Source: a virus. From it: DNA of 34,933 nucleotides. Where the stretch lies: IMG/VR virus record IMGVR_UViG_3300025949_000063, positions 1-34,933 of that record. The stretch is one strand, 5' to 3'. This document shows, piece after piece, positions 1 through 34,933 of this stretch. The stretch's first letter is position 1. Each line of letters starts with the position of its first letter. The translations under genes were made by a program, and so were the position numbers. The notes under the pieces are model-generated. The model had not been told where the DNA came from. It worked only from the letters and a program-made list of their open reading frames with translations, and ran no database searches.

Positions 1-213
1 TTGACAGCCAAGCCTAACGCTGATCTCGCCCTTCTTGGATTCAACGAGCGAGTTGACGTAGCCGACCGCCGCCTTGCCTGCTTCGGTTTCCGGAAAAGCC
101 GCGCAAGCCTCTTCAGTGGGAAAGGTCTTTTGATTGTAGGTCAGCACACCGGCCGGCTTATCGGACGGAACGCCATTGGTCAGGAGAAAGAAGACCGCAA
201 CGAATTTGAACAT
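1..213 (-). CDS. small secreted or membrane-anchored phage protein, C-terminus cut by window edge
   Basis: This 71-codon open frame starts at ATG 213-211 and runs off the left edge, so its C-terminus is missing. The first residues (MFKFVAVFFLLTNG) are a short hydrophobic segment, which suggests export or membrane association. The rest is soluble and contains the stretch AGVLTYNQKTFPTEEAC. The start overlaps the stop of the upstream holin-like gene (TGATG), so the two are probably translationally coupled. It is the last visible gene of the lysis end of the late operon. I recognise no named family. Similar-looking small exported proteins occur in Rhizobiales prophages, but I cannot give a function. 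Confidence 0.6.
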   Translation of the reverse strand, partial: MFKFVAVFFLLTNGVPSDKPAGVLTYNQKTFPTEEACAAFPETEAGKAAVGYVNSLVESKKGEISVRLGCQ

Positions 214-410
214 CAGCGCCCCTTGTATCGTTTATAGAGCCAATAGCTCATCTGCATGAGAAGCCACGCGCAGCCGAGAAACGGCAGCATGTATCCGGCG
301 ACCTCGGACCACTCCCGCAGTACAGGAAGCCACCACGGACTAATGACGGCGGCACCTGCCCCAACGCTGGTTATGATGTCGCCATGATGCTGCATTAGTG
401 ATGAGTCCAA
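213..410 (-). CDS. holin-like small membrane protein
   Basis: This 65-aa protein has two hydrophobic stretches (about residues 13-30 and 38-58) and a basic C-terminus, YKRYKGR. That layout is like T7-type class II holins, which have a short N-terminus, two membrane spans and a charged tail. It lies just after the spanin-like gene, which it overlaps by 16 nt, and before a small exported protein, in the lysis cassette. Its likely role is inner-membrane permeabilisation or accessory lysis control. It could also be an antiholin paired with the 3TM holin candidate upstream. Function is inferred from topology and position, not from a firm family match. Confidence 0.55.
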   Translation of the reverse strand: MDSSLMQHHGDIITSVGAGAAVISPWWLPVLREWSEVAGYMLPFLGCAWLLMQMSYWLYKRYKGR

Positions 411-592
411 CGCAGCCTTCCCGTGAATTTCTTGAACCGTTCCTTGAAGGTCGGAGGAGCCGTTACGGCTGGTGCGGCTTTGACGATCGGGGCCTTCTGG
501 GGCATGACCATCATTTGAGGCCGTGGAGCGCTTGCGCAGCCCGCCAGAAGCATCAGGAGACTAGCGCTTAAGAATCCGCGCGACATTTTCAA
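395..592 (-). CDS. small lipoprotein, outer-membrane spanin (Rz1-like) candidate
   Basis: This 65-aa protein begins with a clear lipoprotein signal: a basic start, a hydrophobic core, and the lipobox LLAGC with Cys at residue 19. The mature part is proline- and alanine-rich in its first half and ends in a basic segment. Outer-membrane spanin subunits (Rz1 type) are short, proline-rich lipoproteins in lysis cassettes, and this gene lies among a lysozyme and holin-like genes. No obvious inner-membrane Rz partner is seen. The 47-aa membrane protein at 944-1087 is the nearest candidate but is very short. It overlaps its neighbours on both sides. Confidence 0.6.
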   Translation of the reverse strand: MKMSRGFLSASLLMLLAGCASAPRPQMMVMPQKAPIVKAAPAVTAPPTFKERFKKFTGRLRWTHH

Positions 593-944
593 ATCCTCTC
601 TTGGTAAAGTAGAACGACATGACGAGACCAGCCCAAGTGCTTACGTCGCCCTTGAGCGGCGGCGTGCTGCCGAGGCCGAGAACGGTGTCCCAGATCACGC
701 ACTTGGCGAAGAAGAACAGGCAGATATAGAACGCGAGCTTTTCGGGCTCCCATGGGTGCCCGATCTCAGCAGTCTTTAGCTGTGCATTGAGGTTGGCTTG
801 CGCGGTTTGTGCCGCGATCTCATTGGCAGCCAGATCAGCCGCGGTCTTCTCGGAGGTGTTATCTGCGGCGAGCTTGGCTTGATAGGCCTTGATCAAGCCA
901 GAGATGACCGGGCCTCCGAGGAAGCTCAGGATGGTCATCCACAT
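561..944 (-). CDS. 3TM-type phage holin
   Basis: This 127-aa protein has an N-terminal hydrophobic segment (MTILSFLGGPVISGLI), a polar alanine/glutamine-rich helical middle, and two further hydrophobic stretches near residues 73-87 and 102-113. The layout and the motif HPWEPEKLAFY resemble the three-helix holins linked to gene transfer agent and phage release (GTA_holin_3TM). It would form inner-membrane holes that release or activate the lysozyme encoded two genes upstream. Its ATG shares bases with the stop of the preceding microgene (TAATG). The family call is from pattern memory. The holin role is also supported by context. Confidence 0.65.
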   Translation of the reverse strand: MWMTILSFLGGPVISGLIKAYQAKLAADNTSEKTAADLAANEIAAQTAQANLNAQLKTAEIGHPWEPEKLAFYICLFFFAKCVIWDTVLGLGSTPPLKGDVSTWAGLVMSFYFTKRGFENVARILKR

Positions 945-1087
945 TACTTGATGGCCGCCTTGATCGCGTCAGCCTTGGCCTGCAGGTTCTTGGCGAATGC
1001 CTCGGCTCCCTGCCACCATTTGACCAGCATATCTTTCCCGAACCAGCAAGCAGCGAAGCCAGCCGCGAATACAAGAATATCGATCAT
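944..1087 (-). CDS. 47-aa single-span membrane microprotein in the lysis cassette
   Basis: The frame begins at ATG 1087-1085, 4 nt inside the 3' end of the lysozyme gene, and ends at TAA 946-944, overlapping the holin ATG. The N-terminus (MIDILVFAAGFAACWFGKDM) is a membrane span. It is followed by an amphipathic, lysine- and alanine-rich helix (residues 21-47). The tight overlaps on both sides indicate a real, coupled gene. One possibility is an inner-membrane spanin-like or holin-regulating peptide, because it has one N-terminal span followed by a helix. It is far shorter than known Rz proteins, so that stays a guess. Confidence 0.55.
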   Translation of the reverse strand: MIDILVFAAGFAACWFGKDMLVKWWQGAEAFAKNLQAKADAIKAAIK

Positions 1088-1650
1088 TGCCATTTGAAGA
1101 ACCCTTTCAGTTTAGAGATGAGTTGGGAGAACCACGAGACTTGCGGGGCAGGCGTCGGCTTGTTCAGCCCCTCAAGGCAAAGATCGGCCTCGCCGTTACG
1201 ACGATTGATCAGGCCCTTGACCACACGGCCTCCGGCGCGAACGTACCAGCCCCGGAAAGCTTCGCAGCCTTCCTTGAGCGAGCCCGCATTCATCTTCTCG
1301 ACCATCGGCGATTTGCAGACAGCCGCAGGACCAGCATTGTAGGCAGCGGAGATCAGCGCAGCCTTGGGCTCGTCAGGAATATCGACATGGAGACAAGGAG
1401 AGATGCCGTTCCAGTATTTCGGAAGGCTCTTTTGCAGGAGATCCTTGCATTGCTGCGCCGTGAACTTCTGGCCAACCTTCAAGTCTGGAAGCTCGGCCTT
1501 GGTAGCGCCATAGCAGACCGTGACGGGCTTACCCGTTCCGATCTTGTCTACCTTGGCGGTCGTCCATAGACCCTCCCATGGGATGATGAAGGCGCAGGCA
1601 AGCAGAAGTGTGCCGCCACCGGCGGCCTTGTGAGATGGTTTTAGTTTCAT
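1084..1650 (-). CDS. phage lysozyme (GH24 endolysin, probable SAR endolysin)
   Basis: This 188-aa muramidase would cleave peptidoglycan during lysis. The N-terminus has a basic start and a weakly hydrophobic stretch (about residues 9-24), as in signal-anchor-release endolysins that reach the periplasm through Sec. The GH24 catalytic arrangement is visible: Glu26 (PWEGLW), Asp35 and Thr44 (KPVTVCYGAT), with three extra residues in the Asp-Thr loop compared with T4 or P21 lysozyme. Several cysteines could allow disulfide-regulated activation. It is the first gene of the lysis cassette. An intrinsic terminator ends only 9 nt upstream of its ATG, leaving room for an SD-like GGGAA but not for a separate promoter. 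Confidence 0.88.
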   Translation of the reverse strand: MKLKPSHKAAGGGTLLLACAFIIPWEGLWTTAKVDKIGTGKPVTVCYGATKAELPDLKVGQKFTAQQCKDLLQKSLPKYWNGISPCLHVDIPDEPKAALISAAYNAGPAAVCKSPMVEKMNAGSLKEGCEAFRGWYVRAGGRVVKGLINRRNGEADLCLEGLNKPTPAPQVSWFSQLISKLKGFFKWQ

Positions 1651-1659
1651 ATGGTTCCC

Positions 1660-1682
1660 AAAAAAACCGCCCGAAGGCGGTT
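1660..1682 (-). terminator. intrinsic terminator in front of the lysozyme gene
   Basis: On the minus strand the transcript would read AACCGCC, loop TTCG, GGCGGTT, then a run of T. The stem is a perfect 7 bp with a UUCG-type tetraloop. It would stop or attenuate late transcription arriving from the fibre genes before the lysis cassette. Only 9 nt separate it from the lysozyme ATG. Confidence 0.85.
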
Positions 1683-1701
1683 GAGATCAGCTTACCGGAG
1701 G

Positions 1702-1729
1702 TTGAATCGACTATTAAAGCGTGTAGAAT
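1702..1729 (+). promoter_or_regulatory. sigma70-like promoter for the plus-strand membrane gene pair
   Basis: TTGAAT (1702-1707) and TAGAAT (1724-1729) are separated by 16 nt. The start codon at 1738 lies 8 nt after the -10 box, so a transcript from here would be nearly or fully leaderless. No Shine-Dalgarno sequence precedes that ATG, which fits this reading. The call is based on sequence alone. Confidence 0.5.
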
Positions 1730-1737
1730 CCGGCTCC

Positions 1738-1824
1738 ATGGCTGGACCCATCATCCTTCTGATCGTTACGCTACTTCTTATCGGCGTCGTCTGGCTGTCA
1801 CTCGGCATCGAGGGGAGACCTTGA
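1738..1824 (+). CDS. 28-aa single-span membrane microprotein (moron candidate)
   Basis: Almost the whole peptide (MAGPIILLIVTLLLIGVVW and onward) is one hydrophobic span with a short polar tail. It lies on the strand opposite to the late operon, behind a plausible promoter, and its TGA overlaps the next ATG (TGATG). The orientation, own promoter and membrane nature suggest a lysogeny-expressed accessory gene (moron), possibly for superinfection exclusion. That role is inference. No family is recognised. Confidence 0.5.
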   Translation: MAGPIILLIVTLLLIGVVWLSLGIEGRP

Positions 1825-2018
1825 TGCTCTGGCTTGTAATCAAGGAAGGCGATAGTCCTTACGTTGACAGCTTGCACGGTCTCGCCTCACAAGCATGGAC
1901 ATTGGCCGAACGCAGCATTTCCAAATCGAATGCTGCGTTCATGTTCTCAGGTCTTGCGATGGCGCTTTCTCTAATCGCCATTCTGATTGCGATGGCTGAC
2001 AGAAAATCTAGCAAATAA
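1824..2018 (+). CDS. 64-aa C-terminal-anchored membrane protein (moron candidate)
   Basis: The start ATG 1824 is preceded by a strong Shine-Dalgarno (AGGGGAG, 6 nt spacing) and overlaps the stop of the 28-aa gene, so the two form a coupled pair. The N-terminal half is soluble and the C-terminus has a membrane span (about residues 40-57) followed by a charged tail, ADRKSSK. It ends head-on against the tail-fibre gene, whose stop begins in the next base. A longer upstream start exists in this frame but lacks such a ribosome site. Family unknown. A host-surface or exclusion function is possible. Confidence 0.6.
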   Translation: MLWLVIKEGDSPYVDSLHGLASQAWTLAERSISKSNAAFMFSGLAMALSLIAILIAMADRKSSK

Positions 2019-3251
2019 TCAGCGCTCCCGTCTTGCTCTAATCGTCCCGAACGCAGAACAAGTGCTGGTCGCGAAGTTGGCGCGGCCCACAAGAAATAAC
2101 GTCGTCGTTGTCGAAACGCTGAAGCGAGTTGGACCGACTGGTTGCGCTGGGTTGACGTTAGCGAAAACGGTCAAACTGTTATAGAATTGGGAGTTGTTTC
2201 GCTCTGGTGTAGTGTCCGGTGTCGCCGAAGTTGTCGAAATGCTTGCAGTCGCAAATGTCAATGTAGTCGTTGCCGGTCCAGTGAACGATACAACTCCCGA
2301 GGCGTCGTAGTCGCCGGGCGTAACGGTAAGCGTGGCGATATTTGTATTTGTGGCTGTCGAAATGCCGGACGCAGAAGCTAACAGAACCCTTGAGATAAGC
2401 TCTTCACCAACACTGCCCGCCGAAGCGCTATCATTCGTCGCGCTTCCAACAATGTTTGGCGTGGTAATCGTTGGCGTCGAAGCCAGGACATTGCTGCCTG
2501 TGCCCGTATTGGCAGTGATCGATGTTCCATTGATCTTGAAGACGTTGCCGGTTCCGGCCGTATCGAACGTCTTGTTCGTGAATACGGCCGTAGAGTCCGC
2601 AGTCTGAACCGCACCAGAACTAGACGGAAAGGTCATCGTGGTCGAGTCAGTACCGGCCAGCGTCAGGGTGTTGCTGAACGTGAGCGTCTTGCCGGCTGAT
2701 CCCGTAAGCGTATATGTCCCGGTCGTAAGCGTGTTGCCGTTGAAGCTCGTTGCGGTCAACACCCCGAAGGCATTCGTGCCCGTGAACGTCTGGCCTGCAT
2801 CGGTTCTCGCGATGGTCGCGCTTGTGGTGGGGAATGTCAGAGTAGTGCTATCAGTGCCCGCAAAGGTCAGGGTATTATTGATCGTTGCGGTCTTGCCGGC
2901 TCCGAGCGTCAGCCTTCCCGTGCCAGCCGTCCAGAAATTTCCATTGAACGAAACGACGCCGGTGTAGGTGCCGCCCGTGATCGTCTTCCCGGTAAACGTG
3001 AGAGCCGAAGGAAGAGAAAGCGTTGGATTTGCGGAAATACCATCGCCGTTCGCGACAGAGATTTCGTTGGCTGTCCCGGTAATAGTCCTTCCGGCGAAAT
3101 CTCCCGTTAAATCCGTAGCCGCTATCAAACCAGAATTTGGAAGCTCGGGAAGGCCGGTAATAGACGCCGGCTTATTGGTGATGTTATCCCAATCGACCGA
3201 TGCGACCGAGGAAAACCGAGCGGTTGAATTGGAGGTGAATTTTAGGCCCAT
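2019..3251 (-). CDS. repeat-rich tail fibre or receptor-binding protein
   Basis: This 410-aa protein is dominated by threonine-, serine- and glycine-rich beta repeats. Near-copies of the motif AGTDSTTLTFP recur around residues 130 and 200, each followed by a TADST- or TDAGQTFTG-like linker, as in the shafts of trimeric phage fibres. The last 110 or so residues differ: a compact, asparagine- and phenylalanine-containing domain ending in a basic tail (IRARRER), likely the tip. It would sit at the virion tail and recognise the host envelope. Its ATG overlaps the stop of the preceding gene. It is the last structural gene before the lysis cassette. Confidence 0.7.
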   Translation of the reverse strand: MGLKFTSNSTARFSSVASVDWDNITNKPASITGLPELPNSGLIAATDLTGDFAGRTITGTANEISVANGDGISANPTLSLPSALTFTGKTITGGTYTGVVSFNGNFWTAGTGRLTLGAGKTATINNTLTFAGTDSTTLTFPTTSATIARTDAGQTFTGTNAFGVLTATSFNGNTLTTGTYTLTGSAGKTLTFSNTLTLAGTDSTTMTFPSSSGAVQTADSTAVFTNKTFDTAGTGNVFKINGTSITANTGTGSNVLASTPTITTPNIVGSATNDSASAGSVGEELISRVLLASASGISTATNTNIATLTVTPGDYDASGVVSFTGPATTTLTFATASISTTSATPDTTPERNNSQFYNSLTVFANVNPAQPVGPTRFSVSTTTTLFLVGRANFATSTCSAFGTIRARRER

Positions 3252-3637
3252 CAGAATCCCAAATTTTCATTGATGAAAGTGACGATTCCGCTCGCCCAAT
3301 GCGTAATGGTCCCGCTCCCGTCTTTCTGGGAGAACTCCGCGATATAATCCCCGACCAAGCTGGACAGATTCCCGACTGCACAATTGATCGCAAAGAGCGT
3401 GTAAGTCGTGTTCTGCGTTACCGTGATCTCAATGCCGCTTGTGAGCGTCAGGCAGACGCTCCCTCCGTCACAACGCTTAAAGACGAACTTCCACGTCGAA
3501 GTGTCCGCGCCGCTGATCTCAAGATTGTTTTGTGCGATTTCAAAGCTCTCGACCCAGGTGGCTCCATTAGAGACAGTTCCGGATACGATGCCTTTGGCGC
3601 CTGTGTTGGTTGAATGGCGGCGCATTAGCCAAGCCAC
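3251..3637 (-). CDS. small tail- or baseplate-associated beta protein
   Basis: This 128-aa protein appears all-beta, with alternating hydrophobic and threonine residues and three cysteines. The pattern STWKFVFKRCDGG, then LTLTSGIEITV, and later YIAEFSQKDGSG is like the N-terminal domain of phage upper-baseplate or fibre-connector proteins. It lies between two fibre genes and overlaps the upstream one by 13 nt. A structural linker or fibre-attachment role is likely. The BppU-like comparison is a guess from fold pattern. Confidence 0.55.
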   Translation of the reverse strand: MAWLMRRHSTNTGAKGIVSGTVSNGATWVESFEIAQNNLEISGADTSTWKFVFKRCDGGSVCLTLTSGIEITVTQNTTYTLFAINCAVGNLSSLVGDYIAEFSQKDGSGTITHWASGIVTFINENLGF

Positions 3638-5004
3638 CGGGCAAGCATAAGCATGTTGGCAGATGTTCCAAGGAAGGAGTTGTTCGTGGTTCCTGAAGGT
3701 GCCTGCTCAATCATGTTGAATTGAGAGATGCCAATAAACGGCTGAATAACGGCAGTGGCCTTCAACGTCGCGTCAACGGTCGAGCTCGTCCCTCCGACAA
3801 GGGCGACATTCAGCCTGCCCTTTTGCCCCGTCACGACGGTTGTTGAGTTCAGGCCAACCGCTATTTCTGCTGTGCTGGTCGTGCTGGCCGCGGCGAGAGA
3901 ACTGACATTCTGGTTGAATGTGATGTCTACGCGCTCTTCCGGAAGACCTGCAAAGCCCATGACGAAATTGCTGGCATCACCAGCCGACTGTCGCCAGGTT
4001 GTCGGAGTATTTCCCCAATTGCTTGATGCCGTTCCGCCCTGCAATTCGATAGGCAAGCGATTATAGGCGTTCCAGACGCTCCATTTCCGCGATTGACCAA
4101 AATCAACATTGCAAGTGACCTGACCCGCAGAACTGTCGATGAAGAGCGAACCTACATACGTCCCCTGATTGGCGTTGACGCTGTAGGTAGATGCGCCATT
4201 CCGCGCGGTCGCCATCGCATTGGCGTTGACCCACAGGCCATTGAGGCGGGTCAGCTCAGTGGTGCCGGCGCCCGATCCACGCGCGCCGGAGCCCGCCGTA
4301 ATCGTCGTCCAGGCCGGACCCGTAACGATCCGGATCGTTCCGGAATCGTTGATGATGAAACAATCATAGATCGAGCTGGATAAGTGATTGGAAGTCAGCG
4401 TAAGCGTGAGTTCGGCAAAGACCTTGGCATTGAATTGAACGCCATCATAGACGGGGCAAAGATTGCCGACATACGGAGTATAAAAGACTGAGGTTGCGTT
4501 CGAGACCGTGGAAGCAATGTTCGGCGTTCCGCTGGTAAGCGTAAGCCTGCCTTGGGGCTTGGATAGGAGGGTCGTCAGTGCGTTAGTGAATGTGGAGATC
4601 TGAGCTGCCAGCGCCGTCACATCGGCCGCCGCCGCGGCTCCCAGGGCCGTCAGGGCGGCTGCTGCCGTGGTCGAGCCCGTACCCCCCGAGGCGATCGGAA
4701 GCACGCCCCCCGTGGCCGTCCCGGTGTCAATATTGTCCCATTCCCAGATCAGGACGCCGGTTGAGGTTTCGGCCCTGAGCTTGTAGACGCCCGCCGCCAT
4801 GTAAAAGCGGGGGAAATCGCCCGAAGCATTGGAGGCATTGGAACCGGATAGCGGGTTGGTCAGGGGTGTGGTAAGACCGCTATCGGAATAGATCGGCCGG
4901 TTGGTCGTGGTGCCGACCTCATAGACATGCAGGACAGCTCCCACGATGGGAACGCCATTTGAGTCCAGAACCTTGATAAAGGGCTGTTCGCCGCTAAGGG
5001 CCAT
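3625..5004 (-). CDS. tail fibre / tail spike-type protein
   Basis: This 459-aa protein begins with a compact domain (residues 1-85, containing DSNGVPIVGAVLHVYEVGTT) typical of phage fibre or appendage adaptors that dock to the virion. Next comes a short linker, GTGSTTAAAALTALGAA, a phrase very common in phage tail fibres. An alanine-rich helical piece follows, and then a long beta-rich body up to residue 459. It probably attaches to the tail and carries receptor-binding or host-recognition domains. In P22 the tailspike gene lies outside the ejection cluster. Here the fibres directly follow it. Enzymatic activity cannot be judged from the sequence. Confidence 0.75.
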   Translation of the reverse strand: MALSGEQPFIKVLDSNGVPIVGAVLHVYEVGTTTNRPIYSDSGLTTPLTNPLSGSNASNASGDFPRFYMAAGVYKLRAETSTGVLIWEWDNIDTGTATGGVLPIASGGTGSTTAAAALTALGAAAAADVTALAAQISTFTNALTTLLSKPQGRLTLTSGTPNIASTVSNATSVFYTPYVGNLCPVYDGVQFNAKVFAELTLTLTSNHLSSSIYDCFIINDSGTIRIVTGPAWTTITAGSGARGSGAGTTELTRLNGLWVNANAMATARNGASTYSVNANQGTYVGSLFIDSSAGQVTCNVDFGQSRKWSVWNAYNRLPIELQGGTASSNWGNTPTTWRQSAGDASNFVMGFAGLPEERVDITFNQNVSSLAAASTTSTAEIAVGLNSTTVVTGQKGRLNVALVGGTSSTVDATLKATAVIQPFIGISQFNMIEQAPSGTTNNSFLGTSANMLMLARWLG

Positions 5005-5065
5005 GTCGTCTCCAAAAGAAAGCAGATCCGCAAAGGGCCTGTTTCTGGGTTATTGCGTGCTTGTA

Positions 5066-6664
5066 TTATTGCTGGGCTGGTGGCCTTGGAACTTGGTTCT
5101 CATCGGCGTTGGCTGTGCCTGGCGATTGCAGGCCCTTCATCAAATCCGAAGGCGATATATTGATTCCGGCACCGCGAAGGTTATTCGATAGATTGCGCGC
5201 CGAGATTAAAGCCGCCGCATAGGTACGGCCGTTCTGGCCCACTGAAAACGCCTGGGCGGCTTGGTTGAATTTGGCGGAAGAACTGGCGAGCGGAGCACGC
5301 GAGCGAATGGCTTCCGAAATCTGCTTTGCCGCCTGAAGAGTGCTTCGGTTGCCAAGGCTCTTTAGAATGTAACCTAAACCTGACGGTGCCGCGGCTCCAA
5401 GGAATGCTCCCGGTACACCTCCGACAACCGCGCCGGCACCAGCGCCGATGGCTGACATATGCTGTGCGCCAAGGCCACCGCCGCCGCCAAGGTAATTGCC
5501 CGCATAACGCAATGCATTCTGCGTTTTGGTGCCCCTGACGACCTGCTCCATCAACCCCAGTTCGTCTTTGGTAAATCCACGCTGCCGCTCGGAATGCTCC
5601 GGATCGAGAATGTCGGCAAAGCGCTGGCGAACAGTATTGGCGACGTTCTTCCCAGAGTGAGTTGCCGCCGCGCGCAAGTCAGCCTTGATCGTTTTATTGT
5701 CTACGGTCTCGGCATGTTTCGCTGCCGAATAATTGGCGTTCGCTGTATCAAGGGCTTCGCCGGCAGCTTGGGGATCGCCTGAAATAACGTCTTTGGCTTC
5801 GATGTTCGGAATATGCTCGTCAAGCGCATCAAGTGCGACCTTTGCCGCCCTGCCTTCTTTGCCGGGCTCACCTGCCGTATTACCGAGCAATTGCCGAATG
5901 CTCTTGATATTGTTTCCGGTCACGGTAGCGCCAGCAGGAGCGCTTTCCATCTTGCTCAGTTGTTTATGCGTAATTGGAGCTAGATTTTCGTCTAACCCAG
6001 CGGCGTCCAGTGCAACCTTGGTCTTTGTAGCAAAGTCCGTGATCGCGGGTGCCTTGACCTCGAGACTTGATAGCTCGGTTCCTTCATAACCTCCTGGCGA
6101 TCCGGCTTTCCCGGAGGCGGCAGCTTTCAATTCCGGAATGCTCGGCGCGACTGCTTTTGGCACGGGGCCCCGAGTTGCGAGCGCCGACATGGCGGTGTCA
6201 ACATCGCCCTTCGCCGCCTCATACATCTTTTGCGGGTCGTCTTTGGCCGCGACTTCTGGATTAATCAGAGTACCTGCCGCGTGCTCGCCTTGGGCCATCA
6301 GATGCCCAATAACCGATCGAGCTAAACCAGCGGGCAATGCAGATATCAATTCCGGCAGGCCAAGGATCTGCTTACCTGTCCGCATTAGGCCTTCAACCGG
6401 CCCCAGTTGTCCCCTGGTGCGCGGATCGAAGCCGGGGATGTCGGTGACGCTATTGCCCGTTAGATGCTGCACGCCCTGCTGATAGGCCGCGTTAACCTCA
6501 TGAGGAATGTCAGCTACCGCCGCCGGCAATAGTTGCTGCACCGGAACGGCCGCCGCCTGTTCTGGTTTAGCCTGCCGAAATGCCGCCCAGGGATCATCAC
6601 CAGAAGCTTGACTCGCAGGCGCTTGGCCTTGGACGCGAAAAGCGGCCCAGTCGTCAGCCATCAT
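5066..6664 (-). CDS. ejection (internal virion) protein, P22 gp16/gp20-like
   Basis: This 532-aa protein is alanine-rich and mostly helical. It starts with two copies of a short motif (DDWAAFR and DDPWAAFR, within the first 30 residues) often seen at the start of phage ejection proteins. Around residues 395-440 is a glycine-rich hydrophobic patch (GAGAGAVVGGVPGAFLGAAA) that could insert in membranes. In P22-like phages three such proteins are ejected with the DNA and form a trans-envelope conduit. Position as third gene after gp10 supports this. Its ATG overlaps the stop of the upstream gene. Confidence 0.7.
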   Translation of the reverse strand: MMADDWAAFRVQGQAPASQASGDDPWAAFRQAKPEQAAAVPVQQLLPAAVADIPHEVNAAYQQGVQHLTGNSVTDIPGFDPRTRGQLGPVEGLMRTGKQILGLPELISALPAGLARSVIGHLMAQGEHAAGTLINPEVAAKDDPQKMYEAAKGDVDTAMSALATRGPVPKAVAPSIPELKAAASGKAGSPGGYEGTELSSLEVKAPAITDFATKTKVALDAAGLDENLAPITHKQLSKMESAPAGATVTGNNIKSIRQLLGNTAGEPGKEGRAAKVALDALDEHIPNIEAKDVISGDPQAAGEALDTANANYSAAKHAETVDNKTIKADLRAAATHSGKNVANTVRQRFADILDPEHSERQRGFTKDELGLMEQVVRGTKTQNALRYAGNYLGGGGGLGAQHMSAIGAGAGAVVGGVPGAFLGAAAPSGLGYILKSLGNRSTLQAAKQISEAIRSRAPLASSSAKFNQAAQAFSVGQNGRTYAAALISARNLSNNLRGAGINISPSDLMKGLQSPGTANADENQVPRPPAQQ

Positions 6665-7968
6665 TACCTCGGCGGCACAACGCCGGGCGAGCCATCAGGA
6701 AGGATGATCGCGGTCCCGGGCGGCAATGACATAGCCTGTTGCGGAGTTTGAACGGGGATCGGCTTGTTGCCACCCTGCGGCTTGCTTCCGCTACCTTGCG
6801 GGCCATAAAGCGTGTCATATTGACTGCGCACCATGCCGGGCGATTGCTGGCCGCGAAGAATTTCCTTCCTCATCATGTTGGCAATGGCCACAACCTGCTC
6901 GTGATTGTGCGCCTGATTAAGAATCCTCTCCGCTTCTCCGCGCAGCGCATCAGATCCTATGCCGCCGCCCGCGAAACGTGCGTAATCATTGACCACGGTA
7001 TTTAGCGCGGCTCCGAGTGCCACAGTCTTTGGATCACCCGTACCAGTGCGGTATGCATTGAGAGCGGCGTTAACGCTAGGATATTGTGATCGCGGAACGT
7101 CTGCCGATGCTTGAACCGCGATATCGAGCGCGCCCAACGCATTATTGCCGAATACTTCGTTTTTATTATTGATGCCGGCGAGATTATTTTCCGCTGCCCG
7201 CCGTGCTCCAAGCCCGGTAGCGTTATTAACAACAGATTTGGCTTGATCGCTGACGGGAATACCAGCCGCCTCTCTCTGATCTGCCGTAGTTTGAACCCTG
7301 GCAATCAGGCCAGGCACCCTCGAAAGACCAACAAGATGCTTCTGGTCCCCTAATCGGGTTCGATCCGCCAGGAAATCAATCGTTGATTGCGGCGTGTCAT
7401 CGGCGCTGGCTGCTTTGTCGTTCTTGTGATCGACGACAACTTTGCCGGCTTCGTCCAAATGATAAAGCTCGCCCCCCGGCGTAAGCGACTTAATGCCACC
7501 AGGGGCCGCAGCTTCGCCCGCAGCTTTTGCCGCCGCGTACTGGTCTATATAGGCCGGCTGGCCGGGCTGTCCTGCCCTGGGATTCGGTGCGTACTGATCC
7601 GGCGTGTTCTCGTAATCTGCTGCGGCGCGGCTTTCAGCAGCAGCAGCCCGATCCGCCGCCTGCTTTTGCAAGCCAAAGGACGCATTCCAATGCTGTGCGT
7701 TTAGAGCATCCTGTTGCTCAGTATGCTTGCGCGTGAAATCGTTCTGGATCTGCGTCCCGATCGCGTTCGCGCCCTGATAATCTCCGACGCCCAGCAGCGT
7801 AGCGAGCGCAGCCTTGGGATCGCCGGACTGATAAGCCTGCACAGCCTGTCCACGCGCGTCCGTAACGGCCTGCTCTTTCTGTCGCTTCAGTCCCGAGTCA
7901 TAAGCCTGCTGGCCCAGCAAGAGGGCCTGCGTGGGATTGACGACAGAAACTTCGAAGGGATTCGCCAT
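6664..7968 (-). CDS. ejection (internal virion) protein, second of three
   Basis: This 434-aa protein is alanine-, glutamine- and glycine-rich with predicted helical and coiled stretches (about residues 20-130). A more globular segment spans 200-370 and a proline-rich tail ends in SPGVVPPR. It is encoded between the gp7-like protein and the third ejection protein, overlapping the latter by 1 nt. By position it corresponds to P22 gp20, a pilot protein released with the genome. There is no clear enzymatic motif such as a lytic transglycosylase triad. The assignment rests mostly on gene order and composition. Confidence 0.65.
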   Translation of the reverse strand: MANPFEVSVVNPTQALLLGQQAYDSGLKRQKEQAVTDARGQAVQAYQSGDPKAALATLLGVGDYQGANAIGTQIQNDFTRKHTEQQDALNAQHWNASFGLQKQAADRAAAAESRAAADYENTPDQYAPNPRAGQPGQPAYIDQYAAAKAAGEAAAPGGIKSLTPGGELYHLDEAGKVVVDHKNDKAASADDTPQSTIDFLADRTRLGDQKHLVGLSRVPGLIARVQTTADQREAAGIPVSDQAKSVVNNATGLGARRAAENNLAGINNKNEVFGNNALGALDIAVQASADVPRSQYPSVNAALNAYRTGTGDPKTVALGAALNTVVNDYARFAGGGIGSDALRGEAERILNQAHNHEQVVAIANMMRKEILRGQQSPGMVRSQYDTLYGPQGSGSKPQGGNKPIPVQTPQQAMSLPPGTAIILPDGSPGVVPPR

Positions 7969-7969
7969 A

Positions 7970-8776
7970 CTAGCCGTAATCCGCCGCAGTTAGGCCGGCA
8001 AGTGGGTTGGATTTGCTGCCACCATAGGCGCTATCCAGAAACGTGCCGCCTCCATAGGAGGGGCTTCCGCCGAAGAGACTACCTACAGCGCTGCCCACGC
8101 CGCCAAAACCAAGGCCGCCGCCCAGTGCGCCGCCAAGGATCGACCCGCCGAGATTGAACAGATTTTGCATGCCCTGCGTCTTGGCGTTGGCCGCTGCAAT
8201 ATCGCCTTGCCCGATCGTGCCGGCCGAAGTCATGTTGCCGTTGTAAGCCGACGTATTCGCGCCGAGCTGGCCCGTGAGGCCCTGGCCCTGCATCTGAATG
8301 CCAGCGCCCTGAAGTGCGTTCGCTTGCCCCTGCGCTCCAAGTCCCTGCTGAGAGATGCCAAGGAGGCGTGAAAGCTGGTCGCCATAGGTCTTATCGGCCA
8401 GGTTCGTTGCGTATCCCGTCAGGGCCTTGCCCTGCTTGCCAGAGAACAAATTCCCGTTTGCAAGCGCTGAGTGATCAAGTGCCCTGGTGCCTTGGGCCAG
8501 ATCGAACTGATAGCCCGGCAACGAACTAACGCTTGAGGGGTTGGCAAGAAGCTGTTGGACCGCCGTATTGGCGCCCTGCCCCGTATTGATCCATGGTGCA
8601 TAGCTGGCCGAGAGCCCGCCCAAAGACGAGCCGAGCCCGGCGAATTTATCCGCGTAAGCCTGACCCTGGCCCTGCAGGACGCTGGTCGCAGCCTGTTGCT
8701 TGGCGTAGGTATCGGCCGCAGCCGCCTTTGCTGCGTCGGCACTGGTATTGCCGAGCAAATCATCTAGGAAGCCCAT
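7970..8776 (-). CDS. DNA transfer/ejection protein, P22 gp7-like
   Basis: This 268-aa protein is rich in glycine, glutamine and alanine. The segment LPGYQFDLAQGTRAL (about residues 86-100), followed by glutamine/glycine-rich repeats and a very glycine-rich C-terminal third, is a pattern I know from phage DNA-transfer or injection proteins in P22-like genomes. It begins MGFLDDLLG, also common in that group. It probably sits inside the capsid and leaves first during infection. It is followed by two larger ejection proteins. Confidence 0.7.
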   Translation of the reverse strand: MGFLDDLLGNTSADAAKAAAADTYAKQQAATSVLQGQGQAYADKFAGLGSSLGGLSASYAPWINTGQGANTAVQQLLANPSSVSSLPGYQFDLAQGTRALDHSALANGNLFSGKQGKALTGYATNLADKTYGDQLSRLLGISQQGLGAQGQANALQGAGIQMQGQGLTGQLGANTSAYNGNMTSAGTIGQGDIAAANAKTQGMQNLFNLGGSILGGALGGGLGFGGVGSAVGSLFGGSPSYGGGTFLDSAYGGSKSNPLAGLTAADYG

Positions 8777-8781
8777 AGAGC

Positions 8782-8955
8782 CTACTTTTTGTTGAGATCG
8801 TTGAGGAGGATGTTAAAGCGCGCGATCAGATCAGCGAGTGACGCTGCGCCATCAACCGGCGTGGTGTTGGATGGAAAGCGGCTTTCAATCATCTGCAAAT
8901 AGGCGATCATCGGCTGAGACAGGTTCTCGCCGGCCGGTAGTTGTGAATTGGCCAT
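8782..8955 (-). CDS. 57-aa head-region small protein
   Basis: The frame runs from ATG 8955-8953 to TAG 8784-8782. The predicted protein begins MANSQLPAGENLSQPM and ends LLNDLNKK, with a helical hydrophobic pattern in between. It starts at the last base of the gp10-like gene and ends 5 nt before the gp7-like ATG, filling the gap exactly, which supports its reality. Its function is unknown. It could be a small virion or assembly protein. Confidence 0.6.
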   Translation of the reverse strand: MANSQLPAGENLSQPMIAYLQMIESRFPSNTTPVDGAASLADLIARFNILLNDLNKK

Positions 8956-9746
8956 TATGGTTTGATCAGTCGAATGTTGGCGGATATGCCGACAATGCCG
9001 CGAACAACCGGATCGGACACCCGCAACCGAAACATGATGCCCTTGTCCTCGAACTTGCCGATTCTGCGGGTTCGGATGCGCTTGACCTCGCCGCCCTTGC
9101 CAAGCTTCAACTGGCGGTTTCCAACAAAGGTCTGGCCACCATCCTTGGACCAGGACAGCATCAGGATTGGGTCATAGCCCTGATCGGTCGTCAGCGTCGT
9201 CCCTACGCCAGTCGCTACATCGATATGAAGGGCGTCTATAATGCCGCCCATCCCGGCCACACCATGAATAAACGGCGTATCCATGCCCCAGATCATGGTC
9301 CCACTGTCTTCGGTATAGGTGTCCTTGTCGAGATAGAAAAGCTTGCCGGACTGACTGTCTCCAACGATCGTCTTGCCGAATGCCCGGACAGCATTACAGG
9401 CCCGCCAGTAGTTCAGCCCGTAGCTCGATCGTTCATGCCAGAACTGATTAGCGGCATCGTAGGCCACCGTGTAGCCCGTGCTGGTCCAGTTCGCGAAGGA
9501 ATGGCCTTCAAACGAATAGGGCAAGCTCTGGATGTTCTCCCGGTTGGCATCGCCCTCCAGGAATCGTTCAATGCCATGAGTGGAAATGCGCGTCGGCTGA
9601 TACCCATTCATCCGGCAGAAGAGATTATCTTCACTTGGAAACATCAGCGTATTGTCGCATTCGACAACCGCGAGCGGCGCAACCAAACCCTTCTTTGAAA
9701 CAGAGCCACCGATCAGGGAAAACGGCAAATCAAGATCGCCCGTCAC
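8955..9746 (-). CDS. packaged-DNA stabilisation protein gp10-like, C-terminal fragment
   Basis: The 263 residues shown here start at a GTG but have no ribosome site. They are in exactly the same frame as the upstream fragment at 9825-10415, from which they are separated by one TAA and 26 further sense codons. Those codons read IKANGSDVIFF and QSIEPW, which clearly belong to the protein. Together they give about 487 codons, close to P22 gp10 (472 aa), the tail accessory factor that plugs the portal and holds packaged DNA. Motifs such as GHSFANW, HERSSYGLNYWRAC and GNRQLKLGKGGE fit this beta-propeller-like family. As written, the C-terminal half would not be made as part of the whole. Confidence 0.75.
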   Translation of the reverse strand: MTGDLDLPFSLIGGSVSKKGLVAPLAVVECDNTLMFPSEDNLFCRMNGYQPTRISTHGIERFLEGDANRENIQSLPYSFEGHSFANWTSTGYTVAYDAANQFWHERSSYGLNYWRACNAVRAFGKTIVGDSQSGKLFYLDKDTYTEDSGTMIWGMDTPFIHGVAGMGGIIDALHIDVATGVGTTLTTDQGYDPILMLSWSKDGGQTFVGNRQLKLGKGGEVKRIRTRRIGKFEDKGIMFRLRVSDPVVRGIVGISANIRLIKP

Positions 9747-9824
9747 GCGCCACGGCTCAATTGATTGATGGCTGAAGAAGATAACATCCGACCCGTTCGC
9801 CTTGATCCGCGTAGCTTGTCCGCA

Positions 9825-10415
9825 TTACTGCTCTGCGGTCGCAAAATCGAGCGGGTCAACGGTCTGGGTTTGGTTGATCGAGGAAAAGAAGAACTGCCCC
9901 GTCGCCATTCCGTAAAGCGTGTAGCCCGAGACATTTTCGGAAGCGATCGGATCATCTGTTCCATTAAGAAACGTGGTGGTATCGACCTGCTTGACGACAT
10001 CGCCCTGAATGTAAAAATCGCCTGCATCGCAGTGAATATTGATCTGGGGCGGGTCCGCTTGGTTGCGGCTCATCTGCACCTGATCGATGCCGGGCAGCGT
10101 TCCTATCCGCGACGCCGAAAGAGTGAAGGGGCTGTCACTCGTCTTGACATACTTATAGACACCCGAGGCATGAACCACATAACCGGCCTGAAGGTCATCC
10201 AGAAAGATATTGCCACGGTTGGCCGTCGTTGTGACCGTGCAGCACGGCACCATACCGGGACAGGGCAGAACAGCCAGAGGTGCCTTTGCATCGTTTCCCT
10301 GTTGCTCCGCATAGGCATTGAGAAGCCGAGCTGAACCGGCAAAGGTATATCGGGCAGGATCGGACCGGAACGCTAATTGAACCTGGTGTGGTGGTGGACC
10401 GCCCTTGGTCGCCAT
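9825..10415 (-). CDS. packaged-DNA stabilisation protein gp10-like, N-terminal fragment
   Basis: This 196-aa fragment starts at ATG 10415, which overlaps the stop of the gp4-like gene. It contains the segments RLLNAYAEQQG and LPCPGM and ends DPLDFATAEQ before TAA (9827-9825). In P22-type gp10 proteins a DFATAE-like phrase is followed by an acidic/basic run and then the next blade. Here the expected continuation (NADKLRG) is encoded in the +1 frame across 9807-9827, after which the original frame resumes. A one-base insertion and a one-base deletion therefore best explain the break. It may be real decay or a sequence error. Confidence 0.75.
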   Translation of the reverse strand: MATKGGPPPHQVQLAFRSDPARYTFAGSARLLNAYAEQQGNDAKAPLAVLPCPGMVPCCTVTTTANRGNIFLDDLQAGYVVHASGVYKYVKTSDSPFTLSASRIGTLPGIDQVQMSRNQADPPQINIHCDAGDFYIQGDVVKQVDTTTFLNGTDDPIASENVSGYTLYGMATGQFFFSSINQTQTVDPLDFATAEQ

Positions 10416-10813
10416 CAGAGTGTCGAGGACGCCGTGTAGGGCATCCAGCCGCGGCCCGTGGATTCATTCGAGGACGCCAGAAGCGGCATCGAGCCCCGAG
10501 GCGCTGCCATCACGATCAATCGCGATTCCGAGGCGTCGATAAGCTGAAGCATTTCGGCGTGGGTGATAAGCCCGTTCTTGAACTGGATCGGGAGCGAGCA
10601 ACGCAAAGCCAGCTCAACAAAGTACTGATCCGGTATCTCAACCTCGGAGCCGTTCCAGATGGGAATGCCGATGGTTGAAAGCATCTGGATAACAGAGCTA
10701 TTGGAGCGGGTTGCGTCGGCAAATTCGGAAGCCGAGAGTGTTCCATCGATTTCAACCACGCCGGCGGATTTGAGGGTTTCCGTGGCGAGATCGGTTTCGG
10801 TGTAGGTCGTCAT
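10415..10813 (-). CDS. tail accessory factor gp4-like (head completion)
   Basis: This 132-aa helical protein contains ETDLATETLKSAGVV and later EVEIPDQYFVELALRCSLPI. The pattern matches P22 gp4-type tail accessory factors, in which an N-terminal repeat of helices is followed by a conserved P-x-x-Y/F-x-x-x-L segment. gp4 binds the portal ring and begins tail assembly, followed by gp10, and the next gene downstream is indeed gp10-like. It is shorter than P22 gp4 (166 aa), and the lysozyme activity reported for P22 gp4 cannot be assessed. Its start overlaps the DUF115 gene by 4 nt. Confidence 0.7.
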   Translation of the reverse strand: MTTYTETDLATETLKSAGVVEIDGTLSASEFADATRSNSSVIQMLSTIGIPIWNGSEVEIPDQYFVELALRCSLPIQFKNGLITHAEMLQLIDASESRLIVMAAPRGSMPLLASSNESTGRGWMPYTASSTL

Positions 10814-11691
10814 GCGGCATCAAGCCCGAACGCTTCGAGATTATCCGCCATCGCCATCGCGCCCGAAACCTTGTTGTCCTTGTAGGCCGGAGAGACCACG
10901 AGCGATTTTTCCTTGCCGCCGAAGAGGTCAACCAAGCCCTGCGACATCCACAAAACCTGATATTCGGGATTTTGCACCATGGCGGTTAGCAAGCCTCCGT
11001 CCTCGTTCGACAGGAACTCAGGCAAGTCGCGGATGTATTGGGAAAGGCCAATCGCCTGCAAGAACAGATCTGGAGCCGTCAGAAAGTCATGATTGCCGCA
11101 GCGGACAATCATTTGTTCTTTCCGGTCCTCGTCCATGTAGGCATGAGACTTGTTCGGCAGATAGGACGACTCGCAGCCGAAGAACTTGACGCTGCGGTAT
11201 CCCATCCGGATCGCAAGATGCGGGGCACATGAGGCAGTCGAGGCCGCCCCAGCAATCCCGCCATTCTCCTGATCGGTATCGAACGTGTAGACTTCGGTGC
11301 CCTTTAGAACCTCGAAGACATCCGGATCGCAACTGATCTCCACGATAGCCTTGTCCGCCATCGCGGCCCATTGCTTGACGATCGGATGCGGATCACAAGC
11401 GAAGAACGTCGCTTTGATACCGCGTTGCCGGCACCAATCAAATGCCCCATTTATTGCCCATATATCTCCGTCGAAGTTCCTGATTTCTTCGAAATTTCCA
11501 TCAATCGATGGACCGCCGCCGATCACGGCAAGCCGTGTTTTGTCCGTTTGCCATGATCGGTAGGTTTTGAGACCGAGCTTTTTGTTCTGCTCGGCATTGT
11601 CCTGCACTTTCTCGATGGAAACCGGAAGTTCGCCCGTGATATCCAGTTCAATGGATGAACCGACCAGCGTTCCACCGAGAATAGTGTACAT
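10810..11691 (-). CDS. DUF115 / MptE-like enzyme (Maf-type transferase relative)
   Basis: This 293-aa protein carries the signature region of DUF115 (MptE-like) proteins: a beta strand and glycine loop LAVIGGGPSID (about residues 54-64), then DIWAINGAFDWCRQRGIKATFFACDP and the later core KFFGCESSY. Relatives include archaeal 6-hydroxymethylpterin pyrophosphokinase and the Maf proteins that glycosylate flagellins. Here it lies between the decoration-like and gp4-like genes in the capsid operon. It may modify a virion or host surface molecule, or use a nucleotide substrate. The residues C-terminal to about 240 are less typical. Family call fairly firm, substrate unknown. Confidence 0.7.
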   Translation of the reverse strand: MYTILGGTLVGSSIELDITGELPVSIEKVQDNAEQNKKLGLKTYRSWQTDKTRLAVIGGGPSIDGNFEEIRNFDGDIWAINGAFDWCRQRGIKATFFACDPHPIVKQWAAMADKAIVEISCDPDVFEVLKGTEVYTFDTDQENGGIAGAASTASCAPHLAIRMGYRSVKFFGCESSYLPNKSHAYMDEDRKEQMIVRCGNHDFLTAPDLFLQAIGLSQYIRDLPEFLSNEDGGLLTAMVQNPEYQVLWMSQGLVDLFGGKEKSLVVSPAYKDNKVSGAMAMADNLEAFGLDAA

Positions 11692-11693
11692 GC

Positions 11694-11975
11694 TTACGCG
11701 CCTACCTTGTGTAGGTTGTAGTCACGCAGCACAGCGCGGATCTCCGCGACCGCATCAATCAGGTTGCCCATCTGGGTGGAAACCACACCAAACGAGTTGC
11801 CGGTCACGATCGAAAGTCCGGTATTGATGAAGATCGAGAGAGAGACGGACAAAGCCGCAGACGCACGGCGGGACGTAACAGTACCACCGTGGAATGCGAT
11901 GAGGTCAGTCGCGGACTGACCGAGGGAGGTCCCGAGGGGACCGCCATCCGAGAGTTGCTTGATTGAACTTGCCAT
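11694..11975 (-). CDS. small capsid decoration or head-fibre-like protein
   Basis: This 93-aa protein has the phrase LGQSATDLIAFHGGTVTSRRA, similar to a short motif (LGQSxTDKIGFYGxTP) often found in minor phage structural proteins. A hydrophobic beta segment and a helical end (DAVAEIRAVLRDYNLHKVG) follow. It lies directly after the coat gene, where decoration or head-fibre genes are often found. It probably binds the capsid or forms a trimeric fibre. The call rests on motif and position. Confidence 0.6.
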   Translation of the reverse strand: MASSIKQLSDGGPLGTSLGQSATDLIAFHGGTVTSRRASAALSVSLSIFINTGLSIVTGNSFGVVSTQMGNLIDAVAEIRAVLRDYNLHKVGA

Positions 11976-12001
11976 GAGTTAGGCTCCTTTCAGGTTATGG
12001 G

Positions 12002-13243
12002 TTAGGTGCCGCTCAGGCGCGTTGCGAGGCGAGGGTCAAGGGCAGTAAACCCGTAGAGCATATCCAAACGCCACGTACTCACGTCGTTCACGCCGTCATA
12101 GACGGGAATGACACGGACGCTCGTGCCCTCGAAGCTCTCACGACCCACGTCAACGGCGCCCGGAGGCTTCACCAGCGGCACGCTCACCAGTGCAAAGGCA
12201 TTCTTATGGAACACCATGTTCTGGCGATACGAGGTCGAGGCAGAACCCACCACCACGATCGCCTGACCGTTGAGGTCGGTCGAGGTGGTCGAGATGTTCT
12301 GGAACGCGCCCGACCAGATCAGAGCCGGCGAGATGGTCAGAGACACCGAAGAAGCCACCGCCGTCGCATCCGCGGTCACAGTGAACTGCTTCAGGAACGA
12401 GAGCTTAGCCTTCGTCACCGGATTGACCGCGAACGCCGTGGCAATCGTGATGATGTCGCCCTTCTTGAAGGTATCGGTCGAACCAGCGGTTGAGACCGTG
12501 ATGGGCTGGGTGTTGGTATCCTTCACCGACTCGTAAGTCGTGGTCGAAGTCGTGATAGAAGCGCCAACCGTGTGGCCAGTGGTCGCCCGAGTGCCCGTGG
12601 TGTGGGTCGGGACGTTCTGCGCCATGTATGTATCGACGCCGCCGATCTCACCGAGATTGCGGTTGCGATAAGCCTGCCGAGCTTCACCCTGCATGAACAA
12701 TGCAGTCTGAGAACCCAACATGCCCCAGTAATCTGCAGGGCTCAGAACCGAGGAGCGCTGATCCTGCGGGACGCCGAACTCGTCGAGCTGCTGCGGGCCG
12801 AGAGCATAGTCCGCGAAGCTGTTGACGATCTGGCCGGCCGTACCAACCCACTGCGGGACGCTCGAATAAAGCGACATCAGGTCAACATCGACCTGGTTGG
12901 CAAGCTGCACCATCGCAGGCTTGATCACACGATTACTAAGGTCCTTGATGTTCAAGGTCAGGTCTTGCGACGTGAACTTGAAATCAACGCCCTTGAGCTG
13001 GTTGATCTGGATGGTGGTCTTGCCTTCCTTGATATCCTGCGCGGCAATCGTGGCGCCGCTACGGACAGTGAAATCGGTCGGCTTGCGGATCGATATCGTA
13101 TCACCAACGGTATAGCCATTGATGTTCTTATCGAACTCGTTCTCGTAACCTCGGAAGACCTGCTTGGACATCACGAGGTTGTTGTTCAAGATCATCAGCG
13201 CTTCTTTGGCGATGATGCTTGCGGTCAACGTATTTTGAGTCAT
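12002..13243 (-). CDS. major capsid (coat) protein, P22 gp5-like
   Basis: This 413-aa protein fits the P22 coat protein family in length (P22: 430 aa) and plan. It has an N-terminal helix (LTASIIAKEALMIL), a beta-hairpin extended loop with basic residues (GDTISIRKPTDFTV), a spine-helix region (DLSNRVIKPAMVQLANQVDVDLM), and a central threonine-rich insertion (about residues 225-330) in the position of the P22 I-domain. It ends with WRLDMLYGFTALDPRLATRL, matching the conserved end of the family. It would form the T=7 shell with the scaffold encoded just upstream. A good ribosome site, AAGGAA, precedes the ATG. Confidence 0.85.
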   Translation of the reverse strand: MTQNTLTASIIAKEALMILNNNLVMSKQVFRGYENEFDKNINGYTVGDTISIRKPTDFTVRSGATIAAQDIKEGKTTIQINQLKGVDFKFTSQDLTLNIKDLSNRVIKPAMVQLANQVDVDLMSLYSSVPQWVGTAGQIVNSFADYALGPQQLDEFGVPQDQRSSVLSPADYWGMLGSQTALFMQGEARQAYRNRNLGEIGGVDTYMAQNVPTHTTGTRATTGHTVGASITTSTTTYESVKDTNTQPITVSTAGSTDTFKKGDIITIATAFAVNPVTKAKLSFLKQFTVTADATAVASSVSLTISPALIWSGAFQNISTTSTDLNGQAIVVVGSASTSYRQNMVFHKNAFALVSVPLVKPPGAVDVGRESFEGTSVRVIPVYDGVNDVSTWRLDMLYGFTALDPRLATRLSGT

Positions 13244-13313
13244 AGAAATTCCTTCTGGCGGGGCGCATCACTGCGTTCCGCGCTGGGCTGTGCCGTCATC
13301 GCGACGGGAAAAA

Positions 13314-14105
13314 TTAGCCGCCCCAACCCGCGTTGCGCTTTGCCACGTACTCAGCCATGGAAGCGGTACTCGGATCGAAGTTGCCGGAAGCGCCGCCGCT
13401 TGGCGTTTTCACCGGGGCGGGCGCCTTGGTTGCTTTGGTCGGAGGTTTCGACAACGTATCTTCGATGCGAGCGATTTCCTTCGCGGCCTGAAGCGGAGCA
13501 AGAGAACTGATCTTGTTCGCGAGAATCGGATTTTTGGCGAGGTGATAGGTCAATTGAGGACCCACATCGCTATCCATCACCAGCTCACGAACCGCGTCGG
13601 AGAACTTCCCGCCCTTGGACACAAAGTCTTCGACAACATCGTCAAAGTCCTTGGCCTTGGTTTTGAAAGCGTCCGCGCGTTCATTGAAGTCAGACAGGAC
13701 TTCCTGGTTAAGGCGCTCCGCGTGGGATTGCTGCGAAGCCTTGCGGTCTTCAGCAAGCGAACCCTTGACGGCCTTTGCAGCCTCATGAGCGGCCATCGCG
13801 GCAATGTACTTGCCCCAATCGCCGTTGAAGTCCTCTTCCTTGGGTGCCTTGTCGTCAGCCTCGGTTTTCGTCCCAACTTCTTTGAGTCGGGCGTTGGCGA
13901 GTTGCGCTTCGGCAATCAAGGCCCTCCGCTTCATCCGGGAGTAACCGGATTCGCGTTTGGGCTTTTCTGACTCCTCAGTCTCTTCCGCTTCCGGCTGTTC
14001 GCCCTCTGCGGTCTCTTCCGTTGTTTCCGGGGTCTCGGTTTCCGCAGGCGCTTCTGCCAGCGTGGTTTCCGGGATAATTTCCGGGTCGTTACCTTCGCTC
14101 ATCAT
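13314..14105 (-). CDS. scaffolding protein, P22 gp8-like
   Basis: This 263-aa protein has a very acidic, glutamate/threonine/proline-rich N-terminal 50 residues. A charged helical body follows (residues 50-215), then a glycine- and proline-rich linker, and a conserved C-terminal element NFDPSTASMAEYVAKRNAGW typical of phage scaffolds that bind coat protein. It lies immediately upstream of the coat gene, as in P22. It would guide procapsid assembly and then exit. The gene is directly preceded by a short intrinsic terminator-like hairpin, so its expression may be attenuated relative to the portal. Confidence 0.82.
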   Translation of the reverse strand: MMSEGNDPEIIPETTLAEAPAETETPETTEETAEGEQPEAEETEESEKPKRESGYSRMKRRALIAEAQLANARLKEVGTKTEADDKAPKEEDFNGDWGKYIAAMAAHEAAKAVKGSLAEDRKASQQSHAERLNQEVLSDFNERADAFKTKAKDFDDVVEDFVSKGGKFSDAVRELVMDSDVGPQLTYHLAKNPILANKISSLAPLQAAKEIARIEDTLSKPPTKATKAPAPVKTPSGGASGNFDPSTASMAEYVAKRNAGWGG

Positions 14106-14114
14106 TTGTCCAAT

Positions 14115-14137
14115 AAAAAAACCCCCGAAAAGGGGCT
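14115..14137 (-). terminator. terminator-like hairpin in front of the scaffold gene
   Basis: On the minus strand the sequence is AGCCCC, loop TTTTC, GGGGG and then seven T residues. The stem is short (four GC pairs), but the T-run is good. It ends about 10 nt before the scaffold ATG. Another perfect hairpin, CCCGCG-TTAT-CGCGGG, lies at about 14150-14165. The 150-nt gap 14106-14252 holds no gene. Confidence 0.5.
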
Positions 14138-14252
14138 GTCATCGGGTTACCCGCGTTATCGCGGGCCTGCCGAAGCTCTGTGAGCTATGGACTGCTCAAA
14201 TTAGCTGGATCGAAAATACGGGCCGATCCGTGCCCATCGCCTAAAACGGCGA

Positions 14253-14459
14253 TTACGCTAGAGCCGCGCCCTTGAAATCGCACGTTTCGCAATGAATGTA
14301 CTTCCTTGGCGGCGCGCTGGGCAGAACCGCAGCGGGGCTGGAATCAAACAGCTCTTTCCCGCAGGACGGGCACGCAATGCCGTTTTTCTTGGGCAAGCCT
14401 GAAACGCGATAGGCTTCGGCCTTTATCGCGTCGTGTTGTTCAAGCGTGCGGAGCTTCAT
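14253..14459 (-). CDS. 68-aa zinc-ribbon protein
   Basis: This small protein has two CxxC knuckles, CPSC (about residues 30-33) and CETC (about 57-60), separated by a proline-rich loop, so it should bind one zinc ion. The N-terminal 25 residues are charged and helical. Its ATG overlaps the TGA of the upstream structural gene, so it is part of the late operon between portal and scaffold. The function is unknown. Nucleic-acid binding or a structural zinc protein are both possible. Confidence 0.6.
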   Translation of the reverse strand: MKLRTLEQHDAIKAEAYRVSGLPKKNGIACPSCGKELFDSSPAAVLPSAPPRKYIHCETCDFKGAALA

Positions 14460-14770
14460 CAGCTATTCGAGATAACCGAGAGCTTCATCAGCGCGCCGCG
14501 CGGCACACCAAAATATTCCGTCTGGTCAGCCGCCATGCGCCGCGAACTGGTCGTCGCCGCCGTATAGGTGCCGCTATTGTCAGGCAGCGTGAAATGAATG
14601 GAGCAAATCGCGTCCACGTGAACCCGAACAACGCTGCAATTGGGGTCAAAGGCAGTTGACTTGGTTTCGCTGCCGATCGTGAGCACCTGAGTCCCCAGAG
14701 AGGGTTCTTGCGCAATGTCGGAGCCGCTGACGCCCACACCGCCGAACTGAGTAAGGTATAAACTCGCCAT
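14459..14770 (-). CDS. small beta-rich virion-associated protein
   Basis: This 103-aa protein is rich in serine, threonine and short beta strands (VVRVHVDAICSIHFTLPD). It also contains the phrase ADQTEYFGVPRGALMKL, reminiscent of small head or decoration proteins that present a jelly-roll fold. Its start overlaps the portal stop and its end overlaps the zinc-ribbon gene, placing it in the packaging/head cluster. A virion decoration or assembly role is likely. I have no firm family. Confidence 0.5.
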   Translation of the reverse strand: MASLYLTQFGGVGVSGSDIAQEPSLGTQVLTIGSETKSTAFDPNCSVVRVHVDAICSIHFTLPDNSGTYTAATTSSRRMAADQTEYFGVPRGALMKLSVISNS

Positions 14771-17052
14771 TAGTCTGCCTCTGCCTTCTCAGGCTGTTTC
14801 ATCTGCTTAATCGTTTGGTCGTGCTTCTCAGCGCCTTGTTCAAGTGCCTGCTCGCCCTGCTCCAACTGCTGGAAATGCTTGTCAGCAGTCGTCGCTATAT
14901 GAACCTGATGCTTGTCATGGGCGTGCACCATGTCCTGCCGATGCTTGTCAATGCCCTTGGCCGACTCGATCTCGCCCTGTCCCAGCTTCTGCTTGGCGAG
15001 CATGAGATTAACCCGCGCCGTCTCGGCATCAGCCTCCGCCTTGTCAGCATCCGCCTTGGCCTTGCGGGCCTTCTCAACCTCGCCCTGAGACTTGGCCTGC
15101 ATTTCCTGCAAACCAGCCTGTAGCTGGGCTTGCTGGGCTTGCTGAGCCATTTGCTGCTGTGGATCAGGCTGCGGAGGCTGACCGCTTTCCTGCTGCTCCT
15201 GAGCCTTCTCAGCGGCTATAATCTGGGGTGGCAACGCGGCGTGAAGGCGCTCAGCAAACTTGTCCTTCATCGGCCATTCCTGGGCCTGCGCAATCAGATC
15301 CATGACAAGCGGTGCCGTGTTCGGCAACGCCTGCATGAACTGCATCATGTTGTCGGAAGCCTCTTCACGCTTCGTGGTGTAGCTGTTGCCGGCCTCCGCA
15401 ATCACGTCATAGGCGCCGGAGGTCATGTCGTTGAGCATGGCCGGCTGGCCGGTCTGCGGGTCCACGATCGGCATTCCAGCCTTATCGCGCTCCTGATTGA
15501 TCTGCATCAGGTCAATCTTGCCATCCTCGCCCATGATCCTGATGGTGCGCTGGGTATCGTAAACGTGCGGAATGAGATCGATCAGGATGCGCCCGATCTG
15601 CCGGACAGATCGGGCGAAGTTGTCCCGGTAAAGAATGGTCCCGGTATCGCCCTGCTCTTCCCTTTGCCTGATCGCAACGCCCGAGGTTTCATTCGACTTC
15701 GCCCCCAGCGAGGCATCATAGATGCCGATGATGCGCCGCATGTTCTCGTTGGCGAGCTCCAGACCAGTATCAATGCCCTGAGAGTTGACCGGAGGCGGAA
15801 GCCGCTTGGGCTCGGCATTCCCGTTCTTTGGATCCGGCGTCCAAAGCATATACGGGAAGTTCTTGGTATTCGCCTGCTCCCACATCTGCTGGTATTTGCC
15901 GATGTTGGTTTCAGTCAAAAGCCAAGGAGCCTTGGGCTGCAACGCGACCACCTCGGTATGCGCTGAACAGAAGTAGTTGAACTGCCGCTGGGCGTCCTTG
16001 GCCTCCCGAATGATCCCGCGACGGACCACAATGCGGCCAACCCGGACCTCTTCCCCGACGAACGGAACAATCGGGATAAAACGGCCCATCCATTCCGAGG
16101 ATTCCAGCACGTCATTGACCGTCAGAAGATAGCGGCAGATCGAATACGACTCGCGCTTTTCAATCCTGGCCCCATTGGCCTTGCACAGCGCCAGCTTCTT
16201 TTGAGCCGTCAGCCCGCCATCGAACTCATCGTCTTCCGTGCAGTCAATCGTCTCGCCGGTCTTGGTCAGCGCGAGAATGAGCGTCTTGGGCTTCTTTACC
16301 CAGTACTCGGCTACCCGGATGATTTGATCGGTGCGCCAGTCCGAATAATACTGCCAGTTCTTGACATCCTCGAATTCGGCCATGGACGCATCCGGCCAAT
16401 GCGCCTTGAAGTAGTCGTGGCTGTGATCAACCGGAACAAAGCACCATTGCGCGTCCTCCCGCGTGATGCGCTTGGCGTCCGGGTCCCACAGAACGGAAAC
16501 CTGGTCGTCTACCCCGTCGATCCGGATTTCCTGCTCAAAGGTCGTGTCGTCAGCGTATTCGGTCGTTATCCGGGCGTGGCCGATACCACACGCGACCTGG
16601 CTGTCTGCGGCCTTGAAGTAGATGCCCGTGGCGTCCGAGCGGTTCTCGATGTATCGGATCATGCCCTCGCGGAGGTCGGCAAGCTTCGGATCGGCCTGAT
16701 CATCAACCCCGACAACCCTGATCGCGGGCCGCATCTTCCTGATGTCGCCTGTGACCTGATGCACGAACTGCGGCATCTGGTTGTTCGTCAGGACAGGCCG
16801 GGATTCCGCCTCTCGCGTTGCCTTCACATCGGCCGGCCATTGATTGCCCGCCATGAAGTCGAGATCTTCATATGCAAGCCGGATGTTGTTCCGCTCGTGC
16901 TCCATGGCGCGAGTCCAGCGCTCACGGGCAAGCTTTAGAATGGCGTCCTTTTCGTCTTTGGATAGCTTGAGAGGTTCGCCGAGCTGGTCGTTGCTGGGAA
17001 TGTTCTGGGACGCTTCGTCCTGTCCCTTTTCCGCAGCGTAATCCTCAGCCAT
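14770..17052 (-). CDS. portal protein, P22 gp1-like
   Basis: This 760-aa protein is close in size to P22 gp1 (725 aa). The N-terminal part has WTRAMEHERNNIRLAYEDLDFMAGNQWP, the hallmark start of this family. The middle contains FIPIVPFVGEEV and later KSNETSGVAIRQREEQGDTG, conserved in the wing/stem/crown region. The last 140 residues or so are glutamine- and alanine-rich coiled coil, likely the barrel helix extending into the capsid. It forms the dodecameric ring through which terminase packages DNA and to which the gp4-like protein binds. It overlaps an upstream 30-aa membrane gene by 8 nt. Confidence 0.9.
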   Translation of the reverse strand: MAEDYAAEKGQDEASQNIPSNDQLGEPLKLSKDEKDAILKLARERWTRAMEHERNNIRLAYEDLDFMAGNQWPADVKATREAESRPVLTNNQMPQFVHQVTGDIRKMRPAIRVVGVDDQADPKLADLREGMIRYIENRSDATGIYFKAADSQVACGIGHARITTEYADDTTFEQEIRIDGVDDQVSVLWDPDAKRITREDAQWCFVPVDHSHDYFKAHWPDASMAEFEDVKNWQYYSDWRTDQIIRVAEYWVKKPKTLILALTKTGETIDCTEDDEFDGGLTAQKKLALCKANGARIEKRESYSICRYLLTVNDVLESSEWMGRFIPIVPFVGEEVRVGRIVVRRGIIREAKDAQRQFNYFCSAHTEVVALQPKAPWLLTETNIGKYQQMWEQANTKNFPYMLWTPDPKNGNAEPKRLPPPVNSQGIDTGLELANENMRRIIGIYDASLGAKSNETSGVAIRQREEQGDTGTILYRDNFARSVRQIGRILIDLIPHVYDTQRTIRIMGEDGKIDLMQINQERDKAGMPIVDPQTGQPAMLNDMTSGAYDVIAEAGNSYTTKREEASDNMMQFMQALPNTAPLVMDLIAQAQEWPMKDKFAERLHAALPPQIIAAEKAQEQQESGQPPQPDPQQQMAQQAQQAQLQAGLQEMQAKSQGEVEKARKAKADADKAEADAETARVNLMLAKQKLGQGEIESAKGIDKHRQDMVHAHDKHQVHIATTADKHFQQLEQGEQALEQGAEKHDQTIKQMKQPEKAEAD

Positions 17053-17137
17053 GCGCGAGCTTCAAGCAGCCGTAGATCAAGAGAAGCGTTCCAATCATGA
17101 TGAGGAAAATACCGGAGTGGTAGTCGTCAAAGTTCAT
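17045..17137 (-). CDS. 30-aa membrane microprotein between terminase and portal
   Basis: The frame runs from ATG 17137-17135, overlapping the terminase stop (ATGA), to TGA 17047-17045, which lies inside the portal gene start. The peptide begins MNFDDYHSGIFLIMIGTLLL and is a single membrane span with a short tail. The overlaps at both ends suggest coupled translation rather than chance. An alternative is that it only bridges ribosomes from terminase to portal. Function unknown. Confidence 0.5.
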   Translation of the reverse strand: MNFDDYHSGIFLIMIGTLLLIYGCLKLAHG

Positions 17138-18681
17138 GCCCCTTGCCAGCCCGCACCACGCGCAAAGGAGAACTTCGGCGAATGGTCGATCACCTCGGCC
17201 ACGGGCTCTGCGAACGTCAAGGCAATCGCATCCCAGTCATCCGGAGATCGCACACCCCGCGCTCTCATATGCTCTTTGCTTTCCAATAGAAGCCGCTGGT
17301 TTACGTCATACGAATAGGCGGGACCGCAGGCATCGGCTTGCAAACTGTCCAGATCGGGAATGTCCGCGCCGCCTGGCTCGTCAAGCCAATCCCGCGACCG
17401 CAACCACATTTCAGCCCGCCTGTTGCGAGGTCCGGCCGCTTTTGTCCCGTCAGGAAGCAGAATGACTGGCTCTTGTGGCTCTGAACCGAAATTGATCGGC
17501 GTGACTAGCTCAAGGTAAACGCCGCCCCAGCTATGAAGGATATCAACCACTCCTCCACCGACCCCGCCGACATCCACAAAAACCCGTGCAGGCCTGTCAT
17601 GGTCTATGATCTGCTTGACCCAGTTGGCGCCGGCGACTGTATCGATCTTGGTTTTGCTCTCGATCTTGGAGACCTTGCGCCCCTTGCGCCAAGCGATGGA
17701 AAAGCGATCGTCTCCAAAGCGTGCCGGATCGACGCCAAGAACGAGGGGTCCGATTCCTTCGCAATCTCGCTTACGAGCTCCAAGAACCTTGTCTGACCTA
17801 ATGAAGCTATCGTGGCCCGTAAGCTGAAAGGCTTCGTCAGCAGTCGCCGGATATTCCTGTTTGAAGAGCAAAGTATCTTTGAGTTCGGCAATCTTGGCTC
17901 GTCGCCAAGCCATTTGTCCGTCAGTGAGCTTGTGGGCGTCTGCATATTCCTGCTCTTCATCGTCTAGCCGAAATCCCGCTGGTACTTCGCGCTGATATCC
18001 GCTGTCCCAAAACCACGGGATGAATATCGCCTCGTAGTCGCCGATTCCGGCTTCCGCCTGCTGCCAACGCTCATGAAACTCGCCGCCGACGCCGTTGGCC
18101 GTGCTCTCTAGAACCACCTCGGTTCCGGGCAGGTCAGGGATTGCTTGAACAACACCCGCGAAATGAGTTTTAGCATTGGGCCAGAAAGCAACCTCTGAGC
18201 CATGGAAGAGCTGTACCGTCTGCGAGCGACCAACCGCCTTGGCTCCCGCCGTTCCGACAGCATACCCACTCTCAAGGGCTGCAAAGCTTAGCTCTTTGGC
18301 GTTGGCGGCGCCGGTCGTAGGACGAACGAGGTCAGGGCAATGAGAATGGTAGCGGTCAACCATGCCAAAAAGATTGTTGGTGGCATCTTGCTCATGGGTG
18401 AGAATGAACACCCTAACACCACGACTATGAGTGGCCCGCCAATAATAGCGGCCGCCGATATAAGTCGATATACCCTGCTGTCTTCCCTTGAGGACAAGCG
18501 CCCGAACCTTTCCCACTCGCTCTCGTTGAGCTTCTAAGCGGCCATGCAAATAGATTTGAGCCTGATTGAGAACCAGCGGCTCGATCTGGCCCGCCTTGGT
18601 TCTGATCCTCAGGCATTTACTGGCATAGTGAGCGAAGTCGTCCCGAAGGCGTTGCCTTATTGACCGCTCCCGGTCATTCAA
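17134..18681 (-). CDS. terminase large subunit
   Basis: This is the packaging ATPase/nuclease. The ATPase has a Walker-A-like loop VLKGRQQGIST (about residues 63-73 from the start given here). The expected Walker-B region reads TVQLFHGSEVAFW, followed by VVLESTANGVGGEFH, the coupling region. The nuclease has acidic residues in LVLGVDPARFGDDR (about 313-326), ARVFVDVGGVGGG and SPDDWDAIALTF near the end. The start is uncertain. The open frame extends to an ATG at 18798 but would overlap the small subunit by 125 nt. A TTG at 18681-18679, overlapping the upstream TGA, gives the normal spacing. Confidence 0.88.
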   Translation of the reverse strand: MNDRERSIRQRLRDDFAHYASKCLRIRTKAGQIEPLVLNQAQIYLHGRLEAQRERVGKVRALVLKGRQQGISTYIGGRYYWRATHSRGVRVFILTHEQDATNNLFGMVDRYHSHCPDLVRPTTGAANAKELSFAALESGYAVGTAGAKAVGRSQTVQLFHGSEVAFWPNAKTHFAGVVQAIPDLPGTEVVLESTANGVGGEFHERWQQAEAGIGDYEAIFIPWFWDSGYQREVPAGFRLDDEEQEYADAHKLTDGQMAWRRAKIAELKDTLLFKQEYPATADEAFQLTGHDSFIRSDKVLGARKRDCEGIGPLVLGVDPARFGDDRFSIAWRKGRKVSKIESKTKIDTVAGANWVKQIIDHDRPARVFVDVGGVGGGVVDILHSWGGVYLELVTPINFGSEPQEPVILLPDGTKAAGPRNRRAEMWLRSRDWLDEPGGADIPDLDSLQADACGPAYSYDVNQRLLLESKEHMRARGVRSPDDWDAIALTFAEPVAEVIDHSPKFSFARGAGWQGA

Positions 18682-18952
18682 GCTCGTCAAGAGCGTCCTC
18701 GTGCGAGATCGCCAGACCGCCGCTGACTTCAGTCGTTTGATGCGGCTTTCCATCAACTCGATCGTTGATTTCCTTGATGGCCGGAACATCGCCCTCAATG
18801 GCTTTATCGACCAACTTGCGAGCGATCTGGCGCAGCTTCTTGGTCATCGTTCCGTCCGCGTCCTGTGCTTCCTGATGAAGTTCCAAGATCAGCGCGTCCC
18901 GCATTAACTTGTCGGGCTTGCCGCCTTTGGACGGCGTGTTTCGCGCCGCCAT
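18674..18952 (-). CDS. terminase small subunit-like protein
   Basis: This 92-aa helical protein has the core DKLMRDALILELHQEA, TKKLRQIARKLVDKAIEGDV and IKEINDRVDGKPHQT. That pattern is widespread in proteobacterial phages directly upstream of the large terminase. It would bind phage DNA and start packaging. The family is sometimes annotated only as a conserved domain of unknown function. Position and overlap with the large terminase support the small-subunit call. It is the first gene of the conserved packaging block. Confidence 0.65.
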   Translation of the reverse strand: MAARNTPSKGGKPDKLMRDALILELHQEAQDADGTMTKKLRQIARKLVDKAIEGDVPAIKEINDRVDGKPHQTTEVSGGLAISHEDALDELE

Positions 18953-18980
18953 GTTTAGCTCCTAAGTTTTTGAAATAAAA

Positions 18981-19178
18981 TTACTTGCCCGTCATCAGCT
19001 TAGCGCGAGCCTTGCGGGCGATCTCCTGCTTTGCAGCAGGAGATAATCCCTTGGCGCGTGGAAGATCAGATAGCGCTGCTCTCGCGTGGTTCTTATCAGG
19101 CAGAGGAAAGCTCCGTCCCGGGCCAGCGAAGTCCTTGCTTGGCAATTTGGCTCGCGCCTTGGCTGTCAGTTTGCTCAT
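18981..19178 (-). CDS. small conserved phage protein (intact copy)
   Basis: This 65-aa basic protein has the pattern LPSKDFAGPGRSFPLPDKNHARAAL, which I recognise as a short conserved protein of many phages (residues 12-36), followed by a lysine-rich helix. Its function is not known. The first 18 codons are duplicated, in diverged form, 433 nt upstream at 19612-19671, on the far side of an HNH endonuclease gene. The endonuclease's last 27 codons overlap this gene in another frame. A Shine-Dalgarno AGGA lies 5 nt from the ATG. Confidence 0.65.
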   Translation of the reverse strand: MSKLTAKARAKLPSKDFAGPGRSFPLPDKNHARAALSDLPRAKGLSPAAKQEIARKARAKLMTGK

Positions 19179-19611
19179 TTCTTCCTGGCTCCAGATAGCT
19201 CGCCAAGACCCGAAGCAGTGATGGCGAATCTTTTACGTGGCCCAAGACTTTGTTGCACCTATCGCAAATCCATCCTCGAAACATGCCGCTCGCATGACAA
19301 TGATCGAAAACAACTTTACCTTCGGTGCAGCATATCTCGCAAAAAGGCGAACGAGGGCGGCCAGCCTCCATTTCTCTTTTTTGGGCGTAGCTAATTTGTT
19401 GTCTCTTTTTTGACTTAGTATACATCTCGGGTTGGTCTTCACGTCTGCGCTTATGTGCTTCAGCATCTTTTTTGCGAACGCGCTCTAAATGAAGCTCTCT
19501 AAACTTAAGCGTAGCCCTTTTAAGAACTTCAGGGTTCTTTACTTCGCGGGCTCGCAAAACAGCGTTTCGACCCGGATTCCTGCGCCTCCATTCAGTAGTT
19601 TTACTGACCAT
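19096..19611 (-). CDS. recombination endonuclease VII-type HNH nuclease (probable homing endonuclease)
   Basis: This 171-aa protein has a basic N-terminal half (about residues 1-85). It then carries the endonuclease VII zinc/HNH core: Cys91 and Cys94, DHCH at 103-106, RGWIC with Cys116, and CN at 119-120. These correspond to the T4 gp49 CxxC...DHCH...CxxCN plan. Free-standing copies in phages often behave as homing endonucleases. Residues 145-171 are encoded in an overlap with the downstream small gene and look non-conserved. The gene starts one base after the stop of a truncated duplicate of that small gene. Confidence 0.8.
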   Translation of the reverse strand: MVSKTTEWRRRNPGRNAVLRAREVKNPEVLKRATLKFRELHLERVRKKDAEAHKRRREDQPEMYTKSKKRQQISYAQKREMEAGRPRSPFCEICCTEGKVVFDHCHASGMFRGWICDRCNKVLGHVKDSPSLLRVLASYLEPGRNEQTDSQGASQIAKQGLRWPGTELSSA

Positions 19612-19671
19612 TTAGGCAGCGAAATCCTTGCTGGGGATCTTGGAGCGGGCTTTAGCTGTGAGCTTGGTCAT
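19612..19671 (-). pseudogene. truncated, diverged duplicate of the 65-aa small gene (first 18 codons)
   Basis: The frame from ATG 19671-19669 reads MTKLTAKARSKIPSKDFAA and then stops. Fifteen of the first 18 residues match the start of the gene at 18981-19178. About 42 of the first 55 bases agree, with most differences at third codon positions. It is thus a homologue from a diverged source, cut off exactly where the endonuclease gene begins. Its ATG overlaps the stop of the upstream coiled-coil gene. Confidence 0.7.
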
Positions 19672-20180
19672 GCGGGCGGATCGTTACTGAGGATGTCAAT
19701 TGCGGATTTGAGGCCATCGAGTTCGCCCTTAACGGCCGCAATAGCTTCCTGATGCGGTGCAAGAGCGGCAGCACGCTTGGCGTCTAGCTCAGCCTTCTCG
19801 GCACTAAGGCCATCAAGATCAGCTTCAAACGCCTTCATGGCATCTGGCGCAATATTGCGAGCCGCCAAAGCCTTGGCTTTGAGCCGTTCGATCATGCTGC
19901 TCATTTTTCTTCCAGTGATTTCCTTGTGGACTTCGATTTGTGGCGTTGGATCGCTGATCGCCGCAACTGCCTGATCAACCTTCGCCAAAGCTTCCGGCGC
20001 CGCACCCCTCAATCCATCCGCGAGGAACTGAACCCGGCTCCTAATCCCCGCATTGTTCGCGGGAACCTCAATCGTTTGCTCTCCAAGGTGATAGATTTCC
20101 TTGCCTTGCGCCCGCTCTACCGTGAGGTTTTCTATCCCCGCGATGTGCGCCAGTCGGGCTTTGATGTCAGCCAAGCCCAT
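19668..20180 (-). CDS. coiled-coil protein of unknown function in the packaging leader region
   Basis: The predicted 170-aa protein begins MGLADIKARLAHIAGIENLT at ATG 20180. The middle (residues 27-70) is globular, with the phrase GEQTIEVPANNAGIRSRV. The C-terminal 75 residues are alanine- and charge-rich and helical, with a coiled-coil look (LSAEKAELDAKRAAALAPHQ). The frame is open upstream to an ATG at 20306, but that start would overlap the gene at 20255-20431. No family is recognised. It lies upstream of the terminase genes among other small proteins and may be an early assembly or DNA-associated factor. Confidence 0.55.
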   Translation of the reverse strand: MGLADIKARLAHIAGIENLTVERAQGKEIYHLGEQTIEVPANNAGIRSRVQFLADGLRGAAPEALAKVDQAVAAISDPTPQIEVHKEITGRKMSSMIERLKAKALAARNIAPDAMKAFEADLDGLSAEKAELDAKRAAALAPHQEAIAAVKGELDGLKSAIDILSNDPPA

Positions 20181-20254
20181 GTATTGCTCGTTTATCTCGT
20201 AAGCGGCGCGGCTTACCGTGTCTTCAAGTTGATGGAAGAAACTGGCGGGAAGCG

Positions 20255-20431
20255 TCAGGCAGGATCGCTCTCCGGAGCCGCATACGGAATATCCATGCCC
20301 GGCCATGGGATGTCGTCAATCGATTTTGGCATGGCTTGCTCAATGATTTTCAAGCCTTCTTCAACGGTTGGGACCTTGCCAAGATACCTCTCGGGCGTGG
20401 ACCGGAAGTCAACCGCCAAAACATCCCCCAT
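20255..20431 (-). CDS. 58-aa hypothetical protein
   Basis: The frame runs from ATG 20431-20429 to TGA 20257-20255. The predicted protein starts MGDVLAVDFRSTPERYLGKV and ends with a proline-rich acidic segment (DIPWPGMDIPYAAPESDPA). It fills the space between the transposon-interrupted gene (which stops at 20437) and the coiled-coil gene, in the same orientation. Codon choice is like its neighbours. No known family. Confidence 0.55.
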   Translation of the reverse strand: MGDVLAVDFRSTPERYLGKVPTVEEGLKIIEQAMPKSIDDIPWPGMDIPYAAPESDPA

Positions 20432-20436
20432 CGGCT

Positions 20437-20598
20437 TTAGGAGGCCGCTGGTGCGTCAACCGGAGCAGGCGCAACCGCAGGAGCACTCGCCGCCGAAACC
20501 GCATCAGCAAGCTTCTGCTTCAGCGCTTCGATGTCCGCCGAATGATCGACAGGCGAACCAGCATTCTTCAGGTCGCCCGCCATCTTCACAATCAGGGC
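20437..20598 (-). pseudogene. 3' part of a small phage gene split by the transposon
   Basis: Reading the minus strand from the transposon edge gives ALIVKMAGDLKNAGSPVDHS and then an alanine/proline-rich tail ending at TAA 20439-20437. Joined to the 5' part at 22780-22839 with one copy of the 8-bp duplication removed, the frame is continuous. It then encodes a 73-aa helical protein beginning MADVEAGALADL, or 105 aa if the upstream ATG at 22935 is used. The remnant could be re-initiated at the internal ATG 20583. The original function is unknown. Confidence 0.75.
20591..20598. repeat. target-site duplication, left copy (ATCAGGGC)
   Basis: The 8-bp sequence ATCAGGGC abuts the left end of the transposon and is repeated exactly at 22772-22779 at the right end. 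Eight base pairs is the usual duplication length for IS1595-family elements. Confidence 0.85.
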
Positions 20599-20600
20599 GG

Positions 20601-20624
20601 CAATTATATACTTGACGCCACAAG
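20601..20624 (+). repeat. left terminal inverted repeat of the transposon
   Basis: A 24-bp end sequence starting CAATTATATACTTGACGCCA. It pairs with the right end with two mismatches. The outward part also contains TTGACG, which doubles as the -35 box of the transposase promoter. Confidence 0.8.
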
Positions 20625-20640
20625 GCATATTCTGTAGATT
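20612..20640 (+). promoter_or_regulatory. transposase promoter overlapping the left inverted repeat
   Basis: TTGACG (20612-20617) and TAGATT (20635-20640) are 17 nt apart, a good sigma70-type pair. The -35 box lies within the inverted repeat, so transposase binding there could repress its own gene. Called from sequence only. Confidence 0.5.
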
Positions 20641-20708
20641 TGATGTCAATTCGAGGGAACCAAAAGCACGCTTCGCGAACGGTTCTAGATCAAAAGTGGA
20701 ATGACACG

Positions 20709-21623
20709 ATGTCGCACTTCAACGCTCCCCACTTCCAGAACGTCGAAGCCGCACGCGAATACCTTGAACAGCTTCGCTGGGGTGGCGAGCGCGTGTGTCC
20801 CCACTGCGGAACCGTCAACAACTCTTTCCCGACCAACAAGCCGGGCGTGTACCGATGCCGGTCCAAGGAATGCCGCAAGGACTTTACCGTCACCACCAAG
20901 AGCGTGATGGAAAGCAGCCATATCAAGCTCAACGTCTGGCTACAGGCTTTCTACTTGATGGCCTCCAGCAAGAAGGGCGTCAGCGCCCATCAGCTGCACC
21001 GCGCTTTGGGCGTGACGTATAAGACCGCTTGGTTCCTTGCGCACCGCATCCGGGAAGCAATGCGCTCGGGTGGCTTGCTTCCGCCTCTGGGCGGCGCTGG
21101 CAAGACCGTGGAAGTGGACGAAACTTTCATCGGCAACATCAAGAACGTCCGCCGATCGCGCGGCACGGGCCATAAGAACGTCGTTCTGACGCTGGTCGAG
21201 CGCGGCGGTGCTGCCCGTTCGTTCCATATCGACAGCACGTCGCTTTCCGACGTCATGCCCATCGTAAATGCGAACGTGAAGCGAGAGACCGACTTGATGA
21301 CCGACGAAGCACGCCACTATGGCATAGTGGGCCATGGCTTCGCGGATCATGGTCGGGTCAATCATAGCAAAGATGAATATGTCCGCCGCGAAGGCGAGCG
21401 GATGATCTCGACCAACACGGTCGAGGGCTACTATTCGGTCTTCAAGCGCGGCATGAAGGGTGTGTATCAGCACTGCTCAGAGAAGCACCTGCACCGCTAC
21501 CTTGCCGAATTTGATTTTCGCTATTCCAACCGCGTTGGCCTTGGCGTCAACGATGGGGAACGTGCAGATCTTGCGGTTCGTGGTGCGTCGGGCAAGCGTC
21601 TGACGTATCGTCAAGCTAACTAA
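20709..21623 (+). CDS. IS1595-family (ISXO2-like) DDE transposase
   Basis: This 304-aa enzyme would cut and join the element's ends. The N-terminus has the zinc ribbon CPHCG (about residues 33-37) with a second pair, CRSKEC, typical of the family. A helical DNA-binding part follows (KGVSAHQLHRALGVTYKTAW). The ISXO2-like core begins with the first catalytic Asp in VEVDETFIG. A later Asp lies in the LMTDEARHY segment. The terminal acidic motif is NTVEGYYSVFKRGMKGVYQH, ending with FDFRYSNR. It appears full length. An ATG 69 nt upstream is possible, but this start matches the usual N-terminus. A terminator lies about 110 nt downstream. Confidence 0.9.
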   Translation: MSHFNAPHFQNVEAAREYLEQLRWGGERVCPHCGTVNNSFPTNKPGVYRCRSKECRKDFTVTTKSVMESSHIKLNVWLQAFYLMASSKKGVSAHQLHRALGVTYKTAWFLAHRIREAMRSGGLLPPLGGAGKTVEVDETFIGNIKNVRRSRGTGHKNVVLTLVERGGAARSFHIDSTSLSDVMPIVNANVKRETDLMTDEARHYGIVGHGFADHGRVNHSKDEYVRREGERMISTNTVEGYYSVFKRGMKGVYQHCSEKHLHRYLAEFDFRYSNRVGLGVNDGERADLAVRGASGKRLTYRQAN

Positions 21624-21728
21624 AAAGGATTTCTCGCGACTGGCGAGGCGGTTTCTTCGCTGGCGAGCCAAACGGCAGCGGAAACCAAAGTTGAGTTTAT
21701 ACTGGCGCTCGAAATACTGGGGTTGGGA

Positions 21729-21881
21729 TTAGGCCCGCTTGGCGGGCTTTTTCTTAGTCCGCATTTTAGGTTTTTCTTTCAGCGGCTTTGCGGGCGTTTT
21801 CAGGGCGCCACGCAGTGCCGCCTTGAAGCGTTTTTCTGCTTCCTCAGGACTAAACTCGCTGTTGTGTTGCTTGTTGCTCAT
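21729..21881 (-). CDS. 50-aa basic cargo protein of the transposon
   Basis: The frame runs from ATG 21881-21879 to TAA 21731-21729. The protein begins MSNKQHNSEFSPEEAEKRFK, followed by AALRGALKTPAKPLKEKP and a very basic tail. The pattern EEAEKRFxAALRGAL is one I have seen in many short alphaproteobacterial proteins, some beside toxin-like genes. An antitoxin-like role is conceivable but unproven. Its 3' end lies over a hairpin that serves as a plus-strand terminator for the transposase. It diverges from the 230-aa gene with 14 nt between start codons. Confidence 0.6.
   Translation of the reverse strand: MSNKQHNSEFSPEEAEKRFKAALRGALKTPAKPLKEKPKMRTKKKPAKRA
21733..21754 (+). terminator. intrinsic terminator after the transposase gene
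   Basis: GCCCGC (21733-21738), loop TTG, GCGGGC (21742-21747), followed by TTTTTCTT. It reads on the plus strand and would end the transposase mRNA. It also encodes the last codons of the 50-aa minus-strand gene. Confidence 0.75.
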
Positions 21882-21895
21882 GATATCTGCTCGCT

Positions 21896-22588
21896 ATGAG
21901 CGAATCTGTCACGGTCGCTGTGGGGTCGCCAGATGACCTCCGTTCCAGCATTTGGAGGCTCTGGGTACAAGGCGGCGACGTTTATTTCGGCGCGCATCAT
22001 ATGCTGTCCGTCTGTAAAGTAAGTTTTCATAAAAGCGGCAAATGGCATATCGCATGGAATAAGGGGGTAAACATCAACGAGAAGAGTAGGTTCATGCACA
22101 GGTGGAGAAGACCGCCCCCTGGTCGTAATGGATTTGTAGATGGCGTGTCTGTCTTGGTTGATCCCTTCTTTCCAAAAGTCCCCTTCAGAAACAAGGCCAT
22201 TCTGGACCCAGATATCAAATGGCTTCCTCTCGCTCTCTATGGGAGATTTATTGCCCTGAAAGTTTTGATCGCAACCCAACAAACCGACTTCGATTCTAGT
22301 CGCTTCCCACCTCATGAGCGGATATTAGGACGGCTTAAAAAGAGCAATGGGGAAGAGGCTGTTCTTATGGCCGGAGAACATCCGATCACGTTGGAATTGG
22401 GACAGACATTCGCCCAGTCCCGAACCAAACTTAAAATGTATCTCCCCAAGGATCAGATTGACCGCGCCATCCCTGTGGATACTACAAGGGCCGCCCTTCT
22501 CTCATTCCCAACACTGCCGCATGAGATTCCTACGATCTATGATTTATCGCTTGGCTGGGAAAACGTATTTCCTACGCCCGAGTCTTGA
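21896..22588 (+). CDS. 230-aa cargo protein of unknown function
   Basis: The N-terminal third contains SPDDLRSSIWRLWVQGGDVYFG and KVSFHKSGKWHIAW. That combination is a recurring signature of an uncharacterised bacterial protein family, in which an RSS-W-W phrase is followed by a K-S-H-x-SG-W strand pair. The middle and C-terminal parts look globular, with EEAVLMAGEHPITL and a proline-rich end. There is no signal peptide or membrane span. The start at 21896 has no strong ribosome site, so a downstream start such as ATG 22001 is possible. It lies wholly inside the transposon and is not needed for transposition in this family, so it is cargo. Confidence 0.65.
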   Translation: MSESVTVAVGSPDDLRSSIWRLWVQGGDVYFGAHHMLSVCKVSFHKSGKWHIAWNKGVNINEKSRFMHRWRRPPPGRNGFVDGVSVLVDPFFPKVPFRNKAILDPDIKWLPLALYGRFIALKVLIATQQTDFDSSRFPPHERILGRLKKSNGEEAVLMAGEHPITLELGQTFAQSRTKLKMYLPKDQIDRAIPVDTTRAALLSFPTLPHEIPTIYDLSLGWENVFPTPES

Positions 22589-22731
22589 TCGTCGAAAGTC
22601 ACTACCGCTCCTTCAGGCAGGTCGAATATCCCCATTAACGTCGGGGCCCCCTTGGGAATTTTCTTCAACCACTCTTCGGCTTCGTCGGGCGCGCCAGCGC
22701 CCGCCTTCGAATCATCATTGGGCGCAGTCAC
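22537..22731 (-). CDS. 64-aa acidic cargo protein
   Basis: The frame starts at GTG 22731, preceded by GAGGAG with 6-nt spacing, a good ribosome site that supports this unusual start. The protein begins MTAPNDDSKAGAGAPDEAEE and contains WLKKIPKGAPTLMGIFDLPEG. It is acidic and soluble. Its end overlaps the 3' end of the convergent 230-aa gene by 52 nt. It lies just inside the right inverted repeat. No family is recognised. Together with the other two cargo genes it may form a functional module. Confidence 0.55.
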   Translation of the reverse strand: MTAPNDDSKAGAGAPDEAEEWLKKIPKGAPTLMGIFDLPEGAVVTFDDQDSGVGNTFSQPSDKS

Positions 22732-22747
22732 TTACTACTCCTCGGGG

Positions 22748-22771
22748 CTTGTGGTGTAAAGTATATAATTG
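22748..22771 (-). repeat. right terminal inverted repeat of the transposon
   Basis: The reverse complement starts CAATTATATACTTTACACCA and matches the left end at 22 of 24 bases. It abuts the second ATCAGGGC copy directly. Confidence 0.8.
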
Positions 22772-22779
22772 ATCAGGGC
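22772..22779. repeat. target-site duplication, right copy (ATCAGGGC)
   Basis: Exact second copy of the 8-bp duplication at 20591-20598. Collapsing the two copies restores codons for AVALIVKM across the junction. Confidence 0.85.
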
Positions 22780-23168
22780 AACAGCCGAATCAACCGCGGC
22801 GGAAAGATCGGCAAGGGCACCAGCTTCAACGTCAGCCATGTAGCGTATTCCTTCTGCGATGTGTTCGAGTGAACGAACAAGGGGGGAGAGTAAAATCAGC
22901 CCTATGCCGGCGTAGATGAGATAAGAACCGTCCATAGAACCTCGAATGGGTTTCCGGCGCACGCTCGCAAGGTAGGAGGCCTGGCCACGTAATCGGGCCT
23001 GCAGGGGAAATGCGCCTCTCTGGTTCGCTCAGCGCGCGCCGGAAAAGATTGGCCACTGTTCGGACCACACACGATGATCTCGGGGCAGAGCCCAATACGA
23101 GCAGCAGCCAAACGCAAAACGCCCGCAGCAGGTTTCCCCACTCCGGGCGCAATTCTGATCACGGTCAA

Positions 23169-23197
23169 AACATGCCATGTTGGCGGACCCCTGTCAA
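23169..23197 (-). promoter_or_regulatory. candidate late promoter
   Basis: The minus strand has a perfect TTGACA (23197-23192), a 17-nt spacer, and the weak -10 CATGTT (23174-23169). It overlaps the end of the gene at 23194-23757. It precedes about 230 nt without a convincing gene, then the split gene and the late operon. A poor -10 box with a perfect -35 would fit an activator-dependent late promoter, but this is inference. Confidence 0.35.
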
Positions 23198-23757
23198 GAC
23201 CTTGTGGTCATTGCATATCCGAACAATACCGATAGCGTCCCCAAGCACTCGTGAAACCGCCGCCGAATGTATTTGTACTGCGCTTCTCCGGCCTTCCCCC
23301 AGTGCTGTTCTTTGGCGATTCCCTCCAGCGTCATTTTTGTGCCTAAAACCTTTAGTATCAGATAGTTACCACTGATTCCCAAGGCATCACGCGATAACTT
23401 TAGTTCCTTTATCGCGTGGATTTGCCGATCGGTCAGGACCTCGCGCATACGACCACCATCAACGCATTCCTTGCCCGGATCGATCGCAGCAACCCCTCCG
23501 ATCTCGGCATCCTCGTAAGCTCGCTGCCAATGCCGCCCGGTCTCAAACTCACAATCGCTGACATGACCCCGAGCGTGCATGTCGGCCAAAGGATCGTTCC
23601 GAGTAGACCGCATGACCAGCAGCTTTCCCCCTTCCTCAAACGGGTCGTCTACCTCCACAGGGGCTACCTGCGCATTGCGGAGGAGATCCCGTGCCATCCT
23701 GTCATGAGCCGGGTTGTAGGGTTGTTTCTTGCGGCGGCGTGGCTGTGATGCGTTCAT
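23194..23757 (-). CDS. conserved phage protein of unknown function, possible regulator
   Basis: This 187-aa protein contains DPLADMHARGHVSDCEFETG followed by RHWQRAYEDAEIGG and AIDPGKECVDGGR in its middle. A C-terminal helical part, GTKMTLEGIAKEQHW and RRFHECLGTLSVLFGYA, resembles a helix-turn-helix region. I know this overall pattern as a conserved protein of Rhizobiales phages that lies at the end of the replication module, but cannot name the family. It is the last gene before the late region, a place where late-gene regulators are often found. A DNA-binding regulatory role is therefore possible. Confidence 0.6.
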   Translation of the reverse strand: MNASQPRRRKKQPYNPAHDRMARDLLRNAQVAPVEVDDPFEEGGKLLVMRSTRNDPLADMHARGHVSDCEFETGRHWQRAYEDAEIGGVAAIDPGKECVDGGRMREVLTDRQIHAIKELKLSRDALGISGNYLILKVLGTKMTLEGIAKEQHWGKAGEAQYKYIRRRFHECLGTLSVLFGYAMTTRS

Positions 23758-23917
23758 GGTGATGCCCCTTTTTGAGAAGATAATCTTTTAACCAAACACG
23801 CCAATGATCGAGCCGTTTTGCGTAATCTTTGGCCTGCCGATCTTCCGGCGCTAGCCCCGACACCGCAGGCCGATTTACTTCTCTGATCGAACCATCAGTC
23901 GGATCGCGAATAATCAC
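23702..23917 (-). CDS. 71-aa hypothetical protein, GTG start
   Basis: The start GTG (23917) overlaps the TGA of the DUF1376 gene (GTGA), suggesting coupling. The protein begins MIIRDPTDGSIREVNRPAVS and has a helical tryptophan/lysine-rich middle (LDHWRVWLKDYLLKKG). The last 18 or so codons overlap the next gene in another frame. It is not assigned to a family. Position suggests a small replication-module protein. Confidence 0.5.
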   Translation of the reverse strand: MIIRDPTDGSIREVNRPAVSGLAPEDRQAKDYAKRLDHWRVWLKDYLLKKGHHHERITATPPQETTLQPGS

Positions 23918-24495
23918 GTCCCTGCCTTCCTAGTCATGATGGCTGCGAGTTCGCTGCTTATGGCGAGCGTTGCTTTCTTGCTTACGCCCTTGGCGAGCCC
24001 TCTATCCTCATTCTCAGTAGAAGTAATATTCTTATGTGAGTGTGAGTGGTCGAGCTCGGCTTGAGCAAAACTGGAGCAATTGCTTCCCGTTTGCCCTTCG
24101 TTCTGTCGAAGCATTTGCTTGGCAATTGGTTGGCTATTGCTTGGCCTTGCAGCCGCGTCTTCGAGTCTCATCCGGCTCATCGCTGAGCGAATGCCACCCT
24201 TGTATCCAGCTTCTGCACGTTTATTTGAAACCTTTTCCATTTTGGCGAGTTCGGCATCTATGCGCTTGTGCTTCCATCCATCGTAGAAAAATGCCTGAAG
24301 CGTTTCGCGGTTATCTACCCAGATGCGCAAAGGCAGCTTGGCGATCGCGCAAAGCTGTTTATCGTCGCTAGGGAGTTCACCCTTGCGCCAATAGTGCATC
24401 ATGAGGAGAAGATAGGCGCCGTGTTGAGTGGTCGTCAGGTGCCCGGTATCTCCCAGATAGTCGCCAACGTAGAGCGGCATCCAGGCCCGCTTCAT
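23914..24495 (-). CDS. DUF1376 (YdaU-like) phage replication-module protein
   Basis: This 193-aa protein starts MKRAWMPLYVGDYLGDTGHL, followed by LTTTQHGAYLLLMMHYWRKG and LPSDDKQLCAIAKLP. This is the clear signature of the DUF1376/YdaU domain (residues 3-85), a winged-helix-like domain often found in phage replication initiators. The second half is polar and low-complexity, with basic KRAEAGYKGGIRSAMSRM. It is probably involved in DNA replication initiation or helicase loading. It overlaps the HNH gene by 4 nt. Confidence 0.75.
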   Translation of the reverse strand: MKRAWMPLYVGDYLGDTGHLTTTQHGAYLLLMMHYWRKGELPSDDKQLCAIAKLPLRIWVDNRETLQAFFYDGWKHKRIDAELAKMEKVSNKRAEAGYKGGIRSAMSRMRLEDAAARPSNSQPIAKQMLRQNEGQTGSNCSSFAQAELDHSHSHKNITSTENEDRGLAKGVSKKATLAISSELAAIMTRKAGT

Positions 24496-24935
24496 TTTAC
24501 CTTACGCCCCGCCCAATCAAATTCGATTTCACCCCATAGGATCTTGTATTGGCGACTAGCCTCTCTCGCCCAATCGGGATCGTTCTTCATCAGCCAGCTT
24601 AGCTGCTCAAGCTTGGCCCTCTGCTCAGGGGTGGCGTGCGCGAGAACGGCGGTCTTCCAATTCAATTGTTCGACAAGTTCATTGGAAGCTCGGAATCGCC
24701 AGTCTGTGCTATCTCGATTGCTCTTGCCCAGATTGCACGGTTTGCAGAGAACTTGCAGGTTGGTTTCAACAAGCTCAAGATCAGGGTGAAGCGAGCGCGG
24801 TTTGATGTGATCTACATGCAAAGGAGAAGCTTCTGTGCCACGACAACCGCAAAGCTGGCAGCACCCATTATGTTTCTGCAGCACCTTATAGCGAAGATCG
24901 AGCCACGCACGGCTTTCGTAAAAATTGTCGCTCAT
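24492..24935 (-). CDS. HNH endonuclease
   Basis: This 147-aa protein has the zinc/HNH core: Cys26 and Cys29 (CQLCG), HVDHIKP at residues 40-46, Asn59, and CKPCN at 64-68. The C-terminal half is helical with no other known domain. In phages such enzymes cut DNA in packaging, recombination or homing. Here it sits between GapR-like and DUF1376 genes, overlapping both neighbours by a few bases, so it looks integrated in the operon rather than a recent insertion. Confidence 0.82.
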   Translation of the reverse strand: MSDNFYESRAWLDLRYKVLQKHNGCCQLCGCRGTEASPLHVDHIKPRSLHPDLELVETNLQVLCKPCNLGKSNRDSTDWRFRASNELVEQLNWKTAVLAHATPEQRAKLEQLSWLMKNDPDWAREASRQYKILWGEIEFDWAGRKVK

Positions 24936-25180
24936 TAAACCATCCCCAATGCATGCATGTAAGTTTCTAAGAGCGTTTCCTGCTCTTGGCGCACGTCGGG
25001 GTCTTGCTTGCGCAACGCTACGACCTTGCGGAGCACTTTCACATCGTAGCCATTGCCCTTGGCCTCCGCATAAATATCTCTCTGATCGTCTCGAAGCTCT
25101 TTAATCTCTCCATCTAAGTGCTCAATGCGCTCAATGATGGATTTAAGCTGCTGATTACTATTATGCCCTTGATCGCTCAT
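24935..25180 (-). CDS. GapR-like (DUF2312) nucleoid protein
   Basis: This 81-aa protein matches the GapR/DUF2312 family almost along its whole length. It has the coiled-coil N-terminus LKSIIERIEHLDGEIKEL, the core EAKGNGYDVKVLRKVVALRK, and the end YMHALGM. In Caulobacter GapR wraps overtwisted AT-rich DNA and supports replication and chromosome segregation. A phage copy could help its own replication or transcription, or interfere with the host protein by forming mixed tetramers. It starts inside the end of the RusA gene (20-nt overlap). Confidence 0.85.
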   Translation of the reverse strand: MSDQGHNSNQQLKSIIERIEHLDGEIKELRDDQRDIYAEAKGNGYDVKVLRKVVALRKQDPDVRQEQETLLETYMHALGMV

Positions 25181-25556
25181 ATTCCCCCTGGTGCGTCTTG
25201 GTGTTCAACTGGACTGGAAACACAGAAATCATCGCACCATGCTCGCAGTCTCCCCACGACCAGGAGCCGCCTTCTGCAAGCTTGTCGTTTTCGATCAGCC
25301 CAACCTTCTGGAGATAATCCAGCGGGTATTTCGCTCGGTTGTCGCCGTCCATCTTCGCCGATCGCATCTGGCGATTGAGCGTCAGATGATAGGTGAACGG
25401 TCCTTTGACGAACCAGCGAGGGCGTTGCTGGTAGTACATGACATCGGCATCCCGGAAGAAGGCCCTCTTCTCCTTGCTCGGGTAATAGCCTTTGGAGCCG
25501 TAGTTATTGGCGCTGTTGATCGAAGGTGGCCAAGGCAAATGCAGGAAGCTGGTCAT
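25161..25556 (-). CDS. RusA-like Holliday junction resolvase
   Basis: This 131-aa protein has the N-terminal strand and loop LPWPPSINSANNYG and the catalytic region MDGDNRAKYPLDYLQKVGLI. Asp70, Asp72 and Asp80 and Lys76 line up with the conserved acidic/lysine residues of RusA, and Asp91 (ENDK) fits the late acidic position. It would resolve branched DNA before packaging. It overlaps the methyltransferase stop by 4 nt. Length is normal for the family. Confidence 0.78.
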   Translation of the reverse strand: MTSFLHLPWPPSINSANNYGSKGYYPSKEKRAFFRDADVMYYQQRPRWFVKGPFTYHLTLNRQMRSAKMDGDNRAKYPLDYLQKVGLIENDKLAEGGSWSWGDCEHGAMISVFPVQLNTKTHQGEYERSRA

Positions 25557-26065
25557 GGGCCATACGCCAGCGTTGGCGCTCCCATGTTGTCAGATCTCCA
25601 AATGAACCATGCATGGTTGAATGAGGGCGCCCCCTTGGAATCCTCGAACCATTGGATGCGCTTGGTCAGCACGACCTTTTTTGCGAAGGAAGGGCAATCT
25701 CCGAACAGATAGGAACGAGTCTTGGCATGATCGAAATCTGTGCGCAGCAGCATCGCAACAAATTCGGAGCGCTCTATGGCTAGCTTAATAAACTCTTTCG
25801 CCAAAACATAGGGCGGGTTCGTTACAATGGTTGAGGAAAGAGGCGGAAGGTCCGTCAAGAAATCAAATCCTTGATCGATGTCCGTTCCGTGAACCGTAAA
25901 ACCGTGCCTCTCTAGCTCCCTGACCATCTTTCCGGACCCACAAGCTGGCTCCCAAATTTCCAAGACATCGCCGGGGATGTGAGGAATAAGGGCTTCAGTG
26001 ACCCACGCCGGGGTCTCATACAGGTCGCGCTCTTTGCGTTCGTATCCGGAATCGCGTTGGCTCAT
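25553..26065 (-). CDS. phage DNA N6-adenine methyltransferase-like protein
   Basis: This 170-aa protein has a SAM-binding motif, WEPACGSGKMVREL (residues 38-51), an acidic partner (TDID, 61-64), and the catalytic NPPY (83-86) typical of N6-adenine DNA methylases. It also shares the YETP phrase near residue 16 with small phage Dam-like enzymes. It would methylate adenine in phage or host DNA, protecting against restriction or altering methylation-sensitive transcription. The target sequence cannot be read from the protein. Start and stop overlap its neighbours. Confidence 0.78.
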   Translation of the reverse strand: MSQRDSGYERKERDLYETPAWVTEALIPHIPGDVLEIWEPACGSGKMVRELERHGFTVHGTDIDQGFDFLTDLPPLSSTIVTNPPYVLAKEFIKLAIERSEFVAMLLRTDFDHAKTRSYLFGDCPSFAKKVVLTKRIQWFEDSKGAPSFNHAWFIWRSDNMGAPTLAYGP

Positions 26066-26244
26066 GCCTCACTCTCCTTGCGAAGCTGGCGAGACACCTT
26101 CCCGCGCAAGACTGATTCCAGCTCGTTCCTGCGAACGCTGAAGGGCTTCTCAATCGCGACCAATGCTCGCAAGTGAGGGATCTGGTGGTGCAAGGGCAAT
26201 CGCTTGATGCGCGACAAGACGACATGCAAGGGCGTCGGTTTCAT
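26062..26244 (-). CDS. 60-aa basic protein of the replication module
   Basis: The protein begins MKPTPLHVVLSRIKRLPLHH at ATG 26244, which overlaps the stop of the HTH gene (ATGA). It continues LRALVAIEKPFSVRRNELES and ends in a basic helix (LRGKVSRQLRKESEA). A longer frame upstream exists but would overlap the HTH gene. Basic charge and location suggest nucleic-acid binding. No named family. Confidence 0.55.
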   Translation of the reverse strand: MKPTPLHVVLSRIKRLPLHHQIPHLRALVAIEKPFSVRRNELESVLRGKVSRQLRKESEA

Positions 26245-26411
26245 TGCCGAGCCTCGCAAGATCGAGCTTTAGCGAGCCAGCTCTTCACGTTGTTCTCGGA
26301 GTTATCGAGTAGCCGCGCAATTTCCTTCCGCGTCATGCCGCTGTTGAACATCTTAAGGACGGCTTGGCAGTGCTTTGCCAGGGCTTCTCTGCGAAGATAG
26401 GCACGCCTCAT
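26241..26411 (-). CDS. 56-aa helix-turn-helix protein
   Basis: The frame runs from ATG 26411-26409 to TGA 26243-26241. The sequence MFNSGMTRKEIARLLDNSEN followed by NVKSWLAKAR is a good helix-turn-helix of the resolvase/sigma type (residues 21-50). It overlaps both the DnaA-like gene stop (ATGA) and the next ATG. It may be a small transcription factor or recombination accessory protein of the early operon. Confidence 0.6.
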   Translation of the reverse strand: MRRAYLRREALAKHCQAVLKMFNSGMTRKEIARLLDNSENNVKSWLAKARSCEARQ

Positions 26412-26974
26412 AGCAGCGCCTCACATGCTCGGATATCGGCGGCGGCATAGGAATCAGTCTCGATCAGTTGTTCGCACCGCCTAACCGAATACATGATCGT
26501 TGTGTGGTCGCGCCGGCCAAAGCAGCGGCCCAGAAATGGGTAGGACTGACCCGTCTGTTTCCAGCAAAAATAGATCGCAACACGTCGAGCGCTCGCGACC
26601 CGGTTGGAACCACGCCCTTCCTTGCCGGGCTTCAGCAGATCATAGATATCGACCGCAAAATGCTTTGCGACGATCTGTTGAATGCGGACAACCTCGGGAT
26701 AGTCAGGATTGACCTGATCGAGAGGACGGGGTGCCCATTCGCGCGGCGGAAGTTTCTTCCTAAGCGGGCTATTATCGAGAATCTGTTCGGGAGCCTGGAA
26801 TATGATCTCGACCGGCTTGGGCGTTGATACCTTCAATGATTGGAATCGCGCTGCTTGGGCAGCGAAACGCGCTAGGCGTGCCTTATGGGCTTCATGTTGT
26901 GCGGAGAGCTCACTCCCCTTCTCGTTTGAAAAGCTCGGCGACGATCGCCGCGATGATTGCCCCTGGTGGTTCAT
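26408..26974 (-). CDS. DnaA domain IV-like origin-binding protein
   Basis: The N-terminal 85 residues are polar and probably unstructured. Residues 90-175 match the DNA-binding domain of DnaA: YPEVVRIQQIVAKHFAVDIY, RVASARRVAIYFCWKQTG and the signature FGRRDHTTIMYSVRRC (152-167). The AAA+ ATPase of DnaA is absent. It could bind DnaA boxes in the phage or host origin and act as a phage initiator or as a decoy. The ATG overlaps the preceding gene by 65 nt and has a GGGGGA sequence only 2 nt upstream, so the start is a little uncertain. Confidence 0.82.
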   Translation of the reverse strand: MNHQGQSSRRSSPSFSNEKGSELSAQHEAHKARLARFAAQAARFQSLKVSTPKPVEIIFQAPEQILDNSPLRKKLPPREWAPRPLDQVNPDYPEVVRIQQIVAKHFAVDIYDLLKPGKEGRGSNRVASARRVAIYFCWKQTGQSYPFLGRCFGRRDHTTIMYSVRRCEQLIETDSYAAADIRACEALL

Positions 26975-27173
26975 AGTCCCCCGCTAAGTATCGCTTTCCA
27001 GTTCTCTCATCCTTGCCCGTGATGGTGGCGAGGTGAGCGGCCGTCTTCTTCGGCCATAAGTGCCTTGCAACTCCTACCCATTTTAAAGGGGTAACAATTT
27101 TGTCCCTCTCGGGATGAAACTGTCCCTGTAATTCAGTGGCCGTAACTTTCGGATTGCCGAATAGTCCGTGCAT
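26910..27173 (-). CDS. 87-aa DNA-binding-like protein
   Basis: The start ATG 27173 is preceded by AGGGGAG at 6-nt spacing. A TTG farther upstream (27239) in the same frame lacks this. The C-terminal half, KKTAAHLATITGKDERTGKR followed by YLAGDYEPPGAII, is a helix-turn-helix-like pattern common in short Rhizobiales prophage proteins. It probably recognises DNA. It overlaps the DnaA-like gene by 65 nt and may be co-translated with it. A perfect dyad lies about 35-50 nt upstream of the start and could be its operator. Confidence 0.6.
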   Translation of the reverse strand: MHGLFGNPKVTATELQGQFHPERDKIVTPLKWVGVARHLWPKKTAAHLATITGKDERTGKRYLAGDYEPPGAIIAAIVAELFKREGE

Positions 27174-27208
27174 GACCAACTCCCCTGTACGCAACACCAC
27201 ACACTCGA

Positions 27209-27224
27209 TCGGTTTTCTAACCGA
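27209..27224. promoter_or_regulatory. 16-bp perfect dyad, operator-like
   Basis: TCGGTT-TTCT-AACCGA is a perfect inverted repeat with a 4-nt centre. It lies upstream of the HTH gene at 26910-27173 and after the membrane microgenes. No T-run follows on either strand, so it is a binding site or RNA hairpin rather than a terminator. Confidence 0.4.
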
Positions 27225-27258
27225 CTTGATACTCAACAAGCTCCAGACGCGCGCCCGC

Positions 27259-27387
27259 TTACAGGAGCAGCAGCGCCAGGAGGAACAGAACGCCGAACAA
27301 GGCGAAGATCAGAAACGCGCAGACGACAAGAAAGCCACCCATCGCCGCTTCGCAGTTGTCCCGAGAGAGACCAAGATTTCGCTTCAT
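27259..27387 (-). CDS. 42-aa membrane microprotein
   Basis: The start ATG 27387 follows GAGG with 5-nt spacing and overlaps the TGA of the 30-aa gene (ATGA). The N-terminus is polar (MKRNLGLSRDNCEAAMGGF) and the rest is one strong leucine/phenylalanine membrane span running to the C-terminus. The span ending at the very end resembles tail-anchored peptides. Function unknown. Confidence 0.55.
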   Translation of the reverse strand: MKRNLGLSRDNCEAAMGGFLVVCAFLIFALFGVLFLLALLLL

Positions 27388-27476
27388 GGTTGCCTCGACC
27401 GCAGGTAATGTCCTACAAGCATTCCCACCGGCAGTTGCAATGCCAGCCACCAGAACAAGAGCCGGCCCAAAGTCAT
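27384..27476 (-). CDS. 30-aa membrane microprotein, first gene of the left early module
   Basis: The ATG 27476-27474 is preceded by a perfect AGGAGG at 6-nt spacing. The peptide begins MTLGRLLFWWLALQLPVGML and ends in a basic tail. It is one membrane span. The ATG lies in the palindrome TCATGA, so an ATG exists at the same place on the other strand. It is coupled to the 42-aa gene. Confidence 0.6.
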   Translation of the reverse strand: MTLGRLLFWWLALQLPVGMLVGHYLRSRQP

Positions 27477-27579
27477 GACAGCCCTCCTGATAATTTTGAT
27501 CGCAGCTCTCGCGCTCGGCGCGTTAGCCCTTTGGATAGTGTGGAAGTGGATAAACCGGGGCGTTTGGAACCGGGACTGA
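27475..27579 (+). CDS. candidate 34-aa membrane microprotein, antisense start
   Basis: The plus-strand frame from ATG 27475 to TGA 27577-27579 encodes LLIILIAALALGALALWIVW followed by a basic/tryptophan tail, a textbook single-span peptide. It starts within the same TCATGA as the minus-strand gene, head to head. It lacks a Shine-Dalgarno sequence, so translation is doubtful. A site 8/9 identical to the DnaA box (AGTGGATAA) lies inside it at 27545-27553. Confidence 0.3.
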   Translation: MTALLIILIAALALGALALWIVWKWINRGVWNRD

Positions 27580-27657
27580 GATCGCCGCAGTAGAAGTACG
27601 ATGTGCAATGTTGATTTGCGTGCACAAGGGCAGGTTCCACCCAATGCAACCTCAGAT

Positions 27658-27672
27658 TTAACGTATTCTTAA
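27658..27672. promoter_or_regulatory. CtrA-box-like site TTAA-N7-TTAA
   Basis: The sequence TTAA CGTATTC TTAA fits the full consensus of the alphaproteobacterial cell-cycle regulator CtrA, with exact 7-nt spacing. It is symmetric and lies between the minus-strand module starting at 27476 and the plus-strand gene at 27745. It could tie early or middle transcription, or replication, to the host cell cycle. A single match can occur by chance. Confidence 0.45.
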
Positions 27673-27744
27673 CAAATATGTGTTGCGCACTCATGCCCAT
27701 CCTGCCTTCAATACCGGCAACGTTGATTTGCCAATGGGGTAGTC

Positions 27745-27987
27745 ATGGGAATGCCGGAAATGCCCGACACATTCGGGTTAATCGAATATTTCATCACCGA
27801 CATAAGAACCGAGGTTATCGGCAACGAAGTCCGCATCATCTGCGGCGTGAGGCGCTGCGGAACCATCCACTGGCTCTACAGTGTGGTGATGCCAGCAGAG
27901 AGCTTGCTGGTGTGCTCGAAGGCCTGCGGCGAGGCCGCGCTCGAAGCCTTCAATGGCGATCAGCCGGCCCCCGCCCTGGCTCATTAG
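27745..27987 (+). CDS. 80-aa hypothetical protein
   Basis: The protein begins MGMPEMPDTFGLIEYFITDI, continues EVRIICGVRRCGTIHWLYSV and then LLVCSKACGEAALEAF. It is compact, with three cysteines, and looks well folded. A weak GGGGTAG precedes the ATG. It faces the Cro-like gene and their stops overlap by a few bases. A transcript from the left early promoter would cross it in antisense. No family recognised. Confidence 0.55.
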   Translation: MGMPEMPDTFGLIEYFITDIRTEVIGNEVRIICGVRRCGTIHWLYSVVMPAESLLVCSKACGEAALEAFNGDQPAPALAH

Positions 27988-28184
27988 GGCACCGTCTTCG
28001 ACACATAGTCGTCAGCGGTGCTCTGCCCTTTCGTAAATTTCTTGATCTGCTCGATTGTTTCCCAGTCGGGGCGAACCTGCCGCCGACGAATCCTGCTCAC
28101 GGTCGGACGTGTGCGGGAAATGCCTTTTGCTACCTCCTCATCGGAGAGGTTATTAGCAGCCATGTAGTCAGCTAGATGCACCAT
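27984..28184 (-). CDS. Cro-like HTH repressor
   Basis: This 66-aa protein has the lambda-repressor-type helix-turn-helix: MVHLADYMAANNLSDEEVAK then RTRPTVSRIRRRQVRPDW (about residues 8-45) and a short tail. It is transcribed from the left early promoter, which has a 19-bp operator between its boxes, so the product or its partner probably regulates it. The ATG lies 7 nt after the -10 box, with no room for a ribosome site. A start nine codons upstream is formally open but lies within the promoter. The Cro role is inferred from size and orientation. Confidence 0.7.
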   Translation of the reverse strand: MVHLADYMAANNLSDEEVAKGISRTRPTVSRIRRRQVRPDWETIEQIKKFTKGQSTADDYVSKTVP

Positions 28185-28191
28185 GCCCCAA

Positions 28192-28221
28192 TTTGTACAC
28201 CCGATGCACATTTGCCGTCAA
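28192..28221 (-). promoter_or_regulatory. left early promoter with embedded operator
   Basis: On the minus strand TTGACG (28221-28216), an 18-nt spacer and TACAAA (28197-28192). The spacer and -10 hold operator O1. The transcript start should fall at about the ATG of the Cro-like gene (28184), predicting a leaderless mRNA. The arrangement is nearly the same as at 29074-29103. Confidence 0.6.
28193..28211. promoter_or_regulatory. operator O1, 19-bp dyad
   Basis: TTGTACA-CCCGA-TGCACAT: half-sites fit WTGTRCA with a 5-nt centre. It overlaps the -10 region and spacer of the left promoter. It matches O4 at 17 of 18 core positions. Confidence 0.65.
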
Positions 28222-28260
28222 GCGGTTTGTGCGGCCGGTGTTCTGTACAGGAAAACGGCG

Positions 28261-28279
28261 TCGTGCATCATACGTACAT
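28261..28279. promoter_or_regulatory. operator O2, 19-bp dyad over the CI-like start codon
   Basis: TCGTGCA-TCATA-CGTACAT has the same half-site and 5-nt centre plan, with one weaker position per arm. It overlaps the ATG (28278) of the CI-like gene, so binding there would give negative autoregulation. A further half-site with CTGTACAG lies at 28243-28250. Confidence 0.5.
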
Positions 28280-28595
28280 GGTCAAGAAAAAGCGCCCATC
28301 CGGCCAGCGTTCAAAGCCCAAGTACGGGCCGCATTTTCTGCGTAAATGGCGCCTCAAAAGAGAAATGACGCTGGAAGCCGTTGCGGAGGCCGTAGGGCTG
28401 TCACACGCTCAGCTCCAGCGGATAGAGACGCGCCAGCAAAAATACAGCCAGACGCTCTTAGAACGGCTCTCAGGGGTCTACGGCGTGCCAGTCACTTGGC
28501 TGATCGAGCGCGATCCCGATCTGGAAGAAGTTTGGAAGGAAATCGACCGATTCCGCGATTTCACTCTAGGACAGGGCAACCCTCTTCCTGCTTAA
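28278..28595 (+). CDS. CI-like HTH repressor (short, no cleavage domain)
   Basis: This 105-aa protein has a basic N-terminus (MVKKKRPSGQRSKPKYG) and an XRE helix-turn-helix: EMTLEAVAEAVGLSHAQLQR followed by IETRQQKYSQTLLERLSGVY (about residues 35-75). An acidic tail follows. There is no S24/LexA-type self-cleavage domain, so SOS-type induction by RecA would need another route. It diverges from the Cro-like gene across a 93-nt operator region and is the likely lysogeny repressor. The frame extends upstream to 28176, but this ATG fits the repressor start. Confidence 0.72.
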   Translation: MVKKKRPSGQRSKPKYGPHFLRKWRLKREMTLEAVAEAVGLSHAQLQRIETRQQKYSQTLLERLSGVYGVPVTWLIERDPDLEEVWKEIDRFRDFTLGQGNPLPA

Positions 28596-28890
28596 GGCAT
28601 AGTTCTCCTTCCGCAAGTCCCGGCCAATATGCCATGCGGTTGGGGAGATCAGCCTAGCGCGTATACCCAAGGAGCCCTTATCGTGGGCCAACCGTCCCGG
28701 GCCGACTGAACAAGCCGACTACTCTGCCGTACATGCCTTGGCTGCGGACATAGCCCTGATCGGCATTTGTCCCGGCGGAAGTCCTCTTGCGAGGCGAAGT
28801 ACCCGCGCGCTTTGTCTCCGGAACTGCCGGACCAGGCAAACGTTGGAAGAAGAAGGCGCGATCGGCTTTAGCCGGGCCTCGAAGATTTAG
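28596..28890. other. gap between repressor gene and candidate small RNA: no convincing gene
   Basis: This 295-nt stretch follows the CI-like stop. Reading all six frames gives only short or low-quality frames, such as a plus-strand one at 28787-28975 with poor composition and no ribosome site. No repeat, tRNA fold or operator dyad is apparent. It may be a leader or spacer, or an RNA that I cannot recognise. Confidence 0.4.
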
Positions 28891-28918
28891 TTGCGAACCA
28901 GTACGTAATATCTATATA
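28891..28918 (+). promoter_or_regulatory. candidate promoter for a small RNA
   Basis: TTGCGA (28891-28896), a 16-nt spacer and TATATA (28913-28918). The sequence around the -10 is AT-rich in an otherwise GC-rich region. A strong terminator follows about 80 nt downstream with no gene between. Confidence 0.45.
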
Positions 28919-28924
28919 CGGAAC

Positions 28925-29004
28925 TCAACGGTCCGGGTTCTTCGATACCATTCTGACCCAGATCAGCCCGGCTGACGTTTGCGCGTCGAGTCGGGCATTT
29001 TTTT
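28925..29004 (+). ncRNA. candidate phage small RNA in the immunity region
   Basis: Between the promoter-like pair at 28891-28918 and the terminator at 28966-29004 lies about 80 nt with no open frame of note. The 5' half could form a small stem (GGGT...ACCC around 28935-28960) and the 3' end is the terminator hairpin, the usual build of a bacterial small RNA. It sits between the repressor gene and the right early promoter, a place where regulatory RNAs occur in other phages. Existence and target are inferred only from layout. Confidence 0.35.
28966..29004 (+). terminator. strong intrinsic terminator before the right early promoter
   Basis: GCCCGGCTGACG (28966-28977) pairs with CGTCGAGTCGGGC (28984-28996) with one G-T pair and a single bulge, followed by ATTTTTTTA. 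It reads on the plus strand and would insulate the right early operon from repressor-gene transcription. Confidence 0.8.
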
Positions 29005-29049
29005 ATCTGTGCACGGTCTGTTCTTTCCGCAAGACCTCCCGAAAAATAA

Positions 29050-29068
29050 TTGTACGCCGGGCGCACAT
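29050..29068. promoter_or_regulatory. operator O3, 19-bp dyad
   Basis: TTGTACG-CCGGG-CGCACAT: half-sites WTGTRCG with a 5-nt centre. It lies 5 nt upstream of the -35 box of the right early promoter. Confidence 0.6.
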
Positions 29069-29073
29069 TGCGC

Positions 29074-29103
29074 TTGACGATCACTGTGCATGGGGTGTAC
29101 AAG
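29074..29103 (+). promoter_or_regulatory. right early promoter with embedded operator
   Basis: TTGACG (29074-29079), an 18-nt spacer and TACAAG (29098-29103). An ATG (29111) follows the -10 box by 7 nt, the same distance as at the left promoter. The spacer shares TGTGCAT and GGGTGTACAA with the left promoter. Leaderless transcription of the right operon is predicted. Confidence 0.6.
29084..29102. promoter_or_regulatory. operator O4, 19-bp dyad
   Basis: Plus strand CTGTGCATGGGGTGTACAA. Its reverse complement is TTGTACA-CCCCA-TGCACAG. It lies between the -35 and -10 of the right promoter and is almost identical to O1. Confidence 0.65.
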
Positions 29104-29110
29104 GTCGCTC

Positions 29111-29323
29111 ATGGTTCACACCTATCGGGGAACGGACATGATCGATCTCGATGACGGCTTGGTTCTTTCCGGCCGCTGCACCTGCGGAAATCAGGCCGGC
29201 TACATCTGCTGGATCGGGCGCGACACCTACCGCATTCGATGGCTGGACGGGGAATTCACTGAACAGCTCAGGCCGGAAATCTCTGCGGATGAATTTGCAG
29301 ACGCCGAAGTGGCGGCAGAATAA
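29111..29323 (+). CDS. 70-aa first gene of the right early operon
   Basis: From ATG 29111 the protein begins MVHTYRGTDMIDLDDGLVLS, then GRCTCGNQAGYICWIGRDTY, and ends acidic. ATG 29138 (MIDLDDG) has a good ribosome site, GGGGA, and may be used instead or as well. The upstream ATG fits a leaderless start from the right early promoter. The protein is small, beta-rich, with three cysteines. No family is recognised. Immediate early genes at this place often antagonise host functions. Confidence 0.6.
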   Translation: MVHTYRGTDMIDLDDGLVLSGRCTCGNQAGYICWIGRDTYRIRWLDGEFTEQLRPEISADEFADAEVAAE

Positions 29324-29353
29324 TCGCAAAAATCCATCGCACAGGAAAATCAC

Positions 29354-30010
29354 ATGACGATTTGGCTCAAGGACGATCGCGGAAATAAATGTTCAATTGA
29401 ATATTTCGGCTCGAAAGAAGATGCGCAGAAGGCTCTAGACAGCCTTGATAACTGCGACAATTGCACCAACTGCTCGGACTGCTCGCGCTGCTCGCGCTGC
29501 TCGCGCTGCTCGCGCTGCTCGCGCTGCTCGCGCTGCTCGCGCTGCTCGCTCTGCTCGCTCTGCTCGGGCTGCTCGGGCTGCTCGGACTGCTCGGACTGCT
29601 CGGACTGCTCGCGCTGCTCGCGCTGCTCGCACATCGCATGGCTCTACAACCGCGAGAGTCTTCAAGCCGACGCGAGCTCGCCGCAAGGCGAAGCTGGGCC
29701 GCCGCCGGTTCCCGTCATCGAAAATATCCATCAGGCGGTCTATACCGCCGCGTCTCAGCCGCGCGCGCTCGAAATGTGCGATTGGCACACATGCGCAGAA
29801 ACCCATTGCCGCGCCGGCTGGGTGGTGACGCTAGCGGGTGACGCCGGCAAGAAGCTGGAGGCCTTCTTCGACACGACCGTCGCCGCGATGAAAATCTACG
29901 ACGCAAGCTCGTCGCTGCCCAGAGTCTCGCCGGTCAAGTTCTTCGATACGAATGCTGACGCGCTCGCCGATATGAAGCGGATGGCCGAGATGGAGAAGGC
30001 TGATGCTTAA
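29354..30010 (+). CDS. protein with a 20-cysteine tripeptide array and a C-terminal HCRAGW domain
   Basis: This 218-aa protein has three parts. Residues 1-33 form a short folded start (MTIWLKDDRGNKCSIEYFGS). Residues 34-91 contain twenty cysteines exactly three residues apart, mostly as CSR, CSL, CSG or CSD units. After a proline-rich linker the C-terminal part (about 140-210) has CDWHTCAETHCRAGWVVTLA and SPVKFFDTNADALADMKRMA. I recall similar C-terminal domains behind pentapeptide-type repeats in alphaproteobacterial proteins, so the cysteine array may replace a stacked-repeat solenoid. Metal binding or a disulfide- or zinc-linked helix are possible. The array is open in other frames too because of the DNA repeat, but flanking domains and gene overlap support this frame. 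Confidence 0.7.
   Translation: MTIWLKDDRGNKCSIEYFGSKEDAQKALDSLDNCDNCTNCSDCSRCSRCSRCSRCSRCSRCSRCSLCSLCSGCSGCSDCSDCSDCSRCSRCSHIAWLYNRESLQADASSPQGEAGPPPVPVIENIHQAVYTAASQPRALEMCDWHTCAETHCRAGWVVTLAGDAGKKLEAFFDTTVAAMKIYDASSSLPRVSPVKFFDTNADALADMKRMAEMEKADA
29453..29626 (+). repeat. 9-bp tandem repeat encoding the Cys-Ser-x array
   Basis: The core unit is TGCTCGCGC, with variants TGCTCGCTC, TGCTCGGGC and TGCTCGGAC, in blocks of seven, two, two, three and two copies. It keeps the 3-residue protein period. Grouping of identical variants suggests expansion by slippage or unequal recombination, so copy number may vary between phages. Confidence 0.85.
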
Positions 30011-30245
30011 TCCTGATCCCATCCTCCTGTCGCACGAAGAGCATGTGACCCTGATCATGCGCCGCTTCCGCCTCAAGCAGTCCGACGAGATCGCGAAAGA
30101 TATCATCTACAACGATCAACTCTGTCGGGTTTCCAAGGCCATGGCCGAGACGGAGCCAATGGAAAAGGCCGTCGCCGCGATCTGGAGCAGTTACTTCGGC
30201 TTCCTCATGTTCGGGACGCTGCTGATTTGGGAGCTGATCCGATGA
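30003..30245 (+). CDS. 80-aa protein with C-terminal membrane span
   Basis: The start ATG 30003 overlaps the end of the cysteine-array gene by 8 nt. The protein begins MLNPDPILLSHEEHVTLIMR, with a charged helical middle, and ends with a membrane span (SSYFGFLMFGTLLIWELIR). It overlaps the next gene by ATGA. Family unknown. It may act at the inner membrane during early infection. Confidence 0.6.
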   Translation: MLNPDPILLSHEEHVTLIMRRFRLKQSDEIAKDIIYNDQLCRVSKAMAETEPMEKAVAAIWSSYFGFLMFGTLLIWELIR

Positions 30246-30463
30246 CCCTCTTTGAATATGACCAGCATGTGAAGCCACACCTGCATTTCATTGAGGCCGG
30301 TTGCGAAATGGCGGCACGTCACGCCGGACTTCTACCAGCACGCCCCGACTTTGAGAGCTTGGCCGAAATCGAATTAGCTGAGGTTCGCAAGGTTCTGCAT
30401 AACGCTCTTGAGCAGATCATCACGGCTCAGGCCATGTACCAGAGCAAGAAGGCGGATGCGTAA
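30242..30463 (+). CDS. 73-aa helical protein
   Basis: The protein starts MTLFEYDQHVKPHLHFIEAG at ATG 30242, overlapping the previous stop. It continues with helical segments (ELAEVRKVLHNALEQIITAQ) and ends basic. A start 15 nt upstream is possible but breaks the overlap pattern. No family is recognised. It belongs to the coupled series of small early genes. Confidence 0.6.
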   Translation: MTLFEYDQHVKPHLHFIEAGCEMAARHAGLLPARPDFESLAEIELAEVRKVLHNALEQIITAQAMYQSKKADA

Positions 30464-30717
30464 TGCAGCAGACCGCTTGCGAGGATTGTGACTTTGTTGC
30501 GGAGCATACCCGCAAATATTCGCCTCGTCAGTGGCTCTGCCTTCGTTTCCCCCGCCTGGAAAACCTCGATGCGGTCGCGCCGACACAGTGGATTAGGCAT
30601 GAACCCTACAACAGGTGCGTGAACATCAATTTAGGTCATTGCCCGTGCTTCACAAAACGAAGGGATGGTCAGAAGGAACTGCCGGTTGATGCCCGGACTA
30701 AAGCATCGGTCACTTGA
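30463..30717 (+). CDS. 84-aa cysteine-rich, probably zinc-binding protein
   Basis: Cysteines occur as CEDC near residue 6, one after QWLC, and a CVNIN...CPC group near residues 52-61, enough for a metal site. The middle has RFPRLENLDAVAPTQWIRHE. The ATG overlaps the previous TAA (TAATG). I have seen similar short cysteine proteins in Rhizobiales phages, but no function is known. Confidence 0.6.
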   Translation: MQQTACEDCDFVAEHTRKYSPRQWLCLRFPRLENLDAVAPTQWIRHEPYNRCVNINLGHCPCFTKRRDGQKELPVDARTKASVT

Positions 30718-30742
30718 AGCCACTTAACGAAAGGAAAATGAA

Positions 30743-31213
30743 ATGGACGTTCTCGAAGAATTTTTCCCGAGCAAGCACCTGAAAGCTGACGACCTCAAAG
30801 ACAAGGAAGTTCACGTCACCATCGACCGTATCGAGCGCGAAAAGCTTGGCGACGACATGAAGCCTGTTCTGTACTTCCAAGGCAAGCAGAAGGGCCTTGT
30901 CCTCAACAAGGGCAACGCGCAATCAATCGCCGACGCGTTCGGCCGGGACTCTCGCAATTGGGTCGGGCAGGAAGTAGTTCTTTTGTCGATCTGGACGGAA
31001 TACCAGGGCAAGCCGGTGAAGGGATTACGCGTCCATATTCCGCCGCGCGTTCAGCACTCGTCATCTGATCCGCGCAGCCATGGACCGGACGATTCGATCT
31101 CTAGTGGACCCGCTCCCCGTCGCGCGATCGGCGGTATCTCCGACAACATGGATCGTGTGCAGGGCGGCGGTTCGCTCAACGATGACATCCCCTTCGCCGC
31201 TGAATTTCGCTGA
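30743..31213 (+). CDS. ssDNA-binding-like protein with SSB-type acidic tip
   Basis: This 156-aa protein has a beta-rich N-terminal domain (residues 1-105) with FFPSKHLKADDLKDKEVHVT, KPVLYFQGKQKGLVLNKGNA and YQGKPVKGLRVH, likely an OB-type fold as in several phage accessory proteins. A low-complexity glycine/serine/proline linker follows. The tail ends SLNDDIPFAAEFR. The DDIPF element (147-151) is the recruitment tip of bacterial SSB. It probably coats single-stranded DNA or mimics SSB contacts during replication or recombination. AAGGAAA precedes the ATG. Confidence 0.6.
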   Translation: MDVLEEFFPSKHLKADDLKDKEVHVTIDRIEREKLGDDMKPVLYFQGKQKGLVLNKGNAQSIADAFGRDSRNWVGQEVVLLSIWTEYQGKPVKGLRVHIPPRVQHSSSDPRSHGPDDSISSGPAPRRAIGGISDNMDRVQGGGSLNDDIPFAAEFR

Positions 31214-31223
31214 GGCTTAATCC

Positions 31224-31667
31224 ATGTCCGTCGCTGAACGAGCTGTAACAAACGCCATTCCGCTTGAGGTCAAGAAGGATGGTCTAGCCCAACGTCAATC
31301 GGGCGATTGGGTATTGCGTCTGGTCGTTCAAGCGGCGGACATGGACCCCCGCCTGACAAATGCAGCAATGGGGACGCGCTATCAAGCCGCCCTCGTTGAG
31401 ATCGGAGACGACGAGCAGCCGAAAGGCAAGATGGACTGGCGCGAGCTTCAACCTGCCGCGCAAGCTGGTATCCGCTGCGCTGAAGCACGCTTCAGGGACT
31501 TTCTCGCTGTCGAGCATGGGTTCAATACCAAAGATGCCGATGAGGCCGCCATCGTTGTGCGCCAACTCTGTGGCGTCGCCTCTCGATCAGAACTTTCAGC
31601 AAATCATAAAGCTCGCGTTCGATGGCACAATATTGACGCTCAATATCTGCAGTGGGGCGGCCGATGA
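31224..31667 (+). CDS. 147-aa hypothetical early protein
   Basis: The protein begins MSVAERAVTNAIPLEVKKDG, then DWVLRLVVQAADMDPRLTNA and AAMGTRYQAALVEIGDDEQP. A phrase AAQAGIRCAEARFRDFL lies in the middle and a basic end follows. The first two-thirds look like a compact alpha/beta domain seen in other phages next to SSB-like and HNH genes. It may be part of the recombination or replication set. Family not named. It overlaps the next gene by 4 nt. Confidence 0.6.
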   Translation: MSVAERAVTNAIPLEVKKDGLAQRQSGDWVLRLVVQAADMDPRLTNAAMGTRYQAALVEIGDDEQPKGKMDWRELQPAAQAGIRCAEARFRDFLAVEHGFNTKDADEAAIVVRQLCGVASRSELSANHKARVRWHNIDAQYLQWGGR

Positions 31668-31963
31668 CCCTGCGCCAGCGTGAACCGAGAGAGCGGGATG
31701 AGAAGCACCTCGATTACATCCGCAGTTTGCCATGCTGCATCTGCGGGGACAATACTTCAACAGAAGTTGCGCATATCCGAGCCGGTTCGATCAACCACGG
31801 TAAACGTCCTACGGGCATGCAAGAAAAATCCTCAGATCGATGGACTTTGCCATTATGCGGAAAGCACCACAGAGAACAGCACGCCGCCGGAAACGAAATC
31901 GCCTGGTGGGCGAGCTACGGCAAAGACCCGTTCATGCTCGCAATGACGCTGAGATCGAAGTGA
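31664..31963 (+). CDS. DUF968/HNH-like protein
   Basis: The protein starts MTLRQREPRERDEKHLDYIR and has CCICG (about residues 24-28), EVAHIRAG (34-41), DRWTLPLCGKHHREQH (58-73) and WWASYGKDPF. This is the pattern of DUF968-type phage nucleases, which have a zinc site and an HNH-like His pair. It may process recombination intermediates, in line with SSB-like and RusA genes. Its ATG overlaps the previous stop. Confidence 0.72.
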   Translation: MTLRQREPRERDEKHLDYIRSLPCCICGDNTSTEVAHIRAGSINHGKRPTGMQEKSSDRWTLPLCGKHHREQHAAGNEIAWWASYGKDPFMLAMTLRSK

Positions 31964-32271
31964 CCAACCTGACTCGAATGGAACGAGCACAACGCGCTAG
32001 CCATTCGCAAGAGGAAGAAATGAGCATGGCTTTCGACTATATGACCAAAGTTGACGGAGTTCCTGATCGCCGCGAGGTCAAGTCGGGCATGGCCCACTTC
32101 GCTGGCGGCGGCCCTCCCGGATCAACATGCGGAAAGTGCTCCTTCTACGGTTGGAAGGAGATGGAAAAGAAGTGCACCAAGTTTCGAGAGATGACGCACG
32201 AATGGGGCGCCAATCTCAGCAAGACCCAATCCGCCTGCAAATACTTTGAGACAAGTGCGGATAAACAATGA
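31960..32271 (+). CDS. 103-aa cysteine-containing protein, GTG start
   Basis: The GTG at 31960 overlaps the previous TGA (GTGA). An ATG at 32021 (MSMAFDYMTKVDGV), preceded by AGAGGAAGAA, is an alternative that would remove 20 N-terminal residues. The body has AHFAGGGPPGSTCGKCSFYG, then KKCTKF and SACKYF, four cysteines suited to metal binding, possibly an iron-sulfur or zinc site. It is coupled to the next microgene. Function unknown. Confidence 0.6.
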   Translation: MTNLTRMERAQRASHSQEEEMSMAFDYMTKVDGVPDRREVKSGMAHFAGGGPPGSTCGKCSFYGWKEMEKKCTKFREMTHEWGANLSKTQSACKYFETSADKQ

Positions 32272-32372
32272 GCAACAAAGCCATCCTCATCTGGATATTC
32301 GTGCTCAGTCCATTCGCGGCTTTAGCTGCTGGGATCGCGGTTGGCTTTGTCGTCGATATGTTTGGGGGATGA
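32268..32372 (+). CDS. 34-aa membrane microprotein
   Basis: The ATG 32268 overlaps the previous TGA. The peptide begins MSNKAILIWIFVLSPFAALA and is essentially one or two short membrane spans. It is followed 1 nt later by a second membrane microgene. Too short to assign. The ATGA overlap supports translation. Confidence 0.5.
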   Translation: MSNKAILIWIFVLSPFAALAAGIAVGFVVDMFGG

Positions 32373-32373
32373 T

Positions 32374-32442
32374 ATGGAAGGTGATCCTGCACTTGGCGTT
32401 TTCATCCTGATCGGTGTTTTCATCTTTCTCGCATGTCATTGA
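32374..32442 (+). CDS. 22-aa membrane microprotein
   Basis: The ATG 32374 is preceded by GGGGGA with 5-nt spacing. The peptide contains LGVFILIGVFIFLAC, a single membrane span. It ends 8 nt before the next gene, which has its own ribosome site. Small size makes it uncertain. Confidence 0.4.
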   Translation: MEGDPALGVFILIGVFIFLACH

Positions 32443-32450
32443 GGGCAACT

Positions 32451-32969
32451 ATGAGCGACGACCCTATTCGTGCACAAGAAACACTGCCAAGCCCCGACGA
32501 TGTCGTTGGTCACAAGACTTTCGCGACCGGCGAACTTTGCCCGGAAACCGGCCTTCCGCAAATGCGCCATGAGCCCCTAACGCGAGCTGAGGCGGACGCG
32601 CTTTGGGCGGACGTCGAGAAATGCCGCAAGGCGCGCGAGGAGCGCATGCCGGACGAAAAGGCGGCCATCGATGCTCTGCACGAAGCATGGACGCGCCTTA
32701 AAGAACTTGGCTGGAGCGAGCCGCAATATTGTCCGAAGGACGGCACTAAGTTCAAGGTGATCGAACTCGGATCGACCGGCCTCTTTGATTGCTATTACCA
32801 AGGCAATTGGCCGGATGGTCTCTACATGGTTTCGGACGATCTCGATGTTTATCCGACATCGACTAGCGTCGCCATGTACCGCCTTTATCCTGAAGACCAG
32901 GCGAAGAAAGACGCCAAGATGGCCGAGTTGCGCCGTAAATTTCGGGAGGCGCGCGATGCCGAATCTTGA
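32451..32969 (+). CDS. 172-aa hypothetical protein
   Basis: The ATG 32451 follows GAGGG with 5-nt spacing. An upstream ATG in frame would overlap the microgene. The N-terminal third is acidic with CPETGLPQ. The middle is a charged helix (EADALWADVEKCRKAREERM). The last 70 residues look folded, with PKDGTKFKVIELGSTGLF, CYYQGNWPDGLYMVSDD and YRLYPEDQ. The last part resembles a small beta domain found in other early phage proteins. No function is known. It overlaps the next gene by 14 nt. Confidence 0.6.
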   Translation: MSDDPIRAQETLPSPDDVVGHKTFATGELCPETGLPQMRHEPLTRAEADALWADVEKCRKAREERMPDEKAAIDALHEAWTRLKELGWSEPQYCPKDGTKFKVIELGSTGLFDCYYQGNWPDGLYMVSDDLDVYPTSTSVAMYRLYPEDQAKKDAKMAELRRKFREARDAES

Positions 32970-33429
32970 GCGAGCCAAGCGCGCCATCGACGCCTTGCGC
33001 AAACCTGATCATAGTCTGGCTAACGTCGCTAACACGATCCGCCAGTCTATCGCCGAAGTAATCGAAGACCTTATGTCCATTCCGGCTGCGCAAACATCAT
33101 TCAGTGCGGAGCATGTCCTTGATCTGCTTCAATGCTCGTCCTGTTTTAGAGGCGATGTTTGCGCCTCAATGCCGTGTGCATGTGCGCAATCGATAGCCCA
33201 CGCGCACTCCCCGGCAGAAGGTGCGGCCCTCTCCGCGCAAGCGGATGTGCGGGCGGCGACGATTGAGCAACCCCGTGTAATCGATTTTGACGATGGCGAA
33301 ATCAGCGTCAGGCTCAACGGCAAGGAACTGCGCGGCTGGAGCTACAAGGACGACCCCGAGCGGCGAACGAAGATGCTTTGCGCTCGCGAATACGTCGAAG
33401 GCTGGTGCGATGGAAGGTATGAGCGATGA
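32956..33429 (+). CDS. 157-aa hypothetical protein with cysteine cluster
   Basis: From ATG 32956 the protein begins MPNLERAKRAIDALRKPDHS, helical, then CSSCFRGDVCASMPCACAQS, a cysteine-rich cluster (residues 57-74) that may bind metal. After a linker it ends with a folded part, ISVRLNGKELRGWSYKDD and YVEGWCDGRYER. The frame is open 57 codons farther upstream, but that part is a shadow of the preceding gene. Function unknown. Confidence 0.55.
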   Translation: MPNLERAKRAIDALRKPDHSLANVANTIRQSIAEVIEDLMSIPAAQTSFSAEHVLDLLQCSSCFRGDVCASMPCACAQSIAHAHSPAEGAALSAQADVRAATIEQPRVIDFDDGEISVRLNGKELRGWSYKDDPERRTKMLCAREYVEGWCDGRYER

Positions 33430-33596
33430 GCAAAAGACCTTCGCGGGAGGAGCAAAAAGACGATCTTTATTGGGCGTTCAAGGACAAGAAAATCAGTTTG
33501 CACCAGTTTCGCGCTCAGATGCGCGATCTCGGTTACGACGACGACAGCATTGATATTTACACTGATGGCGACGTGTGCGCTGGCGAAGAGGACTAG
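33426..33596 (+). CDS. 56-aa acidic hypothetical protein
   Basis: The ATG 33426 overlaps the previous stop (ATGA). The predicted protein begins MSKRPSREEQKDDLYWAFKD and ends strongly acidic (DGDVCAGEED). It is helical and soluble. The ATGA overlap and the operon position support it. No family. Confidence 0.55.
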   Translation: MSKRPSREEQKDDLYWAFKDKKISLHQFRAQMRDLGYDDDSIDIYTDGDVCAGEED

Positions 33597-33599
33597 CCA

Positions 33600-33656
33600 A
33601 TGACCGAAGATCAGATCAAAGCCCGCGCCCTCTCTGACGCCAAGCAACCGGATTAG
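33600..33656 (+). CDS. 18-aa possible remnant or microgene
   Basis: ATG 33600 to TAG 33656 encodes MTEDQIKARALSDAKQPD. The 3' part (33634-33652) is a 19-bp direct repeat of 34015-34033. It may be a remnant of a gene truncated by a rearrangement. Weak evidence. Confidence 0.25.
   Translation: MTEDQIKARALSDAKQPD
33634..33652 (+). repeat. 19-bp direct repeat, first copy
   Basis: CTGACGCCAAGCAACCGGA occurs exactly here and at 34015-34033, on either side of the gene at 33680-34018. The repeats could mark a past insertion or recombination of that gene cassette. Confidence 0.7.
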
Positions 33657-33679
33657 TTTTACCTAGCAGGAGCCAACCA

Positions 33680-34018
33680 ATGTCACACCATGGATCAGAA
33701 CCATTCGACGGAACGCCAGAAGACCCGGATCGCGTCCGTGCGCGCCAGAAGCTCATGAACGAGTTGCTGGGGAGCACAAAAAATTTCCGTGGTGCGCTCG
33801 GAGACTTCCCAGAAGGTCAACTTACGAAGACTGACGAGGGATCAATTCAGTTCTCGATCGGCGAGAAGGACGGCAAGGTCGTGCTCGACTTCGGGACGCC
33901 GGTGAATTGGGTTGGGATGAATCCGCAGCAAGCCGCCGATCTGGCGGCGACGCTTCTCAAGCATGCTCGCGCGGTCGGCCGCAAGAGCGGGCAAACCATC
34001 GGCTTCACGATCGGCTGA
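33680..34018 (+). CDS. 112-aa hypothetical protein
   Basis: The protein begins MSHHGSEPFDGTPEDPDRVR, acidic, and its core reads GSIQFSIGEKDGKVVLDFGT followed by NPQQAADLAATLLKHARAVG. The beta strand pair plus amphipathic helix looks like a compact fold. AGGAG lies 8 nt before the ATG. It is flanked by 19-bp direct repeats. Function unknown. Confidence 0.6.
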   Translation: MSHHGSEPFDGTPEDPDRVRARQKLMNELLGSTKNFRGALGDFPEGQLTKTDEGSIQFSIGEKDGKVVLDFGTPVNWVGMNPQQAADLAATLLKHARAVGRKSGQTIGFTIG

Positions 34019-34033
34019 CGCCAAGCAACCGGA
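34015..34033 (+). repeat. 19-bp direct repeat, second copy
   Basis: Exact copy of 33634-33652, overlapping the stop codon of the 112-aa gene. Confidence 0.7.
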
Positions 34034-34044
34034 GGGGAAGTGAG

Positions 34045-34933
34045 ATGAGCGAGATGTTGAGCCAGCTTGCGGATTATCTGGATCGCCTAGAAGAGCAAAT
34101 GTTGGCCGCCGATACCGACATGCTAGTTGATGAAGAAACACCACCTTCGCTGTGGGCCGACCGCCTCCGCGCCCAGCTCTCCGCCCCCGCCGATGGCAAG
34201 CAAGCGGGGGAGGCGGTAGCGTGGCGTGAAGTCGAGATGATGCGGCTTATCGACTTTTTGCGCTCACAGGAAGGCGATGAAGTTACGATCTGTTGTGACA
34301 ATCCAGATTTCAACGGTCAGCCAAATTGCGCGGTGATCTGCAATGGCGACTGGACCGGCTGGGAAGATCGCAGATTTGCCGCCGATACCGTCTTGGACGC
34401 CTTGAGCATGGCGGCAACGGAATATCAGTTGTCAGTGCCGCGCGATGTTATCGCGGAATCGAACGGCCATCATTGGGTTCGGCGCTTCCATTTAACGTGT
34501 TGCCGAGATTGCGGCATCGTGCGCCGCGCAGACGACATGAACAGCCCATGCAAAGGCGTTGTCCATGTCGGACCTCGCGCCTCCCCTCAAGCCGCTGTCG
34601 ATCAAGCCGGGCAAGACTACTTCAATGCGATTGACCGATCTCTTGTCGTCCGCCACCTTGGCGTTGCCGCAGGAAACCCTCTGGAGGAATTGGACGCGAT
34701 CCTATCTTGGGAGGTTTCGGTCGCCCTCGATCCAAGGGTCTCATCAGCAGCACAAGCTCTCATCGATTCTGGGGGCGCTCAAGCCGCGATGATCGAGGCG
34801 CTGGAGAAGATCGCCTACGCTCCACCGGGTGGTGTTGGGCCTACCTTACGGGAAAGTATCGAAATCGCCCGCGCCGCCCTCTCTGCCCAGCCCGCCGCCC
34901 CTCAAGCCGCGATGAGGAGGCTTTGCTGCTGGA
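34045..34933 (+). CDS. large early protein with a cysteine motif, truncated by window end
   Basis: The frame is open from ATG 34045 to the right edge (296 codons, no stop). The N-terminus begins MSEMLSQLADYLDRLEEQML, helical, then a proline/alanine linker. The middle has VTICCDNPDFNGQPNCAVIC and later HLTCCRDCGIVRRADDMNSP, a small cysteine site like those in phage proteins with a C-x-x-C...C pattern. The last part is alanine-rich with repeated phrases such as QAAMIEALEK and QAAMRR. The mosaic build with linker-joined small domains is like phage Ea22 or Lar-like composite proteins. Function unknown. Confidence 0.6.
   Translation, partial: MSEMLSQLADYLDRLEEQMLAADTDMLVDEETPPSLWADRLRAQLSAPADGKQAGEAVAWREVEMMRLIDFLRSQEGDEVTICCDNPDFNGQPNCAVICNGDWTGWEDRRFAADTVLDALSMAATEYQLSVPRDVIAESNGHHWVRRFHLTCCRDCGIVRRADDMNSPCKGVVHVGPRASPQAAVDQAGQDYFNAIDRSLVVRHLGVAAGNPLEELDAILSWEVSVALDPRVSSAAQALIDSGGAQAAMIEALEKIAYAPPGGVGPTLRESIEIARAALSAQPAAPQAAMRRLCCW

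What the first reader, a model, noticed from the sequence alone, without database searches (positions are those of the whole stretch)
29354..30010. Twenty cysteines at exact three-residue spacing in one phage protein
Residues 34-91 are (Cys-x-x) units, mostly Cys-Ser-Arg/Leu/Gly/Asp, followed by a folded HCRAGW-type domain. A strict 3-residue period would put all cysteines on one face of a triangular or polyproline-like helix. It could bind a row of metal ions, form a disulfide ladder, or build a solenoid. I recall the same C-terminal domain after pentapeptide-like repeats, so this may be a swapped repeat module. The 9-bp DNA repeat shows block-wise expansion, which suggests rapid copy-number change.
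Basis: partly seen in the sequence, partly recalled or inferred. Interest (0 to 1): 0.75.

Follow-up and report, generated by a model that had tools for sequence, protein, structure and literature searches.

The report
Phage rod protein with cysteine core
A phage gene encodes a protein with a cysteine at every third residue, twenty in a row; relatives in many phages suggest it is a very thin coiled rod with a cysteine core that stands in for better-known rod-shaped repeats, with an unknown role early in infection.

Summary
ORF 29354-30010 (218 aa) has 20 cysteines at exact three-residue spacing (residues 34-91), then a 'THCRAGW' domain. This is a widespread, selected protein module: I read 88 distinct arrays (2,341 triplets) joined to this domain. 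In 2,314 triplets read across breaks, only 4 lack the cysteine, and synonymous TGC/TGT variation persists. PHROGs lists the array (phrog_15341) and the domain (phrog_31265), both of unknown function; Pfam has neither.

The same C-terminal domain follows pentapeptide or LRR-like repeats in relatives. A second domain (phrog_20532) follows (Cxx)n, pentapeptide, YdcK and hexapeptide solenoids. This makes a solenoid the best reading.

The likeliest fold resembles the Tenebrio antifreeze protein, whose core residues also fall every third position. It is the top PDB profile hit (E 0.005) and top structural row (Z 4.7) for a relative, but both are weak. The window's own array was not resolved by AlphaFold2.

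Neighbours (YqaJ exonuclease, ERF, DnaB, SSB-like) place it in early recombination/replication operons. Whether the thiols are free, disulfide-bonded or metal-bound is untested. New variant of a known kind (beta-solenoid).

The parts
29354..30010 (+). Whole gene: N-cap + (Cys-x-x)20 array + linker + HCRAGW-type C-terminal domain, 218 aa
   Evidence: phrog_31265 E 1.8e-33 and phrog_15341 E 6.4e-10
29343..29346 (+). AGGA ribosome-binding-like motif upstream of the ATG at 29354
   Evidence: read directly from sequence
29354..29452 (+). N-cap type A (residues 1-33, W-x-x-D-x-x-G-N-K-C-S-x-E-Y-F-G-S...), predicted strands plus helix, pLDDT about 90
   Evidence: caps A and B precede (Cxx)n arrays in 86 of 87 ORFs, the exception (L003) being cut by a stop inside its array
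29453..29632 (+). (Cys-x-x)20 array, residues 34-93; 9-bp DNA repeat CTGCTCGCG
29633..29707 (+). Linker, residues 94-118 (IAWLYNRESLQADASSPQGEAGPPP)
   Evidence: mostly low pLDDT
29708..30007 (+). C-terminal domain, residues 119-218, with invariant M-x-x-W-H-x-C-x3-H-C-R-A-G; mostly helical, pLDDT about 95
   Evidence: alignment A1, phrog_31265, model; no solved-structure relative found
28176..28595 (+). Cro/CI-type HTH regulator upstream, marks the start of the early rightward region
   Evidence: Pfam HTH_3 E 3.1e-11
30743..31213 (+). Neighbour: phrog_21613 protein (unknown function; SSB-like by my reading), also found beside the gene in three other loci
31652..31963 (+). Neighbour: HNH / DUF968-type nuclease
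   Evidence: PF06147 E 2.7e-14

Best explanation
The (Cys-x-x)n stretch is a very tight right-handed beta-solenoid. Every third residue (Cys) points into the core, position 2 forms the beta-bridges, and position 3 (Asp, Gly, Asn, Arg, Ser, Tyr, His) sits at a corner and displays the variable surface. It works like the coil of the Tenebrio antifreeze protein, with all four core positions of each 12-residue turn being Cys instead of Cys-Ser-Cys-Ala. The array starts on a dedicated N-cap, is lengthened or shortened in 9-bp steps, and carries a small helical C-terminal domain that other phages attach to pentapeptide or LRR-like solenoids instead. The whole is an early, probably cytoplasmic phage protein made with the recombination/replication genes, in which the rod presents a fast-evolving binding surface and the C-terminal domain engages a host or phage partner. 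Shown: sequence periodicity, conservation, module swapping, gene neighbourhood. Inferred: the fold. Guessed: the partner, the redox or metal state, and the role.
For: (1) Domain swapping: the HCRAGW domain (phrog_31265) follows (Cxx)n in 88 of 126 ORFs read, pentapeptides in 24, and LRR-like repeats in two. A different C-terminal domain (phrog_20532) follows (Cxx)n in L188 and L169 (and L199 by sequence), and pentapeptide (PF00805), YdcK (PF18836) or hexapeptide (PF00132) repeats in cultured phages. (2) Register: the PDB sequence nearest to a profile of diverse (Cxx)n relatives is Tenebrio antifreeze protein 1EZG (E 0.0047). Its printed sequence reads in triplets CTN-SQH-CVK-ANT-CTG-STD, i.e. 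core residues at every third position (also single queries, not significant). (3) A template-free AF2 model of relative L248 puts beta-bridges on residues 41, 44, 47 ... 86, always Cys+1; its best structural rows are 1EZG (Z 4.7, 74 residues, rmsd 4.6) and 1L1I (Z 3.8). The first triplets of the window model show the same every-third bridging. (4) Composition: Asp/Gly/Asn are 58-65% of position 3 but 3-11% of position 2 (p<1e-90); in other contexts beta-formers prefer position 2. (5) GenBank annotators independently flagged 'insect antifreeze' similarity in Vibrio phage 1.238 and Campylobacter phage CPt10 relatives. (6) Neighbours: YqaJ-type exonuclease near 19 loci, ERF-like 9, DnaB-like 6 (families named by my reading of the sequences). 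N-cap types A and B occur only with these arrays.
Against: The window's own array is unresolved by AF2 (pLDDT <50, residues 48-94). The relative's array is only about 60-67. AF2 is known to over-predict beta-solenoids for perfect repeats (PMC11795689). Z 4.7 and E 0.005 are weak, and the sequence match carries a large composition-bias correction. Array lengths show no preference modulo 3 or 4 triplets and no lag-3 or lag-4 surface pattern, so coil size is unsupported. Cys is kept more strictly than mere core packing would need in this family. No function or expression data exist.
Confidence: 0.55

Rival explanations
1. Metal-thiolate chain: the array is metallothionein-like or binds zinc or Fe-S clusters along its length, and the metal drives folding. 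This may coexist with a solenoid.
For: Cys is kept in 2,310 of 2,314 triplets while position 2 is free in other contexts; C-x2-C spacing is the usual zinc and Fe-S ligand spacing (established knowledge); phage-infected cytoplasm is reducing. Weak PDB sequence hits to zinc proteins, non-significant.
Against: The same C-terminal domains work with cysteine-free pentapeptide, hexapeptide and YdcK repeats, so metal is not needed for the shared role. Divergent members replace Cys in register by Ser, Phe or Leu.
Confidence: 0.2
2. Disulfide ladder: neighbouring core cysteines form disulfides as in Tenebrio antifreeze protein, possibly after lysis, giving an extremely stable rod.
For: Closest solved sequence and fold is the disulfide-bonded Tenebrio protein.
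Against: The proteins start directly with a conserved N-cap and show no export signal by inspection; bacterial cytoplasm is reducing; genes lie in early operons, not with lysis or tail genes.
Confidence: 0.1
3. Ice-binding (antifreeze) protein.
For: Database annotations of relatives as 'insect antifreeze protein'.
Against: No T-x-T ice-binding ladder, no Pfam match at E<=10, mesophilic hosts, early-operon location.
Confidence: 0.02
4. Polyproline-like or triangular extended helix with cysteines on one face.
For: Exact period of three is compatible with a three-fold helix.
Against: No Pro or Gly pattern; every-third beta-bridges in both models; swaps are with beta-solenoids.
Confidence: 0.07
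5. Passive DNA repeat expansion: the array is a by-product of slippage with no structural role.
For: 9-bp repeat with length differences between relatives that have identical flanks.
Against: Register and Cys are conserved despite synonymous codon change and free change at position 2; arrays of quite different DNA sequence exist in AT-rich phages.
Confidence: 0.03
6. Substrate of a radical-SAM enzyme that makes thioether links from the cysteines.
For: A radical-SAM gene lies about 0.8 kb from the end of the array gene in Campylobacter phage CPt10, and CP220/CPt10 carry 11-12 such genes (PMC2853527).
Against: No radical-SAM gene in the window record; the enzyme could be host-encoded.
Confidence: 0.03

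Closest known systems
PHROG phrog_15341 (array) and phrog_31265 (C-terminal domain)
   Same: The window protein matches both (E 6.4e-10 and 1.8e-33); these are its families.
   Different: Both are listed as unknown function; the catalogue entries seen here describe neither the three-residue period nor the swapping.
Tenebrio molitor antifreeze protein (1EZG, 1L1I; insect antifreeze family)
   Same: Core residues at every third position; tight right-handed beta-solenoid; Cys-rich; weak profile and structural match.
   Different: Tenebrio: 12-residue TCTxSxxCxxAx repeat with Cys at two of four core positions and a Thr ice-binding face, secreted and oxidised (established knowledge). Here Cys at all core positions, no T-x-T face, no secretion signal seen.
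Pentapeptide-repeat proteins (PF00805) of phages
   Same: Same C-terminal domains and same early-operon setting; solenoid repeats that vary in number.
   Different: Five-residue period with Leu/Ala core; no sequence relation to the Cys array; different N-cap.
YdcK / hexapeptide beta-solenoid phage proteins (phrog_7964, PF18836, PF00132)
   Same: Share the phrog_20532 C-terminal domain with (Cxx)n proteins L188 and L169 and sit beside RecT, Rad52-type, Gam or exonuclease genes.
   Different: Six-residue-type repeats without cysteines.
Metallothioneins
   Same: Very high Cys content in a small cytoplasmic protein.
   Different: Strict C-x-x spacing over up to 59 unbroken triplets, capped and often fused to a folded domain; metal binding not shown.

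Membership tests
phrog_15341 ((Cxx)n array family, unknown function) | Profile match over N-cap and array | tested here: met
   E 6.4e-10, residues 10-99
phrog_31265 (C-terminal domain family) | Profile match and invariant W-H-x-C-x3-H-C-R-A-G core | tested here: met
   E 1.8e-33; alignment A1
Insect antifreeze protein (Tenebrio type) | 12-residue TCTxSxxCxxAx repeat / Pfam match | tested here: not met
   No Pfam family at E<=10 for P0001 and five relatives
Insect antifreeze protein (Tenebrio type) | Core residues at every third position in a right-handed beta-solenoid | tested here: inconclusive
   Register matches and relative's model is nearest to 1EZG, Z 4.7; window array itself unresolved
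Insect antifreeze protein (Tenebrio type) | Threonine ladder (T-x-T) for ice binding | tested here: not met
   Position 2 is Ser in 80% of triplets and Thr in 2.4%; position 3 has no Thr
Insect antifreeze protein (Tenebrio type) | Disulfide-bonded core | not testable with these tools
   Needs chemistry
Pentapeptide repeat family (PF00805) | A(D/N)LXX five-residue repeats | tested here: not met
   No Pfam match for the window protein
Beta-solenoid proteins in general | Coiled beta structure with repeating core | tested here: inconclusive
   Swaps with known solenoids, every-third bridges; low confidence
Metallothionein / metal-thiolate protein | Stoichiometric metal binding | not testable with these tools
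   Needs ICP-MS or spectroscopy
His-Xaa-Ser repeat protein HxsA4 (NF038313) | HxS repeats above curated cut-off | tested here: not met
   18.8 bits against cut-off 55; composition match only

The most novel reading that the evidence does not exclude
The array is a beta-solenoid whose core is a continuous column of cysteine thiols that binds a row of metal ions or clusters (or is redox-switched), i.e. a length-tunable thiol or metal rod made by phages during early infection.
Probability: 0.15. Interest if true: 0.9.

Novelty: new variant of a known kind. Interest (0 to 1): 0.62.

Why it matters
If the fold is right, this would be a beta-solenoid with a three-residue period and a single core residue type: a genetically tunable rod with one thiol per three residues. 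It shows that phages treat quite different solenoids as interchangeable carriers for the same small C-terminal domains, next to recombination genes. That makes a large group of 'unknown function' phage proteins testable as one functional class, and offers a natural scaffold for placing thiols or metals at regular spacing.

Tried and rejected
Pfam: no family for the window protein at E<=0.1 or <=10. NCBIfam: only a sub-threshold HxsA4 composition match. PDB Foldseek and VIA-align with the window model: nothing significant; BFVD: only the phage FL-1 orthologue fragment. The C-terminal domain therefore has no solved relative found here; its fold was searched only as part of the whole model. Fixed coil size from lag correlations or array length modulo 2-6: no signal. 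DNA-level constraint at position 3 (NRY codons): near-absolute pyrimidine wobble in Gly/Arg codons of the HCRAGW family, but purine-ending Gly/Arg codons occur in other phages, so amino-acid choice plus array homogenisation is preferred. DNA mimicry: mean net charge -0.10 per triplet, spread 0.20, so no consistent acidic surface. Radical-SAM partner in the window: none. Literature searches on Cxx repeats, phage cysteine repeats and antifreeze-like phage proteins found no description; main texts of three Campylobacter phage papers do not mention cysteine or antifreeze.

Full report
Observation. The ORF at 29354-30010 (+) is real and as described: 218 aa, 20 cysteines at exact three-residue spacing (34-91), encoded by a 9-bp repeat of 17.9 copies at 94% match. 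It has an AGGA motif upstream. It lies in a rightward run of early genes, after a Cro/CI-type regulator and before a phrog_21613 protein (SSB-like by my reading) and an HNH nuclease. The window is a whole IMG/VR record of a phage with P22-type coat and portal proteins.

Relatives. The C-terminal domain (phrog_31265, no Pfam family) was used to fetch viral, prophage and plasmid loci. Of 126 ORFs read, 88 carry (Cxx)n arrays (longest unbroken run 59 triplets), 24 carry pentapeptide repeats, and the rest are LRR-like, unusual or cut by contig ends. Hosts whose isolate genomes carry arrays include Kaistia, Bosea, Phyllobacterium, Rhizorhapis and Dyadobacter, so arrays are not only a metagenome artefact. 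Across 2,314 triplets read through breaks, 4 lack Cys and one array has a register-breaking indel. TGC and TGT are both used. This is purifying selection on a protein repeat.

Other contexts. A DNA scan for (TGY N6)n found arrays in proteins without the HCRAGW domain. One group ends in a different C-terminal domain (phrog_20532), others in short tails or a phrog_14105 domain; nine of nine such proteins tested match phrog_15341. Single phage contigs carry several paralogues. Cultured relatives exist in Campylobacter phages and Vibrio phage 1.238, the latter having N-cap and array only. N-cap types A and B were found in 87 ORFs, 86 with a (Cxx)n array; the one exception, L003, is interrupted by a TAG codon inside its array.

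Swapping. The HCRAGW domain pairs with (Cxx)n, pentapeptide and LRR-like repeats. The phrog_20532 domain pairs with (Cxx)n and, in cultured phages, with repeats that Pfam recognises as pentapeptide, YdcK beta-solenoid or hexapeptide. Two different C-terminal domains thus treat (Cxx)n as equivalent to known solenoids. This is my main argument for the fold.

Fold. AF2 on the window protein gives confident N-cap and C-terminal domain, and an unresolved array. AF2 on a relative with a varied array gives moderate confidence (block means mostly 58-67), with beta-bridges at every third residue, always the residue after Cys. The best structural rows are Tenebrio antifreeze protein, Z 4.7 and 3.8, and the profile of that relative's family finds the same protein as the top PDB sequence at E 0.0047, in register. 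Position 3 is rich in Asp, Gly and Asn, position 2 is not. These agree with an inward Cys, bridging position 2 and turning position 3. Each line is weak alone, and AF2 is biased towards beta-solenoids (PMC11795689). Coil size is not established; the 12-residue turn is taken from the Tenebrio analogy only.

Function. Neighbouring genes are mostly recombination and replication genes: YqaJ-type exonuclease (19 loci), ERF-like (9), DnaB-like (6), named by my reading of representative sequences; the same holds for YdcK-type cousins beside RecT, Rad52-type, Gam or exonuclease genes. I infer an early cytoplasmic protein in which a length-variable rod displays a binding surface and the C-terminal domain engages a partner. 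The partner is unknown. The cysteines may be free, metal-bound or oxidised. The C-terminal domain's invariant H-x-C-x3-H-C could itself be a metal site; this is untested.

Dynamics. L095/L102 and L008/L009 have 100% identical DNA downstream of the array but 42/37 and 28/25 triplets. This supports fast length change, with the caveat of short-read assembly and possibly overlapping samples. Broken copies exist: the stop in L003, a frameshift after the array in L086, and one within the C-terminal domain in phage FL-1; sequencing error cannot be excluded for any of them.

Verdict. The sequence feature is real and selected, and the swap idea is right. It is best read as a new variant of beta-solenoid, catalogued but unexplained. 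The metal or redox role is open.

Noticed in passing
L138, L203, L248-L289 (IMGVR_UViG_3300037172_000055, 3300029922_000042 and others): Single phage contigs carry several paralogous N-cap + (Cxx)n genes that share array blocks, suggesting shuffling between paralogues.
   Followed up: partly
L294-L301: A second small C-terminal domain (phrog_20532) is fused to pentapeptide, YdcK and hexapeptide solenoids and to (Cxx)n arrays, several of them beside RecT/Rad52/Gam/exonuclease genes.
   Followed up: partly
L043, L047, L055, L061: HCRAGW domain preceded by LRR-like (TALPEGL), GSNLS and AAWAAR repeats.
   Followed up: no
L003:3824-3826: The closest relative has an in-frame TAG inside its Cys array.
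   Followed up: no
L086:3746-4300 and L001:3482-4313: C-terminal domain out of frame with the N-cap/array (L086) or internally frameshifted (phage FL-1).
   Followed up: partly
window 20640-21623: IS1595-family (ISXO2-like) transposase gene within the phage record.
   Followed up: no
window 26408-26974: Phage protein with a DnaA C-terminal DNA-binding domain (PF08299).
   Followed up: no
L290:5135-6151 (Campylobacter phage CPt10): Radical-SAM gene close to a (Cxx)n gene; possible but untested cysteine modification.
   Followed up: partly
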